A stretch of DNA of 64,000 nt from Kozakia baliensis. GTDB taxonomy: Bacteria > Pseudomonadota > Alphaproteobacteria > Acetobacterales > Acetobacteraceae. This document shows, piece by piece, positions 1 to 64,000 of this stretch. The stretch lies in contig NZ_CP014674.1 of NCBI RefSeq assembly GCF_001787335.1, forward strand, positions 1,382,501-1,446,500, read 5' to 3'. Position 1 is the stretch's first letter, and the number at the start of each line of letters is the position of its first letter. The notes below the pieces were generated by a model that saw only the letters and a program-made list of their open reading frames with translations, made no database searches and was not told the origin of the DNA. Position numbers and translations under genes: made by a program.

Positions 1-933
1 CCCGGCCTGCCGATCGACACCGATCGTTTCTTCGTCATCTGTACCAACGTTCTGGGCGGATGTATGGGCTCAACCGGGCCACGCAGCTTGCAGGAAAACG
101 GCGAACCATGGGGAACCGATTTCCCCCCCATCACCATCCGTGACATGGTGCGCGCGCAGGCACTCCTGCTAAACCATCTCGGCATCGGGCGTTTATTCGC
201 AGCGATCGGCGGTTCCATGGGGGGAATGCAGGTTCTGCAATGGGTCGCGACCTATCCCGAACGCGTTTTCGCAGCAATGCCGATTGCGACGTCGCCATTT
301 CATTCCGCACAAAACATCGCTTTCAACGAAGTAAGCCGTCAGGCGATTTCCGCCGATCCGGAATGGCATAATGGCCGCTATTGGGATTATGGCGCCGTGC
401 CCGCGCGCGGTCTGGGCGTTGCGCGCATGATGGCGCATATCACTTATCTTTCTGAGGAAGCCCTAACGCGCAAATTCGGCCGTAGGGTGCGTCGCGATCC
501 GGCCATAAAAGGCGATACAGCGTTGGAACCGGCTTCTCTTTTCGGAGAAATGTTCGAGGTCGAAAGCTATTTGCGGCACCAGGGGTCGAGTTTCGTGCGG
601 CGTTTCGATGCCAATTCCTATCTGACGATCACACGGGCGATGGATTATTTCGATCTCAGCGCGGAATATGATGGCGATATCTCAGCGCCGTTCCTGGGCT
701 GCAAAACACGGTTTTGCGTGGTCTCTTTCAGTTCGGACTGGCTGTTCCCGACATCGCAATCCCGCCTCCTGGCGCGCGCGCTGAATCGGGCGGGGGTAAA
801 CGTCTCGTTCGTCGAGATCGACAGCGATCGTGGACATGACGCTTTCTTGCTGGATGAGCCGGATTTCGATCGGACGATGCGCGGATTCATCAATGGCGCC
901 GCCGAGCACGCCGGGTTGGGGAAAGCAGGCTAA
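1..933 (+). CDS. metX: Homoserine O-acetyltransferase MetX, 5' end outside the window
   Basis: Cytosolic enzyme of methionine synthesis that moves an acetyl group from acetyl-CoA to L-homoserine. Only the C-terminal 310 codons are present; the frame is open from base 1. It is an alpha/beta hydrolase: the window opens inside the conserved [18 protein letters not shown] block, the nucleophile elbow GGSMGGMQ follows about 70 codons in, and the Asp ([10 protein letters not shown]) and His ([11 protein letters not shown]) of the triad lie near the end. The ATG at 64 is internal and not a start. The stop shares one base with the metW start (TAATG), so the two are probably translationally coupled. 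Some relatives are succinyltransferases; acetyl specificity is inferred from the MetX-MetW pairing. Confidence 0.95.
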
Positions 934-1532
934 TGCGTTTGGATCAGCGTTTGATCGCGGAAATGATCGCGCCGAAAGCGCGGGTTTTGGATATTGGTAG
1001 CGGTGATGGTGCGTTGATCGACTATCTGTTCCGTACGCGGAATTGCGATGCGCGCGGTATCGAGATTGACATGAAGGAAGTAACGCGCTCCGTGGCGCAT
1101 GGCCTTCCGGTGATGCACGGCGATGCCGACCATGATCTGGCGCATTACCCGAATGGGGCGTTCGATTACGTGGTCTTGCAGCGAACGCTTCAAGCAGTGG
1201 AACGACCGCGTGAAGTTTTGCGCCAGATGCTGCGGATCGGTCGTTATGCGATCGTGTCCTTCCCTAATTTCGGTCATTGGCGGCTACGGTTACAGTTGCT
1301 GTTTAGCGGTCGCATGCCGATGAATGCTGTATGGCATACGCCATGGTACGAAACGCCGAACATCCATCCTTGCACCATCAGGGATTTTCTGACGCTCTGT
1401 CAGGAGGAAGGTTACATCGTGGACCGCTGGCTCGCGGTGGACGAAGCTGGTGAGCGCGCGCCGTGGCGTCGGTCGATCCGGTTGGCGAATCTCTTCGGCG
1501 AGCAGGCGCTATTTCTTCTGAGCAAACGGTGA
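933..1532 (+). CDS. metW: Methionine biosynthesis protein MetW (SAM-dependent methyltransferase fold)
   Basis: A 199-residue class I methyltransferase-fold protein that is co-transcribed with metX in many proteobacteria and thought to support or activate MetX. The SAM-binding motif I, VLDIGSGDGALIDYL, lies near residues 18-32, followed by the acidic loop EIDMKEV. The ATG overlaps the metX stop by one base, and its own TGA overlaps the GTG of the next gene, so metX, metW and the kinase form a tightly packed transcription unit. Its biochemical activity is not settled by sequence. The family call is firm because of length and partner gene. Confidence 0.95.
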   Translation: MRLDQRLIAEMIAPKARVLDIGSGDGALIDYLFRTRNCDARGIEIDMKEVTRSVAHGLPVMHGDADHDLAHYPNGAFDYVVLQRTLQAVERPREVLRQMLRIGRYAIVSFPNFGHWRLRLQLLFSGRMPMNAVWHTPWYETPNIHPCTIRDFLTLCQEEGYIVDRWLAVDEAGERAPWRRSIRLANLFGEQALFLLSKR

Positions 1533-2416
1533 GGCGCGTTTTCGCTGGCGTCGATGGCGGCGGAACAGGCACCCGCCTTCGTTTAACAGACGAAAGCGGC
1601 ACGGTTTTAGGCGTGGGCCAAGGAGGGCGCGCCAACATCGCAACCGATCCGCACGTTGCTTGGGCCTCTATTTGCACGGCACTGGATCAGGCTCTGGCTA
1701 GAGCAGAGTTAGACGAATTTTCTCTCCATTGGGCCTTCGGATTGGCCGGAGCCGAGGTCTCGGAAAAGCGGCAGCTTTTTTTGGAGATGACGCCGTCAGA
1801 CCTTCCACGGCCTATCGTGGTTACAGATGCCTACACGGCTTGCCTTGGCGCGCATGATGGAAAAGACGGTGCCATCATCGTAGTCGGGACCGGCTCCGTT
1901 GGTTATGCGATTCGAAGCGGGGCCGATGGCGTTCACACCCGGCGCGTAGGCGGCTGGGGTTTTCCGCAAGGCGATGAAGGAAGCGGCGCCTGGATCGGGC
2001 GAGAAGTGCTGGCGGCGATGCTCCGAGCGCATGACGGACGGCGCGTGCCAGATGCCTTGAGCAAGGCCTGCTGGGACTATCTGCAACAAGAGGCGGACCC
2101 GCTTGCCTGGGGCGTCAACAAGCGGGGAGGTGATTTTGCACGCTTGGCACCGCTGGCGATTCGTCAGGCGGAAGAAGGATGCATCGAAGCGCAACGCTTG
2201 TTGAGCGCTGCCGCGCGGGAGGTCGAAGTTTTGATAAGCGCGCTTATCGATGCGCCGGGTTTCTCGGATTTGCCCATCAGTGGGCTTGGGAGTCTTACGT
2301 CGATTTTAATGACGTATTTCGATAAAAGTCGAAAATACCTCTTCAAAGCACCTCTTGGCGATGCTGTAGATGGTGCCTTGCTCCTGGTGCATCGCGCCAT
2401 GAACGATCGAAAGTAA
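1529..2416 (+). CDS. Amino-sugar kinase, BadF/BadG/BcrA/BcrD ATPase family (GlcNAc or glucosamine kinase-like)
   Basis: An ASKHA-fold sugar kinase of 295 residues, likely phosphorylating N-acetylglucosamine or glucosamine in the cytosol. The phosphate-1 motif GVDGGGTGTRLRLTD is at the N terminus, the phosphate-2 region VGTGSVGYAIR near residue 110, and GDEGSGAWIGR near 150. I place the start at GTG 1529, whose bases overlap the metW stop (GTGA). An ATG at 1463 in the same frame would add 22 residues without family similarity and a long overlap with metW. Together with murQ and anmK at 14-16 kb it suggests recycling of cell-wall amino sugars. The exact substrate cannot be read from the sequence. 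Confidence 0.85.
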   Translation: MRRVFAGVDGGGTGTRLRLTDESGTVLGVGQGGRANIATDPHVAWASICTALDQALARAELDEFSLHWAFGLAGAEVSEKRQLFLEMTPSDLPRPIVVTDAYTACLGAHDGKDGAIIVVGTGSVGYAIRSGADGVHTRRVGGWGFPQGDEGSGAWIGREVLAAMLRAHDGRRVPDALSKACWDYLQQEADPLAWGVNKRGGDFARLAPLAIRQAEEGCIEAQRLLSAAAREVEVLISALIDAPGFSDLPISGLGSLTSILMTYFDKSRKYLFKAPLGDAVDGALLLVHRAMNDRK

Positions 2417-2428
2417 GGAGAAGCACGT

Positions 2429-3037
2429 ATGACGGACATTCTGACGGCGATCGCCGAGCGTCGCGCGACGAAGCGTTTCGACCCGTCCTACCAGATACCG
2501 GATGATGAACTGCGCTCGATTCTCAACGCGGCCATGCACGCGCCAACGGCGTTCAACATTCAAAACTGGCGTTTTCTCGTGGTGCGCGACCCGGCACAAC
2601 GGACGAAGATTAAAGAAGCGGCATGGAACCAACCGCAGATCGAAGAAGCGGCAGCCCTGATCGTCATGTGCGCAGATATCAAGGCGTGGGAGAAAAACCC
2701 GGCGCGGTATTGGGACGGCGTGCCTGAAAAAATGCAGCAAACCTATGTCGGGATGATTCGGAACTATTACGAAGGCCATGAACAGGTTCAACGCGATGAA
2801 GGAATGCGGTCCTGCGGAATGGCGGCCTATGCCATCATGATGGCAGCAGCGGCACACGGGCTGCAAACCTGTCCAATGGATGGATTCGATTTTAAAAAAG
2901 TCGGCGAGATCATTAATTTACCGAAAGATCATGAAATCGTCATGTTCGTCGCTATCGGCAAAAGAGCCGGAGATCCGCCGCCGCATGGAGCGCGACTGTC
3001 GTTTGAAGAGACCGTGAGGCACGACCGTTTCGCCTAA
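2429..3037 (+). CDS. Nitroreductase family FMN oxidoreductase
   Basis: A 202-residue flavoprotein of the NfsB/FRase I-like nitroreductase family, expected to reduce nitroaromatics, quinones or related electrophiles with NAD(P)H. The N-terminal FMN-phosphate segment ERRATKRFDPSYQIPDDEL and the APTAFNIQNWRFLVVRDP segment are typical. The C-terminal FDFKKVGEIINLPKDHEIV and FVAIGKRAGDPPP match the usual end of the fold. AAGGAG at 2415-2420 sits eight bases before the ATG. It follows the kinase by 12 bases and may belong to the metX-metW transcript. The physiological substrate is unknown. Confidence 0.9.
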   Translation: MTDILTAIAERRATKRFDPSYQIPDDELRSILNAAMHAPTAFNIQNWRFLVVRDPAQRTKIKEAAWNQPQIEEAAALIVMCADIKAWEKNPARYWDGVPEKMQQTYVGMIRNYYEGHEQVQRDEGMRSCGMAAYAIMMAAAAHGLQTCPMDGFDFKKVGEIINLPKDHEIVMFVAIGKRAGDPPPHGARLSFEETVRHDRFA

Positions 3038-3062
3038 TCTCACATAATGAGAAGTGACAGGG

Positions 3063-3091
3063 TTGTAAGGGCTGGTGGACTTATTTATAAT
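3063..3091 (+). promoter_or_regulatory. Candidate sigma-70 promoter of the DEAD-box helicase gene
   Basis: TTGTAA (3063-3068) and a perfect TATAAT (3086-3091) are separated by 17 bases, so transcription should start near 3098. That would give a leader of about 218 nt before the ATG at 3316. The short open frame crossing this region (3047-3319) has no recognisable protein character and is not annotated as a gene. Confidence 0.55.
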
Positions 3092-3252
3092 AGGACCAAT
3101 CAACTCCGAAAGCACACGAATACGGGTGAACGTATCATCGAGGTGCACTTGGCGGCATCGCCGGCGGAGGCAGCCTCGTTAAGTCAGGTGCGTCTATGCG
3201 CCGGTCCGGCGTGGCGCCAATGCTCCGGGGTCCATGCAATTTCGACGTTTGA

Positions 3253-3279
3253 ATCGGAACGGACAGTATTCGTTCCGAT
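3253..3279 (+). promoter_or_regulatory. Perfect hairpin in the helicase leader
   Basis: ATCGGAACG (3253-3261) and CGTTCCGAT (3271-3279) form a perfect 9-bp stem with a 9-nt loop, 36 nt before the helicase ATG and 20 nt before its strong AAGGAGG site. No U-run follows, so it is not an intrinsic terminator. It could stabilise the leader, tune translation at low temperature or bind the helicase itself. Confidence 0.4.
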
Positions 3280-3315
3280 GCTGGTCGATTTATCCGCCCC
3301 CAAGGAGGCGCCTTT

Positions 3316-4617
3316 ATGACCACTTTCGCCGAATTAAAGCTGGCAGAACCAATCCAACGTGCACTTGCGGAGGAAGGCTATACACAGCCCACGCCGATCC
3401 AGGCAGGTTCTATTCCTCATTTGCTTGAGGGACGCGATCTTTTAGGTCTGGCTCAGACTGGCACGGGAAAAACCGCCGCTTTTGCGCTGCCGATCCTCAA
3501 TCATCTCCTGCTTAATCCGCGTCCCGCTCGCCCGAAAGGCCCACGTGCGCTCGTTCTGGCCCCGACGCGTGAATTAGCGGCGCAGATCGACGATAGCTTC
3601 AAAGCTTATGCGCGGCATATGAAGCTGCGCCATGCCGTTATCTTCGGCGGTGTCGGGCAGGGGCGACAGGTCGAGGCCATGAGACGCGGCGTCGATGTGC
3701 TGACAGCGGCACCTGGCCGTTTGCTGGACTTGGTGGGGCAATGCCATATCGATCTTTCAGCGCTAGAAATCCTGGTTTTGGATGAAGCAGACCGGATGTT
3801 GGATATGGGTTTCGTGCGCGATATCAAGCGTATCGTTGCGCTGCTCCCGAAAGAACGCCAGACGCTTCTGTTCTCGGCAACCATGCCGAAAACCATTCAG
3901 GATCTCGCGCACTCCTTGCTGCGCAATCCGGCGAAAGTAGAGGTTACGCCTCCATCTTCCACGGTGGACCGTATTCGGCAGGCCGTCATGTTTGTGGAAG
4001 CGGAAAACAAGAAAGCGGCGACGTTGCTGCTGGTGGATAATCCGAAAGTTGTGCGCGCGGTCGTTTTCACGTTGATGAAGCACGAAGCCAACAAGGTGGC
4101 GGAGTATCTCAACAAAAACGGTATCGTATCAGAAGCGATACACGGCAATAAATCGCAAGGCGCGCGCGAGCGGGCGATGAGCGGTTTCCGCAACGGAACC
4201 GTCAAGGTTCTCGTAGCGACGGATATCGCCGCGCGCGGTATCGACGTGGACGACGTAAGCCACGTTTTCAACTACGATCTTCCCAACGTGCCGGAAAGCT
4301 ACGTGCACCGCATTGGCCGGACCGCACGCGCCGGACGCGATGGTTGGGCCGTCTCCCTGTGCGATCCCGAGCAGCGGGCGTGGCTGCGCGATATCGAAAA
4401 GACGATCGGTAAGCCGGTCGCGGTTGTGACGGATCATCCATATCATTCGGAAGCAGCGCAGCATTCGACAATGCGTCCGCCGGTTTTGGGTGGTGGAGGC
4501 CGAGGTCGCGGTGGGCCACGGAATGGACAGCGTGGCGGTGGCGGACGCCCGCCCTCATCGCCGGGTGGCGGACAACGCGGTAACAATCGCCGTTCCGGCA
4601 CACGCCGCGTCGCGTAA
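3316..4617 (+). CDS. DEAD-box ATP-dependent RNA helicase (RhlE-like)
   Basis: A 433-residue RNA helicase that unwinds short duplexes in ribosome assembly or mRNA decay. All core motifs are visible: Q motif PTPIQ, motif I AQTGTGKTAAF, Ia PTRELAAQ, II DEAD (LDEADRMLDMGF), III SAT, motif V ATDIAARGIDVDDV and VI HRIGRTARAGRDG. The last 45 residues are a glycine/arginine-rich tail typical of RhlE-type proteins and likely bind RNA non-specifically. AAGGAGG lies nine bases upstream of the ATG. A strong terminator follows directly, so the gene is probably monocistronic, driven by the promoter at 3063-3091. Confidence 0.95.
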   Translation: MTTFAELKLAEPIQRALAEEGYTQPTPIQAGSIPHLLEGRDLLGLAQTGTGKTAAFALPILNHLLLNPRPARPKGPRALVLAPTRELAAQIDDSFKAYARHMKLRHAVIFGGVGQGRQVEAMRRGVDVLTAAPGRLLDLVGQCHIDLSALEILVLDEADRMLDMGFVRDIKRIVALLPKERQTLLFSATMPKTIQDLAHSLLRNPAKVEVTPPSSTVDRIRQAVMFVEAENKKAATLLLVDNPKVVRAVVFTLMKHEANKVAEYLNKNGIVSEAIHGNKSQGARERAMSGFRNGTVKVLVATDIAARGIDVDDVSHVFNYDLPNVPESYVHRIGRTARAGRDGWAVSLCDPEQRAWLRDIEKTIGKPVAVVTDHPYHSEAAQHSTMRPPVLGGGGRGRGGPRNGQRGGGGRPPSSPGGGQRGNNRRSGTRRVA

Positions 4618-4623
4618 TGTTTT

Positions 4624-4655
4624 AGGCCTCCTCAGTTTACGAGGAGGCCTTTTTC
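4624..4655 (+). terminator. Intrinsic terminator after the helicase gene
   Basis: AGGCCTCCTC, a 7-nt loop and GAGGAGGCCT form a perfect 10-bp stem followed by TTTTTC, seven bases past the helicase stop. It separates this gene from the convergent MFS transporter. Confidence 0.9.
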
Positions 4656-4681
4656 ATTGCCGGGCTACCCCATGGGAAGGA

Positions 4682-5971
4682 TCAGGCTTTCTTGGTTTTC
4701 CAACCTGTTTCGCGCAGAGCGAAGGAAAGACCGATCGCAATAACGATACCGATGACAAGCGGCATGAAAGCGCGATGGAACACTTCCATGGAAGTGCCGC
4801 CGCCTCCCATGAGAGCCGAGACCAACGGGGACATGACGCCCGTGGTGCCGAACACCAGGAAGTTCATTACACCGGCAGCAGTGCCTTTAACTTCCGGCGG
4901 ATTAACTTCTTTCATGGATGAAAACGGGATCATGGCCGCGCCGGAAGCGATACCCATGACAAGCGCGACGAAATAGCGCGGCATAACGCCGACGGGCACG
5001 TAAAGCGCACTCAAAGAGGCCGCCAGCAAAACGACAGCGCCGCCGATGAGAACCGGTTTGCGAAGGCCGATCTTATCGGAAATCCAGCCAAGCAACGGAC
5101 AACCGATCACCCAACCGATTGGAACCATCGACACATCCGAAGCGGCAAAAGCCATCGTCGTATGCTCGCCCTTGTTGAGCATCGAAGCACCCCAACCCAG
5201 TGCGCCAATGGTCGTAGGCACGAACAACAACCCACCGATCAGGCCCGCATACCAACTTTGCGGGTTGGAAAAGATGATTTTGAACGGCTTCAGAAGATTA
5301 GCGAAAGAGAAGTGTCCATGATGTCCGACGCTGTCTCCGGAATCGCGTGGCATGACGATCCACGTAGCTACGGCGAGCACTAAGCCAAGAATACCGAAGC
5401 CGAGCCAGACGGTTTGCCAAGGCAGGTGGAAGGAACCGTTCGGATCGATCAAAATGCGGGTTGGTTTCGAACCGAAGGCGGCGCCGGCCATGCCGAGACA
5501 TTGTGTCAGCCCGACGAAAAGCGCCAAGGTGCGCGCCGGAAGATATCGTGCGGCGATATAGGAAGAACCGACGAAAGCGCAAATCGCACCAATGGCTTGG
5601 ATGATATAACCGCCGATGCCAGCCGCCGCACTTCCTTGCGCGAAAATCAGGCATCCCACGCCAGTGATGGCGATAAAGCTCGGCATGATGGCATGAGCGC
5701 CATAACGATCCAGCAGCACGCCGACAGCCAGCGCCATCAGCGCATAGACGATGTAGTAGGATGCGATCATCAACCCGAGATGACTATTGCCCCAAGCTTG
5801 AGTCAATTCGTCCTGCATAATGCCCGGCGCTGAGCGGATTGCGTATTGATAGAAATAAAAGAGCGCACAAAGAAACCAAGACAGAACGTATAGCGGCTTC
5901 AGCGTCTGTGGCTGCCCGGCTTGAGCGTTTTGCGGTTGAGGCGGCACAGTTTGCGCCTTAGATGCTGACAT
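4682..5971 (-). CDS. MFS transporter (12-TM, anion:proton symporter-like)
   Basis: A 429-residue inner-membrane permease of the major facilitator superfamily. Twelve hydrophobic segments can be followed, with the loop 2-3 signature GVLLDRYGAHAIMP and a related WISDKIGLRKP in the second half. The N-terminal APGIMQDELTQAWG resembles organic-anion/hexuronate-type symporters. I start at ATG 5971 (MSASKAQ), which has GGAG five bases upstream; the open frame continues 22 codons upstream through a hairpin and is not needed. It is the third gene of a minus-strand unit porin-pdc-MFS, 77 bases after pdc. The substrate is not deducible; a monocarboxylate or sugar acid would fit the context. Confidence 0.85.
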   Translation of the reverse strand: MSASKAQTVPPQPQNAQAGQPQTLKPLYVLSWFLCALFYFYQYAIRSAPGIMQDELTQAWGNSHLGLMIASYYIVYALMALAVGVLLDRYGAHAIMPSFIAITGVGCLIFAQGSAAAGIGGYIIQAIGAICAFVGSSYIAARYLPARTLALFVGLTQCLGMAGAAFGSKPTRILIDPNGSFHLPWQTVWLGFGILGLVLAVATWIVMPRDSGDSVGHHGHFSFANLLKPFKIIFSNPQSWYAGLIGGLLFVPTTIGALGWGASMLNKGEHTTMAFAASDVSMVPIGWVIGCPLLGWISDKIGLRKPVLIGGAVVLLAASLSALYVPVGVMPRYFVALVMGIASGAAMIPFSSMKEVNPPEVKGTAAGVMNFLVFGTTGVMSPLVSALMGGGGTSMEVFHRAFMPLVIGIVIAIGLSFALRETGWKTKKA

Positions 5972-5998
5972 AGGAACTCCGCTATTTTGCGAAAATGA

Positions 5999-6035
5999 GA
6001 AAGCCGGGCTGCCGCGGAGCGATGACCCGGCTTTC
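5999..6035 (-). terminator. Hairpin between pdc and the MFS gene, probable leaky terminator
   Basis: GAAAGCCGGG (5999-6008) and CCCGGCTTTC (6026-6035) pair perfectly with a 17-nt loop. Read on the minus strand the stem is followed by a short pyrimidine tract TCTCATTTTC. It starts 13 bases past the pdc stop and would lower, not abolish, expression of the downstream transporter. Confidence 0.6.
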
Positions 6036-6048
6036 ATCCGATAGAAAA

Positions 6049-7782
6049 TTATTTGGCGGGCGGACGCGCGTTAGCCGTAGCTACATGACGTCCCCATGAA
6101 ATCAGTTCGCCCGTGCAATCATCACGTGGAATGACGCATTCGATCAGCGTCGGGCCCTCTTTATGGGCAAGCGCCGTCTCGACAGCCTTTTCCAGTTCGG
6201 CGGCTGTCGTGGCGCGCAAGCCTTTGCCATGGCCGTCCTTCGCGTTGAAGCCTTCCACGACTGCGGCGTAATCCCAGTTTTTGATATTGTTATACGGACC
6301 GTCGTGAATTTCCACTTCGATCGTGTAACCCGCGTTGTTGATGAGGAAGATGATGACCGGGAGTTTGCGGCGGATCATCTGGGCCACTTCCTGGGCCGTG
6401 AGTTGGAACGAACCATCGCCCACCATCAACACGGTGCGGCGATCCGGCGCGCCAACGGCATAACCGAACGCGGCGGGCACCGACCAGCCAATATGGCCCC
6501 ACTGCATCTCGAACTCGACACGCGCGCCATGAGGCAGTTTCGTCCGCATGACGTTGAACCAAGAATCGCCAGTCTCGCCGATAACGGTCGTGGTCGGGGT
6601 GAGAATTTTCTGAAGATGAGCCTGGATGTCAGCGCGCGTCAGCTTCGTGTCCGCCGAGGTGCGGGCAATCTGGGACTTTCTCTCCTTGATAGATTGATCG
6701 TCTTCCTTCGGCTTTGCAGATTCCGGATGGATACGACGGAACTCAACCATCGTAGCGTCTTTTTTGGGTTTGCCTTTAAGGTGCTCTGCCACGCCGTTCA
6801 GAAGATCCACCAAGTGAATATTATCGAAAGCGTGACCGTCCAGCTTGGTCACTTCCTTATCGGCGTTGACTACGTTTGAACCTTTTGGCCACGCCGTCCA
6901 ACCTTCGGTGGAGTAATCGTTGAACACGCAGCCGAGGGTCAAAACACTATCGGCCCAGTTGAAGATTTCGCTCACATTCGGTGAACTGGCGCTGCCCCAA
7001 TAGGTGCCGACATAGTTCGGATGATCTTCCGGAAAGAAGCTCTTAGCTGCGGCCATGGTCGCCACTACGCAACCAAGCGCATCGGCAAGTTTGACGGCGG
7101 CCTGTTCCGCGCCAGCGGCACGCAACTTGCTGCCGATCAGAATGGCGGGTTTTTCATGTTTCTCAACGAAACTGCTGACGGCCTTGATGGCGGCTTGCAG
7201 CGTCGCGTGATCGCTCGGCGAGGGAGTGAGAAGCGCGCTTGCTGGGCCGGGAGCGGCACAAGGTTGTGCTGAAACGTTACAGGCAATTTCGATATAAGCC
7301 GGTTTTTTTTCGCGCAACGCGGTGCGGATGGCGTAATCGATTTTTTCCGGTGCATCTTCGGCGGAAATAATAGAGACCGCAGCACAGGTTAGCTTTTCAG
7401 CAATCTGTAATTGATAAGAATAATCCGGCGTGCCGATTGTGTGATGCAGGATGTGCCCACTACCGTGATCGTTGGAATTTGGCGCACCGGAGACCAAAAT
7501 AACGGGTAGATTTTCGGCATAGGCGCCACCGATGGCGTTGAGGGCTGATAGAGCGCCGACACTGAAGGTGACAACGGCTGCCGCTGCGCCATTGGCACGG
7601 GCGTAACCTTCTGCGGAGAAGCCGCAATTAAGCTCGTTACAGCAATAGACCTGCTCGCAGGATTTATTCATGAGAAGCTGATCGAGCAGAACGAGATTAT
7701 AGTCGCCCGCAACGGCGAAATGATGCTTCAGCCCGATCTGAGCGAAGCGTTCAGCCAGATAAGTTCCGACAGTATAGGACAT
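6049..7782 (-). CDS. pdc: Pyruvate decarboxylase (thiamine diphosphate dependent)
   Basis: Cytosolic enzyme converting pyruvate to acetaldehyde and CO2. In acetic acid bacteria the acetaldehyde is then oxidised to acetate. The 577 residues match the Zymomonas-type bacterial enzyme: [14 protein letters not shown] (catalytic Asp), [16 protein letters not shown] (ThDP-activating Glu), LHHTIGTPD (the His pair), and the ThDP-binding [12 protein letters not shown] ... [18 protein letters not shown] with the active-site Glu. Start chosen at ATG 7782 ([13 protein letters not shown]), with GGAG seven bases upstream; the open frame would extend 41 codons into the porin gene. It lies 37 bases after the porin gene and is probably co-transcribed with it. 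Confidence 0.97.
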
Positions 7783-7819
7783 AACTAAACTCCTCTGGAA
7801 CGAAATATTCGCACCATAT

Positions 7820-9739
7820 TTATTGTTGGAACGGAAAATATCGGAAAGTGACGTAAAGCGTATGGCCCGAGGTCGTCGGGTGTACGCTGTTACCTTCGCC
7901 ATCATTGCCTCTGAAGGCGAACTTCCTGATATAGGTATATTGGAGGCCGCCCATCAGGCTACCATAGTGGCCGTCCAGGAAGTGCCACCAACCGCCAGTT
8001 GTGAAGGAAGCGAGTGTCCTTGTCTGCGCATTGCAGACACCGAACTCCACATCACAGCCCCCAAGATTCAAATCGTTGACGCCATAGCCGTATTGCGCGC
8101 CATTCGCACCGATATAGCGTCGCCTCCCGGCCGTCTCGATCCCGCCATAGGTATAGAGCAGCACGGATTTATCAGGATGCCCGATCAGGCCGAGCGCGCC
8201 CATCATCTCCGGAACCGGTGTTAATTCGCCGCGACCATCGAAAGTGGTATCGGGGATGAGAGAAGGGCCGTAACGCCCGATGCCTTGCCCGGCCAAAATA
8301 TTACCGGTCAATTGAAGCTTTTGAGTGCCGAGTGGCAGCGTCATACCAGCGCCGACGCCACCACCGAATTTCGTCTCTTTCCGCGTGGTTCTAGCGCCAG
8401 GCGCTTCCACGAGCGAGCGGAACCAACGGGCAAGCCCGAAAACTTCATAATGCCCGAAAGACGTATCGGCGGCGCCCTTCAAGATAATGTCGGGTGAGGG
8501 GTTATAAGTATATTCAGAATTGGGATTAAGCAGAACGCCGCCGGTATTGGCGTAGAAAACCTTCGCTCCGGCGCTATGCCCATAAGCAGCGGGCAGTGTA
8601 CCACCGGAAGAAAGCGGAGAAGAGAAGGCAACGGTGGCTTGTGGGTCCTCAATGGAAAGCCCCAACCAATATTTTTGCGCCCAATCCTTGCCGATGCGAA
8701 TTTGAGGAACTCGGGTGAAGGAGATGCCGGGAATTTGGTTATTATCGGTGACGGCAGGAAGCTGTTCCTGACGTGGCAGTATCCCTTTGGCGTAATTGGT
8801 GGCCAAGCTCCAGGCTTGACCCATAAGGATATGAAGCCCCCAATCTTTCTGTGTAAAGGTGAAGTAACCCTGACGCAGCCGAGGCGTGTATCCACTAATT
8901 TGCACACTGTTGGTGGTGCCTGCGGAACCACCGAAATCGGTTTCGATATAGGCTTGAAGGCGGATCGATTTAGTGGGGTTGGCTTCAAGAAGGGTAGAGA
9001 AGCGGCTAAGCTGCGCGGAAAGCCTCTCCTCGGCCAAACCATGATTGGGGCTATTGGCGTAAGGAAAATTGTTCCATGCGGTGGCGGGTCCGCTGGTCAT
9101 ATTCGAACTGCGCCAGATATTCGAAAAATCGATAAAACCACCGACACGGACAGAGACATTACCGATGCTGAAAATAGGCGGAAGTTGATCGACGGCCGTT
9201 TGGGTAATGGCGAGCGGACTAGAAGATTCCAAATCCATCCCATGTTTTTTGCCTGTGCCCGCTTGGGATGGGAGCCACTGAAAAAGTGGTCCTCCCGATG
9301 TGGGAGAAGCGGCAGAAGGAGCGTTCGAAGCAAGTTCGGTGCGCGCTGGGCCGGACTGAAGCAATGGCGCAGGCGTGGGGCGAGCGGGAAGGGAAAGCGT
9401 GGAGTGAGGCTCCGCTTCCGAGGGCGGACTCTCCGCTCTACGCGCCGGAGCGATATTACTAGCAGTTTTAACAGGACGAGAAAATTGGGAAACGGAAGAA
9501 TGATTATTCGCTGAGGCAAGCTTATGTCGTGCAGCGCGTTGCGCATGGCGATGTTCGATAGCCTGAACCTCGGCCTCTAACCGGCGCATCTGCGCTTTGA
9601 TGGCCGCTAATTCCTGAGCATCGTCATCCGCTTGCGCAAAAGCGGGTTGTGAAAAAGCGAGACAAAGTCCTGTGCCGACCAATAGCCAACCACTTAACGT
9701 AAACCGTCCGTGGATGCGAATGGCATTTCTGGACGGCAT
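7820..9739 (-). CDS. Outer-membrane porin, DcaP-like family
   Basis: A 639-residue outer-membrane protein. After a signal peptide ending near [12 protein letters not shown] comes a short coiled coil ([20 protein letters not shown]), then a proline/serine/alanine-rich linker of about 120 residues, then a beta-barrel domain starting near [15 protein letters not shown]. The barrel shows the DcaP-type pattern of Arg/Ser-rich strands ([37 protein letters not shown]) and ends in an aromatic residue close to the C terminus ([10 protein letters not shown]). Start at ATG 9739 (MPSRNAIRI) with GGGGAAG upstream. First gene of the porin-pdc-MFS unit. DcaP porins pass small dicarboxylates or other anions; the substrate here is unknown. 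Confidence 0.8.
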
Positions 9740-9813
9740 ACACGACTTCCCCTTTTTCCAAATGAATAGGCATTTCAACTGAGGTAAAGTTAATCTTCGT
9801 CACGCAACAAACA

Positions 9814-9827
9814 TTGATCTTTGTCAA
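9814..9827 (-). promoter_or_regulatory. FNR/CRP-family box upstream of porin-pdc
   Basis: TTGATCTTTGTCAA matches the FNR-type dyad TTGAT-N4-ATCAA except for one base (GTCAA). The centre lies about 81 bases upstream of the porin ATG at 9739. An activating site 41 bases before the transcription start would put that start near 9779. Confidence 0.5.
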
Positions 9828-9992
9828 AATATTTTGATTTTTAATTAAAAATTCTTTCATTTCAAAAGCGAATTACAAGCAAGTTTTTCAGGCATGTGGG
9901 TATTTTGTCATGGAACTTTTTTGAAAAAATTTTGAACCAGGGCTTTAAAAGCAGGTTCAGGGATAGGCGGCTGAATCTAAGAACAATCCCGA

Positions 9993-10006
9993 TTGATCGA
10001 CGTCAA
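9993..10006 (+). promoter_or_regulatory. FNR/CRP-family box upstream of ackA-xfp
   Basis: TTGATCGACGTCAA has the same half-sites as the box at 9814 (TTGAT and GTCAA, four-base spacer). Its centre is 63 bases upstream of the ackA start, placing a class II transcription start near 10041. Confidence 0.5.
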
Positions 10007-10062
10007 AGCATTGAGCTTCTTTAAAAGGCACAGTGCGATAACGACAGCATAGGAGACGATGA

Positions 10063-11268
10063 TTGGCACAAACGATTTTGACGTTGAACGCCGGGTCATC
10101 GAGCATAAAATTCGCGCTGTTCGATGCGGAAAAAAGAGAACCGCACCGCCTTCTTTCAGGGGAATTGGAGGGGATTGGAGAATGCCCGCATTTGCGTGTC
10201 AAAGACACGGAAGGCAAAGTTATTGCGGACGAAAATTGGGAGCATAACCAATCCCAAGATCCGCATGACGAACCGATGGCGGCTGTGATGCGCTGGCTGG
10301 CTTCGCATTACGGCAAAGGCACGGTGCAAGCGATCGGGCATCGTATCGTGCATGGTGGCCCCAAATTTCATCAACCGGTGAAGGTAACGCCCGAAATTTA
10401 TGATGAGCTTGCAGCGCTCACTCCTTTTGCGCCGCTCCATCAACCAAGTTGCGTCGGTCCCATCCGCGCGATTATGCGTCAGCGGCCGGATTTGCCGCAG
10501 ATCGCATGTTTCGATACGGCATTTCACTACACCATGCCGCCGATCGCCCATCGCATTGCCGTGCCCAATTCGTATGATCGCAAAGGCGTGCGACGTTACG
10601 GATTTCATGGTCTTTCCTATGAACATATCGCCCGCCGCCTCAAGCGTGAGCGCCCCGAGCTTGTGGGCGGGCGCGTTTTGGTAGCGCATGTCGGGAACGG
10701 GGCCAGCCTATGCGCACTGCGAGATGGTAAAAGCATCGCCACCACGATGGGATTCTCCGTTCTGGATGGCATGATGATGGGAACGCGGTGCGGCCATCTC
10801 GACCCAGGCGTTTTGCTTTACATGCTCAAGGAAGAACATCTTTCTCCTGATGAGGTGGAAAATCTTCTCTATCATCATGCCGGTTTGCTCGGCGTCTCTG
10901 GCGTTTCAAGCGACATGCGGGAATTGCGCCAGCAGAGCGATAAGCCGGATGTCGCGATGGCGCTTGAACTGTTCAGCTATCGTTTCGCGGAGCAAGCGGG
11001 TGCCATGGTGATGGCGCTGGGGGGATTGGATACGTTGATTTTCACCGCCGGGATTGGCGAACACGATGCCGCATTTCGGCAAGAATCCTGCAACCGTCTG
11101 GCATGGATGGGCATCGCGTTTGATGAAGCGGCCAACAAGGCGCATGCTCCCATCATCAGCAAGCCGGAGAGCCGCGTGACCGTTCTGGTCGTGCCGGCCG
11201 ATGAAGAAGCCTCCATTTTTCAACATGTTCAATCGGTTCTGACACAAGGAGATGAGAATGAGCGATAG
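10063..11268 (+). CDS. ackA: Acetate kinase
   Basis: Cytosolic enzyme converting acetyl phosphate and ADP to acetate and ATP, here acting on acetyl phosphate from the adjacent phosphoketolase. The 401 residues show the family signatures [17 protein letters not shown] at the N terminus and [12 protein letters not shown]-type [12 protein letters not shown] near 330, plus [11 protein letters not shown] and [15 protein letters not shown]. The start is TTG at 10063: AGGAGA is six bases upstream, and no in-frame ATG gives a complete N terminus. The 3' end overlaps the xfp start region, so the two are translationally coupled. The FNR-type box at 9993 suggests redox control. Confidence 0.95.
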
Positions 11269-13624
11269 CCACAGCACCCCACTTTCCGCTTCCGAGATTT
11301 CTCTTTTCGACAAATGGTGGCATGCCGCCAATTATCTTTCCGTGGCGCAGATATATCTGCTCGATAATCCCTTGCTGCGCGAACCGCTAAAGTTGGAGCA
11401 CACGAAGCCGCGTCTACTCGGCCATTGGGGCACAACACCCGGCCTGAACTTCATCTATCTGCATTTGAACCGCATCATCCGCGAACAAAATCCGAATGTT
11501 CTTTTTATCGCGGGGCCCGGTCATGGTGCGCCGGGGGTGGTGGCCAGCACCTATTTGGAAGGCACATATAGCGAGTATTTCCCCGAAGTCTCCCAAGATT
11601 TCCAGGGTCTGAAAAAACTCGTGAAGCAATTCTCGTTCCCCGGCGGTATCCCTAGCCATGCTGCGGCGACCACGCCGGGCTCAATCCATGAAGGCGGTGA
11701 ACTGGGATATTCCCTGTCTCATGCCTTTGGCGCTGTTTTCGATAATCCAGACTTGATCACGGCCTGCGTGGTAGGCGATGGCGAGGCGGAAACCGGACCG
11801 CTGGCAACCTCTTGGCACGGCAACAAATTCCTCGACCCGAAAACGGATGGCGCGGTACTGCCTATCCTGCATCTCAACGGTTACAAAATCGCCAATCCAA
11901 CGATATTGGCGCGTATCTCACCGGAAGAACTGACGGCGCTGCTCAAAGGATACGGCTACGATCCAATTCTTGTCGAAGGGCACGAGCCGGATCTGATGCA
12001 TCAGAAAATGGCCGTGGCGATGGACACGGCTTTCGCGCGCATCAAAGATATTCAGCACAAGGCACGCTCGGAGAACACCAGCGAGCGCCCGATTTGGCCG
12101 ATGATCATTTTGCGTAGCCCCAAAGGGTGGACCGGGCCGAAAACGGTGGATGGATTACGCACCGAGGGATACTGGCGGTCCCATCAAGTGCCGTTCAGCG
12201 ATCTAACCAAACCCGGCCATCTTGAACTGCTTTCGGAATGGTTGCTGAGCTACAAACCGGAAGAATTGTTCGACGAAAACGGCACGCTTAAAAAAGAAAT
12301 CGCCGCTTTAGCCCCCAAGGGTGACAAGCGTATGAGCGCGAATCCGCATAGCAATGGCGGCGCGCTCAAACGCGATTTGATCCTTCCGGATATCTCGGAA
12401 TACGCCTTCGACGTGAAAAATCCTGGCGAGGAGCATGGTGAAAGCACGCGCATCCTGGGAACATTTCTGCGCGATGTGATGAAAGCTAACCTCGCAGGCC
12501 GTAATTTCCGTGTTCTGGCGCCGGACGAGAACAACTCCAACCGTCTCAACGCCGTGCTGGACGCGACCAACCGAGCCTGGGACGCCATCACCTACGATTA
12601 TGACGATCACCTCGCGCCGGATGGGCACGTCATGGAAATCTTGAGCGAGCATACCTGTCAGGGTTGGCTGGAAGGTTATCTTCTCACCGGACGGCATGGT
12701 TTTTTCTCATGCTACGAAGCCTTCATCCATATTGTGGATTCGATGGTCAACCAGCACGCCAAATGGTTGAAAACCTCCAAGGAAGTGCCGTGGCGCCGCC
12801 CGATCGCATCTTTGAACTATTTGCTGACATCCCATGTCTGGCGGCAGGATCATAACGGCTTTAGCCACCAAGACCCTGGCTTTATCGACCATGTGGTCAA
12901 CAAGAAGGCCGATATCGCGCGCGTCTATCTCCCGCCAGATGCCAACACGTTGCTTTGCGTCGCCGATCACTGTTTGCGCAGCTGGGACCGGATCAACGTG
13001 ATCGTGGCTGGCAAGCAGCCGGAGCCACAATGGCTGGATATGGATACCGCGATTGCGCATTGCGAGCAGGGGATCGGCATTTGGGAATGGGCCAGCAACG
13101 ACAAGGACGGCGAGCCGGATGTCGTCATGGCTTGCGCAGGCGATGTCCCCACAATCGAGACGCTGGCCGCTGTCAAGTTACTGCGCCAGCACGTGCCAGA
13201 ATTGAAAATCCGCGTCATTAACGTGGTCGATCTGCTGACGCTAGAGTCCAAGCAACAACATCCGCATGGACTGGAAGACGCGGTTTTCGACAGCTTGTTC
13301 ACGCTCGACAAGCCGGTCATCTTCGCATTCCACGGCTATCCACAGCTTATTCATAAGCTGATCTATAAGCGTAAAAACTGCAGCAATTTCCACGTCCATG
13401 GCTTCCGAGAGGAAGGCACGACCACGACGCCGTTCGACATGGCCGTGCGCAATAATCTCGACCGCTTCCATCAGGTTTTGAATGTCATCAAACACGTGCC
13501 GAGCCTCGCGGTACGGGCGGCCTATGCCACGCAGGCAATCAACGACAAATTGATCGAACATAAGCGCTATGTGGCGCAATATGGTCAGGATCTGCCGGAA
13601 ATCCTCAACTGGACTTGGTCATAA
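11258..13624 (+). CDS. xfp: Xylulose 5-phosphate/fructose 6-phosphate phosphoketolase
   Basis: A thiamine diphosphate enzyme that splits xylulose 5-phosphate (and often fructose 6-phosphate) with phosphate to acetyl phosphate and glyceraldehyde 3-phosphate (or erythrose 4-phosphate). The 788 residues match full-length family members: [43 protein letters not shown] for Th[20 protein letters not shown], and [21 protein letters not shown] 11258 is preferred over ATG 11252 because AAGGAG (11246-11251) is then six bases away. It overlaps ackA by 11 bases. Phosphoketolase plus acetate kinase is an ATP-yielding bypass typical of acetic acid bacteria. Confidence 0.97.
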
Positions 13625-13636
13625 GGACATTGCGTC

Positions 13637-14443
13637 ATGGGTAAGGATATTCGCCTCGTATTGGCCGACGTCGATGGCACGCTCGTCACTAAGGAGAAAC
13701 TCCTGACCGAAAGAGCAATTGCCGCCGTTCATAAACTTCATGAACGCGGCATTCTCTTCGCCATTACGAGCGGGCGTCCTCCCAAAGGCATGGCGATGGT
13801 GGCCGAACCGCTCAAGATCGACCAGCCTATCGCCGGGTTCAATGGCGGCGTCATGGTCAAGCCGGACTGGACGGTTATCGAGACTAAGACACTTACGCCG
13901 GAACAGGCGCACACGGTGATCGGCATTATTCGCGATCACAAGGCCGATCCGTGGGTTTATACCGGCGAGGACTGGATCGTTGGAAATGTGGACGCGCCGC
14001 ATGTGGCGCGCGAGCAATGGACGGTGAAGTTTCCACCCAAAGTCGGCGATATCGCGGCGGATTTGAGCAATGTCGTCAAGATTACAGGAGTGAGCGACGA
14101 TCGCGATTTGATGAAGCGTTTGGAGCATGATTTGCAACAGGCGATGGGCAAGGAAGCCTCCGCGGCCTGCTCGCAACCTTATTATGTGGACGTCACCAAT
14201 AAAAACGCCAACAAAGGTGCGGTGGTCGAAACATTGGAGCGCTTAGTCGGCGTGCCCGCATCGCAGATGATGACCATGGGCGACCAACCCAATGACATCA
14301 ATATGTTCGTCAAAAGTGGCTTCTCGATTGCGATGGGGCAAGCCAACGACGAAGTGAAGGGGGCCGCGACCTACGTTACCGCCTCTAGCGAGGAAGAAGG
14401 TTTTGCCAAAGGAATCGACAAATACGTCCTTGGGGAGGAATGA
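13637..14443 (+). CDS. HAD-superfamily phosphatase, Cof/YidA type
   Basis: A 268-residue cytosolic phosphatase of the IIB HAD group, expected to act on sugar phosphates or similar small phosphomonoesters. Motif I is LADVDGTLVTKEK, motif II is FAITSGRPP, the conserved Lys lies in NKGAVVETL, and motif IV is MGDQPNDINMF, a slight variant of the usual GDxxNDxxM. It starts 12 bases after xfp and probably shares its transcript, which may mean it trims an overflow sugar phosphate; that is inference. The substrate cannot be read from sequence. Confidence 0.9.
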   Translation: MGKDIRLVLADVDGTLVTKEKLLTERAIAAVHKLHERGILFAITSGRPPKGMAMVAEPLKIDQPIAGFNGGVMVKPDWTVIETKTLTPEQAHTVIGIIRDHKADPWVYTGEDWIVGNVDAPHVAREQWTVKFPPKVGDIAADLSNVVKITGVSDDRDLMKRLEHDLQQAMGKEASAACSQPYYVDVTNKNANKGAVVETLERLVGVPASQMMTMGDQPNDINMFVKSGFSIAMGQANDEVKGAATYVTASSEEEGFAKGIDKYVLGEE

Positions 14444-14470
14444 TTTTTCCTTCTGAACTTGGCATAGTGC

Positions 14471-15379
14471 ATGACCATGAGCACTGAACTAGCCGCCACT
14501 GAAGGCGTCGACCCTCGTTATACCGATCTGGATATCTGGCCCACAGCTTCAATTCTGGATGCTTTGGGCGAAGCGCAGATGGCGGCCACGGCCGTTGTGC
14601 GTACCGCTGTGCCTGAAATAGAGCGCGTTGTGGAAGCCGCCGTGCCGAAGCTTCTTTCCGGCGGGCGGCTTTTCTATGTTGGAGCGGGCACATCGGGCCG
14701 GATCGGCTTACAGGATGGCGTGGAACTCGTGCCGACATTCGGTTGGCCGCCGGAGCGATTGGTGTTGCTGCTGGCGGGTGGCACGGGGGCCGTCTTTCAA
14801 GCCGCCGAAGGCGCGGAGGATGATGAAGATCAAGCGCGCACGGATATCCTCGCGCATGCTCCGGGTCCGAACGATGTCGTGCTGGGAATTGCCGCCAGCG
14901 GCGCGACGCCGTACGCCTGCGCCGCTATCAGCGTGGCACGCGAAAAAGGCAGCCTGACGGTTGGAATCAGTTGCAACGCGCAAGGGCGTTTGTTGCGGGT
15001 CTCCGAATTGGCGATCCGATTGATAACAGGGCCAGAGGTTGTTTCCGGCTCTACCCGCTTGAAAGCGGGCACGGCGCAAAAAGCCGCGCTTAATCTGCTT
15101 TCCACTACGTTGATGGCGCGCCTAGGGCATGTCTATCGTGGGTTGATGGTCGATATGCGCGTAACGAATGCCAAGTTGCAGCGCCGCGCCGTGCGTATGG
15201 TGCAGCAGCTTGCCGGAGGATCGGAAGAAGAGATCGTCGCGGCACTGCAAGAAACAGGCGGTAATGTGAAGCGTGCCGTTCTCCTTCGTCATGGACTAAG
15301 CCTGGCGGAAGCGGAGACGCGTCTGGACATGGCGGATGGAAGCTTGCGCACGGTGTTGGCTGATCTGCATCAATGTTGA
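14471..15379 (+). CDS. murQ: N-acetylmuramic acid 6-phosphate etherase
   Basis: Cytosolic enzyme that cleaves the lactyl ether of MurNAc 6-phosphate to GlcNAc 6-phosphate and D-lactate in peptidoglycan recycling. The SIS-fold signature GAGTSGRIGLQDGVELVPTF holds the catalytic Glu, and AAEGAEDDEDQ holds the second acidic residue. The C-terminal domain contains GSTRLKAGTAQKAALNLLST and MVDMRVTNAKLQRRAVRMV. 302 residues is a normal length. It overlaps anmK by seven bases, the partner that makes its substrate, so the call is secure. A second in-frame ATG at 14477 is an alternative start. Confidence 0.96.
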   Translation: MTMSTELAATEGVDPRYTDLDIWPTASILDALGEAQMAATAVVRTAVPEIERVVEAAVPKLLSGGRLFYVGAGTSGRIGLQDGVELVPTFGWPPERLVLLLAGGTGAVFQAAEGAEDDEDQARTDILAHAPGPNDVVLGIAASGATPYACAAISVAREKGSLTVGISCNAQGRLLRVSELAIRLITGPEVVSGSTRLKAGTAQKAALNLLSTTLMARLGHVYRGLMVDMRVTNAKLQRRAVRMVQQLAGGSEEEIVAALQETGGNVKRAVLLRHGLSLAEAETRLDMADGSLRTVLADLHQC

Positions 15380-16494
15380 ACATTATCGGTCTTATGAGCG
15401 GCACATCCCTCGATGGCGTGGATGCGGCGCTGATCGAGACGGATGGAGAAAGGATCGGTCGGCGTGGCCCGGTTTTAACGGTGCCATATTCCGAGGATTT
15501 ACGGGCACGTCTGCGCAAATTGCTAGATCTCGCCCCGAGCCTTCATGCCGATGACACCATGCTGCGCCAAGCGGAGCACGACTTGACCATTCGTCATGTC
15601 GAAGCGGTTCAGCAACTCTGCCAAAAAGCCGAAATTCAGCCGGATTTGATCGGCTTTCATGGGCAGACCATCCTTCATGCACCGCATGAGCGCCGAACAT
15701 GGCAAATCGGCGATGCCGCACTCTTGTCTCGCAAAACCGGATTGCCGGTGGTGCATGATTTTCGTAGCGCGGATGTGGCGGCAGGCGGGCAAGGAGCACC
15801 ATTGGTGCCGCTTTATCATGCAGCATTATTGAAAAACGAACTCAAACCCGTTGCGATTCTGAATATCGGCGGCGTTGCGAACATCACGCTGCTTGGTGAG
15901 AATGAAGCCGTCTATGCTTGCGATACCGGTCCCGGCAATGCGCTGCTGGATGACTGGGCCATGCGCCATACCGGACGACCTTACGATGAAAACGGAAAGT
16001 TGGCGCGAAAGGGCCGCGTGGAGGGTGCAATTCTTGAAAGTTTGCTCGCCGATCCGTTTTTTACGCTTCCGCCACCGAAATCACTGGATCGATTGACGTT
16101 TCATCGTGCCATGCGAGCGGTGGAGCATTTATCGCCCGAGGATGGGGCAGCGACATTGGCGGCTTTTACCATTGAGGCCATAGTACGCACGCCGATGCCT
16201 GAAAAGCCGCGTGCATGGTTCGTCGGCGGTGGCGGTCGAAGAAATCCGGTTCTCATGGAAGGCTTGGCAGCGCGACTTGCTGCGCCGGTATCAGCCGTTG
16301 AGGCTCTGGAATGGGATGGCGATGGGCTGGAGGCGGAATGTTTCGGCTTCCTCGCAGCGCGTTGCTTGCGCGGCTTGGCGATTTCTCAACCCTTTATCAC
16401 CGGAGTGCCGGAGGCGATGAGCGGCGGCAGACTGACCTGCTCCGATCTAACGCCCCCTCCATGGATGAGATACGGTATTACACAACCAACGTAA
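15373..16494 (+). CDS. anmK: Anhydro-N-acetylmuramic acid kinase
   Basis: Cytosolic kinase that hydrolyses and phosphorylates 1,6-anhydro-MurNAc to MurNAc 6-phosphate, the step before MurQ. The 373 residues carry GLMSGTSLDGVDAALIETDG at the N terminus, GFHGQTILHAP, LNIGGVANITLL, CDTGPGNALLDDW and the C-terminal GGGGRRNPVLMEGL. The start overlaps murQ by seven bases. The gene ends converging on the fluoride-channel fusion, overlapping it by 17 bases. Confidence 0.96.
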   Translation: MLNIIGLMSGTSLDGVDAALIETDGERIGRRGPVLTVPYSEDLRARLRKLLDLAPSLHADDTMLRQAEHDLTIRHVEAVQQLCQKAEIQPDLIGFHGQTILHAPHERRTWQIGDAALLSRKTGLPVVHDFRSADVAAGGQGAPLVPLYHAALLKNELKPVAILNIGGVANITLLGENEAVYACDTGPGNALLDDWAMRHTGRPYDENGKLARKGRVEGAILESLLADPFFTLPPPKSLDRLTFHRAMRAVEHLSPEDGAATLAAFTIEAIVRTPMPEKPRAWFVGGGGRRNPVLMEGLAARLAAPVSAVEALEWDGDGLEAECFGFLAARCLRGLAISQPFITGVPEAMSGGRLTCSDLTPPPWMRYGITQPT

Positions 16495-17671
16495 TACGGG
16501 GCTGAATCAGCACTGGGATGGGAGCATCTGCCAAGGTATCGGATAGATGCTTATCGAAACGCTGGATTTGAGATGGTAAGGTCAGAACGAGAAGATCGGC
16601 TTGTTTCTGCACGGCGATGTGCAAAAGCTGAGCAGCGGCATCTTCCTGGACGTTATCGAAAGGTTCGACGATTTGCGGCATGCGAACATCGCCGAGCGGT
16701 AACGGCCCCAAATGAATAGCAAAAACCTGATCCGGTTCCGCGAGCCATGGCGTGGATTGAATCAGGAGTGCATGAAGCCGCTCCTCGTTTTCCGCCGCCA
16801 AAGCAGCGCGGCAGCCGATCGGCCCATGATAATGCTCGGGCAGCAGCAAAATCGGGCAATGAGCGCGATGAAGCGCGGCGCGTAAACGCCCACGCGCCGC
16901 CGGTTGCGTAAGATCCGCATGCTCGAACGTCATGAGCTTTGCGTTGCGGGAATATTCCAGCACGGAGGCAAGGCCATCGCCTCGCACATCGATCCAGCGC
17001 TTTCTGGACGTGCCGTTTTTTTGAGAAACCCAGGCATTGAGTTCTTGTGAGATTTCTCCGTGCCATTGGCTGCGTTGGGCGATCAAAGCGGCCCGCCGTG
17101 CGGGAGACAATACCGTATCGAATGGCTCGACATCTCCCAACTCAGGACCGTCGATTGCCAGAAGGGTAACATCGTCATTGTGGTGCTGAGCCAAGCTGCG
17201 CACCGTTTCAAGAGTGCCGGGAGTTTGCGCTGGATCATGCAACGCAACGACGATGTGCGGAGCATTGTTATTGCTGGCAAGGCGTGAACCGCGTGTCGCC
17301 GTAGCGGCAGCATATCCGGCAAAAGTGCTGAGAAGGCAAAGCATGACGGAGAGCGCGACGTTTATAAAAGCGGCAACACCGCGCCCGTCACGCAACAAAT
17401 CCACCGTCTGCTGGCTGAAGGAAGAAAAAGTGGTGAAGCCGCCACAAATCCCGACCAGAATAAACGCGCGAATTTCAGGCGAGGCGGCGAAACGACCGTC
17501 GGATGCCGTCAGCATACCGACATAACCGATCACGAAGGAGCCGACGATATTGATGATGATCGTGGGCCAGGGAAGAGCGCTCCCGGTAATGGCGGGAAGG
17601 GAACTCGAGAGCCACGCGCGCAATATGCTCCCACAAGCTCCGCCAATCGCGATAAGAAGATATGTCGGCAA
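16478..17671 (-). CDS. crcB: Fluoride channel (CrcB/Fluc) fused to a C-terminal UspA-like region
   Basis: 397 residues, about three times the length of an ordinary Fluc subunit. Residues 1-125 are a complete four-helix CrcB domain: GGACGSILRAW, TIIINIVGSFVIGY (with the pore Asn) and GICGGFTTFSSFS (the phenylalanine/threonine track). It exports fluoride across the inner membrane as a dual-topology dimer. From about residue 138 a soluble region begins with PHIVVALHDPAQ and contains RAHCPILLLPEHYHG near 285 and QKQADLLVLTLPSQ...PIPVLIQPRI at the end, which resemble two UspA-type alpha/beta halves. The reading frame is continuous with no sign of a frameshift. I saw no fluoride riboswitch upstream. 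Nucleotide binding and regulation by the extra region are inference. Confidence 0.85.
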   Translation of the reverse strand: MPTYLLIAIGGACGSILRAWLSSSLPAITGSALPWPTIIINIVGSFVIGYVGMLTASDGRFAASPEIRAFILVGICGGFTTFSSFSQQTVDLLRDGRGVAAFINVALSVMLCLLSTFAGYAAATATRGSRLASNNNAPHIVVALHDPAQTPGTLETVRSLAQHHNDDVTLLAIDGPELGDVEPFDTVLSPARRAALIAQRSQWHGEISQELNAWVSQKNGTSRKRWIDVRGDGLASVLEYSRNAKLMTFEHADLTQPAARGRLRAALHRAHCPILLLPEHYHGPIGCRAALAAENEERLHALLIQSTPWLAEPDQVFAIHLGPLPLGDVRMPQIVEPFDNVQEDAAAQLLHIAVQKQADLLVLTLPSQIQRFDKHLSDTLADAPIPVLIQPRITLVV

Positions 17672-17725
17672 AAGAGACCCCTTGTGTCACAGTTCAGATG
17701 TTCAAATACGAAGCGAGTGAAAACA

Positions 17726-18361
17726 ATGATCGATCTTTATTATTGGCCCACTCCTAATGGCCATAAAATCACATTATTCCTCGAAGAAGCCGGAGTGCCA
17801 TATCGTATCGTGCCGGTTGATATCGGCAAGGGCGATCAATTCAAGCCGGATTTTCTTAAAATCTCGCCCAATAATAAAATGCCGGCGATTGTGGACTATG
17901 CGCCCGCCGATGGTGGAGAGGCGTTGAGCGTTTTCGAATCAGGCGAAATCCTGCTCTATCTGGCCGAAAAAACCGGGCTTTTTCTGCCGAAGGATTTACG
18001 CGGTCGCAAAACGGCTTTGGAATGGCTGTTCTGGCAGGTCGGTGGCCTTGGTCCGATGGCAGGGCAGAACCATCATTTCGCGTCGTACGCGCCAGAAAAA
18101 ATTCCTTATGCGATCGAGCGTTACCGCAATGAGACGCATCGGCTTTATGGCGTGATGGAAAAGCGGCTGAGCGAAAGCGCCTTTCTAGGCGGGCCGGAAT
18201 ACGGAATCGCGGATATGGCGTCGTATCCTTGGACACGAACCTGGGAGCAGCAAGGCATCGACCTCACCGAATTTCCCGGTGTCGCGCGTTGGCGCGAGGC
18301 CATTGAAGCGCGGCCCGCAACCGGGCGCGCGCTCGCAAAGGCGGATGAGGTGAAGCGCTAA
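17726..18361 (+). CDS. Glutathione S-transferase family protein (Ure2/YfcG-like)
   Basis: A 211-residue cytosolic thioredoxin-fold transferase or disulfide reductase. The N-terminal domain MIDLYYWPTPNGHKITLFLEE ends in NNKMPAIVDYAP with the cis-proline and ESGEILLYLAEKTG for glutathione gamma-Glu binding. The C-terminal helical domain includes FWQVGGLGPMAGQNHHF and GIADMASYPW, features of the YfcG/Ure2 group. Start at ATG 17726; the open frame runs 14 codons further upstream without family similarity. It diverges from the crcB fusion and converges on the dehydrogenase, whose stop lies one base away. Confidence 0.9.
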   Translation: MIDLYYWPTPNGHKITLFLEEAGVPYRIVPVDIGKGDQFKPDFLKISPNNKMPAIVDYAPADGGEALSVFESGEILLYLAEKTGLFLPKDLRGRKTALEWLFWQVGGLGPMAGQNHHFASYAPEKIPYAIERYRNETHRLYGVMEKRLSESAFLGGPEYGIADMASYPWTRTWEQQGIDLTEFPGVARWREAIEARPATGRALAKADEVKR

Positions 18362-18362
18362 T

Positions 18363-19136
18363 TTACCAGACGGTAAAGCCCGCATCCACATTGACGATGG
18401 CGCCGGTCATAAGGCTGGCGGCATCGGAGGCAAGGAAGTGCACGACGGAGGCCACTTCGTCAGGCTGGCCGACGCGCCCCATCGGGGTTCCGGCGATCCA
18501 GGCATCGTAAAGTTCCGGTTTTTCCATACCGAAGCGGGTGAGAGTCGTTTCGATATAAGTCGGAGCAACGGCATTGGCGCGAATGCCTTGCGTGGCCCAT
18601 TCTGCCGCGAGAGAACGGATATATTGGTGAACGCCCGCTTTGGAGGCGTTATAGGCAGCTTGCTGTTGCGGGCGGTTGACGATCAAGCCGGACATGGAGC
18701 CGATGGCCACGATCGCCCCGCGTTGTTGTTTGAGCATCACACGGCCAACGGCCTGGCAAGAGCGGAACATGCCGTTCAGATTGACGTCGATCTGCTTAAG
18801 CCACTGCTTCTCCGTCATGTCCTCGGCTTTAACCTCCGAGATACAAAGACCCGCGCTCGCAACGAGAATATCGATCTTACCTTCCTTGTTCGCCACGCTG
18901 TAAATGGCTTGATCGACACTTTCCGTCGACGTGACGTCTATGGCGATATTACCGGCATCATGGCCGATACCGCGCAATTCCTCCGCCGCCGATGCGGCGA
19001 GATCACCATCCAAATCGGCAAGAATGACGCGCGCGCCCGCTTCCGCTAGAGCCGTGGCGCAACAAAGGCCGATATTTTGCGCGCCACCAGTGATGATGGC
19101 GACGCGACCATCGAGGCGAAGTTTTTCCATATACAT
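18363..19136 (-). CDS. Short-chain polyol dehydrogenase (SDR family)
   Basis: A 257-residue NAD(P)-dependent oxidoreductase, last gene of the polyol uptake operon. The cofactor motif TGGAQNIG is at residues 16-23, DLDG fits NAD preference, the active-site Ser is in AIGSMSG, the YxxxK motif is YNASK, and the family ending DGxxxxW-like NVDAGFTVW is present. It most resembles D-arabitol/xylitol/sorbitol-type dehydrogenases. In context with an FGGY kinase of the D-ribulokinase kind, oxidation of D-arabitol or ribitol to D-ribulose is the best guess, but this is inference. Upstream AAGGAAA precedes the ATG. Confidence 0.85.
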   Translation of the reverse strand: MYMEKLRLDGRVAIITGGAQNIGLCCATALAEAGARVILADLDGDLAASAAEELRGIGHDAGNIAIDVTSTESVDQAIYSVANKEGKIDILVASAGLCISEVKAEDMTEKQWLKQIDVNLNGMFRSCQAVGRVMLKQQRGAIVAIGSMSGLIVNRPQQQAAYNASKAGVHQYIRSLAAEWATQGIRANAVAPTYIETTLTRFGMEKPELYDAWIAGTPMGRVGQPDEVASVVHFLASDAASLMTGAIVNVDAGFTVW

Positions 19137-19154
19137 TGGAATATTTCCTTAAAG

Positions 19155-20258
19155 TCAGGCAGCAAGCCGATGGCGGATACGCTTATTGATGGCCAAGCCT
19201 TGGTCGTTGAAGATGTGGCAATGCTCGGGTGGAATAGTGAAGGAGATCGGTGCGTCGATTTCACCGCCATGATCGCCATCCGTCTGGATGACGAGAAGCT
19301 GGTTGTCCGGCAGGCGAATATGAAGCTGCGTCAGAGCGCCCAACCGCTCCACGATCTGAATGACGCCATGTCCATCGCCGTTCGGGTCGATCAGAATATG
19401 TTCCGGGCGAATGCCGAGTGTTACTGGCGCTCCAGCAACAGAACCTTCGGCTTCCACCGGCACATGGATGGTTTGGCCGGTCGAGAGTTGCACTGAGGCG
19501 CCATATTCGTCCACCGTCGCGACGCTCGCAGGGAGGAAATTCATCGGCGGGGAGCCGATGAACCGGGCCACGAACAGATTGCGCGGGTGGTGATAGAGTT
19601 CCAATGGCGAGCCGACCTGCTCGACAATGCCTTTTTGCAGCACCACGATTTTATCGGCCATGGTCATGGCCTCGATCTGGTCATGCGTGACGTAGATCGT
19701 CGTGGCGTTGAGGCGGCGATGAAGCGTCGCCAGTTCCACGCGCATCTGGCCGCGCAAAGCGGCATCGAGGTTCGAGAGAGGCTCATCGAACAAGAAGACT
19801 TTCGGGTTACGCACGATGGCGCGCCCAATCGCCACACGTTGCCGTTGGCCGCCGGACAACTGGCCGGGCTTGTGTTTCAGATAAGGTTCCAGTTGCAGAA
19901 CGCGCGCGACATCCGTGATCTTCGTGCGCCGTTCCTGCTCGGGCATTCCGGCCAGTTTGAGGCCGAATTCCATGTTCTGGTAAACGTTCATATGCGGATA
20001 CAACGCATAGGATTGGAACACCATCGCCAGCCCGCGCTTGGCTGGTTCGATATCGTTCACACGCTTGCCGTCGATCAGCAAATCGCCGCTAGTGATATCT
20101 TCGAGCCCTGCGATCATGCGCAACAATGTGGATTTGCCGCAGCCGGACGGACCGACGAATACGACGAATTCCTTATCCTCAATCGAGAGCGAGACGCCCT
20201 TGATGATTTCTTCCGTCAGATAGGTTTTGTGCAGATCGTTGAGTTGGACGGTCGCCAT
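19155..20258 (-). CDS. ABC transporter ATP-binding protein, MalK/SmoK (polyol) type
   Basis: The 367-residue ATPase of a polyol importer, working on the inner face of the membrane with the two permeases upstream. Walker A is GPSGCGKSTLLRMIAG, the signature LSGGQRQRVAIGRA, and Walker B VFLFDEPLSNLDAALRGQ. The C-terminal TOBE/OB region with LGIRPEHILIDPNG marks the CUT1 (MalK/UgpC) group. ATG 20258 is preferred over the GTG just before it, because GAGG is then seven bases upstream. It lies between the dehydrogenase and the second permease in a compact operon. Confidence 0.93.
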   Translation of the reverse strand: MATVQLNDLHKTYLTEEIIKGVSLSIEDKEFVVFVGPSGCGKSTLLRMIAGLEDITSGDLLIDGKRVNDIEPAKRGLAMVFQSYALYPHMNVYQNMEFGLKLAGMPEQERRTKITDVARVLQLEPYLKHKPGQLSGGQRQRVAIGRAIVRNPKVFLFDEPLSNLDAALRGQMRVELATLHRRLNATTIYVTHDQIEAMTMADKIVVLQKGIVEQVGSPLELYHHPRNLFVARFIGSPPMNFLPASVATVDEYGASVQLSTGQTIHVPVEAEGSVAGAPVTLGIRPEHILIDPNGDGHGVIQIVERLGALTQLHIRLPDNQLLVIQTDGDHGGEIDAPISFTIPPEHCHIFNDQGLAINKRIRHRLAA

Positions 20259-20304
20259 CACACGGCCTCGTTATTGCGAAGAAAGAAAAGGAAAAAGCGA
20301 AGGC

Positions 20305-21132
20305 TCATTTCACGGCTCCGAACGTTAGGCCGCGAACCAATTGCTTCTGACTGATCCAGCCGAAAATCAGGATCGGGGCCACGGCGAGCGTGGAGGCCGC
20401 CGAGAGCTTACCGAAGAACAGACCTTCCGGTGAGGAAAAGGACGCAATGAAGGCGGCGAGCGGCGCTGCATTGGATGAGGTCAGGTTGAGAGACCAAAAC
20501 GCTTCGTTCCAGCACAGAATCAAGGAAAGCAATGCGGTGGAAGCAATGCCGGGCAGGGCGAGCGGCAACAATACCACCGTAATTTCCTGCCAACGATTGG
20601 CCCCATCCATACGCCCGGCTTCCAGGATCGGCATCGGCACTTCACGAAAGAACGTATAGAGCATCCAAACCACGATCGGCAGATTGGTGAGCATATCCAC
20701 GATCGCAAGTCCAGTGAGCGTGTCGAGCAAATGCGTGTTGCGCGCGATCAGATAAATCGGCACCAGAACGCCGACGGGGGGAAGCATGCGCGTGGAGAGC
20801 ATCCACAACAATGTGGCACGCGTGCGAGCCGTGGGCGCAAAGGCCATCGAGTAAGCGGCAGGAATGGCGAGCAGGAGGGCCACTCCCGTCGCGACGACGG
20901 AAATAACGACGGTATTGATCGTGAAGTGCCAATAATTGGCGCGTTCGAATACCTCGTTATAACTTTCTAGCGTCGGTTTAAAAATGAGATGCGGCGGTGT
21001 CGAAATCGCATCCACTTCGCTTTTGAAACCGGTGATGAACATCCAGAAAAGCGGAAAGAATATCCAGATCGCAATGGCCCAGCCGAGGAGACCGATCAGA
21101 ACGCCTTTGGTGCGGCTTCTTTTAATGGCCAT
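20305..21132 (-). CDS. Polyol ABC transporter permease (MalG/SmoG type)
   Basis: A 275-residue inner-membrane permease with six hydrophobic segments. The ABC-contact loop EAGRMDGANRWQEITVVLLP near residue 185 is the EAA motif. ATG 21132 (MAIKRSRTKG) is preferred: GGAGG lies in the 3' end of the preceding permease gene, only four bases of intergenic DNA remain, and the longer frame would overlap that gene by 50 bases. Confidence 0.92.
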   Translation of the reverse strand: MAIKRSRTKGVLIGLLGWAIAIWIFFPLFWMFITGFKSEVDAISTPPHLIFKPTLESYNEVFERANYWHFTINTVVISVVATGVALLLAIPAAYSMAFAPTARTRATLLWMLSTRMLPPVGVLVPIYLIARNTHLLDTLTGLAIVDMLTNLPIVVWMLYTFFREVPMPILEAGRMDGANRWQEITVVLLPLALPGIASTALLSLILCWNEAFWSLNLTSSNAAPLAAFIASFSSPEGLFFGKLSAASTLAVAPILIFGWISQKQLVRGLTFGAVK

Positions 21133-21136
21133 GGTT

Positions 21137-22033
21137 TCAGGCCTCCAGATTACGGGCAACGGCCCGCACGAGGAACGCGGCGACAATATTAGCGATGACG
21201 ATGGCGATCACGCCGCCAGCCGATGCTCCGCCGACATCGAATTGCAGCAATGCGCGAGAATAGATGAGGAAGGCCAAATTGGTGGAAGCCACACCGGGAC
21301 CACCTGCCGTCGTCACCGAGATTTCAGCGAAGATCGTCAACAGATAGATTGTCTCGATCATCACGACGACGGTGATCGCACGGCTGAGATGAGGCAGGAT
21401 GATGTAGCGAAACTGCGCAATGGCCCCGGCGCCATCCATACGCGCCGCCTCTTTCTGCTCGCTATCGAGCGATTGCACGGCCGTTAGCAAAATGAGCACG
21501 GCGAAAGGCAGCCACTCCCAGGCGACGATCATCATGATGGTCGCCATGGGAAAGCGTTGCAGCCAGTCGATCGGCGTTAGTCCCACCGCGCGCATCATCG
21601 ATGAATAAACACCGTAGATCGGGTGGAGCATCAAATTCTTCCATAGAAGCGCGGAGACTGTCGGCATCACGAAGAAAGGCGAGATGACGAGCACGCGGGC
21701 GATGCCGCGCCCGAAAAAATCCTGATCGTAGAGAACAGCCAGGAGGGTTCCGCCGCCGACGCTGATCGCCAATACGCCGACCACGAGGATCAGCGTATTG
21801 AGCAAGGACTGAAGAAAATCCGGATCAGTCAGAAGATACCAGTAGTTATTGATCCCGGCGAACCCTTGAAGCGTCGGGTCCACGAGATTGTAGTTACGAA
21901 ACGAGTACCACAAGGTCAGCAACAAGGGTACGATCGACCAGACCAGCAAGATCAGCACCGCCGGGGAAAGCAGCGCAAAACCTGCGCTGCGTTTGGGGCG
22001 GACCGTCGTAGTCGCGTGCATGACGGCTTCCAT
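21137..22033 (-). CDS. Polyol ABC transporter permease (MalF/SmoF type)
   Basis: A 298-residue inner-membrane permease of the CUT1 sugar/polyol family, with about six transmembrane helices and the EAA-like loop EAARMDGAGAIAQFRYIILP near residue 210. It pairs with the next permease to form the translocation channel. An in-frame ATG at 22021 is an alternative start. It begins 13 bases after the binding-protein gene. Confidence 0.92.
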   Translation of the reverse strand: MEAVMHATTTVRPKRSAGFALLSPAVLILLVWSIVPLLLTLWYSFRNYNLVDPTLQGFAGINNYWYLLTDPDFLQSLLNTLILVVGVLAISVGGGTLLAVLYDQDFFGRGIARVLVISPFFVMPTVSALLWKNLMLHPIYGVYSSMMRAVGLTPIDWLQRFPMATIMMIVAWEWLPFAVLILLTAVQSLDSEQKEAARMDGAGAIAQFRYIILPHLSRAITVVVMIETIYLLTIFAEISVTTAGGPGVASTNLAFLIYSRALLQFDVGGASAGGVIAIVIANIVAAFLVRAVARNLEA

Positions 22034-22046
22034 GAAAGTCTCTATC

Positions 22047-23372
22047 CTAGTGAGAGTAGCCGGATTGGCGCATGGTGCGCGTGACCGAACTTTGTGCCGA
22101 GGCCAACGCCTGATCGACCGTCACCTGGCCTGAAAGCGTGGCGGCGATCGTCTGCCCGACCTGCGTTCCAAGCGCTTGGAACTGAGGAATTCCGACGAAT
22201 TGTGCGCCACCATAGGGGCGAGGCTGTGCGGTCTGGCCGTTTGGATCGGCCGTTTCGATCGCGTGCTGCACGAAGGACGCGAACGGTGCGGCCTTCTGGT
22301 ATTCAGGCGTCTTGTAAGTGGAAGCACGCGTCCCTGCCGGAACCGCAACCCAACCCTTCCGCTCCGCCACGAGCTTCACGTATTCTTTGGAAGTCGCCCA
22401 AGTGATGAAAGTCTGTGCGTCTTCCGTATGTTTGGAACTGGCAGGAATGGCGAGGTTCCAACTCCACAGCCATGTCGGGCCTTTGCCGTAAGCTCCCTTG
22501 GGTGAAGGAGCGAACCCGACCTTATCGGCAACTTGCGATTGTTTGGGATCGAACAGAAGGCCCCCGGCAACTGTTGAATCAATCCACATGCCACAGTGAC
22601 CGCTAGCAAACAGGGCTAGATTTTCATTGAAGCCGTTGGACGTGGCGCCGGGAGGGCCATCTTCGCGCAGAGCGGATACATACCAATTTATCGCAGCCTT
22701 CCAGGCTGGGCTATCGATCAGCGGCTTCCAGCCCATCCCGAACCATTGGCCGCCGAACGTGTTCACCAGCGAGGTGACATAGGCCATGTTTTCGCCCCAG
22801 CCCGGTTTGCCGCGCAGGCAGATACCGTAAACCTGGTTCGATTTATCCGTAATCTTGTCCGCAAAGCCACGGATCTCATCGTAGGTCGGGCTTTCCGGCA
22901 TAGTCAGGCCCGCTTTTTTGAACAGGTCGGTCCGGTAATAGGTCATGACGCTTTCCGCATAGAACGGAAGCGCATAGATTTGCCCATTGACGGATAGGCC
23001 CTGGCGCACGGCCGGAAGGATATCCTGCATGTCGTAATCCGCAGCGGGATGAAGCTCGGCAAGCCATTTTTGCTTGGCCCAGATCGGCACTTCGTAATTG
23101 CCGATGGTCATAATATCGAATTGTCCCGCACCCGTGGCGATATCGGTGGTGACGCGTTGGCGCAGAACGTTTTCTTCCAACGTCACCCATTTCAGGTGAA
23201 TGCCAGGGTGGGTTTTTTCAAATTCGCTGGAAAGCTGGCGCATGATGATCATGTCGCCATTATTGACGGTTGCGATCGTCAGTTCGCTTTCAGCGTGTGC
23301 TGCTGCCAGGCATGTACCCATCGTCAGCGCGGCGAGGGACGCAATACGAAGTTTGTTTTTCAAATGGGCCAT
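22047..23372 (-). CDS. Periplasmic polyol/sugar-binding protein of the ABC transporter
   Basis: A 441-residue solute-binding protein with a clear Sec signal peptide (MAHLKNKLRIASLAALTMG ... AAAHAE). The mature start ELTIATVNNGDMIIMRQLSS and the segment FDIMTIGNYEVPIWAKQKWL are typical of polyol (sorbitol/mannitol) binding proteins of cluster B. It captures substrate in the periplasm for the two permeases. I start at ATG 23372, where the signal peptide begins and GAGG is upstream; the open frame continues 30 codons further without similarity. Confidence 0.9.
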   Translation of the reverse strand: MAHLKNKLRIASLAALTMGTCLAAAHAESELTIATVNNGDMIIMRQLSSEFEKTHPGIHLKWVTLEENVLRQRVTTDIATGAGQFDIMTIGNYEVPIWAKQKWLAELHPAADYDMQDILPAVRQGLSVNGQIYALPFYAESVMTYYRTDLFKKAGLTMPESPTYDEIRGFADKITDKSNQVYGICLRGKPGWGENMAYVTSLVNTFGGQWFGMGWKPLIDSPAWKAAINWYVSALREDGPPGATSNGFNENLALFASGHCGMWIDSTVAGGLLFDPKQSQVADKVGFAPSPKGAYGKGPTWLWSWNLAIPASSKHTEDAQTFITWATSKEYVKLVAERKGWVAVPAGTRASTYKTPEYQKAAPFASFVQHAIETADPNGQTAQPRPYGGAQFVGIPQFQALGTQVGQTIAATLSGQVTVDQALASAQSSVTRTMRQSGYSH

Positions 23373-23458
23373 TGATAAGGACCTCGTTGAGGACTCGCCA
23401 TGTATGGGAGGCCTACGATTGAATGAAATTCTGAATAAATCCGCTATTGGCGGTGTGG

Positions 23459-25117
23459 TCATGAAGAAGCGGGAACGAGCGCCTCCTTATGAATGGCGTC
23501 ATACATATGGCGCCGATAGCGGAGTTGATCGTCATGCATGGCGCGAAACACGTCCATCTTCGCGTCATGAAACGACCGGGTTTGCGGGTCCGGTCGAATT
23601 TCGGAGCCGGCTTTGCTCATGCGCGCCATCGCGCTCCGCAAATCCGGGTAGGCCTGCGCCGCGACGGCACCCAAAATGGCCGCACCAAGCAAGACGGCGT
23701 CCGGCTCTTGGGGCAGCAGAATGCGGCACCCTGTCGCGTTGGCATGTTCGCGCAGGAAGATCGGGTTTTTGGTGCCGCCTCCCGTCGCAAGGATCGTATC
23801 GATATGGTACCCTTGCGCGTTCAGGGCGTCGATAATATCGCGCGTGCCGTAAGCGATGCCTTGAATCGTCGCGAGATATAGCTGCGCCAGATCGTCTTTC
23901 GTCGCGGAAAGCGTCAAACCCGAGATCATGCCGCGCGAGAGCGGGTCGGCATAAGGTGAGCGATTGCCGTGGAAATCGGGAAAGACATGCAGATCGGCCG
24001 TCGTCGCGCCTGGTGCGTGTTCTTGTTCGCTTTCCTTAATACGCGCATTCAGCAGATCATAGACTGTCGTGTCCTCTTCCTTAGCCTGTTGCGCCAGAGA
24101 AGGGCCTTGAGCGTGGCTTTCAATAATGAAATCCACCAGCGATCCGACAGCGGATTGCCCGGCTTCGTTCAGCCACATATTCGGGATCATCGCTTCGGAA
24201 TACGGACCCCAAACGCCTTTGACGAAACGCGGTTCACGCGAGATCGCCATATGGCAACTTGATGTGCCTCCAATGAGCGCAACACTGTGGTTTAGCGCTT
24301 CATCGTGCAATTTATCGCCGGAGGCAGCGCCCAACAAACCAATGCCGCCCGCATGCGCGTCAATCGCGGAAACGCCCACGGGAATGCCCGGCTTCAACCC
24401 CAGTTCGGCAGCAGCCTCCAGGGTAAGACCCTGGCCGACGATTCCGCCGAGCGGTTTGATCTCTTGCCCGATCCGGCGATAATTTTCGGAAACGAGTTCT
24501 TCCAAACCGATAGCTTTGAAATAGGAGTCATCCCAGCGTTTTTCGTGCGCGAGATACGTCCATTTGCAAACGGTCGAACAGCAGGAACGAGAGTCGGTGC
24601 TTGTCGCTCGCCATGTCAGGAAATCGGGAAGATCGAAAAAGTAACCTGCTTTTTCGAAAGTCTCGGGTAAATGACGTTTGAGCCACAGAAGCTTCGGCGT
24701 CTCCATTTCCGGAGAAATCGTGCCGCCGACATAGCGCAGAACGTCATAATGCCCGCGATTGATTTCCTCCGCTTCCGCCAAAGCGCGGTGATCGGCCCAC
24801 AGAATGATATTCTGCTCCGGCGCGCCATGCGGATCGATCGATAAGCTGTTCCCGCTGGAATCCAGAACGACGAGAGAGCACGTGGCGTCGAATCCAATTC
24901 CTCGAATGGTAACGGGTTCGCGCAGTTTGGACATCGCGCCTCGAACGCTATGGCAGACCGCATGCCAGATACCGTCCGACGATTGTTGAGCGAAATCCGG
25001 GGCAGGGTGCCACGTACGGATAGGCGTTACGCTTGCAGCAAGTTTCGTACCGTCGAGAGAGAAGATTCCAGCACGGGCGCTTCCCGTCCCGACATCCACT
25101 CCAATTACTGCGTCCAT
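23459..25117 (-). CDS. FGGY-family pentulose kinase (D-ribulokinase-like)
   Basis: A 552-residue sugar kinase, first gene of the polyol operon. The N-terminal phosphate motif is IGVDVGTGSARAGIFSLDG, the FGGY signatures appear as NIILWADHRALAEAEEIN, ETPKLLWLKRHLP and the C-terminal ATGGGTKNPIFLREHANATG. The long form with CCSTVCKWTYLAHEKRW resembles the D-ribulokinase/FGGY-domain group more than xylulokinase. The expected reaction is D-ribulose plus ATP to D-ribulose 5-phosphate. Start at the ATG of MDAVIGVDVG; a GTG five codons upstream is less likely. Substrate identity is inference from family and from the adjacent polyol dehydrogenase. Confidence 0.88.
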   Translation of the reverse strand: MDAVIGVDVGTGSARAGIFSLDGTKLAASVTPIRTWHPAPDFAQQSSDGIWHAVCHSVRGAMSKLREPVTIRGIGFDATCSLVVLDSSGNSLSIDPHGAPEQNIILWADHRALAEAEEINRGHYDVLRYVGGTISPEMETPKLLWLKRHLPETFEKAGYFFDLPDFLTWRATSTDSRSCCSTVCKWTYLAHEKRWDDSYFKAIGLEELVSENYRRIGQEIKPLGGIVGQGLTLEAAAELGLKPGIPVGVSAIDAHAGGIGLLGAASGDKLHDEALNHSVALIGGTSSCHMAISREPRFVKGVWGPYSEAMIPNMWLNEAGQSAVGSLVDFIIESHAQGPSLAQQAKEEDTTVYDLLNARIKESEQEHAPGATTADLHVFPDFHGNRSPYADPLSRGMISGLTLSATKDDLAQLYLATIQGIAYGTRDIIDALNAQGYHIDTILATGGGTKNPIFLREHANATGCRILLPQEPDAVLLGAAILGAVAAQAYPDLRSAMARMSKAGSEIRPDPQTRSFHDAKMDVFRAMHDDQLRYRRHMYDAIHKEALVPASS

Positions 25118-25190
25118 AACAAAAACACCCACATATTAACATCAGTTCATGTGATGATAATCTGTGAACAAGTGCAATTCACCATCGCGT

Positions 25191-25208
25191 GTAACGAAAA
25201 CGCTTTAC
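25191..25208 (-). promoter_or_regulatory. Possible LacI-family operator of the polyol operon
   Basis: GTAACGAAAACGCTTTAC has inverted ends (GTAA/TTAC) around an AAAACGCTTT core like LacI/GalR operators, with the central CG step. It lies about 75 bases before the kinase gene. No LacI-type regulator gene is in the window, so this is a weak call. Confidence 0.3.
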
Positions 25209-25344
25209 GTCAAAGGGTTTTGCGGCACAGAGAATTTCACCGTTGGATGAATTTCAAAAATTCGTTTTCAACTAAAAAAGAACCTTATGTTCGTTTCCGA
25301 AAAATCAGGGCCATAGCACATCGGGAAGCTCTTTTGCAGAGTTC

Positions 25345-25372
25345 ACCTATCTGGCCTTAAGGCCAGATAGGT
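25345..25372. repeat. Perfect 28-bp palindrome beside the insertion sequence
   Basis: ACCTATCTGGCCTT is followed immediately by its exact reverse complement AAGGCCAGATAGGT, with no loop. It sits 66 bases before the transposase start. It may be the target that the IS110 element chose (relatives favour palindromic sites), part of the element's left end, or an operator. Confidence 0.8.
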
Positions 25373-25394
25373 GGCCACGGACCGGGCGATATGT

Positions 25395-26808
25395 CTCCAC
25401 AATGATGGTGTCCAGCCACACAGGGGAGATAACCGGCCGTGACCAGACCCAACCCTACACCGACAACAGCTGTTCTCGTCGCTATCGATGTTGCCAAATC
25501 ACGCAATGAAGTCTTGATTGAGGTGCCCGGTAATCGACGGCGTCGACGCCTGACTGTGGCCAACACGCGCACAGAACATGACCGTTTCATTGCAGAACTG
25601 CAGGCCCTGGCACCGCGGCCGGTCATTGTTGGCTTCGAACCGACCGGACATTATCATCGTCCGCTGGCCTGGCGCCTCGTGCAGGCCGGGTTTGATGCAC
25701 GCCTGATTTCTTCGGTCGCTCTGGCCCGCACGCGAGAGGCGCTGCACAACGGCTGGGACAAGAATGACCCCAAGGATGCACAGGTCATCCTGCACATGCT
25801 CCAGATTGGCGCAGCCAAACCATATCATGATCCTCTTGCCAACGAGATCAACAACATTCAGGAATTGTCCGTTACCCATGAAGTGATTTCCCGTGCCAAA
25901 ACCGAGGTCCAGCACCGGATCCTTACCCACTATCTGCCTCTCTATTTTCCGGAAATTGAGCGCTTCAAGGGCAACACGCGCAGCGACTGGTTCTTTGCCC
26001 TCCTTGAGCAATTTCCTGTTCCAGCTGCTATTACCGCGCTCAGCAAGGAGGCGTTTGTTGCTGCCGCCTGGAGTGTTGTTGGGCGCAAGGTCAGTAAATC
26101 TCGTCTTCTGGGTGATATCTGGGAAACAGCTCATAGATCGATTGCGCTGCCTGTTTCTCCGGATGCCCCAGCGATCGAGATGTTCCGGGTCGTCCTAGGC
26201 GAGGCGCGAAGGCTGATCGCGCAACGTGATGCGATCGAGGAAGCTGCGATTGACCTACTCGGCGATCACAGCGACTTTCAACGCTTGCAGCAGGTGCCGG
26301 GGATCGGGCCAATCCATGCCCTGACGATTCTTGCCGAGGCAGGCGACCTGCGGCGATTTCGTCATCACCGGCAATTTCTGAAATTCTGTGGTCTTGACCT
26401 GTCAACCTATCAGTCAGGCCAATATCGCGGCAAAACCAAGCTGTCCAAACGCGGCAACGCGCGTCTGCGACGGACACTGTGGATGGCGGCACAGGTCGCC
26501 ATTCGCCAGCGTGAGAACAGCTTCCGTGACAAGTTCGACCGCTATGTGGCCAGGGACCGGCATGATCCGGACCTGCGCCGCAAGGCGTTCACAGCCATCA
26601 CCGCAAAGATGGGGCGCGTTGTGCACGCGATCATCAAACGCGGTGACGATTACCGGCCTTTCGTCGAAGGGCCGGTGCCAGGTGGAGGAACCCCTCTCTA
26701 TTGGTGCCATGAGGGCGCATCTGCGACCCTGTAGATAATGTTAGGGTCTTCCACCTGGGTTTTCGCATCCCATCTTCAGGACGGTTAGGGCCACGGCACC
26801 AACATGCC
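25395..26808 (+). mobile_element. IS110-family insertion sequence (boundaries approximate)
   Basis: A single complete DEDD transposase gene with short non-coding ends. Imperfect subterminal inverted repeats are visible: ATGATGGTGTCCAGCC at 25402-25417 and, reversed, ATGTTGGTGCCGTGGCC at 26789-26805. That arrangement fits the IS1111 subgroup, and the boundaries given assume a few bases outside each repeat. I could not find a target duplication, which these elements often lack. The true ends may lie up to about 60 bases further out. Confidence 0.65.
25439..26734 (+). CDS. IS110-family transposase (DEDD recombinase)
   Basis: A full-length 431-residue transposase that moves the element by RNA-guided recombination. 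The RuvC-like N-terminal domain shows Asp17 in LVAIDVAKSRNEV, Glu67 in IVGFEPTGHYHR, and Asp110/Asp113 in WDKNDPKDAQVI. The C-terminal Tnp_20 domain contains QVPGIGPIHALTILAEAGDL and a serine block LSTYQSGQYRGKTKLSKRGN, supplying the catalytic Ser. The start is GTG 25439, with GGGGAG upstream. The frame is intact, so the element could be active. Its coding style looks different from the flanking genes. Confidence 0.93.
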   Translation: MTRPNPTPTTAVLVAIDVAKSRNEVLIEVPGNRRRRRLTVANTRTEHDRFIAELQALAPRPVIVGFEPTGHYHRPLAWRLVQAGFDARLISSVALARTREALHNGWDKNDPKDAQVILHMLQIGAAKPYHDPLANEINNIQELSVTHEVISRAKTEVQHRILTHYLPLYFPEIERFKGNTRSDWFFALLEQFPVPAAITALSKEAFVAAAWSVVGRKVSKSRLLGDIWETAHRSIALPVSPDAPAIEMFRVVLGEARRLIAQRDAIEEAAIDLLGDHSDFQRLQQVPGIGPIHALTILAEAGDLRRFRHHRQFLKFCGLDLSTYQSGQYRGKTKLSKRGNARLRRTLWMAAQVAIRQRENSFRDKFDRYVARDRHDPDLRRKAFTAITAKMGRVVHAIIKRGDDYRPFVEGPVPGGGTPLYWCHEGASATL

Positions 26809-26820
26809 GCACTGGACCCT
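26787..26820 (+). ncRNA. Strong hairpin at the IS right end, candidate guide (seek/bridge) RNA element
   Basis: AGGG-CCA pairs with TGG-A-CCCT as an outer stem and CGGCA with TGCCG as an inner stem, about 12 base pairs in 34 nt, 53 nt after the transposase stop. IS110/IS1111 elements encode a structured RNA in a non-coding end that specifies target and donor, in the IS1111 group downstream of the transposase. Expression is not shown by the sequence. Confidence 0.35.
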
Positions 26821-26861
26821 GTGTTTGCTATGGCCGGGAGCGCCCTTATTTTGCGGTGGAG

Positions 26862-26948
26862 ACCGCCTGGTTTTTGCTTGCAGTATTTTTCAACGACAGT
26901 GCAAACTGCCGATGGAGACGTGTTGCCAAATCGACCGGATGCTTCCCG
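26862..26948 (-). pseudogene. Probable remnant of an IS630-type transposase N terminus
   Basis: On the minus strand the stretch YREASGRFGNTSPSAVCTVV, then EKYCKQKPGG, reads like the first helix-turn-helix of IS630-family proteins (REAAxRFGVSxSSVxRWVxRY followed by KPxGG). Nothing recognisable continues on either side, and the stretch stops near the IS110 right end. It looks like the leftover of an older insertion. A chance resemblance remains possible. Confidence 0.4.
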
Positions 26949-27137
26949 ATATAGGACGTTGTCGATAAGGAGCCATCTCATATCGAAACGATCGTCGTTT
27001 TCGCAAAACAACATATTAGAGTGCTTCTGTTTCGCATGCGTTCGCATTGAACTTGAAACAAAAATCTCGCTAGATTTGTTTATTAAATCATTTTTTGTGT
27101 TATTTAGAAAACTTAGTTTTAAATAACGCTCCTCCGT

Positions 27138-27143
27138 TATAAT
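27138..27143 (+). promoter_or_regulatory. Candidate -10 element of the edd-eda promoter
   Basis: A perfect TATAAT lies 104 bases upstream of edd in an AT-rich tract. The -35 is weak (TTAGTT at 27113-27118, 19-base spacing), so an activator may be needed. Confidence 0.35.
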
Positions 27144-27247
27144 TTTATTGCTCAACGGGAGTTGATTTGCCAAGGCTTCATCGCTAGAGAAGTCATCCCT
27201 CAGTCTCGGCTGCGGGCGGTTTTCAAGTATGGATATTGTGAGATCTC

Positions 27248-29263
27248 ATGGCCCTGCATTCCGTTGTCGCATCTGTGACAGAGCGTATTATTCAGCGTTC
27301 TCAGGTTTCGCGGCGGCGCTATCTCGCTCTTATGGAGCGCAACCGTAAGCTTGGAATCGCCCGGCCACGTCTTGCCTGCGGCAATCTGGCTCATGCTTTG
27401 GCGGCCTCTGGAGAAGACAAACCTTCTCTCATGCGTGGCGGCGGCGTTAATCTGGGTGTCATCACCAGCTATAACGATATGCTCTCCGCCCACCAGCCTT
27501 ATGGTCGCTACCCAGACCAGATGAAGCTGTTCGCGAGAGAGATCGGCGCGACGATGCAAGTGGCGGGCGGCACACCTGCAATGTGCGACGGCGTGACGCA
27601 AGGACAGGAAGGTATGGAGCTTTCCCTGTTCTCCCGCGACGCTATTGCGATGTCCACGGCGGTAGGATTGAGCGACGGCATGTTCGAAGGCGTGGCGCTG
27701 CTCGGCATTTGCGACAAGATCGTCCCGGGCCTGCTGATGGGCGCGCTGCGTTTCGGCCATTTGCCGACCATGCTGATCCCGGCGGGGCCAATGGTATCGG
27801 GCTTGCCGAACAAGGAAAAACAACGTGTGCGCCAGCTCCATGCCGAAGGAAAGCTGGGCCAGAACGCATTGATGGAAGCCGAGGCCGCCTCTTATCACAG
27901 CGCAGGCACCTGCACCTTCTACGGCACGGCCAACACCAATCAGATGATGGTGGAGATCATGGGCCTGATGATGCCGGATTCCGCCTTCAGCAACCCCAAC
28001 ACGCGCCTGCGCCAAGCCTTGACGCGTTCGGCGGTGCATCGCCTGGCGGAGATCAGCCGCCCAGGAGCCGATCAGCGCCCGCTGGCCCAATTGGTGGATG
28101 AGAAGGCCATCGTGAATGCCGCTGTCGGTCTGCTGGCTTCGGGCGGCTCCACCAATCATGCCATTCATCTCCCCGCCATCGCGCGTGCCGCTGGCATCAT
28201 TATCGATTGGGCCGATCTGGACGAGCTTTCCAGCATCGTGCCGCTTTTGGTGCGCGCCTATCCGAACGGCTCAGCCGATGTGAACGCCTTCAACGACGCC
28301 GGCGGCATGCCGAGCCTGATCGCATCACTATGCGAAGCAGGATTGCTGCATACGGATATCCTGACGGTCGCGAAGGGCGGAATGGCCGATTATGCGCGAC
28401 GTGCACGCCTTGAAGGTGAGAAATTACTCTATAGCGCGGCGCGTCCTTCGAACGATCGCTCCGTTTTGCGGGATGCAACGGAGCCATTCCGCAAAGATGG
28501 CGGCATGCGTTTGGTGACCGGCAATTTGGGGCGTGGAATTTACAAAACGAGCGCGGTCGAGGAATCCCGCCAGACGATCGAAGCGCCTGCCGCGGTTTTC
28601 CACACCCAACAAGCCGTGATGGATGCATTCAAGGCTGGAAAGCTGGATCGTGATGTCGTGGTGGTGGTACGTTTCCAAGGACCGGACGCCAATGGCATGC
28701 CGGAACTGCATCGCCTGACGCCAACGTTGGCGGTATTGCAGGATCGCGGTTTCAAGGTCGCGCTCATGACGGATGGGCGTATGTCCGGCGCGAGCGGGAA
28801 AGTGCCCGCAGCCATTCACATCGGGCCGGAAGCGCAAGTGGGCGGCCCGTTGGCGAAGCTGCGCGATGGCGATATCGTTCGCGTCTGCGCCTTGAGCGGC
28901 CAAATCGAAGCTTTGGTCGAACCGGCGGTCTGGGCACGCAGAGAAGCTGTTTCACCTCCGCCTCCGGGCTTGGGAACCGGGCGTGAACTCTTCGCCCTTA
29001 TGCGTTCCAAACAAGATAGCGCGGAGCGTGGCGGATCGGCCATGCTTGCCGCCATGGAAGACGTGCTCGATACGATCGGCGACGATATTGAAGGAATTGA
29101 AAGTGCAGGACACGACAAGAATAGACGCGATCATGACGCGCAGCCCGGTCATTCCAGTATTGGTGGTCAAGGATCTGAAGCAGGCGCGCCCGATGGCGGA
29201 AGCGCTGGTGGCAGGCGGGATTACCACGCTGGAAGTCACCTTGAGGACCCCGTGCGCACTTGA
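27248..29263 (+). CDS. edd: 6-Phosphogluconate dehydratase (Entner-Doudoroff)
   Basis: Cytosolic iron-sulfur dehydratase converting 6-phosphogluconate to 2-keto-3-deoxy-6-phosphogluconate. Near-continuous agreement with the IlvD/Edd family: [53 protein letters not shown] (cluster Cys), [25 protein letters not shown]-like [12 protein letters not shown] and [13 protein letters not shown]. The frame is 671 residues, against about 605 expected. The family end [11 protein letters not shown] is followed by about 80 residues, the last 50 of which read through the start of eda out of frame. Either a stop was lost or a base was gained or lost near 29090. Confidence 0.95.
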
Positions 29264-29729
29264 GGCAATCGCCGAAATGGCGAAAGTGGAAGGCGCTTTC
29301 GTTGGTGCCGGAACGGTTCTGAATGGTGACGATTTGGGCCGCAGCGTCGATGCGGGGGCGAAATTCATCGTCAGCCCAGGCCTGACCGACAATTTGGCAC
29401 GCGCGGCAGCCGCTCAAGATGTGCCGCTTTTGCCGGGTATCGCGAATGCGGGCGACATCATGCGCGGGCTGGACCAAGGGTTGACCCGGTTCAAATTCTT
29501 CCCGGCGACCGTCAATGGCGGTATTCCGGCATTGAAGGCGCTGAGCGCGGTGTTCGGCAATATCCGCTTCTGTCCGACCGGCGGCATCACCGAGGAAACC
29601 GCGCCGGAATGGCTGGCGCTGCCTTCCGTTGCCTGTGTGGGTGGGTCCTGGCTGACTTCAGGAACGTTCGATGCGCCAACGATCAAGAAACGCGCTTTAG
29701 CTGCATCCGCTATAGAGAAGAGAAACTAA
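29103..29729 (+). CDS. eda: KDPG aldolase (Entner-Doudoroff)
   Basis: Cytosolic class I aldolase splitting 2-keto-3-deoxy-6-phosphogluconate into pyruvate and glyceraldehyde 3-phosphate. 208 residues with the catalytic Glu in [24 protein letters not shown], the Schiff-base Lys in FKFFPATVNGG and the phosphate site RFCPTGGI ... VGGSWL. I start at GTG 29103 ([20 protein letters not shown]): AAGGA is seven bases upstream and this matches the N-terminal helix of relatives; ATG 29136 is the alternative. The start lies 161 bases inside the annotated edd frame. Confidence 0.93.
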   Translation: MQDTTRIDAIMTRSPVIPVLVVKDLKQARPMAEALVAGGITTLEVTLRTPCALEAIAEMAKVEGAFVGAGTVLNGDDLGRSVDAGAKFIVSPGLTDNLARAAAAQDVPLLPGIANAGDIMRGLDQGLTRFKFFPATVNGGIPALKALSAVFGNIRFCPTGGITEETAPEWLALPSVACVGGSWLTSGTFDAPTIKKRALAASAIEKRN

Positions 29730-29738
29730 TTTTTCTTT

Positions 29739-29780
29739 TATGGTTTATCCCGTTGTCATATCGGCGCGGGGTAAACCATA
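29739..29780 (+). promoter_or_regulatory. Long inverted repeat between eda and the efflux operon
   Basis: TATGGTTTATCCCG (29739-29752) pairs with CGGGGTAAACCATA (29767-29780), 14 base pairs with one T-G wobble and a 14-nt loop. It begins 10 bases past the eda stop and ends 42 bases before the EmrB-like start. No U-run follows on the plus strand, so an operator for a drug-responsive repressor is as likely as a terminator. Confidence 0.5.
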
Positions 29781-29821
29781 TGAATAATATGACGAAATCG
29801 CTTATCGCATGATCAATATTT

Positions 29822-31375
29822 ATGGATGAGCGGAAAAAGTCCTATTTCGGTTTGGTGGGCGTCATTGCCCTGGCTATGGCGACTGAACTGAACGAACAAG
29901 TTTCCGAACAATCGTTACCCGATGTCATGGGCGGCCTAGGCTTAAGCCACGATCCGGCAACCTGGTTCAACAGTCTCTACATTTCAGCCGAAGTTATCGG
30001 CATGTCGCTCGGCCCCTGGCTTGGCATTACATTCACGCTCCGACGTTTTTCGGTGTTCGTCGCGCATCTGGCAATGATTTCGGCTGCGCTCATTCCACTG
30101 ACGCAAAACCTGACGCTACTTTATGGATTACGCATCATCGAAGGGCTAGCGGGTGGTTTTGCCGTACCCTTGCTCATGACGATTGCACTGCGCGTTTTGG
30201 ACCCACCGATCCGACTCTATGGGTTGGCGGCTTATGCACTGACGGCAACATTTTTTCCCAATCTTAGCGCGTCGCTCTCCGGATTATGGACCGATCTGGT
30301 CGATTGGCGTTTCGTGTTCTGGCAGGCTGTTCCGCTCTGTTCCGTGGCGGCGGTTATGCTATGGTATGGCATTCCATCGGAGCTCCCGAAATACGCGCGA
30401 TTCAAGATTTTCGATTGGCGCGGCGCTTTCCTGATTTTGGTCGGCATGGGTGCGCTCTCCACCCTGCTGCAACAAGGTGATCGTTTCGATTGGTTCAACA
30501 GTCCTACTATCTGTATTCTGGCGCTTATCGGCTTCGGGGGCGTGCCGCTTTTCGTTATCAACGAATGGTATCATCCACTGCCGCTTTTCAAATTCCAGCT
30601 TTTGAAGCGGCGCAATTTCGCCTACGGTGCCACGACGCTGCTTATTTTCGTCGTCATCGCGCTTTCATCCTCCACCTTACCGGCGGATTTCTTAAGGGAA
30701 GTAGCGGGTTACCGCCCGGAGCAAGCTTATCTGGTGACGCTAGAAGTCGCTTGCATGCAGCTTGTGATGCTTCCTGCCATGGCAGTGGTTCTGAATCAGG
30801 AATGGGTGGATAGCCGCGTTGTCAGCCTGATCGGCATGACCTTTATGCTGGCAGCATGCATCGGCGATAGTTTTCTGACTTCGGTATGGAACAGGAATGA
30901 ATTCTATCTTTGGCAGTTCTGTCAGGGATTGGGTGAATCGATGATCGTAATGCCGCTTTTAATGATGTCCACGAACGCTCTTCTCCCGGCGGAAGGGCCG
31001 TTTGCGGCGGCCATGGTCAACACGCCCCGCGCTATCGCGGAAACCATTGGCATCTGGATGGTACAACTCATCCATCGCTGGCGGGGAAGCTTGCATTCGG
31101 ACCGCATCACCGATCAGATCGGGCGTAATCGCTATCGTCTCTATCAGGCGAACAATCCGGCATGGCAACATCCCGCGCCGCTCAAGCCGGATGGTAGCCT
31201 GCGCTCGCAAGACTCTTTGATCGAGTTCAAGGCGCAAGTCGCCAAACAGACCGCAGTGCTGACCTTGAGCGACTCATTCATGGTAATTGCGGCAATCGTC
31301 GTTTTCCTCATGGTCTGGGTTTTAGTAGTGCCGCAGCGTACTTACCCGCCGCGCATTAATTTCATACAAAAATGA
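29822..31375 (+). CDS. MFS drug efflux transporter, DHA2 family (EmrB-like)
   Basis: A 517-residue inner-membrane proton antiporter with about 14 hydrophobic segments. The N-terminal ELNEQVSEQSLPDVMGGLGL and LRIIEGLAGGFAVPLL match the EmrB-type pattern, including motif C-like sequences in the fifth helix. With the following adaptor and outer-membrane lipoprotein it would form a tripartite pump that expels hydrophobic toxins across both membranes. The adaptor frame opens immediately after its stop. The substrate is unknown. Confidence 0.9.
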   Translation: MDERKKSYFGLVGVIALAMATELNEQVSEQSLPDVMGGLGLSHDPATWFNSLYISAEVIGMSLGPWLGITFTLRRFSVFVAHLAMISAALIPLTQNLTLLYGLRIIEGLAGGFAVPLLMTIALRVLDPPIRLYGLAAYALTATFFPNLSASLSGLWTDLVDWRFVFWQAVPLCSVAAVMLWYGIPSELPKYARFKIFDWRGAFLILVGMGALSTLLQQGDRFDWFNSPTICILALIGFGGVPLFVINEWYHPLPLFKFQLLKRRNFAYGATTLLIFVVIALSSSTLPADFLREVAGYRPEQAYLVTLEVACMQLVMLPAMAVVLNQEWVDSRVVSLIGMTFMLAACIGDSFLTSVWNRNEFYLWQFCQGLGESMIVMPLLMMSTNALLPAEGPFAAAMVNTPRAIAETIGIWMVQLIHRWRGSLHSDRITDQIGRNRYRLYQANNPAWQHPAPLKPDGSLRSQDSLIEFKAQVAKQTAVLTLSDSFMVIAAIVVFLMVWVLVVPQRTYPPRINFIQK

Positions 31376-31384
31376 TTGCTCTCG

Positions 31385-32488
31385 ATGTCTTCTGAAAAAT
31401 CTGACGAGGAAAAAAAGGCCTCGCCGAAATGGCCCTTCTTTATCGCAGGCCTTATCGTCCTCACATTCTCAGGCATTGTATTGGCAATTATTTTCGTGCC
31501 GTCTCGCGAGGTCTGGACGAACGACGCCTATGTTACTGCCCATTATTCGACAATCGCCCCGCGCATTTCAGGACAAGTGATTGCCGTCGATGTGGACGAC
31601 AACCAGCCTGTCAAAGCAGGGCAAGTTCTCGCAAGACTGGACCCGCGAGATTACCAAACGACGCTCGATCGCGATAAAGCCAATCTCGCGCATGACAAGG
31701 CACTCGCTCTAGACGCTCAGGCAGCGGTCGATCGGCAACCGGCAATCATCGATGAAAACGTGGCAGAAGCCGCGCGCATCTCGGCGCAGCTTACCTATGC
31801 CGAGCAAAATGCCCTTCGTTATCGCAACCTATCTCAAACGGGAGCCGGCTCGACGCAGGAACGGCAACAGAGTGATGCTTCTTTGCGAGAGATGGAAGCC
31901 AATTTGCGCGGAACTCAAGCACAGATCGCAGCGGCACGTGCGCAAGTGCCGATCTTGCGCGCACAGCATAATGCGGCGCTGGAAACCATTCGTCTGGACG
32001 AAGCGCAACTGCATCAAGCTGAACTGAATCTCTCCTATACACATATTCTTGCGCCGATGGACGGCATGGTGGGCGAGCGAAACGTGCAGGTGGGAAATTA
32101 CGTCTCGCCCGGCACGGCACTCATGGCGGTTGTGCCGATGCATGAACTCTGGATCATGGCGAATTATCGCGAACTGGCACTGCGACATATGCGCCCCGGT
32201 CAACCGGTACGTATTCATGTAGATGCTTACAATATCGACCTTGATGGCATCGTCGATAGCGTGCCACCGGCTTCGGGAGCAGCTTTTTCTCCTATCGCGC
32301 CTGAAAACGCGACGGGCAATTTCACCAAGATCGTCCAACGCCTTCCGGTTAAAATCGTGCTAAAATCCGGGCAGCCACTGGCTAATCTTTTACGCATGGG
32401 ATTCTCGGTCGAAACCAGCGTCGACACGGGATTTGAAAACGTCGTCGGCGAGCAGCAGAACACACATGCTGAAATTACGGCCAAATGA
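31385..32488 (+). CDS. Membrane fusion protein of the efflux pump (EmrA/HlyD-like)
   Basis: A 367-residue periplasmic adaptor anchored by one N-terminal helix (WPFFIAGLIVLTFSGIVLAI). The biotinyl-lipoyl motif TIAPRISGQVIAVDVDDNQP is near residue 55, a long alpha-helical hairpin covers roughly 95-215, and the matching second lipoyl half HILAPMDGMVGERNVQVGNY is near 220. ATG 31385 gives a normal start; a TTG at 31376 directly after the EmrB stop is possible too. It overlaps the next gene by four bases (ATGA). Confidence 0.92.
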   Translation: MSSEKSDEEKKASPKWPFFIAGLIVLTFSGIVLAIIFVPSREVWTNDAYVTAHYSTIAPRISGQVIAVDVDDNQPVKAGQVLARLDPRDYQTTLDRDKANLAHDKALALDAQAAVDRQPAIIDENVAEAARISAQLTYAEQNALRYRNLSQTGAGSTQERQQSDASLREMEANLRGTQAQIAAARAQVPILRAQHNAALETIRLDEAQLHQAELNLSYTHILAPMDGMVGERNVQVGNYVSPGTALMAVVPMHELWIMANYRELALRHMRPGQPVRIHVDAYNIDLDGIVDSVPPASGAAFSPIAPENATGNFTKIVQRLPVKIVLKSGQPLANLLRMGFSVETSVDTGFENVVGEQQNTHAEITAK

Positions 32489-33948
32489 GCTTCCTCAAAC
32501 AACTAAGCCTAATAACCAGTATCGGCGTGCTGGCTGGCTGTACGGTCGGCCCTGATTTCCGCAAACCGATCGTCGCGGCCCCCAATCATTGGGGAGAAGA
32601 ACCGCAAGATGTGGCAAGCCACACTTATGGCGGCCAAATCGATGCTTCCTGGTGGCGTGGTTTCAACGATCCTGAATTGAACAGTCTCGTAGAGCGTCTC
32701 GGGCGGCAGAATTTGGAATTGCAGCGCGGCTTGCAGCGTATCGTGCAGGCTCAATCCCAAATCCGCATTGCGGCTTCGCAAGGTTTACCGAGCCTCAATT
32801 GGGCGGGTTCCTATACTTACACCCATCAAAGCGAAAGCGGTTTTATTTCTTTGGTACAGCCGCGACCCGGCGCGCCGAACGAATATAATTTCTTCCAGAA
32901 TACGCTGAGCGCATCATGGGATTTGGATTTGTTCGGCCAAGTTCGGCGCGCCACGGAAACACAAAGAGCTAATCGGGAAGCGGCAATCGAAGCACGACAC
33001 GGCATTGCGCTCAGCACCGTCTCGACCCTGGCGGATACATACATGCAGTTACGCGGTGTGCAGGAGCAGATCGCCATCACGGAGCGCAATCTGGCTGTTA
33101 CGCAACACGATCTCAAATTGGTACAGGATCGTTTCGGCAACGGCGTCGGCACGATATTGGACTTAGCCCAAGCCCGAGCGCAGGTTGCAAGCACGGCGGC
33201 CGCTCTGCCGCCCTTACATAATTCGGAAAGCCAACTGATCAACGCCATCGGCTTATTGCTGGCCGAACCGCCGCGTGCACTGACAGGCGAATTGACGCCG
33301 CGCAAAACGCAGCCTCCTGTACCGCCGCAGGTGCCGGTGGGTGTGCCAAGCGAGTTAGCGAGGCGGCGTCCCGATATTCGCGAGGCCGAAGCGCGGCTCC
33401 ACGCGGCAACGGCGGAGATTGGTGTCGCGACGGCGGCATTTTATCCCGATATCACGCTGACTGGCCAAATGGGCACGCAAACGCTTTCCGCGGCGGATTT
33501 CTTTGCACTTCCGGCACGGCAATTTGCGAATGGGCCAACCTTAAGCGTGCCGCTCTTCGAAGGGGGGCGTTTGCGTGGTACGCTCAACCTTCGAAAAGCC
33601 CAGCAGAAGGAAGCCGTGCTGGCTTTTCATCAGGCAGTGCTCAATGCGTGGAACGAGGTCGATAACACTTTGACAGCCTATGCCCAGGCGCAGCGCCAAA
33701 GAGTGCAAACGCTAGAAGCCCTAATGCAGGATCGGCAAGCGCTTACAGCAGCGCAGCAACGCTATCGCGAGGGGGCGGTTAATTTTCTAGAAGTCGATAA
33801 TGCAGAAAGCGCCGCCCTGGCCAGCGAGGCGGCATTGGCCGCCAATCAGACCACGATCGAAACGAATTTGATTGCGCTCTACCGGGCACTCGGCGGCGGA
33901 TGGGAATACGCTGAAAATCCGCAGAATTCCGATAGAAAAAATATTTAA
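32485..33948 (+). CDS. Outer-membrane efflux lipoprotein, NodT/TolC family
   Basis: A 487-residue outer-membrane channel of the efflux pump. The N terminus is a lipoprotein signal with lipobox GVLAGC near residues 14-19, followed by the family start TVGPDFRKPIVAAPNHW. Two OEP repeats are seen, the first ending near LVQDRFGNGVGTILDL and the second near ALTAAQQRYREGAVNFLEVD, each the typical tip of the helical barrel. The start overlaps the adaptor stop, confirming one operon. No clear terminator follows; an AT-rich tract does. Confidence 0.93.
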   Translation: MSFLKQLSLITSIGVLAGCTVGPDFRKPIVAAPNHWGEEPQDVASHTYGGQIDASWWRGFNDPELNSLVERLGRQNLELQRGLQRIVQAQSQIRIAASQGLPSLNWAGSYTYTHQSESGFISLVQPRPGAPNEYNFFQNTLSASWDLDLFGQVRRATETQRANREAAIEARHGIALSTVSTLADTYMQLRGVQEQIAITERNLAVTQHDLKLVQDRFGNGVGTILDLAQARAQVASTAAALPPLHNSESQLINAIGLLLAEPPRALTGELTPRKTQPPVPPQVPVGVPSELARRRPDIREAEARLHAATAEIGVATAAFYPDITLTGQMGTQTLSAADFFALPARQFANGPTLSVPLFEGGRLRGTLNLRKAQQKEAVLAFHQAVLNAWNEVDNTLTAYAQAQRQRVQTLEALMQDRQALTAAQQRYREGAVNFLEVDNAESAALASEAALAANQTTIETNLIALYRALGGGWEYAENPQNSDRKNI

Positions 33949-33994
33949 AAAGAACTATTTATAGCTTAATTATAATATCTCCTTTGAAGTTGGT

Positions 33995-34522
33995 ATGACC
34001 GGACGTTCTCATATGCTGATCGGCGCGGCGACGGCAATCGCGGCATGCGCCGGACATTGGTTGGTTTTCAGCCCGGCAACGATATTCGCCGCCATATTCG
34101 GTAGCCTGTTGCCCGATCTGGATACGGAACGCTCCATGCTCGGTTGTCGTGTCCGCTGGCTTTCCAGACGGTTTGCCGCCGCCTTTGGGCATCGGACAGT
34201 GACGCATTCTTTTTTCGTGCCGCTCGTCGGGGCGCTCATGGTTTGGCATTTCGAAGGTCTGGCGGCATTACGCGGTTTCTGGGGCGCGATATGGCTAGGA
34301 TATGCCAGCCATATCGCCGCCGATCTGCCGACGGGCGGATGCTGGGCGCTTTACCCTCTCAGCAACCGAAGATTGGCTTTTTGGCCCTATGCGCGCACCG
34401 GCGGCATACAGGAAGCGGTTCTACTTATGATAAGCCTGGGCCTGCTTATGGCTCTGGCGTTCGTATGGACAGGGCAGGTTCAGCATGTTCATTTACCGCG
34501 CAACATTGCTTCTATGGCGTGA
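33995..34522 (+). CDS. YdjM-like membrane-bound metal-dependent hydrolase
   Basis: A 175-residue inner-membrane protein of the YdjM/DUF457 family. The conserved polar residues sit in MTGRSHMLIG, GSLLPDLDTERSMLG, FGHRTVTHSFFVP and YASHIAADLPTGGCWALYPL, which together form the putative metal site; four or five hydrophobic segments surround them. E. coli ydjM is under LexA control, but I see no SOS box here. A TATAAT lies 24 bases upstream of the ATG, without a good -35. Function beyond the family name is unknown. Confidence 0.85.
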   Translation: MTGRSHMLIGAATAIAACAGHWLVFSPATIFAAIFGSLLPDLDTERSMLGCRVRWLSRRFAAAFGHRTVTHSFFVPLVGALMVWHFEGLAALRGFWGAIWLGYASHIAADLPTGGCWALYPLSNRRLAFWPYARTGGIQEAVLLMISLGLLMALAFVWTGQVQHVHLPRNIASMA

Positions 34523-34571
34523 GCGCAATAAGACCTGTCAGCAACGATGTTCCCGCTGGCTGGAGAAATAA

Positions 34572-36152
34572 ATGTCCGTTGCCGACCGTTTGCCCATTCG
34601 CCGCGCATTACTGTCTGTTTCCGATAAATCCGGGCTGATCGAACTTGGCCGCGCCCTGGCGGAAAAAGGCGCGCAGCTTCTCTCTACCGGTGGATCGGCC
34701 AAGGCACTGCGCGAGGCCGGACTGACGGTGACCGACGTTTCCGAACATACCGGATTTCCTGAAATACTGGATGGTCGCGTCAAAACGCTGGTCCCGCAAA
34801 TTCATGGTGGCATTCTTGGCCGCCGCGACCTTCCGGCGCATGTGGCGCAGATGCAAGAACATGATATCGCACCGATCGATCTGGTGTGCGTCAATCTGTA
34901 TCCTTTCGCCGCTACCGTCGCCTCCGGCGCGGGACCGGAAGATTGCATCGAGAACATCGATATCGGCGGCCCAGCGCTTATCCGCGCTGCAGCGAAGAAT
35001 CACGCGCATGTGGCGATCTTGACGGAGCCTGCACAATATGCAGCGCTGATCGACATGCTGAACGCAGGGGGCACCACGCTGGAAGCACGCCGGAACTGGG
35101 CGGGGGCCGCTTATGCCCACACGGCGGCCTATGATGCCATGATCGCTGCCTGGTTCGCGCGCCAAGAGGGCGAGATTTTCCCACCGACGATGACCTTGAC
35201 CGGCACACGCCGCGAGTTGCTGCGTTATGGTGAAAACCCGCATCAGAAAGCGGCATTCTACGTCAACGGAGAAAAGCGGGCAGGGATCGCAACGGCTACC
35301 CAGGTTCAAGGCAAGGCGCTCAGCTACAACAATCTTAATGATACCGACGCGGCGTTCGAAGCTGTGGCCGAGTTCGAGGAACCGACGGTCGTTATCGTCA
35401 AGCATGCCAACCCTTGTGGCGTCGCAACTGCGCAAAGCCTGAGTGATGCCTGGGATGCCGCCTTGAAGTGCGATCCCGTCTCCGCTTTTGGCGGCATCGT
35501 CGCACTGAACCGCAAGTTGGACGCCGCCACGGCGGAGAAGATTTCCGCGATCTTCACCGAAGTGATTGTGGCACCGGATGCCGAAGACGCCGCTAAGGAA
35601 ATTCTGGCGAAAAAGAAGAATCTGCGTCTGCTGCTGACGGGCAGCGTGCCTGCGCCGGATGCGGAGGGTTTAGCCTTCCGTTCCGTTGCGGGTGGTTTCC
35701 TGGCTCAAAATCGTGATGCCGGTCGCGTGACGCGCGCGGATTTGCGCGTGGTGACGACACGCGCGCCGACGGAAGCGGAAATGGCGGACCTGCTCTTTGC
35801 CTTCCACGTCGCAAAGCACGTTAAATCCAATGCCGTGATTTATGCCAAGAATGGCGCGACGGTTGGTATCGGAGCAGGCCAGATGTCGCGCGTCGATTCC
35901 GCACGCATCGCGGCGCGTAAAAGCGAAGATGCAGCGCAGCAGGCGGGTGAAAGCGCACCTTTGACACAAGGTTCCGTCGCCGCATCGGATGCTTTCTTCC
36001 CATTTGCCGATGGATTGGAAAGTGTCGTGGCGGCAGGCGCGATCGCGGTGATACAGCCGGGTGGTTCTATCCGCGATCAAGAAGTGATCGACGCGGCGGA
36101 TCGCGCGGGCATTGCCATGGTGTTTACTGGTATGCGTCATTTCCGGCATTAA
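34572..36152 (+). CDS. purH: Bifunctional AICAR transformylase/IMP cyclohydrolase
   Basis: Cytosolic enzyme for the last two steps of purine synthesis, from AICAR through FAICAR to IMP. 526 residues: the N-terminal cyclohydrolase domain ([47 protein letters not shown]) and the C-terminal transformylase domain ([26 protein letters not shown] with the catalytic Lys-His, [12 protein letters not shown]). GGAG is six bases before the ATG. IMP made here is the substrate of GuaB at 48.4 kb. Confidence 0.97.
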
Positions 36153-36173
36153 TAGCCGGGCATAAAAGGAGAT

Positions 36174-36902
36174 ATGAGAACGATGCGACGGTTCTTACGG
36201 CTTGCGGTTCTAGGCGGAGCGGTTGTAGCAGCTCCGACACTGGCGTCGGCAAAGCCTTCCACCACGGCGAAACCCGCTGCGGCTGCTTCCGTAGGATCGA
36301 ATTGCGTGTTCGATATCGCGTCCTTGCCGACTTTGGGCGGAACGATCGAGCGCCTGCTGCCCGGTTCACAGGGCGATGCGATCGGCGCCATTTTGCAAGA
36401 TGGTTCCGAAGTCGTGATGCCGCCCGGCTTGGCGGCTCAGGATCACGATCTTCGTGCGGGTGCACGGCTCTCTGTCAAAGGCTTGTGGTCCGCGCCGCTC
36501 CGACTGGTGCGCGCTTTCGCGCTGAGCGGCACGCCCTCGCTCTGCGCTTCGCCCATGCCGGAAATGGTCACGGCTGCTCCGCCCGCCAGCGCCGAAGGGA
36601 CTGTCGCGCGTTTACTGCATGACGGAGACGGCGCGGTAAATGGCGCGTTGTTACAGGATGGAACGGTTATTCGGGTTCCCGCAGCAGGCGCACGCACGCC
36701 TTACCTCAAGATAGGAGCCGTGCTGTATGCCGATGGCACGGGCTATAATACGGCATACGGCAAGTTGGTGATGGCTTCGAGCCTTGGCCCGAACCGTTCT
36801 CAGGCCATCCGCATTTCGGACGAACCGCCCGTTCCGCGTGGTGCGCCTCCGGGTTCCGCTGGTTACGACCACATTAGCGGCAGCGTCAGCGGACCGGAAT
36901 AA
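36174..36902 (+). CDS. Secreted protein with two tandem beta-type repeats, function unknown
   Basis: 242 residues with a Sec signal peptide (RRFLRLAVLGGAVVAAPTLASA). The mature part contains two related units of about 65 residues: GGTIERLLPGSQGDAIGAIL followed by QDGSEVVMPPG near 45-80, and EGTVARLLHDGDGAVNGALL followed by QDGTVIRVPAAG near 140-175. Each has the plan G-x-[IV]-x-RLL ... GA-[IL]-LQDG[ST] ... P, then a segment with G-A-x-L. This suggests duplicated OB-like periplasmic domains. I do not recognise a named family. ATG 36183 is an alternative start because AAGGAG lies only two bases before 36174. It follows purH by 21 bases. Confidence 0.75.
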   Translation: MRTMRRFLRLAVLGGAVVAAPTLASAKPSTTAKPAAAASVGSNCVFDIASLPTLGGTIERLLPGSQGDAIGAILQDGSEVVMPPGLAAQDHDLRAGARLSVKGLWSAPLRLVRAFALSGTPSLCASPMPEMVTAAPPASAEGTVARLLHDGDGAVNGALLQDGTVIRVPAAGARTPYLKIGAVLYADGTGYNTAYGKLVMASSLGPNRSQAIRISDEPPVPRGAPPGSAGYDHISGSVSGPE

Positions 36903-36910
36903 CAGCTCCG

Positions 36911-38167
36911 TTAAAGGGCATCGGAAGAAAGAATGGCGCTGGCAAGGCTCGGCGCCAGGGGGAGCAGCGGCGCGATCGTCGATTGATAGGCATGATAAAG
37001 ATCGCCTTTACCTGGGTAAACCGTTTCAGTTGGCGTTCCGTTGGGGCCGACTTCGTTAAACCAACTGCCCTTCTTTCGATCGATCAGAACGTTATCGACA
37101 TAGTTCCAAATCGTCCGATACCATTTCTCATAACCGCGATGGCCTGTGCGTTTCAGCAGGTTGACGGCGGCAGTAATGGCTTCCGCCTGCACCCAATGCG
37201 CCCTTGCCGGAACTTTCGGGCGACGGTCCCAATCGATCGTATAGAGAATGCCAGGCTGTCCGTCTGCCGCCCAGCCATATTTCAGGCCACTTTCAAAAAG
37301 ACCATGCGCATCGCGCAACATCCAATCCGGTGCAATGCCATCGGCGCGTAGAAGGGCGGCTTCCAGCTTCAGCGTCAGGTGCGACCACTCCATGAAATGT
37401 CCCGGCGTCATGCCGAAAGGCCGAAGTTCATCGGTGGGCCGATCGATATTGTAATCGCGCAGTAAATGCCATTGCCGGTCGAAATGTTCCGGCATGGTGT
37501 GGCCATGCCGCGCGGCAATCTCATGCACAAAGCGGGTCACGATGCGTTGGGCGCGATTGAGCCATTTCCGGTCGCCCGTCACATCGGACAGCGCAAGGCA
37601 TGATTCGGTCGAGTGCATGTTGCTGTTTGCACCACGATAATCTTCTTCATCCGACCAATCGAAAGCAAAGCTTTCACGCATTACGCCTTCATCTTCGGAC
37701 CAGAACTGCCGCTCCAAAATCGCCGTGCTGCCTTCCAGAAGCTCTCGCCCACCTTCGACACCAAGGCGCACCGCTGAAGAGCCAGCAAGGGCGACGAACG
37801 CGTGATAATAAGCCTGTTTGCGGCCATGAGGCGCGGAAGGAGCTTCCAACCAACCATCGTGCTCATGATCGCGCAAAGGGCCGAGCAAGGCGCGTACGCC
37901 GTGCTCGACCATCGGTTCCGTGCCTGGGATGCCCTGCAGTGCAGCCAGCGCATAGGCATGGGTCATGCGTGCGGTAAGAATACCGTCCGGCTCTGCGTCA
38001 TTCGGCAGATTACCTTCGAGGTCGAGCGGTCCGAAACCCGCCGGCATTTTTGAATTCTTGGAAAAGTTCAGGAGTTCCAAACCTTCTGCGCCGAGCCAGG
38101 CGTGATGAGCGGGCAGGCGTAACCAGGAAGTGGTCGGCAGTAGGGCAGGAGTAAGCAGGTCGGCCAT
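36911..38167 (-). CDS. AGE-family sugar isomerase/epimerase (mannose isomerase-like)
   Basis: A 418-residue (alpha/alpha)6-barrel enzyme of the N-acylglucosamine 2-epimerase superfamily. GANSNMHSTESCLALSDVTG, EHFDRQWHLLRDYNIDRP, PGHFMEWSHLTLKLE and ARAHWVQAEAITAAVNLL place it with YihS/D-mannose isomerase-type aldose-ketose isomerases; the conserved His residues of these blocks are the catalytic ones. It is cytosolic, since no signal is present. The ATG is 27 bases from a perfect inverted repeat (38194-38224). The substrate (mannose, lyxose, glucose or a phosphorylated sugar) cannot be decided. Confidence 0.85.
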   Translation of the reverse strand: MADLLTPALLPTTSWLRLPAHHAWLGAEGLELLNFSKNSKMPAGFGPLDLEGNLPNDAEPDGILTARMTHAYALAALQGIPGTEPMVEHGVRALLGPLRDHEHDGWLEAPSAPHGRKQAYYHAFVALAGSSAVRLGVEGGRELLEGSTAILERQFWSEDEGVMRESFAFDWSDEEDYRGANSNMHSTESCLALSDVTGDRKWLNRAQRIVTRFVHEIAARHGHTMPEHFDRQWHLLRDYNIDRPTDELRPFGMTPGHFMEWSHLTLKLEAALLRADGIAPDWMLRDAHGLFESGLKYGWAADGQPGILYTIDWDRRPKVPARAHWVQAEAITAAVNLLKRTGHRGYEKWYRTIWNYVDNVLIDRKKGSWFNEVGPNGTPTETVYPGKGDLYHAYQSTIAPLLPLAPSLASAILSSDAL

Positions 38168-38193
38168 AAAAAAGAGGCTCCAGGGGTCATGAA

Positions 38194-38224
38194 ATGCAAA
38201 ACGTGCAAGTCACACGTTTTGCAT
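38194..38224 (-). promoter_or_regulatory. Perfect 12-bp inverted repeat upstream of the AGE isomerase
   Basis: ATGCAAAACGTG (38194-38205) and CACGTTTTGCAT (38213-38224) are exact reverse complements with a 7-base spacer. The repeat lies between the stop of the S9 peptidase gene and the start of the isomerase gene, both on the minus strand. Neither side has a U-run, so a repressor operator is more likely than a terminator. Confidence 0.5.
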
Positions 38225-38257
38225 CGCCCGAAGTTGCCTTCCTTCACGCAAGCGCGA

Positions 38258-40453
38258 TCATTGAGGATGAAGAACGTTACCCAGATAATCGGCGCGAACT
38301 TGGGAGACATGCGCCCGAAGAACAGGGTCGGACAGCATATGCGTGCCAGGCAATAAAAGAAGATCGTAGCGTTTTCCGGCACGCAGAAGAGCCTGCGTCA
38401 GCTTCATGCTGTTTTCGAAATAAACGTTGTCATCCGTAATGCCGTGCATGAGAAGGAGCGGTTGTTTAAGTTGTGCGGCATAGGTCAGAACATTGCTCTG
38501 GCGGTAACCGTTCGGATCGTTTTGCGGCGTGTTGAGGTAACGCTCCGTATAAGCGGTGTCGTAATCGGCGAAATCGACCGGCGGCGCACCTGCGACGCCG
38601 ACTTTGAAGAAATCCGGCCGTCGGATCGTGGCCATAGCGGTAAAGTAACCACCGAAGGACCAGCCGAACACACCGACATTTGTCAGATCGAGTTCTTTAT
38701 ATCGCGCGCCTAATGCTTGAAGCCCAGCAATCTGGTCCTCCAACGGCGCATCGATCAGGTTGTTTTTCGTCGCGCGTTCGAAGTCGTGATCGCGCCCAGG
38801 CGTGCCGCGCCCATCCAGGGAGGCGACGATATAACCTTGATTGGCCAAACACTGCTCCTCGGCATAGCTGGCAGGCGTATGATTAACCTGTTTGAAACCT
38901 GGCCCCGCATAAACGGAGAGCACGACCGGATAACGATGCGCCGGATCGAAATTATCCGGACGGATCAGAACGGCATCCAAGGAGCGGGAACCGGCATGCG
39001 TGAATTCGGTATGGATATGCCACGGCAGTGGTTCAGCCACGCTTGGAAGCTCTGCAACGATATGCCCCGACGTATCACGCAACAAAGTCTGGCGGCGGCC
39101 TTCGGCGCTATTGAACGCGTCCACGAACACATCGTGCTGATCTTTGGTAAAGCGCGCCGTGTGATGGCCCGCTTCGATTGCCAATGACGTGGTTTTTCCA
39201 GAATCTAAATCGAGACGGTAAAGCTTTCTGTCGATCCGTCCGGCATCCGAGGCGATGACGGCGTTATTTCCGTTAACGTCCACCAGCGCCAAAAACGGCA
39301 ATCCGTCCTTCGTAAGAGTCTGTTTCAAACGGCCATCAGATCCGTGTCGTTCCAGCTGCCAGGACAGACCACGTTGAGCCGCCCAAAGAAAATCGCCACC
39401 GGGTAGGGCGTAAGGCAGATCCAAGCCTCCCGTACGTTCCATGGGCGTCAGATCGAGCCAATCCTTGTCTTGGTCTTCCAAGATAAGGCGCGTCTTCCCA
39501 CTCCGCAGATCGACCGAAAGCAGATCTTCCCGCGTTTGGTCACGATTGAGAACGACTAGGAATAATCCGCCATCGCGACGCCAGACGACGCGCCCAAGAT
39601 ATGGAAAAGCGACGTGATCCCATTGCACCCAACGCGACTGACCGCCCTGGGCGGAAACAAGGCCGAGCTTGACGTCCGCGTTATTCGTTCCGGCTCTTGG
39701 ATAGCGAAATTCCACCGGTGATGTCTGAGGATTTTCCGGATTGGCGATGAAATGTCTCTCGACCTTGCGGCTATCGGCTTCCTCGAAAAGCACTGTCGAA
39801 CCGTCTGGCGACCACCAAGCGCCATCTGGCCTTTGCAATTCCTCCGCGGCGGCAAACTCCGCCAGACCATGCGTCACAAGCTCCGAACCGCCCGTTGTCA
39901 GGCGGGTCGCGCGCCCGGATTTGAGGTCGATATTATATAGATCGTCCTGATGAACGGCAGCAAGGTGGGTGCCGTCCAGCGAAAGGCGTGGGGCAATCCA
40001 CTCTCCGGCGATAGGCGTGACTTTGCCGGTTTGCGTATCGATTTGAAGAAGTTTTCCGCCCTGAGACGCGATCAGCCGACGATTATCGGAAGCCAGGTCG
40101 AAATCCGTGATTCCGGTCATGGACTGGCGGGCACGTTCCCGGCGCGCTTTTTCTTCGACCGATAGGTTGTCATCGCTCTTTGCGTCCGGCGCGGCGAGTT
40201 CCGTCAACGCATGCGTATGAACGTCGAAGCGATACAAGTGCAAGGCCGTATCGTGTGGGCCACTACGGAGGAAGAAAATATTCTGACCATCCGGAGCAAC
40301 CTGCGCATGAAGAGGGAGGCCTAACGTGCCATTGCGTGTATCGGCGAGCGTTGCAAAACAAGCGGCACGCTGAGATTGCGCTTTTGCTGGCGTAGTGGTT
40401 CCAAGAACGGTAGCAAGCGTAACTGTAAAAAGAACGGAACTCGTGAGTTTCAT
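38258..40453 (-). CDS. Secreted S9-family peptidase, dipeptidyl peptidase IV-like
   Basis: A 731-residue periplasmic serine peptidase expected to release X-Pro or X-Ala dipeptides. A signal peptide (MKLTSSVLFTVTLATVLG ... AKAQ) is followed by a DPP IV-type beta-propeller (residues about 40-460) and an alpha/beta hydrolase domain. The triad is visible: Ser in FGWSFGGYFTA, Asp in MHGITDDNVYFENS, His in LLPGTHMLSDP. DGRGTPGRDHDFE is also typical. The propeller Glu motif may be AEFAAAEELQRPDGAWWSP. ATG 40453 is chosen because the signal peptide begins there; the open frame extends nine codons upstream. Confidence 0.9.
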   Translation of the reverse strand: MKLTSSVLFTVTLATVLGTTTPAKAQSQRAACFATLADTRNGTLGLPLHAQVAPDGQNIFFLRSGPHDTALHLYRFDVHTHALTELAAPDAKSDDNLSVEEKARRERARQSMTGITDFDLASDNRRLIASQGGKLLQIDTQTGKVTPIAGEWIAPRLSLDGTHLAAVHQDDLYNIDLKSGRATRLTTGGSELVTHGLAEFAAAEELQRPDGAWWSPDGSTVLFEEADSRKVERHFIANPENPQTSPVEFRYPRAGTNNADVKLGLVSAQGGQSRWVQWDHVAFPYLGRVVWRRDGGLFLVVLNRDQTREDLLSVDLRSGKTRLILEDQDKDWLDLTPMERTGGLDLPYALPGGDFLWAAQRGLSWQLERHGSDGRLKQTLTKDGLPFLALVDVNGNNAVIASDAGRIDRKLYRLDLDSGKTTSLAIEAGHHTARFTKDQHDVFVDAFNSAEGRRQTLLRDTSGHIVAELPSVAEPLPWHIHTEFTHAGSRSLDAVLIRPDNFDPAHRYPVVLSVYAGPGFKQVNHTPASYAEEQCLANQGYIVASLDGRGTPGRDHDFERATKNNLIDAPLEDQIAGLQALGARYKELDLTNVGVFGWSFGGYFTAMATIRRPDFFKVGVAGAPPVDFADYDTAYTERYLNTPQNDPNGYRQSNVLTYAAQLKQPLLLMHGITDDNVYFENSMKLTQALLRAGKRYDLLLLPGTHMLSDPVLRAHVSQVRADYLGNVLHPQ

Positions 40454-40564
40454 TACAAACCCTAATATTTCATCTAACATATCGAATGTGTAATTTTTTT
40501 AAGCGAGTGGCAACGTTATTTTATTTTTCTTCTCGACTTTAAAATGGAAGTACTACCAACCGTT

Positions 40565-40585
40565 TCAATATAATATTTATATTGA
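40565..40585. promoter_or_regulatory. AT-rich inverted repeat between the peptidase and GT-C genes
   Basis: TCAATATAA and TTATATTGA flank a TAT centre, a perfect 9-bp dyad, in a 196-base AT-rich divergent region. It overlaps a TATAAT (40570-40575) and could be an operator or a curved promoter element. Confidence 0.35.
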
Positions 40586-40649
40586 TGATTTTTTACAAAA
40601 ATATTACCTATTAATTCAATTAACACATTAATCAGTGCTTGGGTGTTTT

Positions 40650-42014
40650 ATGGTGCATTTAAGTGCAAAACGATTTCTACTAATATTTATTATCACCATA
40701 TCCGCCATCTACATTATTAGTTATCTGCGCCTACCTTTTGAGGATCATGACACGCTTCTGTATGTCATCATCGGACGAGCGCTCATCAATAACCATATCC
40801 TTCCTTACGGCTATGTTTTCGATCACAAGCCGATTTTGCTTTATGCGATCTACGGAATATGGACCAAGATCATTCCCCTAGAAAAAGGAAGCCTTGCTTT
40901 ACTTTCTTTGGTTTCGATCTCCTTATTTGCCAATATGGCAAAGCATTTTTGGAACCTGCCTTTCTGTATCGTATGGTTTTCTCTTCTTTTATTTGGCGCA
41001 CCTTTCCTTATTCTTTCAGGGAATACGGAAATGGTCTTTTTCCCATTCCTTTTCGGATCCATTATATTTTTGGAAAAACCAGGTCGAGCGGCTGCCATTG
41101 CTGGCGGAGTGAGCATCGGTCTCGCGGCGGAAATCAACTATATTTCCGTATTTTCGATAGTTCTTCCGGCAATTTACTTTGCCTTTCAAAGAGCGCGCAA
41201 ATCACCTCTCGATGTCTTTTTGATCGCTCTCGGCACCATCATTGGTTTTATTGTTCCGCTTCTTCCTTATCTGTTCGTAGAGAAGAGCGTCTTTCTTCAT
41301 TACATCGGCATGCAGAGGCTATATCTCGGGCATTACGGCGCGTCATCGCAAGAACGTTTACTAAGCATAGAATTATTTCTTCTGCTGTTTCTATGTTTCG
41401 CACCGATTATTTTTGTGAGCCTCAAAAATTGCACTAAATCTCCCCAACGCGTCGCTTTAATTTGGACGCTCAGCGGCGTTGTGGCCTGTTGCGCATCCGG
41501 GCATCCATTTAGGCACTATTTCCTGTTGGTGCTTATTCCGCTGAGTTTACTCATCGCCAGCCAATGGAAAACATTGCCGCTCCGAATGTTCTGGATCAGC
41601 TTGGCGCCCGCCATTCTTCTGGCAGGTTACGGAACGATTCATGACATTTCTCATAACATAAGACTTTATCGGCGCATTCAGGCTATGGATTTCTCGGCAC
41701 TCCACCGAATGATCGGCAAAACGCCCGTGCTCAACATTCAGGCTTCGCATGTTCCTTTTGCGCTGGCGGATTTGCAATCGCAAACCCCATTCCTTTTCCA
41801 GCACCACGTCCAGATTTTATATGGGGACAACGCTCGAGCATGGTACGGGCAGGAATTGGCGCGCGCTCCTCGATTTGTGATGACGTCACCGCAACTTTGT
41901 ATGCCGCCTCTCGATATGCCGGAAATCTGCGCTTTTATCTCCGAACGTTATCGGTTGGTCAGAACGGAGAACGATGAATTCGGCTTTGCTTTGTATGAAC
42001 GCAAGCCGGGCTGA
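40650..42014 (+). CDS. Multi-pass membrane protein, GT-C glycosyltransferase-like (PMT/ArnT type)
   Basis: 454 residues with about ten hydrophobic helices. After the first helix comes LRLPFEDHDTLLYVIIGRAL, then LPYGYVFDHKPILLYAIYGI, the acidic first loop and amphipathic helix characteristic of polyprenyl-phosphate-dependent GT-C transferases. The soluble C-terminal part (from about 345) has no recognisable motif. Base composition is clearly lower in GC than the neighbours, hinting at transfer. ATG 40650 is chosen over a GTG at 40635. It would act in the inner membrane, moving a sugar from a lipid carrier to a periplasmic acceptor; the acceptor is unknown. Confidence 0.65.
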   Translation: MVHLSAKRFLLIFIITISAIYIISYLRLPFEDHDTLLYVIIGRALINNHILPYGYVFDHKPILLYAIYGIWTKIIPLEKGSLALLSLVSISLFANMAKHFWNLPFCIVWFSLLLFGAPFLILSGNTEMVFFPFLFGSIIFLEKPGRAAAIAGGVSIGLAAEINYISVFSIVLPAIYFAFQRARKSPLDVFLIALGTIIGFIVPLLPYLFVEKSVFLHYIGMQRLYLGHYGASSQERLLSIELFLLLFLCFAPIIFVSLKNCTKSPQRVALIWTLSGVVACCASGHPFRHYFLLVLIPLSLLIASQWKTLPLRMFWISLAPAILLAGYGTIHDISHNIRLYRRIQAMDFSALHRMIGKTPVLNIQASHVPFALADLQSQTPFLFQHHVQILYGDNARAWYGQELARAPRFVMTSPQLCMPPLDMPEICAFISERYRLVRTENDEFGFALYERKPG

Positions 42015-42037
42015 CGAAACCCTGAGGGAGATCGATA

Positions 42038-42055
42038 GTTCCATTCCGATGGAAC
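42038..42055 (+). promoter_or_regulatory. Short perfect hairpin between the GT-C and aldo/keto reductase genes
   Basis: GTTCCAT, loop TCCG, ATGGAAC: a 7-bp stem followed by GTTATT. It may be a weak terminator for the upstream gene or part of the reductase leader. Confidence 0.3.
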
Positions 42056-42081
42056 GTTATTAGTCTTAAGGGGAGTATTTC

Positions 42082-43161
42082 ATGCAGTACCGTCAGCTTG
42101 GTCGTTCCGGCCTACGGATATCGGCTCTGAATTTCGGAAGCGTTACGTTCGGCGGTCAGGGCGCTTTTGCGAAAACGGGTGATATCGACGCCACGGAAGC
42201 CAAGCGGATGGTCGATATCTGCCTTGATCATGGCGTCAACATGTTCGATACGGCCGATGCCTATTCGGAGGGTCTCGCCGAGCAGATTTTGGGAGAGGCA
42301 CTAAAAGATCGTTCTCAGGAGATCCTCGTCACCAGTAAAGCGCGTTTTCGCGTCAATGATGGACCGAATGGGGAAGGGCTGTCACGCTATCATCTGATCG
42401 AGGCCTGCGAAGCAAGCCTTCGGCGTTTGAAGCGCGATCATATCGATCTTTATTATCTGCATGAATGGGACGGTCTCACGCCGCTTGAGGAGTCTCTCGG
42501 TGCTTTGGAGACGCTGCGTCAACAAGGCAAAATTCGCTATGCCGGAATTTCCAACTTCTCCGGATGGCAGGCGATGAAAGCGCTCTCGGTCGCGGAGCGT
42601 GACCGATTGATCGTACCGATTTCCCAACAGATCTATTATTCGCTTGAAGCGCGTGACGCTGAGTACGAACTGCTACCACTTGCCGTCGATCAAGGGTTGG
42701 GCGTTCAGGTCTGGAGTCCGCTCGCCTGTGGCTTGCTCAGCGGCAAATACCGTCGTGGCGTGACACCGCCGGAAGATTCTCGCCGGATCGAAGGATGGGA
42801 TGAGCCGCATGTACGGAATATCGAAAAATTATACGATACCGTCGAGGTGCTCGCTCAAATCGCCGAGGCGCATAACGTCTCGGCAGCACGCGTGGCATTA
42901 GCCTGGACAATGCATCGCCCAGGCGTAACTTCCCTCGTGCTTGGGGCGCGCAAGGAGCAGCAACTTCTCGACAATCTCGCGGCGGCGGATCTTCAGTTGA
43001 GCGAGGATGAGGTGCGCCGTCTCGAATTGAGCAGTGCATTGGAAATGCCTTATCCCTATTGGCATCAAAAGAGCACGGCGATTTCACGCATGTCAGACGC
43101 GGAAATGGTTCTTTATGGTCCGGCACTTAGACATGATAAGGCCCTTGCCGAACGAAAATAA
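42082..43161 (+). CDS. Aldo/keto reductase
   Basis: A 359-residue NADPH-dependent TIM-barrel oxidoreductase reducing aldehydes or ketoses. The catalytic tetrad is visible: Asp and Tyr in FDTADAYSEGLAEQILGEAL, Lys in LVTSKARFRV, His in LYYLHEWDGL. The C-terminal cofactor loop SLVLGARKEQQLLDNL is typical of the AKR11-13-like group. AGGGGAG precedes the ATG. The substrate is unknown; acetic acid bacteria carry many such reductases for sugars and ketones. Confidence 0.92.
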   Translation: MQYRQLGRSGLRISALNFGSVTFGGQGAFAKTGDIDATEAKRMVDICLDHGVNMFDTADAYSEGLAEQILGEALKDRSQEILVTSKARFRVNDGPNGEGLSRYHLIEACEASLRRLKRDHIDLYYLHEWDGLTPLEESLGALETLRQQGKIRYAGISNFSGWQAMKALSVAERDRLIVPISQQIYYSLEARDAEYELLPLAVDQGLGVQVWSPLACGLLSGKYRRGVTPPEDSRRIEGWDEPHVRNIEKLYDTVEVLAQIAEAHNVSAARVALAWTMHRPGVTSLVLGARKEQQLLDNLAAADLQLSEDEVRRLELSSALEMPYPYWHQKSTAISRMSDAEMVLYGPALRHDKALAERK

Positions 43162-43186
43162 CTTCCTATCTCTTTGATATAGTTTG

Positions 43187-43212
43187 TGACCGTTGCCTGC
43201 TGGGGACGGTCA
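43187..43212 (+). promoter_or_regulatory. Inverted repeat in the clpB leader
   Basis: TGACCGT (43187-43193) and ACGGTCA (43206-43212) are exact reverse complements with a 12-nt spacer, 45 bases before the clpB ATG. It is not a CIRCE element. It could be a leader hairpin or an operator. Confidence 0.3.
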
Positions 43213-43257
43213 TCGACGATTTTGCCGCCTTCATGGGGCAGAGGGAGAAGAAAGTTA

Positions 43258-45861
43258 ATGAACATCGAAAAATTCACCGAACGTAGCCGCGGTTTTCTTC
43301 AGGCTGCACAAACAATCGCGCTCCGCGATTACCATCAGCAATTGACGCCGGAGCATCTGCTCAAGGCGCTGCTCGATGACGAAGAAGGCGCGACTTCCGG
43401 CCTTATCCGCGCTGCGGGCGGCGACCCTGCGGCCGTGCGACGTGCGAACGATGCGGCACTGGCGAAACTTCCGAAAGTTCAGGGCGGTGGCGCAGGTCAA
43501 CCGCAAGCGACACCAGACTTCGTGCGCCTACTCGACCACGCAGAACAATCCGCGCAGAAAGGCGGCGATGCCTTCGTTGCGCAAGATCGCCTTCTGATCG
43601 CGATTGCCGCCTCCAAGACGGCTGCCGGTCAAGCACTGGCGGAAGGTAAGGCGAGTGCAGACGCGTTGGAACGCGCTGTCGCTCAGCTACGCAAAGGCCG
43701 CACGGTGGACAGCGCCAATGCTGAAGCCGGGTTCGATGCGCTGAAAAAATACGCGCGCGATGTGACGGCTGTAGCCCAGGCGGGCAAGCTGGATCCAGTG
43801 ATCGGACGCGACGAGGAAATCCGCCGCACCATTCAAGTCCTCGCACGCCGCACGAAAAACAATCCGGTTTTGATCGGTGAGCCTGGTGTCGGTAAAACCG
43901 CCATCGTCGAGGGACTCGCGCTGCGGATCGTCAATGGCGATGTGCCCGAGGCGTTGCGCAACAAGAAGCTGCTTTCGCTCGATATGGGCGCGTTGGTGGC
44001 CGGTGCGAAATATCGTGGTGAATTCGAAGAGCGCCTTAAAGCTGTACTGAAGGAAATCGAGAGCGCTGAAGGACAGATCATTCTGTTCATCGACGAGATG
44101 CACACGCTCGTCGGTGCGGGCCGTTCGGATGGCGCGATGGATGCGTCCAACCTGATCAAGCCGGAACTGGCGCGTGGCGTACTGCACTGCGTCGGCGCCA
44201 CGACGCTAGACGAATACCGCAAATACATCGAGAAAGACGCGGCCTTGGCCCGCCGCTTCCAGCCGGTTTTCGTGGGTGAGCCTTCGGTTGCCGATACGAT
44301 CTCGATCTTGCGCGGCATTAAGGAGAAATACGAACTCCATCATGGCGTTCGCATTACCGATAATGCGTTGGTCGCGGCGGCAACGCTTTCGAACCGCTAC
44401 ATCACGGATCGCTTCCTACCGGACAAAGCGATCGATCTGGTGGATGAAGCTGCAAGCCGTCTGCGGATGCAAATCGACAGTAAGCCGGAGGCGTTGGACG
44501 AACTCGACCGCCGCATTATCCAACTCAAGATCGAACGTGAAGCGATCCGTAAGGAAGACGACACGGCCAGTAAGGAACGCCTGGAGCGTCTTGAAGCCGA
44601 ACTTGCCGATCTGCAAGAACAGTCCGACAGTATGAGTGCGGCATGGCATGCCGAGAAGGACCGTGTAAATTCGGTTCAAAAGCTCAAGGAGCAACTCGAC
44701 CAAGCGCGCTCCGATGTTGACGTGGCACAGCGCAAAGGCGATCTCGGCAAAGCTTCGGAATTAATGTACGCGACGATTCCGAACTTGGAAAAACAGATCA
44801 ACGAAGCGCAGGAAGCCGAACAGGAAGCCTCCAACAAATCAGGCCTGTTCGCGGACTCGGTGACGGATCAAGGCATTGCGGCGGTCGTCTCTCGCTGGAC
44901 GGGCGTTCCGGTGGATCGGATGCTGGAGGGCGAGCGTGTCAAGCTGTTGCGCATGGAAGACGAACTGCGCAAGCGGGTCGTCGGCCAGGAAGCGGCGCTC
45001 AAGGCCGTCTCCAACGCTGTTCGCCGTGCACGCGCCGGATTGCAGGACCCGCATCGCCCAATCGGTTCGTTCCTGTTCCTCGGCCCGACAGGCGTCGGCA
45101 AAACGGAGTTGACCAAAGCGCTGGCGCAGTTCCTGTTCGATGACGACCGCGCCATGCTGCGTATCGATATGAGCGAGTTCATGGAGAAACACTCCGTCGC
45201 TCGTTTGATTGGCGCGCCTCCGGGCTATGTCGGCTATGAAGAAGGCGGCGTTCTGACCGAAGCCGTGCGTCGTCGGCCTTATCAGGTCATTCTGTTCGAT
45301 GAAGTCGAAAAAGCGCATGAGGACGTGTTTAACGTTCTTCTGCAAGTTCTCGATGACGGTCGCCTGACGGACGGGCAGGGGCGCGTGGTCGATTTCCGCA
45401 ATACGATCATCGTTCTGACCAGCAATCTGGGTTCCGACATCCTAGCGCAACAACCGGATGGTGAAAGCACCGCTATGGTTCAGGCGCAGGTCATGGCTGT
45501 GGTGCGCAACCACTTCCGTCCAGAATTCTTGAACCGCCTGGACGAGATTATCCTGTTCTCGCGCTTGCAGCGTTCGGACATGAACAAGATCGTCGATATC
45601 CAGCTAGGCCGTCTGCGCAGCTTGTTGGAAGATCGCAAGATATCTCTGAAACTGGACGATGCGGCGACGCATTGGCTGGCGGAAGAGGGTTACGATCCCG
45701 TCTATGGTGCACGGCCGCTCAAGCGCGTCATCCAGCGCAGCTTGCAGAACCCGCTGGCCGGATTGCTGCTGGACGGCACAATCCATGACGGTCAGGAGGT
45801 CGATGTCTCGGCAGATGACAAAGGCCTGAAAATCGACGGCAAGCACGTCGAACAGGACTGA
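43258..45861 (+). CDS. clpB: ATP-dependent disaggregase ClpB
   Basis: An 867-residue hexameric AAA+ chaperone that, with DnaK, pulls proteins out of aggregates after heat stress. The N domain covers 1-150 ([20 protein letters not shown]), AAA1 has Walker [10 protein letters not shown] and Walker [11 protein letters not shown], the coiled-coil M domain spans about 405-525, and AAA2 has [15 protein letters not shown] and [14 protein letters not shown] 43258 matches the family start; the open frame continues 24 codons upstream. The ClpP-interaction loop of ClpA/X is absent. A bidirectional terminator follows. Confidence 0.98.
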
Positions 45862-45886
45862 TCACCAACTAAGCCTTATCGTTCCC

Positions 45887-45923
45887 AAAAATCCCTCCGC
45901 TTCTTTGAGGCGGAGGGATTTTT
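45887..45923. terminator. Bidirectional intrinsic terminator between clpB and the GH39 gene
   Basis: AAAAATCCCTCCGC and GCGGAGGGATTTTT form a 14-bp stem with a 9-nt loop, with A/T ends on both sides, serving the two convergent genes. Confidence 0.9.
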
Positions 45924-45942
45924 GCTTTCTGTTTACCAAGCG

Positions 45943-47571
45943 CTATTGCGAGACCGTTTTCGTTTTTCCAGCCGGGATGATCAGGAGCGCCAGACTGTCA
46001 GGCGGAAGGGTAACGGCGCAGTCTGAATTCCCCACGCACTCCGACGCGGGCTGGGCGGCTGGCAGTCTGCCTGCTTTCATCAACTCCATAACTTGATCAG
46101 GGGTCGGCGTATTCGGTTTGCCCATTGCAGCGAAACGTGCCGCAGGTGTGCCATGCTTATGATCGAGCACCGTCAGCGTGGCGTCTTTGACCGCTGGTAA
46201 TCCTTTGAGAGCAAGGTGCTCCTTCCGGGTTTCGGTCGAATTGCGGTTCCAGAGCGCAATCGCGATCGAACCGTCTTTGCGGCGTGTCGCAAGCACGTTC
46301 TGAGCGTCCGATTGCACGGCCAGCCTTTCGTTTCCCAAGCGATGCAACAAAGCAAAAGCGTTGAAAGACGGCTTGGGAATGCCATGCGTCGTCAGCAGCC
46401 CATACGCTCCGGGCAACTCGTTGTCCAAAACGCCCTGTTCTTCAAAATCATCGGAGAATGTCCAGTAGGACATGATGGGCGCCAACCCATCGCAGTCGCG
46501 GATCGTCTCCGCCAGCCAAGGGGCAACCCATGGGCGATCCGCGCTGCCGTTGTGAATATCCCAGTCTGCACCGAACTCGGTGATATAGAGAGGGAGGTCC
46601 GATCGACCAGAGTAATCGATGGTCTGCCGTGCCTTACGCGTCGCATCACAGACCGTATTGCCGGTGTTTTGAGGCGATTTCGGTAGTTTGAGCAAATCAG
46701 GAGGATCGTTGGCATAAATATGCGTCGATACAAAATCGATCGGTACGTGTTCGTGATTTACGTGACGGACGAAATCTCCCACCCAATGAATAGCGCCCGT
46801 CGCTGGGCCGCCGACGCGCAAGGCTGAGTCGACGGATTTGATCGTGCGTGCCGTATTATCATAAAGGTCGAAATAGCTCGCCATTCTTGGCTGACCTTTC
46901 CAGGTCGCCTGGTCAGGTTCGTTCCAAACCTCGAACGGCCATTGCCGAACCTCGTCGCGTCCGTAACGCTGCTCTAAATGGGCGACGAATGCATGGATCA
47001 GTGCATTCCAGTCCGACATGCGTGCCGGTGGCGTCACATTGGCATGGTACCACAACGTTGCCCCGCTGTAGTCGGTGATGGGTTTGAGAGGATCATCCGC
47101 CTTCAGCCGAACCAAAGGCTCGAGACCGCCATTACGACGCAGAACGTCACTTCCGATTGCGCTGGGCATAAAGGAAAGTTCGATCAGGGGCCGAATATGA
47201 CGCTTGAGAAGCGCATCATACACGGCATCGATCTTGCGAAAGTTATACCGCATACCACCGGAACCGTCCGGCACCAGAATTCCCATCGTATCGTCGAAAA
47301 TACCGTGAAATCTGACATAGCGGAATTCCGTTTCTTTTTTCGTCCGCTCTGCGTTCTCAAGGTAGCTTGCCGTCAGGACCATGTCCGCACGGTCCGAACC
47401 GAAAGCTTTTTCCCAACTATGATCGAACGGCGTTTTCCTGCCTGAAATATCGATGATCGTCTGGGTCGCATCGTCTTTCGCGACAGCACTTTCTGGAAGA
47501 AAAATCCCGATTGCGGCCATAACGATCGTCATCGAGAAAAACACTGGAACTCGAGGGCGACATCTTCTCAT
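45943..47571 (-). CDS. Secreted glycoside hydrolase family 39-like protein
   Basis: 542 residues with an N-terminal signal or anchor (PVFFSMTIVMAAIGIFLPESAVA). The TIM-barrel has the GH39 layout: YVRFHGIFDDTMGIL near the start, the acid/base in WPFEVWNEPDQATWKG, and the probable nucleophile in PLYITEFGADWD. GH39 contains beta-xylosidases, alpha-L-iduronidases and exopolysaccharide hydrolases, so it may act on a plant or self-made polysaccharide in the periplasm. I place the start at ATG 47571, with GGGAGT upstream; a longer frame begins at 47694 and would overlap the upstream gene. ATG 47610 is also possible. Confidence 0.8.
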   Translation of the reverse strand: MRRCRPRVPVFFSMTIVMAAIGIFLPESAVAKDDATQTIIDISGRKTPFDHSWEKAFGSDRADMVLTASYLENAERTKKETEFRYVRFHGIFDDTMGILVPDGSGGMRYNFRKIDAVYDALLKRHIRPLIELSFMPSAIGSDVLRRNGGLEPLVRLKADDPLKPITDYSGATLWYHANVTPPARMSDWNALIHAFVAHLEQRYGRDEVRQWPFEVWNEPDQATWKGQPRMASYFDLYDNTARTIKSVDSALRVGGPATGAIHWVGDFVRHVNHEHVPIDFVSTHIYANDPPDLLKLPKSPQNTGNTVCDATRKARQTIDYSGRSDLPLYITEFGADWDIHNGSADRPWVAPWLAETIRDCDGLAPIMSYWTFSDDFEEQGVLDNELPGAYGLLTTHGIPKPSFNAFALLHRLGNERLAVQSDAQNVLATRRKDGSIAIALWNRNSTETRKEHLALKGLPAVKDATLTVLDHKHGTPAARFAAMGKPNTPTPDQVMELMKAGRLPAAQPASECVGNSDCAVTLPPDSLALLIIPAGKTKTVSQ

Positions 47572-47629
47572 TAGACTTTTGCTACTCCCGGTTAGCGGAC
47601 GCGAGAGCATTGCAATCGAAGAACGTTTG

Positions 47630-48277
47630 TCAAATGTTGGTTTGTTGCTGACCAGCTTTTTCATCGTCCGACGCATCGGCAAGGCGCATGGCAAGGCGCT
47701 CCGCCGCTATGCGGAAAGCCGTCTCGAAATTCTCATGGACGGCCACGCGACCGCCTGAAAATTCGATGAATCCTTCGACCATGCCGTTTTGCAGTAAGCC
47801 TTCCGAATGCGCCAACATACCATCGGGATCTTCTTGGCTACCGGAGGCTAATTCCTGCGCACCCGAACGCTGGGTAAGCGGCTGCCGCCACGCTTTCAGC
47901 CAATAGTCCTCAACTTTTTCAGGGTAGTTACGCCCATCGACCGTATAGCCTTCCATCTTTTTCCGAAGGCCGTGCATATATCCGATCTCGACCGCCGTGC
48001 CGGGGTCCATATCCGCCGAGCGACGAAACGGATCGATACAGAAAAGGCCGGCATCGCAACGATCCATTAAGTCGCGGTCCGCGCGCACGATGGTCATGAT
48101 CGTCTCACGCCCCGGCGGCAAGCCACGCACTGCGTCCTGGCCATCGAACGGCGCAACGCCATCCAGCCCGTATTCTGTGCAAATCGCCTTTAGGCGGGAG
48201 AAGATTTTCAGCGCGTTCGGACGGAAAACCAAATCTCCCGCAAGGTAGATTCGTTTCGGAAAATCGATTGAATTCAT
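47630..48277 (-). CDS. Nucleoside 2-deoxyribosyltransferase-like protein
   Basis: 215 residues of the Nuc_deoxyrib_tr family. The N-terminal IYLAGDLVFRPNAL matches the base-binding loop, and CDAGLFCIDPFRRSADMDPG followed by TAVEIGYMHGLRKKM holds the conserved Asp and the putative catalytic Glu (in AVEIGY). The C-terminal NGMVEGFIEFSGG is also family-like. Such enzymes exchange or hydrolyse the base of deoxynucleosides in salvage or in nucleotide clean-up. The adjacent ATG at 48280 is an alternative start; AGGA fits either. It lies 58 bases upstream of the GH39 start, without an obvious functional link. Confidence 0.82.
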   Translation of the reverse strand: MNSIDFPKRIYLAGDLVFRPNALKIFSRLKAICTEYGLDGVAPFDGQDAVRGLPPGRETIMTIVRADRDLMDRCDAGLFCIDPFRRSADMDPGTAVEIGYMHGLRKKMEGYTVDGRNYPEKVEDYWLKAWRQPLTQRSGAQELASGSQEDPDGMLAHSEGLLQNGMVEGFIEFSGGRVAVHENFETAFRIAAERLAMRLADASDDEKAGQQQTNI

Positions 48278-48334
48278 CATTTCATCCTATCACGGCTCAT
48301 TATCCTGTTTCCATCCAGGGGCGGGATGGTCTAA

Positions 48335-49939
<1,605 letters not shown>

Positions 49940-49962
49940 GAAAAAAGGGTAGGTGGCGGGTC

Positions 49963-51255
49963 ATGACACCCGCCGCCAGAATTTCCGCCGCTATCGATCT
50001 GCTTTGCGCCATCGAGGCTGCCCCCCGCCGTCCCGCCGACGCGACCGCCAACTCCTTCTTTCGCGAACGCCGTTATATCGGCGGAGGCGATCGCCGCGTG
50101 GTTTCCGCGCGGATATGGGATGTTTTGCGCGGCTGGCGGCGTCTGCATTGGCATTTGCGCGACATTACCGGCGGCCCATCGCCACGCACGCTCTGCGCTG
50201 CACCGTTATTGCTTGCGGGCGAGAACATGGACACGATCCGCAGCCTGTTCAGCGGGGAGCGTTTTGCACAAAGCCCCCTGACTTCGCGCGAAGATGTCGC
50301 GCTCAAGACGCTGGAAGGCAAAAGCCTCTCCGATTCCGCCATGCCACGCGCCGTGAGATTGGAGTTCCCCGATTGGCTGGAGCCGCATCTGGAAGCGACG
50401 TTCGGTGCGGATTTGGAAACGGAGATGCTGGCGCTTAATGGCGCTGCGCCGCTCGATCTGCGCGTCAATCTGCTCAAAACCGACCGAGAAAAGGCACAGG
50501 ATTCTCTCCGCAAGGAAGGGCTGAACGCTGTGCTTTCCGATCTTTCGCCCTGGGGTTTGCGCCTCGATGGTCGTCAACCCGTTACGGCCTCGCAAAGCTT
50601 TCGCGATGGGTTAGTCGAAATTCAAGACGAAGGCAGCCAGTTGGTGGTTGCAGCAGTGGACGCCCAACCTGGGCAGCGCGTGGTCGATTTCTGTGCCGGG
50701 GCAGGTGGCAAGACGCTCGCCTTGGCGATGACCATGCGCAATAAAGGGCAGATCGTCGCTTGTGATGTTTCAGCCCAACGGCTTGAAGGAGCCGTGAAAC
50801 GTCTGCGCCGCGCAGGCGCGCATAATGTCGAACGACATTTGCTCGTCAGTGGCGATAAATGGGTGAAGCGGCGGGCGGAAAGCTTTGATCGCGTGTTGGT
50901 CGATGCGCCGTGCTCCGGCACGGGCACATGGCGACGTAATCCAGATGCCCGTATCAGATTGACCGAGCAGGATTTGGCCGAATTGCGGGTCAAGCAGGCA
51001 GATATTCTCGATCGCGCGGCGAGTTTGGTAAAGCCGGGCGGCCGCTTGGTTTACGCTACCTGCTCTATTCTTGCGGAAGAAAACGCTCAGCAAATAGAAG
51101 CATTTCAAAAACGTAACTCCGCGTTTAAATCTGTGCCTGCCGGAGGAGATATTCTGCCGGAGCGCCTCCGTACACGCGATCATTTCTCCCTAACGCCGCA
51201 TCGGGATGGAACGGATGGGTTCTTTGCTGCGATTATGGAGCGCGTCGCTTCCTAA
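49963..51255 (+). CDS. RsmB/NOP-type RNA cytosine-C5 methyltransferase
   Basis: A 430-residue SAM-dependent methyltransferase acting on ribosomal RNA or tRNA. The N-terminal helical region (1-130) resembles a short NusB-like domain. The catalytic domain shows SAM motif I VVDFCAGAGGKTLALA, the motif IV Cys in VDAPCSGTGTWRRNPDARI and the catalytic Cys in LVYATCSILAEEN, the two-cysteine mechanism of this family. Starts 23 bases after guaB and may be co-transcribed. Which RNA position is modified cannot be told from sequence. Confidence 0.9.
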   Translation: MTPAARISAAIDLLCAIEAAPRRPADATANSFFRERRYIGGGDRRVVSARIWDVLRGWRRLHWHLRDITGGPSPRTLCAAPLLLAGENMDTIRSLFSGERFAQSPLTSREDVALKTLEGKSLSDSAMPRAVRLEFPDWLEPHLEATFGADLETEMLALNGAAPLDLRVNLLKTDREKAQDSLRKEGLNAVLSDLSPWGLRLDGRQPVTASQSFRDGLVEIQDEGSQLVVAAVDAQPGQRVVDFCAGAGGKTLALAMTMRNKGQIVACDVSAQRLEGAVKRLRRAGAHNVERHLLVSGDKWVKRRAESFDRVLVDAPCSGTGTWRRNPDARIRLTEQDLAELRVKQADILDRAASLVKPGGRLVYATCSILAEENAQQIEAFQKRNSAFKSVPAGGDILPERLRTRDHFSLTPHRDGTDGFFAAIMERVAS

Positions 51256-51309
51256 CAATTAAAAATTTCGCTTTTTCAGTTTCCGTATTTCAAGGATTTT
51301 CGCCCTTTC

Positions 51310-53157
51310 ATGGCCACTGCAATGCTGATCGGTATTCTCTCGACCTTTGGCGCAGGCATCGCGGCGCAATGGGTTGCCTGGCGGTTTCGACTTCCTGCCA
51401 TCGTGTTGCTGTTCACGTTAGGGCTTATCCTCGGTCCGGGCCTGAATGTGCTGCATCCTTCCACGTCGCTCGGCTGGATTTTCCGTCCGGTCGTATCGCT
51501 CTTGGTGGCGATCATCGTGTTCGAAGGCGGGCTGCTGCTCGATTTTCGCCAGCTTCGCGAAGCCGGCGAGGGCGTCACACGCCTGACGATGGTGACACTG
51601 CCGATCTGTTGGGTTTTGGGCTGGCTCGCCGCCCGCTATGTCGGCCATATGGAGTGGGGCGTGGCGGCGCTGTTCGGCGCCATCATCACCGTTACCGGCC
51701 CCACGGTCGTATTGCCGCTTTTGCGTCATAACAAGCTCCAACCACGGGTCGCCGCCTATCTGCGTTGGGAGGCGATCATTAACGATCCGATCGGCGCCAT
51801 CCTTGCCGCTGTGGTGCTGCAAGTGGTTGGGATGCACGTGCCGATCAACACCGGCATCTTTCTCTCGACCACATTGCCCGATCTTCTTGCCTCCACCGCT
51901 GAATCGCTCGCGGCTGGCATCATTCCGGCTTATCTGGTGCGCTATCTTTTCACGCGCGATCTGATGCCGGAATCGCTCAAAACCCCGCTTCTGCTGAGCA
52001 TGGCGCTGAGTATTTTCAGCCTCTGCAACGTCAGCATGGAAGGCGCGGGGCTAATTGGCGCCACGGTCTTCGGCATGGCGGTGACGAACCTTCACATTCC
52101 CGGTCTTTCGGAACTGCGGCGCATCAAGGAATCGCTCGTCGTTCTGATGGTTTCGACCTTGTTCATCTTGCTGACCGCCGATCTGAATCGGCAGGTGCTC
52201 GAACATCTTTCCTTCCCGATTTTCTTTCTAACCCTTGTCGTGATGTTCGTCGTACGCCCGCTTGGCGTGTTTATTTCCACGCTGGGAACAAGCCTTACTT
52301 GGCAAGAGCGCGTCTTCGTCGGATGGATCGCGCCGAGAGGCATCATCGCCGCCGCCGTCGCGGGCGCGGCTGGATATCGTCTGGCCGATGCGGGCTACCG
52401 CAGCGCCGATCTCATTATGCCCGCGGTTTTCGCGGTGATTGCCGCGACGATGATCGTACATGGGTTTTCCCTTCGCCCTCTCGCGCGCCGCTTGCATTTG
52501 ACGCTTTCCAACGAGCCGACGCTGGCCATCGTTGGCTCATGCCCTTGGTCGATCGCATTAGGGGAATGCCTGCATAGGGAAGGCGTTCCGCTCTTGCTTA
52601 TCGACAACCGCTCCAGTGCGCTCATGCCTGCCGCCCGTCGATCTCTGCCGATATTGCGGGCGGAACTGCTCTCTCAATACGGCCAGGAAGCGCTGGAAGA
52701 ACGCCCCGCCGATTATCTCATCGCGACGACGGCGGACGGTATCTATAACGGCATGGTTTGTGCGCATATGGCTCCGCACATGGGACGGCAACGCGTTTTC
52801 CAGATCAGCCCTGGCGTGGCGCGGCTGGATTTCTACCATGGCCTTTCGCGCGATGCGCGGGGCAAGGTGTTGGGAGAGCCCGCCTGGAATTACACGCTGT
52901 TCGACACGTTATTCGATAAGGGGTGGCGTTTCGTCGCCAGCATTGCCGATGAAAACGCGGCGCAGCATTTCGGAAGCGTTCCCAATCGTTTGGATCTTCT
53001 TTCGATCAAACGGGGAGTCTCTATCTCCATCCGCTCAGCGGAAGACGAATCGCCCAGCATGCCCTCTCCAGGCGACTTGCTGGTCTCCATGCTGCCGCCG
53101 CCGGAAGCTGCCCATCAACCTGAAGGACTCACCCAATTGGAAGGCAGTGCTGCCTAA
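51310..53157 (+). CDS. Cation:proton antiporter, CPA1 (NhaP-type) with TrkA-N domain
   Basis: A 615-residue inner-membrane antiporter exchanging Na+ or K+ for H+. About 12-13 hydrophobic segments occupy residues 1-395, with VAIIVFEGGLLLDFRQL, TVTGPTVVLPLLRHN and WEAIINDPIGAILA (the ND pair of the ion site). Residues 400-590 form a cytosolic Rossmann-type RCK/TrkA-N domain (LAIVGSCPWSIALGE), which would sense NAD(H), nucleotides or ions. pH and cation homeostasis suits an acid-producing host. The 3' end overlaps the convergent YkuD-domain gene by four bases. Confidence 0.92.
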   Translation: MATAMLIGILSTFGAGIAAQWVAWRFRLPAIVLLFTLGLILGPGLNVLHPSTSLGWIFRPVVSLLVAIIVFEGGLLLDFRQLREAGEGVTRLTMVTLPICWVLGWLAARYVGHMEWGVAALFGAIITVTGPTVVLPLLRHNKLQPRVAAYLRWEAIINDPIGAILAAVVLQVVGMHVPINTGIFLSTTLPDLLASTAESLAAGIIPAYLVRYLFTRDLMPESLKTPLLLSMALSIFSLCNVSMEGAGLIGATVFGMAVTNLHIPGLSELRRIKESLVVLMVSTLFILLTADLNRQVLEHLSFPIFFLTLVVMFVVRPLGVFISTLGTSLTWQERVFVGWIAPRGIIAAAVAGAAGYRLADAGYRSADLIMPAVFAVIAATMIVHGFSLRPLARRLHLTLSNEPTLAIVGSCPWSIALGECLHREGVPLLLIDNRSSALMPAARRSLPILRAELLSQYGQEALEERPADYLIATTADGIYNGMVCAHMAPHMGRQRVFQISPGVARLDFYHGLSRDARGKVLGEPAWNYTLFDTLFDKGWRFVASIADENAAQHFGSVPNRLDLLSIKRGVSISIRSAEDESPSMPSPGDLLVSMLPPPEAAHQPEGLTQLEGSAA

Positions 53158-53660
53158 GCGCCTTGAATGTCGATTGCGGTTAGCTCTTCCGCCAAAAGGT
53201 GACGCAATTGCGGCTCGGGGAGAGCGATGCAGCCCTCCGTTACACCGCTTTGAGTGGGCAGATGTAGGAAGATGGCCGAGCCTCGGCCGCGTTCGGGAGG
53301 AGAGTCGTTCCACCCCAAAACGGCGATCAGATCGTAACTATGATCGTCGCGCCAAAGCGATTCGTGTCGCCCCGGATAGGGAAGCGTAACCGCCTTATTG
53401 TAATCGGCGTAAGTCGGGTCGTCGCACCATCCGTCATTGGGCGCGATGGGCGCACAAGATAGGGCAGTGCGCGGCTTGAGCACCCGATCCGCACGATAGA
53501 GAACATGGCGCAATGGAAGCAGCCCGGCAGGAGTCGCGTGATCCCCTTCCTGCTTGTCGGCACGAATGCCGCCTGCGCCGATAGAGACGACAAATTGTTC
53601 ACGTTGGAACGAAAGTAACCCATTACCGTCGCCACGCGCTTGTAAAATAGCGGTTTTCAT
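53154..53660 (-). CDS. YkuD-domain (L,D-transpeptidase-like) protein without signal peptide
   Basis: 168 residues forming little more than a YkuD catalytic domain of the COG3786 type. The His/Cys motif appears as RGSAIFLHLPTQSGVTEGCIAL; here the usual Ser/Thr-x-Gly-Cys is Thr-Glu-Gly-Cys, with the catalytic Cys preserved. DHATPAGLLPL and YDLIAVLGWN are other family blocks. With the start at ATG 53660 no secretion signal is present, so the protein may act on cytosolic muropeptides as an L,D-carboxypeptidase, or be exported in another way. The ATG at 53678 adds six residues and no signal. Confidence 0.8.
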   Translation of the reverse strand: MKTAILQARGDGNGLLSFQREQFVVSIGAGGIRADKQEGDHATPAGLLPLRHVLYRADRVLKPRTALSCAPIAPNDGWCDDPTYADYNKAVTLPYPGRHESLWRDDHSYDLIAVLGWNDSPPERGRGSAIFLHLPTQSGVTEGCIALPEPQLRHLLAEELTAIDIQGA

Positions 53661-53866
53661 CGCTTTTCCGTCCCACATTATCGCAATTTGATGAAGTTTG
53701 ATTTTAACTTAAGAGGATGGCCATTGTCGGCCGATGGGTGCATTGGATTGGCTTAGCGCTTGCATGGGTGTAAGCCGCTCGATGAAAGCGGTGCCGGTCT
53801 TTAAGGGGTCATGATCCGCAAAGGGGGGCTTCATGTTCGCCCCGTTATGGTGAGAGAAGGTTTTCT

Positions 53867-54589
53867 ATGCCTGGTCCACGTCCTATTTTGATCGTCGATG
53901 ACGACGATACGCTCCGCCAGCTTTTGGTTGAGCAACTCCAGCTCGAGGGTGAGTTCGAGCCGATCCAGGCCGTATCGGTCGCAGACGCAAAAGAGAAACT
54001 TGACGCCGCGGGAACGCGTGTCGATGCAATTCTGCTCGACGTGACCCTGCCGGATGGCGATGGCCGTGATTTCTGTGCGGAATTACGTCGCCAAGGTGTC
54101 AGAATGCCCATCATCATCCTGACCGGGTCCGACAATGAAGCGGATGTGGTTCGGGGTCTTGATGCTGGAGCGAACGACTATGTCGCCAAGCCGTTCCGAA
54201 TTGCGGAATTGCTTGCCCGGTTGCGCGCGCAGCTTCGTATTTTCGAAAATAGCGAAGATGCCGTTTTCTCCATCGGGCCTTATCTTTTCCGTCCGTCTTC
54301 CAAGCTTCTTCAGGAGCCTGCGCGCAACCGCCGCATTCGCCTGACGGAGAAAGAAGCAGCGATCCTGAAATATCTCTACCGTGCCGGACATCGCCCGATC
54401 GCACGTCAGGTCCTGCTGAACGAAGTGTGGGGCTATAACGCGGCCGTCACGACGCACACGCTGGAAACGCATATCTATCGTTTGCGTCAAAAGATCGAGC
54501 CAGACCCCACCAACGCCAGCTTGTTGCTGACCGAAGGCGGCGGCTACCGCCTTAACCCGGAAGGCGGCACATCCTCGAGCGTGGTATAA
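53867..54589 (+). CDS. OmpR/PhoB-family response regulator (orphan)
   Basis: A 240-residue two-domain DNA-binding regulator. The receiver domain (1-125) has the acidic pocket ILIVDDDDTLRQL, the phosphorylated Asp in AILLDVTLPDGDG, and the switch residues in IILTGSDN and YVAKPF. The C-terminal winged helix contains LTEKEAAILKYLYRAG and VTTHTLETHIYRLRQKIEP. No histidine kinase is adjacent, so its partner lies elsewhere. AGAAGG is six bases before the ATG. The 188-base upstream region is free of genes and shows no obvious operator. Confidence 0.93.
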   Translation: MPGPRPILIVDDDDTLRQLLVEQLQLEGEFEPIQAVSVADAKEKLDAAGTRVDAILLDVTLPDGDGRDFCAELRRQGVRMPIIILTGSDNEADVVRGLDAGANDYVAKPFRIAELLARLRAQLRIFENSEDAVFSIGPYLFRPSSKLLQEPARNRRIRLTEKEAAILKYLYRAGHRPIARQVLLNEVWGYNAAVTTHTLETHIYRLRQKIEPDPTNASLLLTEGGGYRLNPEGGTSSSVV

Positions 54590-54617
54590 CCACGTTTTTC
54601 GTTCCGGCTGCCTTTTC

Positions 54618-55424
54618 CTAGGCTGTCGGAACGATATCGATATCGGCAATGACCGGGACGTGATCGGAGGGTGACTCCCATCCACGCACGTCTTGCAGCA
54701 CTTCAATATCTTTTAGGCGGTCCATAAGATCGGGCGTCAGCCAAACATGATCTAGACGACGGCCCCGATTGGAGGCGCGCCAATCCCGGTTGCGGTATGA
54801 CCACCACGTGTAAAGCTTCTCGGAAGGCGGCACGATATGGCGCATCGCATCGACAAAGCCTGTGCCGATCCAATCCGCCATACGTGACGTTTCAGGCGGT
54901 GTATGGCTGATGACGTTCAAAAGCTGCTTGTGGCTCCAAACATCCTGTTCAAGCGGGGCAATGTTTAAATCCCCGACCAAAACGCTCCGTCGCGGTGGCG
55001 TATCGGTGAACCAGCGCGTGACCTCGTCCACGAAATCGAGCTTATGGGCAAATTTGTCATTCAAGGCGACATCGGGAACATCCCCGCCTGCGGGAACGTA
55101 GAAATTATGCAAAAGCAGCGGTCCGGTCGGCGTTTCGAACGCCGCGCCGATATGGCGACAATCGTTGCGCTGGCACCAGACTGGTAATTCCGTCATCGGC
55201 GTAAAGGGAAGGCGGGAGAGGATCGCCACGCCATTATAGCTTTTCATCCCGGCAAAATGCACATGCTCGAAACCCAGCGCCTGAAGGGCTTGCAGTGGGA
55301 AGAGCGGATCGGAAACTTTCGTTTCCTGAAGGCAAATGACGTCCGGCCGATGTTGTGCGTCCAGGCGTTGAAGCAGCGGCAAGCGTAGCCGGAGCGAATT
55401 GATGTTCCATGTCATAAGGCGCAT
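54618..55424 (-). CDS. xth: Exodeoxyribonuclease III (AP endonuclease)
   Basis: Base-excision repair nuclease cleaving abasic sites and removing 3' blocks. 268 residues, the usual XthA length, from ATG 55424: RLMTWNINSLRLRL (metal-binding Asn), VICLQETKVSDPLFP (Glu), SVLVGDLNIAPLEQDVW (Asp-Asn pair), WWSYRNRDWRASNRGRRLDH and SDHVPVIADI (catalytic Asp-His). The longest frame would add 32 residues and run into the divergent dipeptidase gene. The two divergent genes share a spacer of about 78 bases. Confidence 0.94.
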   Translation of the reverse strand: MRLMTWNINSLRLRLPLLQRLDAQHRPDVICLQETKVSDPLFPLQALQALGFEHVHFAGMKSYNGVAILSRLPFTPMTELPVWCQRNDCRHIGAAFETPTGPLLLHNFYVPAGGDVPDVALNDKFAHKLDFVDEVTRWFTDTPPRRSVLVGDLNIAPLEQDVWSHKQLLNVISHTPPETSRMADWIGTGFVDAMRHIVPPSEKLYTWWSYRNRDWRASNRGRRLDHVWLTPDLMDRLKDIEVLQDVRGWESPSDHVPVIADIDIVPTA

Positions 55425-55502
55425 GCACATTGGATCGTCGAGATCGACGTGGAACGCAAGATGCACTCTTGCCGAAAGCGCATAAAAGGCCAATCTACAG
55501 TC

Positions 55503-56513
55503 ATGATGACTGACTTGCACGACACGCTTCTAACCCTCGATACGCATATAGATATTCCCTGGCCGGACCGCGGAGATTTCGGCGAAGATACCGCCATGCG
55601 TCAGGTTGATTTGCCTAAGATGAAAAAAGGTGGCCTCAAAGCCGTCTGTTTAGCAGCGTATATTCCCCAAGGCCGTCGCAACGCACTCGGGCGCGATCAG
55701 GCTTGGCATCGCGTTCAAGAGATGCTCTCTGTCATCACCTTTCTTCCACAAAATGCCGGGGCTGACGAAGCACGTATTTGCCGAACGGCAGCCGAACTTC
55801 GAACAGCCGTGGCGGCGGAGCAGTGGGCGATACTACCGGCTATCGAGAACGGTTATGCGATCGGCGATGACGTCGAGCGTATCAGAACGCTTTACGATAT
55901 GGGTGCGCGTTATATGACGCTTACCCATAACGGGCATAACGATCTGGCCGACGCCGCAATTCCGCGCACCGATCTGGACGATCCGGCCTCGCTGCACGGA
56001 GGGTTGTCGCCTTTAGGCCGCGATGCCATCCGGATCATGAACGAATGCGGCATGCTGGTCGATATTTCCCACGCCTCGCGCGATACCATGCTGCAAGCTG
56101 TGGAGCTTTCCCGCGCGCCGATCGTAGCCAGCCATTCTTGTGCTCGCGCCCTATGTGATCATCCGCGTAATCTGGACGACCATCAGCTTGTGCGCCTCGC
56201 CGAAAGCGGGGGCGTCGTGCAGGTAACGGCGATGTCCTCTTTCCTCAAACCTTCGCGGGAAGGGCGCGCCAATGTAGATGATCTGGCGACCCATGTTGCC
56301 TATATCGCAGAGCGGGTCGGCATCGATCACGTCGGCGTCTCATCGGATTTCGACGGTGGCGGTGGTATCGTTGATTGGGCGGATGCGGGACAGTCCGCCA
56401 ACGTGACGCGCGCTTTGTCCAATAAGGGATTTTCCTCCAAGGAGATCGCGCAAATCTGGGGCGGTAACTTCCTAAGAGTGCTCGAGAGAGCCGAGGAAAT
56501 CAGCGCCGCGTAA
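55503..56513 (+). CDS. Membrane dipeptidase-like protein (peptidase family M19)
   Basis: A 336-residue zinc-dependent dipeptidase. The metal ligands are visible: His-x-Asp in TLDTHIDIPWPDRG, Glu in ILPAIENGYAIGDD, His in DISHASRDTMLQ and the second His in VASHSCARAL; the C-terminal Asp lies in VGVSSDFDGGGG. No signal peptide or membrane helix is seen, so it is likely cytosolic, as in other bacteria, cutting dipeptides including those with D-residues. Start at ATG 55503 or 55506; the open frame runs 18 codons further upstream without similarity. Confidence 0.92.
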   Translation: MMTDLHDTLLTLDTHIDIPWPDRGDFGEDTAMRQVDLPKMKKGGLKAVCLAAYIPQGRRNALGRDQAWHRVQEMLSVITFLPQNAGADEARICRTAAELRTAVAAEQWAILPAIENGYAIGDDVERIRTLYDMGARYMTLTHNGHNDLADAAIPRTDLDDPASLHGGLSPLGRDAIRIMNECGMLVDISHASRDTMLQAVELSRAPIVASHSCARALCDHPRNLDDHQLVRLAESGGVVQVTAMSSFLKPSREGRANVDDLATHVAYIAERVGIDHVGVSSDFDGGGGIVDWADAGQSANVTRALSNKGFSSKEIAQIWGGNFLRVLERAEEISAA

Positions 56514-56825
56514 GGTGGGTTCTTCTTGTCTGAACAAAAAGAGATCACGCCTTCAGATTAATTTGTGAAATTGTCCACTTCTTTACGCCGGATGGGATTG
56601 ACATCTTTTAATTACAGGGTTTTGCAAGCTTTTTGGGTACTTTCCCTCGCAAAAACAAGTATAATCAAGATGTTAACCTTATCTGCTTAAAAAATAGGCA
56701 AAACGAAGGCACTCAAGCCAAACTGCGCCTGTCATCGATTTGTCACGAGTTATCCCACAGACTTGTCCACAGCTTCGGTGGATGAAGCCGACAGGAAACC
56801 GGAGAGCCGGGAAACACATCTCACC
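56514..56825. other. AT-rich region upstream of uvrC
   Basis: 312 bases without a credible gene. It contains a perfect TTGACA (56598-56603), a TATAAT (56660-56665), and three sequences resembling DnaA boxes (56571-56579, 56750-56759, 56763-56771). No tRNA or clear hairpin terminator is present. Confidence 0.6.
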
Positions 56826-58769
56826 ATGAGCGACTTGCTTCACCAACCTGCCGATGTTCAGGACCGCGCGTTTCAAAAGACCTTTTCGAACGCGCAGGCC
56901 GCGGATGCTCGCCCTCGCGGGGTGGAAGCTATTCGAGAAGCGCTGAAGACCATTCCTTACTCGCCGGGTGTGTATCGTATGCTCGGCAGCAAAGGAGAGG
57001 TGCTCTACGTCGGCAAGGCGCTCAGCCTGAAAAAGCGGGTGACGTCCTACACCCGTATTCAGCAATTGCCGGAACGGCTGCGCCAGATGGTGACTCTGAC
57101 CGTCTCGATGGAAGTCGTCACTACCCATACGGAAGCGGACGCGCTGCTGCTTGAAGCGAATTACATCAAGCGCATGAAGCCGCGTTACAACATCCTTCTG
57201 CGCGACGATAAATCCTATCCCTGGCTCATGCTGACGGAAGACAGTGAATACCCGCAGATTACCAAGCAACGCGGCAAACCGGTGAAAGGCGCTACTTATT
57301 GGGGGCCGTTCGCTTCGGCATGGTCCGTCAATCAGACGCTCAATCTCATTGAGCGGAGCTTCCTGCTGCGCTCTTGCAGCGATAGCGTTTTCAGCTCTCG
57401 TACGCGTCCATGCCTGCTCTATCAAATCCGCCGTTGTTCAGCGCCCTGCGTCGAGCGCATTTCGCCGCAGGACTATGCCGAACTGGTCGAACAAGCCAAA
57501 CAATTCCTTTCGGGAAAGAACAACGAACTTAAGCGCGAACTTGCCATAGAAATGGAGCGCGCGGCGGAAGCCATGGAGTTCGAGCGCGCGGCCGTTATCC
57601 GCGATCGTATCCGCGGTTTCGCCAGCATGCAGGATTCGGGCGTCGTCAATCCCAGCAGTATTGAAGACGCCGACGTGGTGGCGCTTTGGCAGCAGGCAGG
57701 CCAGACCTGCATTCAGGTCTTCTTCATTCGCGGCGGTCGCAATAATGGCAACCGCGCTTTCTTCCCGGAACATGGGCAAGATGAGAGTGCTGCTGATATC
57801 CTCTCGGCCTTCCTTCTTCAATTTTATGACGACAAGCCACCACCGCCCTCTATTCTCGTCAACGAGGAGGTCGGAGAGCAGGCGCTGGTCGAACAAGCTC
57901 TAACGATTCGGCGGGAGCGTAAAGTAGAAATTTCTCGCCCGCAGCGGGGTGAGAAACGAGAAGTCGTGGAGCATGCGGCCACGAATGCGCGCGAAGCCTT
58001 GGAGCGTCGCCTGGCGGAAAGCACCGGGCAGCGAAAACTGCTCGAAGGCGTAGCGGCGTTATTCGGCTTGCCCGATACGCCGAAACGGATCGAGACATAC
58101 GACAACTCCCATATTATGGGACAAAGCGCCTACGGCGTGATGATTGTCGGCGGGCTGGAAGGATTCAACAAACGCGCTTATCGCAAATACGGTATTAAGG
58201 GAAATATCGCGCCAGGCGATGACTTTGCCATGATGCGTGAAGTGATGGAACGACGTTTTGGTAAAAAGGCACGGGGCGAGGGGGATGAACGCCCTGAAGA
58301 CTGGCCTGATCTTTTGCTGATCGACGGCGGGCTTGGGCAATATCGCGCTGTGCGTGGCGTGTTGGATGAATTGGGCGTTACCGACGTGCCGATGGTAGCG
58401 ATCGCCAAGGGACCGGATCGCGATGCCGGGCGTGAATGGTTCTATACTGCCGACAAGGCACCGTTCCAGCTCCCGCCGCGCGATCCGGTGTTGTATTACC
58501 TACAGCGCCTCCGCGACGAGGCCCATCGCTTCGCCATCACCACGCATCGTGCCGGCCGTTCTAAAAAGCTCGTGAAATCCGAGCTGGATGACATTCCCGG
58601 CATTGGCGCCGCCCGCAAGCGCGCCCTGCTCAATCATTTCGGTTCGGCGCGTGGTGTCAAACAAGCGGGATTGCAGGAACTGGCGGCGGTGGAAGGCATT
58701 AATTCCGAAACGGCTCGCGCCATTTATGGTCGATTTCATCCTGAATGGGCGCGAGAACAAGAAAACTGA
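56826..58769 (+). CDS. uvrC: Excinuclease ABC subunit C
   Basis: Makes both incisions in nucleotide excision repair with UvrA and UvrB. 647 residues. The GIY-YIG domain ([20 protein letters not shown]) lies near 45-65, [17 protein letters not shown] follows, the Cys-rich [18 protein letters not shown] and a UVR motif ([20 protein letters not shown]) are central, the RNase H-like UvrC domain includes [17 protein letters not shown] and [11 protein letters not shown], and the end carries helix-hairpin-helix units ([20 protein letters not shown]). ATG 56826 is preferred over a TTG at 56763. Confidence 0.97.
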
Positions 58770-58848
58770 AAGGACTTGGCGCTTCGGCCCGGACGCCTTA
58801 TGAGTTCCTAGCGTATCGGAAGCCGATGATCTGTTCGAGGGGTGGCAC

Positions 58849-59457
58849 ATGCTGACGGATCTTCCCAATGTCCTGACATTGCTGCGAATCGCTTCTATTC
58901 CGATATTGGTGACGCTTGTCGCCGTTCAGGCGCCTTGGGCAGATGCGATGGCATGCGTGATCTATGTCGCTGCCTGCATCACCGATTATCTGGACGGTAT
59001 GCTGGCGCGGCGCTGGAAGCAGAATTCGGATCTGGGCCGTATGATGGACCCAATTGCCGATAAGCTCCTAGTCGGCGCGCTTCTTCTGACATTGGCGGGA
59101 TACAGCAAGCTCACGCTCGGCTCTTTGTTCGCGGCCATCATCATTATGTTGCGCGAAATCCTGGTGAGCGGATTGCGCGAATATATGGCGACGCAACGCG
59201 CCACCTTGCCTTCCACACGTTTGGCAAAATGGAAAACCGGTATTCAGATGGTCGCCATCGGCATGTTGCTCGCAGGCGATTCGACCGCTGCCTTGATCGA
59301 TATGCCTTGGCTGCCGGTGGGCCGCCTGGGAGGCGCGCTTTTGTGGTTTTCGGTCATACCAACAGTCGTCAGCGGGTGGGGTTATCTGCTCGCAGGTGTT
59401 ACGCGAATGACGCAGGCGGCAAAATCCGCCCGCCTTGCCTCTAAAGCAGCCCCTTGA
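58849..59457 (+). CDS. pgsA: CDP-diacylglycerol-glycerol-3-phosphate 3-phosphatidyltransferase
   Basis: Inner-membrane enzyme making phosphatidylglycerophosphate, precursor of phosphatidylglycerol and cardiolipin. 202 residues with about five helices. The CDP-alcohol phosphotransferase motif DG(x)2AR(x)8G(x)3D(x)3D is intact in DYLDGMLARRWKQNSDLGRM followed by MDPIADK. It starts 79 bases after uvrC; uvrC-pgsA adjacency is common in proteobacteria. Confidence 0.95.
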   Translation: MLTDLPNVLTLLRIASIPILVTLVAVQAPWADAMACVIYVAACITDYLDGMLARRWKQNSDLGRMMDPIADKLLVGALLLTLAGYSKLTLGSLFAAIIIMLREILVSGLREYMATQRATLPSTRLAKWKTGIQMVAIGMLLAGDSTAALIDMPWLPVGRLGGALLWFSVIPTVVSGWGYLLAGVTRMTQAAKSARLASKAAP

Positions 59458-59537
59458 AACATTTCTCTTTTCACTTCCGTCTGGCATGGTGCTCTCGCTG
59501 ACGCTAGAGAAAGCGCTCAGGCAAACGGGAGTAAAAA

Positions 59538-60104
59538 ATGCGGAAAGCCGCTCTTTTGGCACTACCAATCTTTTTGAGCGGATGTTCCGGATTTGGTAAG
59601 TTCTTTCACGACACCGCAACTCTTCCAGGCGAGAATCCAAATATGCCTACGGGGGATGCGGAAAATCTTGAGAGAGCACGCGGGCATGCTTACCAAGCGC
59701 TGCCAATACTTCCAGAAGCCGGAAATATCTGGCCGGGCGCTCCACAACCTTTGCCGACATTGCGTGACGTGGAAAATAGCAAGCGCGGCATTGCTGATTC
59801 ACTCAGCGACCCGAACAGCTATTACGGCAGCATGACAGGCGGCAGCCTGCACGAAGGGCAAGACACCGGACCGCAAATGCCGAGCGGCGCTGCCATTAGT
59901 GCTGGAGAAGAAAACGACGCCCATAATGGCGTGCGCGATTTCTCAGGGCCGGGCATCTCCGCCGTGCCTGATAATGCTGCCAAATATGGTGCGCATCAAA
60001 ACCGTGCCAACACGATCGTCATTCCGAATGGAGATGGCACGAGCACTCTTATTTCTCCGGATGGCTCGGTGAAGATCCGCAAGGATACACCGGCCACCCA
60101 TTAA
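59538..60104 (+). CDS. Putative lipoprotein, function unknown
   Basis: 188 residues with a lipoprotein signal MRKAALLALPIFLSGCSGFG (lipobox LSGC, Cys at 16), so likely outer-membrane anchored. The mature part is hydrophilic and rich in Pro, Gly and Asn, with no long helix. It ends in NTIVIPNGDGTSTLISPDGS, a beta-hairpin-like segment. I recognise no family. CGGGAG precedes the ATG. It converges on lexA with nine bases between stops. Confidence 0.75.
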   Translation: MRKAALLALPIFLSGCSGFGKFFHDTATLPGENPNMPTGDAENLERARGHAYQALPILPEAGNIWPGAPQPLPTLRDVENSKRGIADSLSDPNSYYGSMTGGSLHEGQDTGPQMPSGAAISAGEENDAHNGVRDFSGPGISAVPDNAAKYGAHQNRANTIVIPNGDGTSTLISPDGSVKIRKDTPATH

Positions 60105-60113
60105 GAACGCTCT

Positions 60114-60839
60114 TTAGTCGTAGCGCCGATAAAGCCCGACGAGACGTCCTTGAATACGCACTCGGTCCGATGGGAAGATCCGAGTTTCGTAACTGGCGTT
60201 GGCGGGCTCGAGCGCAATGGAATTGCCATGGCGGCGCAAACGTTTCAGCGTCACTTCCTGGCCATCGATCAATGCCACAATGATCTGGCCGTTTTCCGCG
60301 ACGTCGCCCTGGCGGATTAAAACGATATCTCCATCCAGTATCCCGGCTTCGATCATTGAATCGCCCGAGACTTCCAGCGCGTAATGCGCGCCGTGGCCCA
60401 AGAGATTCGCTGGAACCTGAATATGATCGCCATTCTCACGCAACGCTTCGATCGGCAAGCCTGCGGCGATCCGTCCATAGAGGGGAAGGCTGACCGGCCC
60501 ATCGACATCGTTCGCGCCTGCTGCACCGGCAGCACTTCCGAAGCGCGCCTGCACGACGTTTGAATGACCCCCCAGTGCAGGGTCGGCATTTGCCCCCAGA
60601 TTAGACGTATCGACCAAACTGGGCATCGGCGGCATTTTCACGACTTCGAGCGCACGCGCCCGATGGTGATGACGGCGCAGAAAGCCACGCTCTTCAAGCG
60701 CCGAGATCAGACGATGGATGCCTGACTTGGAACGCAGTTCGAGCGCGTCTTTCATCTCATCGAAGGATGGTGAGAAGCCGGTGCGCTTAAGATGATCGTC
60801 AATATAGAGAAGTAACTGATGTTGCTTGCGCGTCAGCAT
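60114..60839 (-). CDS. lexA: LexA SOS repressor
   Basis: A 241-residue repressor of the DNA damage response, inactivated by RecA-stimulated self-cleavage. The winged helix ([38 protein letters not shown]) is followed by a long linker of about 50 residues, the Ala-Gly cleavage site in [11 protein letters not shown], and the S24 protease domain with Ser in [12 protein letters not shown] and Lys in [15 protein letters not shown] precedes the ATG. A canonical alphaproteobacterial SOS box lies 54 bases upstream, so it represses itself. Confidence 0.97.
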
Positions 60840-60892
60840 AAAGACTCCTGCCGCATTTAAAACCAGGATGAACTGGCCTTAATCCTATTTTG

Positions 60893-60907
60893 TTCTACAT
60901 AGGTTCT
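60893..60907 (-). promoter_or_regulatory. SOS box of lexA
   Basis: GTTCTACATAGGTTC is an exact match to the alphaproteobacterial LexA site GTTC-N7-GTTC, 54 bases upstream of the lexA ATG. It is a direct repeat, unlike the enterobacterial CTGT palindrome. I found no second copy upstream of uvrC. Confidence 0.85.
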
Positions 60908-61073
60908 ATATTGTAGCGGAGCAAGGAAATTTATCACATCTTTGCATGATTTTCCGCCTTTCGTTGACGGAAAGGCTTGACCCAGGCGCTCGTTGTCCGC
61001 ATGTATGCCGCCATCTTCGTTATCCGCTGCCGTCATTGTCGCGTGCAGCGACATCGTCAGTTTTGAGGATCCC

Positions 61074-61241
61074 ATGGCTAAGACTAACGTCATTCAGATC
61101 CGTCTCGTTTCGACGGCGGATACTGGTTATTTCTACGTTACTAAGAAGAATGCTCGTTCCGCAACGGGCAAGATGGAAGTGCGTAAATACGACCCCGTCG
61201 TGCGCAAGCACGTCGCTTTCCGCGAAGCCAAGATTAAGTAA
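61074..61241 (+). CDS. rpmG: Ribosomal protein bL33
   Basis: 55-residue protein of the large ribosomal subunit, near the E site. The sequence [20 protein letters not shown] followed by [20 protein letters not shown] is diagnostic. It has no cysteines, so it is the zinc-independent form. ATG 61074 is the family start with GAGGA upstream; the open frame begins 27 codons earlier without similarity. A strong terminator follows. Confidence 0.97.
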
Positions 61242-61260
61242 TCTTCCAGGCTTCCTGAGC

Positions 61261-61297
61261 AATAAAAAAGGGCGGTTCATGACCGCCCTTTTTTATT
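61261..61297. terminator. Bidirectional intrinsic terminator between rpmG and ftsB
   Basis: AATAAAAAAGGGCGGT and ACCGCCCTTTTTTATT pair perfectly over 16 bases with loop TCATG, with T-tracts on both strands, ending the two convergent genes. Confidence 0.95.
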
Positions 61298-61303
61298 GCC
61301 TGC

Positions 61304-61633
61304 TTAATAAAGCTTTTCGTGTGGTCCATAGGGGATCACGATATCGCCCCCTTTGGCGAGATTGAGCATGGCTCGGGAACGCTCATCGAGCATATCGGCA
61401 TCGAGCGCACGCTCATTCAAACTGCTGATACGGCGCTTCCATACGATCTGTTCGGATTTCGAATCCTGCTGCGCCTGAAGGGCTTGTTCACGCAACTGAA
61501 GCTGCGTGTGGTAAGCATGCATTCCATGCTCGCCGTGAAGGGCATTCCAACCGAAATAAACGCTCAGCCCCAAGAAAAGCGTCGGAGGAATAATCGCGCG
61601 CACGGCACGGCGGATATGACGAACAATCTGCAC
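61304..61633 (-). CDS. ftsB: Cell division protein FtsB (DivIC/septum initiator family)
   Basis: About 109 residues, a bitopic inner-membrane protein of the FtsQLB divisome complex. A basic N terminus (RHIRRAVRAI) is followed by one helix (IPPTLFLGLSVYFGWNAL), a periplasmic coiled coil (QLQLREQALQAQQDSKSEQI) and the family end LDERSRAMLNLAKGGDIVIP. The frame has no ATG: GTG 61633 gives a typical start, and TTG 61657 would add eight residues. It lies downstream of eno on the same strand, an arrangement common in proteobacteria. Confidence 0.85.
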   Translation of the reverse strand: MQIVRHIRRAVRAIIPPTLFLGLSVYFGWNALHGEHGMHAYHTQLQLREQALQAQQDSKSEQIVWKRRISSLNERALDADMLDERSRAMLNLAKGGDIVIPYGPHEKLY

Positions 61634-61733
61634 GTTGTTTATGGAGCCTCGTCCCAATCAGCCTACGACTTTATGCCGCAACAGCTAAGTCATACCGCAA
61701 CAGAGACGAGGAACTCAATTTATTCCCATAAGA

Positions 61734-61761
61734 AAGGGGAGTGTCTGAAACATTCCCCCTT
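61734..61761 (-). terminator. Possible terminator after eno
   Basis: AAGGGG (61734-61739) pairs with CCCCTT (61756-61761). On the minus strand the stem is followed by TCTTAT, just past the eno stop at 61769. The stem is short and the tail imperfect. Confidence 0.4.
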
Positions 61762-61768
61762 CATTATT

Positions 61769-63082
<1,314 letters not shown>

Positions 63083-63146
63083 TCACAAGGAGACGGCGCG
63101 AGCATTCTGTCAACCGTCGAAATGCATGTGAAAAGGACGCTATTAC

Positions 63147-63635
63147 GTGAAACGTCTTCCCCTTCTAGCCATTGTGCTGAGCGTCGCAGGTTTGTTACCT
63201 TTTCTGGGGCTAGCCTTCGCAATTCTATTTTTGGGCACAGTAGGGCCAGTCCCGCGTTTGGGCGTGGCATTGTTAAGCTACGGTGCTGTCATTCTATCTT
63301 TTCTTGGCGCCGTGCATTGGGGCTTCGCGCTCGAACAACCTGCGATCATCACGAAATCGGGAACGGATCAACTGGATCGACAAAGGCTGGCATTTGGCGT
63401 CTGTCCAGCGCTTTGGGCCTGGGCAGCGCTCTATGTCGGCTTGGTCTGGTCGCCACGCGGCGGGGTTTTACTGGAAATCATCGGCTTTCTCGTCACCTGG
63501 GCGATTGAGCGCGCCGCTTATCGTCGCGGGGCCTTGCCGCCTGGCTATTTGATGCTGCGCACCGTGCTCACCACCGTTGCGGTGCTTTGCCTCGCCGTGG
63601 CGCTGATTTCGCCGCTACAAGATTATATGATCTGA
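63147..63635 (+). CDS. DUF3429 family membrane protein
   Basis: 162 residues with five hydrophobic segments. The typical block SYGAVILSFLGAVHWGFAL lies near residues 44-62 and RLAFGVCPALWAWAALYVGL near 80-99. Function unknown; the family is found in many alphaproteobacteria. It diverges from eno with 97 bases between them and converges on the OsmC-family gene, overlapping its 3' end by 13 bases. Confidence 0.85.
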   Translation: MKRLPLLAIVLSVAGLLPFLGLAFAILFLGTVGPVPRLGVALLSYGAVILSFLGAVHWGFALEQPAIITKSGTDQLDRQRLAFGVCPALWAWAALYVGLVWSPRGGVLLEIIGFLVTWAIERAAYRRGALPPGYLMLRTVLTTVAVLCLAVALISPLQDYMI

Positions 63636-64000
63636 AAAGCAGGTTCGCAGGTAATGGGAAAATTCACCGAGCGTGCAATGAAACAATGCGCGTGGGCCTG
63701 CTCATGCAAAGCCGCCGCGCGCTGAAGATCGCTTCCTCCGGCCAGTGTGATTCGCGGATGCAGCGTAACGCTGAGAAATTCTCCTGCGCCGTTGCCCGAT
63801 TCGGTCATCACGCCTTCCGCATCGTCCTCGTAGGACGTGACGATAATACCCGCGCCCGCACAGAGGCCGAGATACCAAAGTTTATGACAGGCGCTGAGAG
63901 ACGCCAGTAATAGCTCCTCCGGATTCCAACGCGTTGGGTCTCCGTGGAAACTGGGGTCAGCAGAGCCGGAAATGTCCGGCTTGCCTTCGGTTTTTATATC
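63623..64000 (-). CDS. OsmC-family peroxiredoxin-like protein, 5' end outside the window
   Basis: The minus-strand frame is open to the edge of the window; 125 C-terminal codons are present. It contains RWNPEELLLASLSACHKLWY with the first active-site Cys and EQAHAHCFIARSVNFPITCE with the second, the cysteine pair of OsmC/Ohr-type organic hydroperoxide reductases. The spacing and the HxxxHxxCF-like motif fit the OsmC (YhfA-like) branch more than Ohr. An internal ATG at 63811 is not the start. Confidence 0.88.
   Translation of the reverse strand, partial: DIKTEGKPDISGSADPSFHGDPTRWNPEELLLASLSACHKLWYLGLCAGAGIIVTSYEDDAEGVMTESGNGAGEFLSVTLHPRITLAGGSDLQRAAALHEQAHAHCFIARSVNFPITCEPAFQII

Follow-up and report, generated by a model that had tools for sequence, protein, structure and literature searches.

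Flucs are textbook minimal, ungated dual-topology channels. The prokaryotic representatives known so far consist of 120–130 residues and lack a soluble domain. Functional Flucs are antiparallel dimers, engineered parallel versions are minimally active and the Flucs studied to date are constitutively open (PMC3755343). In Enterobacter cloacae FRM, crcB and a USP gene are both under fluoride riboswitch control, but they remain separate, unfused genes of one operon together with ppaC, eno, and gpmA, and fluoride raises expression of uspA, which is transcribed together with crcB, 120-fold (PMC5533749). Membrane transporters carrying a C-terminal tandem USP-like domain are represented by KCC1-4, NKCC1, and NCC. 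Their membrane domain is unrelated to Flucs and their tail is cytosolic; the likeness is one of shared plan and not demonstrably one of common descent.

The DNA analyzed here (the window) is a 64,000-nucleotide stretch of the Kozakia baliensis contig NZ_CP014674.1. It contains a gene that combines both elements in one protein, with about 260 residues in addition to a Fluc of conventional size (Table 1). The TTG start codon is located at 17671, the stop codon at 16478–16480, and there are no internal stops. The uninterrupted frame, the coordinates, and the length given in a preliminary description of this DNA were reproduced, and the strand, which had been left unstated, is the minus strand. 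At its 3' end the gene overlaps by 17 nt (16478–16494) with the 3' end of a convergent anmK-like gene (15373–16494, plus strand). When the linker was scanned for a start codon with a ribosome site, none was detected and no second product was evident; synthesis of a free USP from an internal start was rejected on these grounds.

Table 1. Features of the crcB-usp fusion gene (positions in the window)
Feature	Positions	Strand	Basis and remarks
crcB-usp fusion gene	16478..17671	minus	397 aa, TTG start; full-length homologues
Shine-Dalgarno-like AAGGGG	17678..17683	minus	6 nt 5' of TTG start, from sequence
Fluc/CrcB channel domain, residues 1–128	17288..17671	minus	Pfam and predicted structure; Fluc-Ec2 match
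Linker, residues 129–137	17261..17287	minus	Low pLDDT; R127 and R130 just past TM4
First USP-like half, residues 138–278	16838..17260	minus	Predicted structure; without nucleotide loop
Second USP-like half, residues 279–397	16481..16837	minus	GAYxH...GGxT loop of relatives lost here

For the channel part, residues 5–120 matched the CrcB family PF02537 with an E-value of 2e-26 (92.6 bits, cut-off 32.9), and TIGR00494 was matched with a score of 85.9 (cut-off 80.45). The protein as a whole departs from the usual, though not obligatory, length of prokaryotic Flucs. We modeled it as a monomer with AlphaFold2 using a 43-row alignment (pLDDT 87.5, pTM 0.84), and structural comparisons were carried out with Foldseek and VIA-align. 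The predicted channel helices (2–29, 35–54, 65–79/82–94 as broken TM3, 98–128) form the four-helix Fluc fold. In the model, residues 1–128 superimposed on Fluc-Ec2 (5A43) with a Z-score of 16.6 and an rmsd of 1.9 Å over 122 residues, and Fluc-Bpe (5NKQ) was also matched; the broken TM3 and N41, F82, and F85 are shared with these structures. The latter residues, which align to N41, F80, and F83 of Fluc-Ec2, were invariant in 17 fused forms and correspond to the pore residues, a fluoride-coordinating Asn and two Phe (PMC5636608). Thus, the family matches and the predicted fold bear out the proposal that the channel domain is complete.

The C-terminal part was less readily recognized by family profiles. 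In the window protein, no Pfam or NCBIfam family scored above its cut-off in this region; Usp was matched only with an E-value of 0.47, and a GGDEF_2 match (E-value 0.29) was taken as chance. Among 17 fused homologues, Pfam detected CrcB in all 17 and Usp in 13 at an E-value of 1 or below (best E-value 1e-13), and a PDB search with a profile built from the fused set retrieved chains of Flucs as well as of USPs. A scan of the contigs of the genomes with the window tail as query recovered no relatives. In the predicted structure, residues 139–276 and 289–390 form two alpha/beta USP halves, and residues 138–391 matched the tandem USPs TTHA0350 (3AB7/3AB8, Z 18.4), Rv2623 (3CIS, Z 16.8), and E. 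coli UspE (5CB0, Z 16.7), which share the two-half fold. Sequence identity to these proteins is 11–18%, and the tail differs from them by its attachment to a channel and by the missing classical ATP motif. The fused relative L034 was predicted, also as a monomer, to adopt the same fold (pLDDT 90). The preliminary description had suggested two UspA-like halves and had named the absence of a USP fold after residue 135 as the finding that would speak against them; the structure prediction contradicts such an absence and indicates a tandem USP.

To define the distribution of this architecture, we counted matches or open frames that cover both parts, and on this basis fused genes occur in 18 of the 298 Acetobacteraceae genomes sampled, one gene being cut by a contig end (G145) and two having shortened tails (L012, L025). 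These 18 genomes span 12 genera and include Tanticharoenia sakaeratensis and Endobacter medicaginis. The form of the latter (L012/L036) comprises 316 amino acids, lacks the second USP half, and is preceded by a fluoride riboswitch 21 nt upstream. When 385 genomes sampled across the class were searched for matches over both parts at E ≤ 1e-40, no fusion beyond that of the window was found, which leaves room for rare fusions outside the family. A sequencing or assembly artefact joining two genes has practically no chance of being correct. Three genomes (G113, G136, G252) do carry an in-frame stop between the two parts, as a split pair would, but the fusion recurs throughout the 18 genomes and 12 genera, including one single-contig genome. 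Artefact and frameshift were therefore rejected, and the idea that the two parts always exist as separate genes and were joined here by error is contradicted.

In relatives, the two parts frequently occur as neighbors. A crcB gene may be followed by usp with a 4-nt overlap or gaps of 3–27 nt, usp precedes crcB in Acetobacter, Gluconacetobacter, and Komagataeibacter, and in other relatives the genes lie back to back. When loci were retrieved via the channel part only, a USP was adjacent or fused in 15 of 62, a few of which were near-identical. In Crenalkalicoccus roseus (L030/L054), an enolase-like gene and two tandem-USP genes come, in this order, after crcB, an arrangement that resembles a fluoride-resistance cluster. 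In the three genomes with an in-frame stop, both parts share one frame with this single stop between them, which is the step one would expect prior to fusion. A tree of the channel domains required five changes of the fused label, four of them forced by supported branches, and the fused L023 and L025 were placed beside the split L026, away from the main fused group. Several independent fusions are likely on the basis of this tree, the alternative being a single gain followed by losses. The fusion may have arisen when a translationally coupled crcB-usp operon lost the stop codon of crcB, an event that probably occurred repeatedly.

A link to fluoride is suggested by the regulatory elements. Of the 17 fused genes scanned, 9 are preceded by the fluoride riboswitch RF01734 at a distance of 21–98 nt, and a tenth is separated from such an upstream element by one gene. 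The element also precedes several split crcB/usp pairs. Since riboswitches precede fused genes, the USP part is tied to the fluoride response. That this tie is independent of fusion can be seen on contig C2 of the genome from which the window derives (L001, 3627–6971). Here, crcB and a tandem usp are arranged back to back, and a separate fluoride riboswitch precedes each of them (1944–2009, minus strand; 2187–2247, plus strand). This locus is 99% identical to the conjugative plasmid pGOX1 of Gluconobacter oxydans 621H, and look-alike loci are present in several Acetobacter (L040–L043). At L023, a gene for a membrane protein of about 300 residues (336–1283) is located between a fluoride riboswitch (363–425) and the fused gene and is possibly another fluoride gene. 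No RF01734 element was detected near the window gene (window positions 10000–25000) or in L002, nor at L005, which harbors the nearest homologue, or at the Tanticharoenia locus L009.

As to the nucleotide-binding loop, the strict motif G-x2-G-x9-G-[ST], which marks only the ATP-binding subclass of USPs, was absent from all fused and partner USPs examined. A remnant (GAYxHx...GGxT) persists in most of them and has been lost in the window protein, L005, and L009. The earlier remark that the classical UspA loop is not clearly preserved was thus correct and applies to the whole group. Judged from these sequences, nucleotide sensing through the classical loop is unlikely in the window protein, and because both the strict loop and the remnant are missing, ATP gating is not the first guess. 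Since the riboswitch and the loop remnant are both missing, the window copy is probably constitutive.

Taken together, we consider it probable (about 0.75) that the gene product is a Fluc/CrcB subunit with a covalent C-terminal tandem USP, its fluoride-stress partner in relatives; this estimate refers to identity and fluoride link. Two observations count against this reading: no riboswitch was detected at the window copy, and E. cloacae strains lacking uspA, crcB, or both grew at 1,000 mg/L fluoride with a common MIC of 3,000 mg/L (PMC5533749). The channel part would form an antiparallel dimer and export fluoride in the manner established for Flucs. This raises a problem of topology. If the fused proteins are channels, either their subunits would have to insert both ways and expose the USP on each side of the membrane, or part of the tails would have to be removed. 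The fused gene was the only CrcB found in 14 of the 18 carrier genomes (6 of these 14 are at least 99% complete and several others are incomplete assemblies), and in a fifteenth genome both copies are fused. Since a CrcB other than the fused protein is usually missing, we propose, at no better than even odds, that the subunits insert in both orientations with the USP exposed on both faces or trimmed from one. The more specific version, in which every subunit of a dual-topology channel keeps its tandem USP, one cytosolic and one periplasmic, so that fluoride export would be coupled to sensing or protective functions on each side of the membrane, is rather doubtful. The USP part may act as a tethered accessory with a role in stability, assembly, or local stress and not as a classical ATP-dependent gate; this assignment, again at best an even bet, was selected from functions between which the data do not discriminate.

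An alternative solution of the topology problem is that the tail fixes its subunits in the termini-in orientation via extra arginines after TM4, with proteolytic short products or unfused CrcB supplying the opposite orientation, which would give asymmetric channels with cytosolic USP only. Fused forms carry 2.17 K/R just past TM4 vs. 0.81 in unfused ones and their mean termini-in bias is +1.67 vs. about 0, but the corresponding p-values (5e-6 and 9e-7) are overstated since the sequences are related, independent lineages are few, and unfused tails are often short. We take this small difference as a hint that the fused forms favor termini-in. The genome containing the window also encodes an unfused CrcB on contig C2, a candidate partner, and a broken third copy (L003, contig C1 near 1095497). 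The latter is interrupted by an in-frame TGA and an IS3-like element, and a phosphoglycerate-mutase-like gene is divergent from it, with a fluoride riboswitch at 1314–1377 on the minus strand. Asymmetric channels are nevertheless unlikely, because a second CrcB was not found in the 14 single-CrcB genomes and no second product of the window gene is evident. That the USP part senses a ligand in the cytosol and thereby gates or modulates fluoride export, like a transporter regulatory domain, as implied by the preliminary description, appears improbable. This function would fit transporters with C-terminal USP-like domains, and in our model residues 136–397 matched the cytosolic domains of KCC/NKCC cotransporters with Z-scores of 10.6–12.2; a dedicated partner under common fluoride riboswitch control also suggests a functional link. 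However, the constitutively open state of Flucs, the absence of the strict loop from every member with loss of its remnant in the window clade, and the conflict between all-cytosolic tails and antiparallel dimers speak against it. A cytosolic sensor gating the channel remains a conjecture because antiparallel dimers of fused subunits would either place the USP on both sides or lose some tails. What holds of the earlier interpretation is a single gene with a complete Fluc and a tandem USP, a real fusion that is unusual for the family; an entirely cytosolic tail clashes with the antiparallel dimer unless tails are trimmed or a second CrcB is available, and loop-based nucleotide sensing is unlikely.

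We regard it as similarly improbable that the tail is a decaying passenger, an operon neighbor fused by chance and tolerated without function in the window lineage. Such decay would be consistent with the loss of riboswitch and loop remnant in the window copy, with the truncated tail of the 316-residue relative, and with the faster evolution of the USP half (42% identity to the nearest homologue vs. 74% for the channel; pN/pS 0.56 vs. 0.26). In contrast, the frame has stayed open and foldable across genera, and pN/pS was below 1 in every pair (channel 0.19–0.35, USP part 0.40–0.81), although these values are rough because synonymous sites are near saturation. Both parts thus look constrained by this measure.

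Among open-access papers, we found none describing a CrcB-USP fusion, and our best call is a genuine, apparently undescribed Fluc variant to which the fluoride-stress USP partner is covalently attached. A conserved natural fusion in genomes without another Fluc makes it possible to test directly how far a bulky tail is compatible with dual topology and whether fluoride export can be regulated post-translationally. For the loosely understood USPs, it points to a particular partner and to fluoride as a particular stress.
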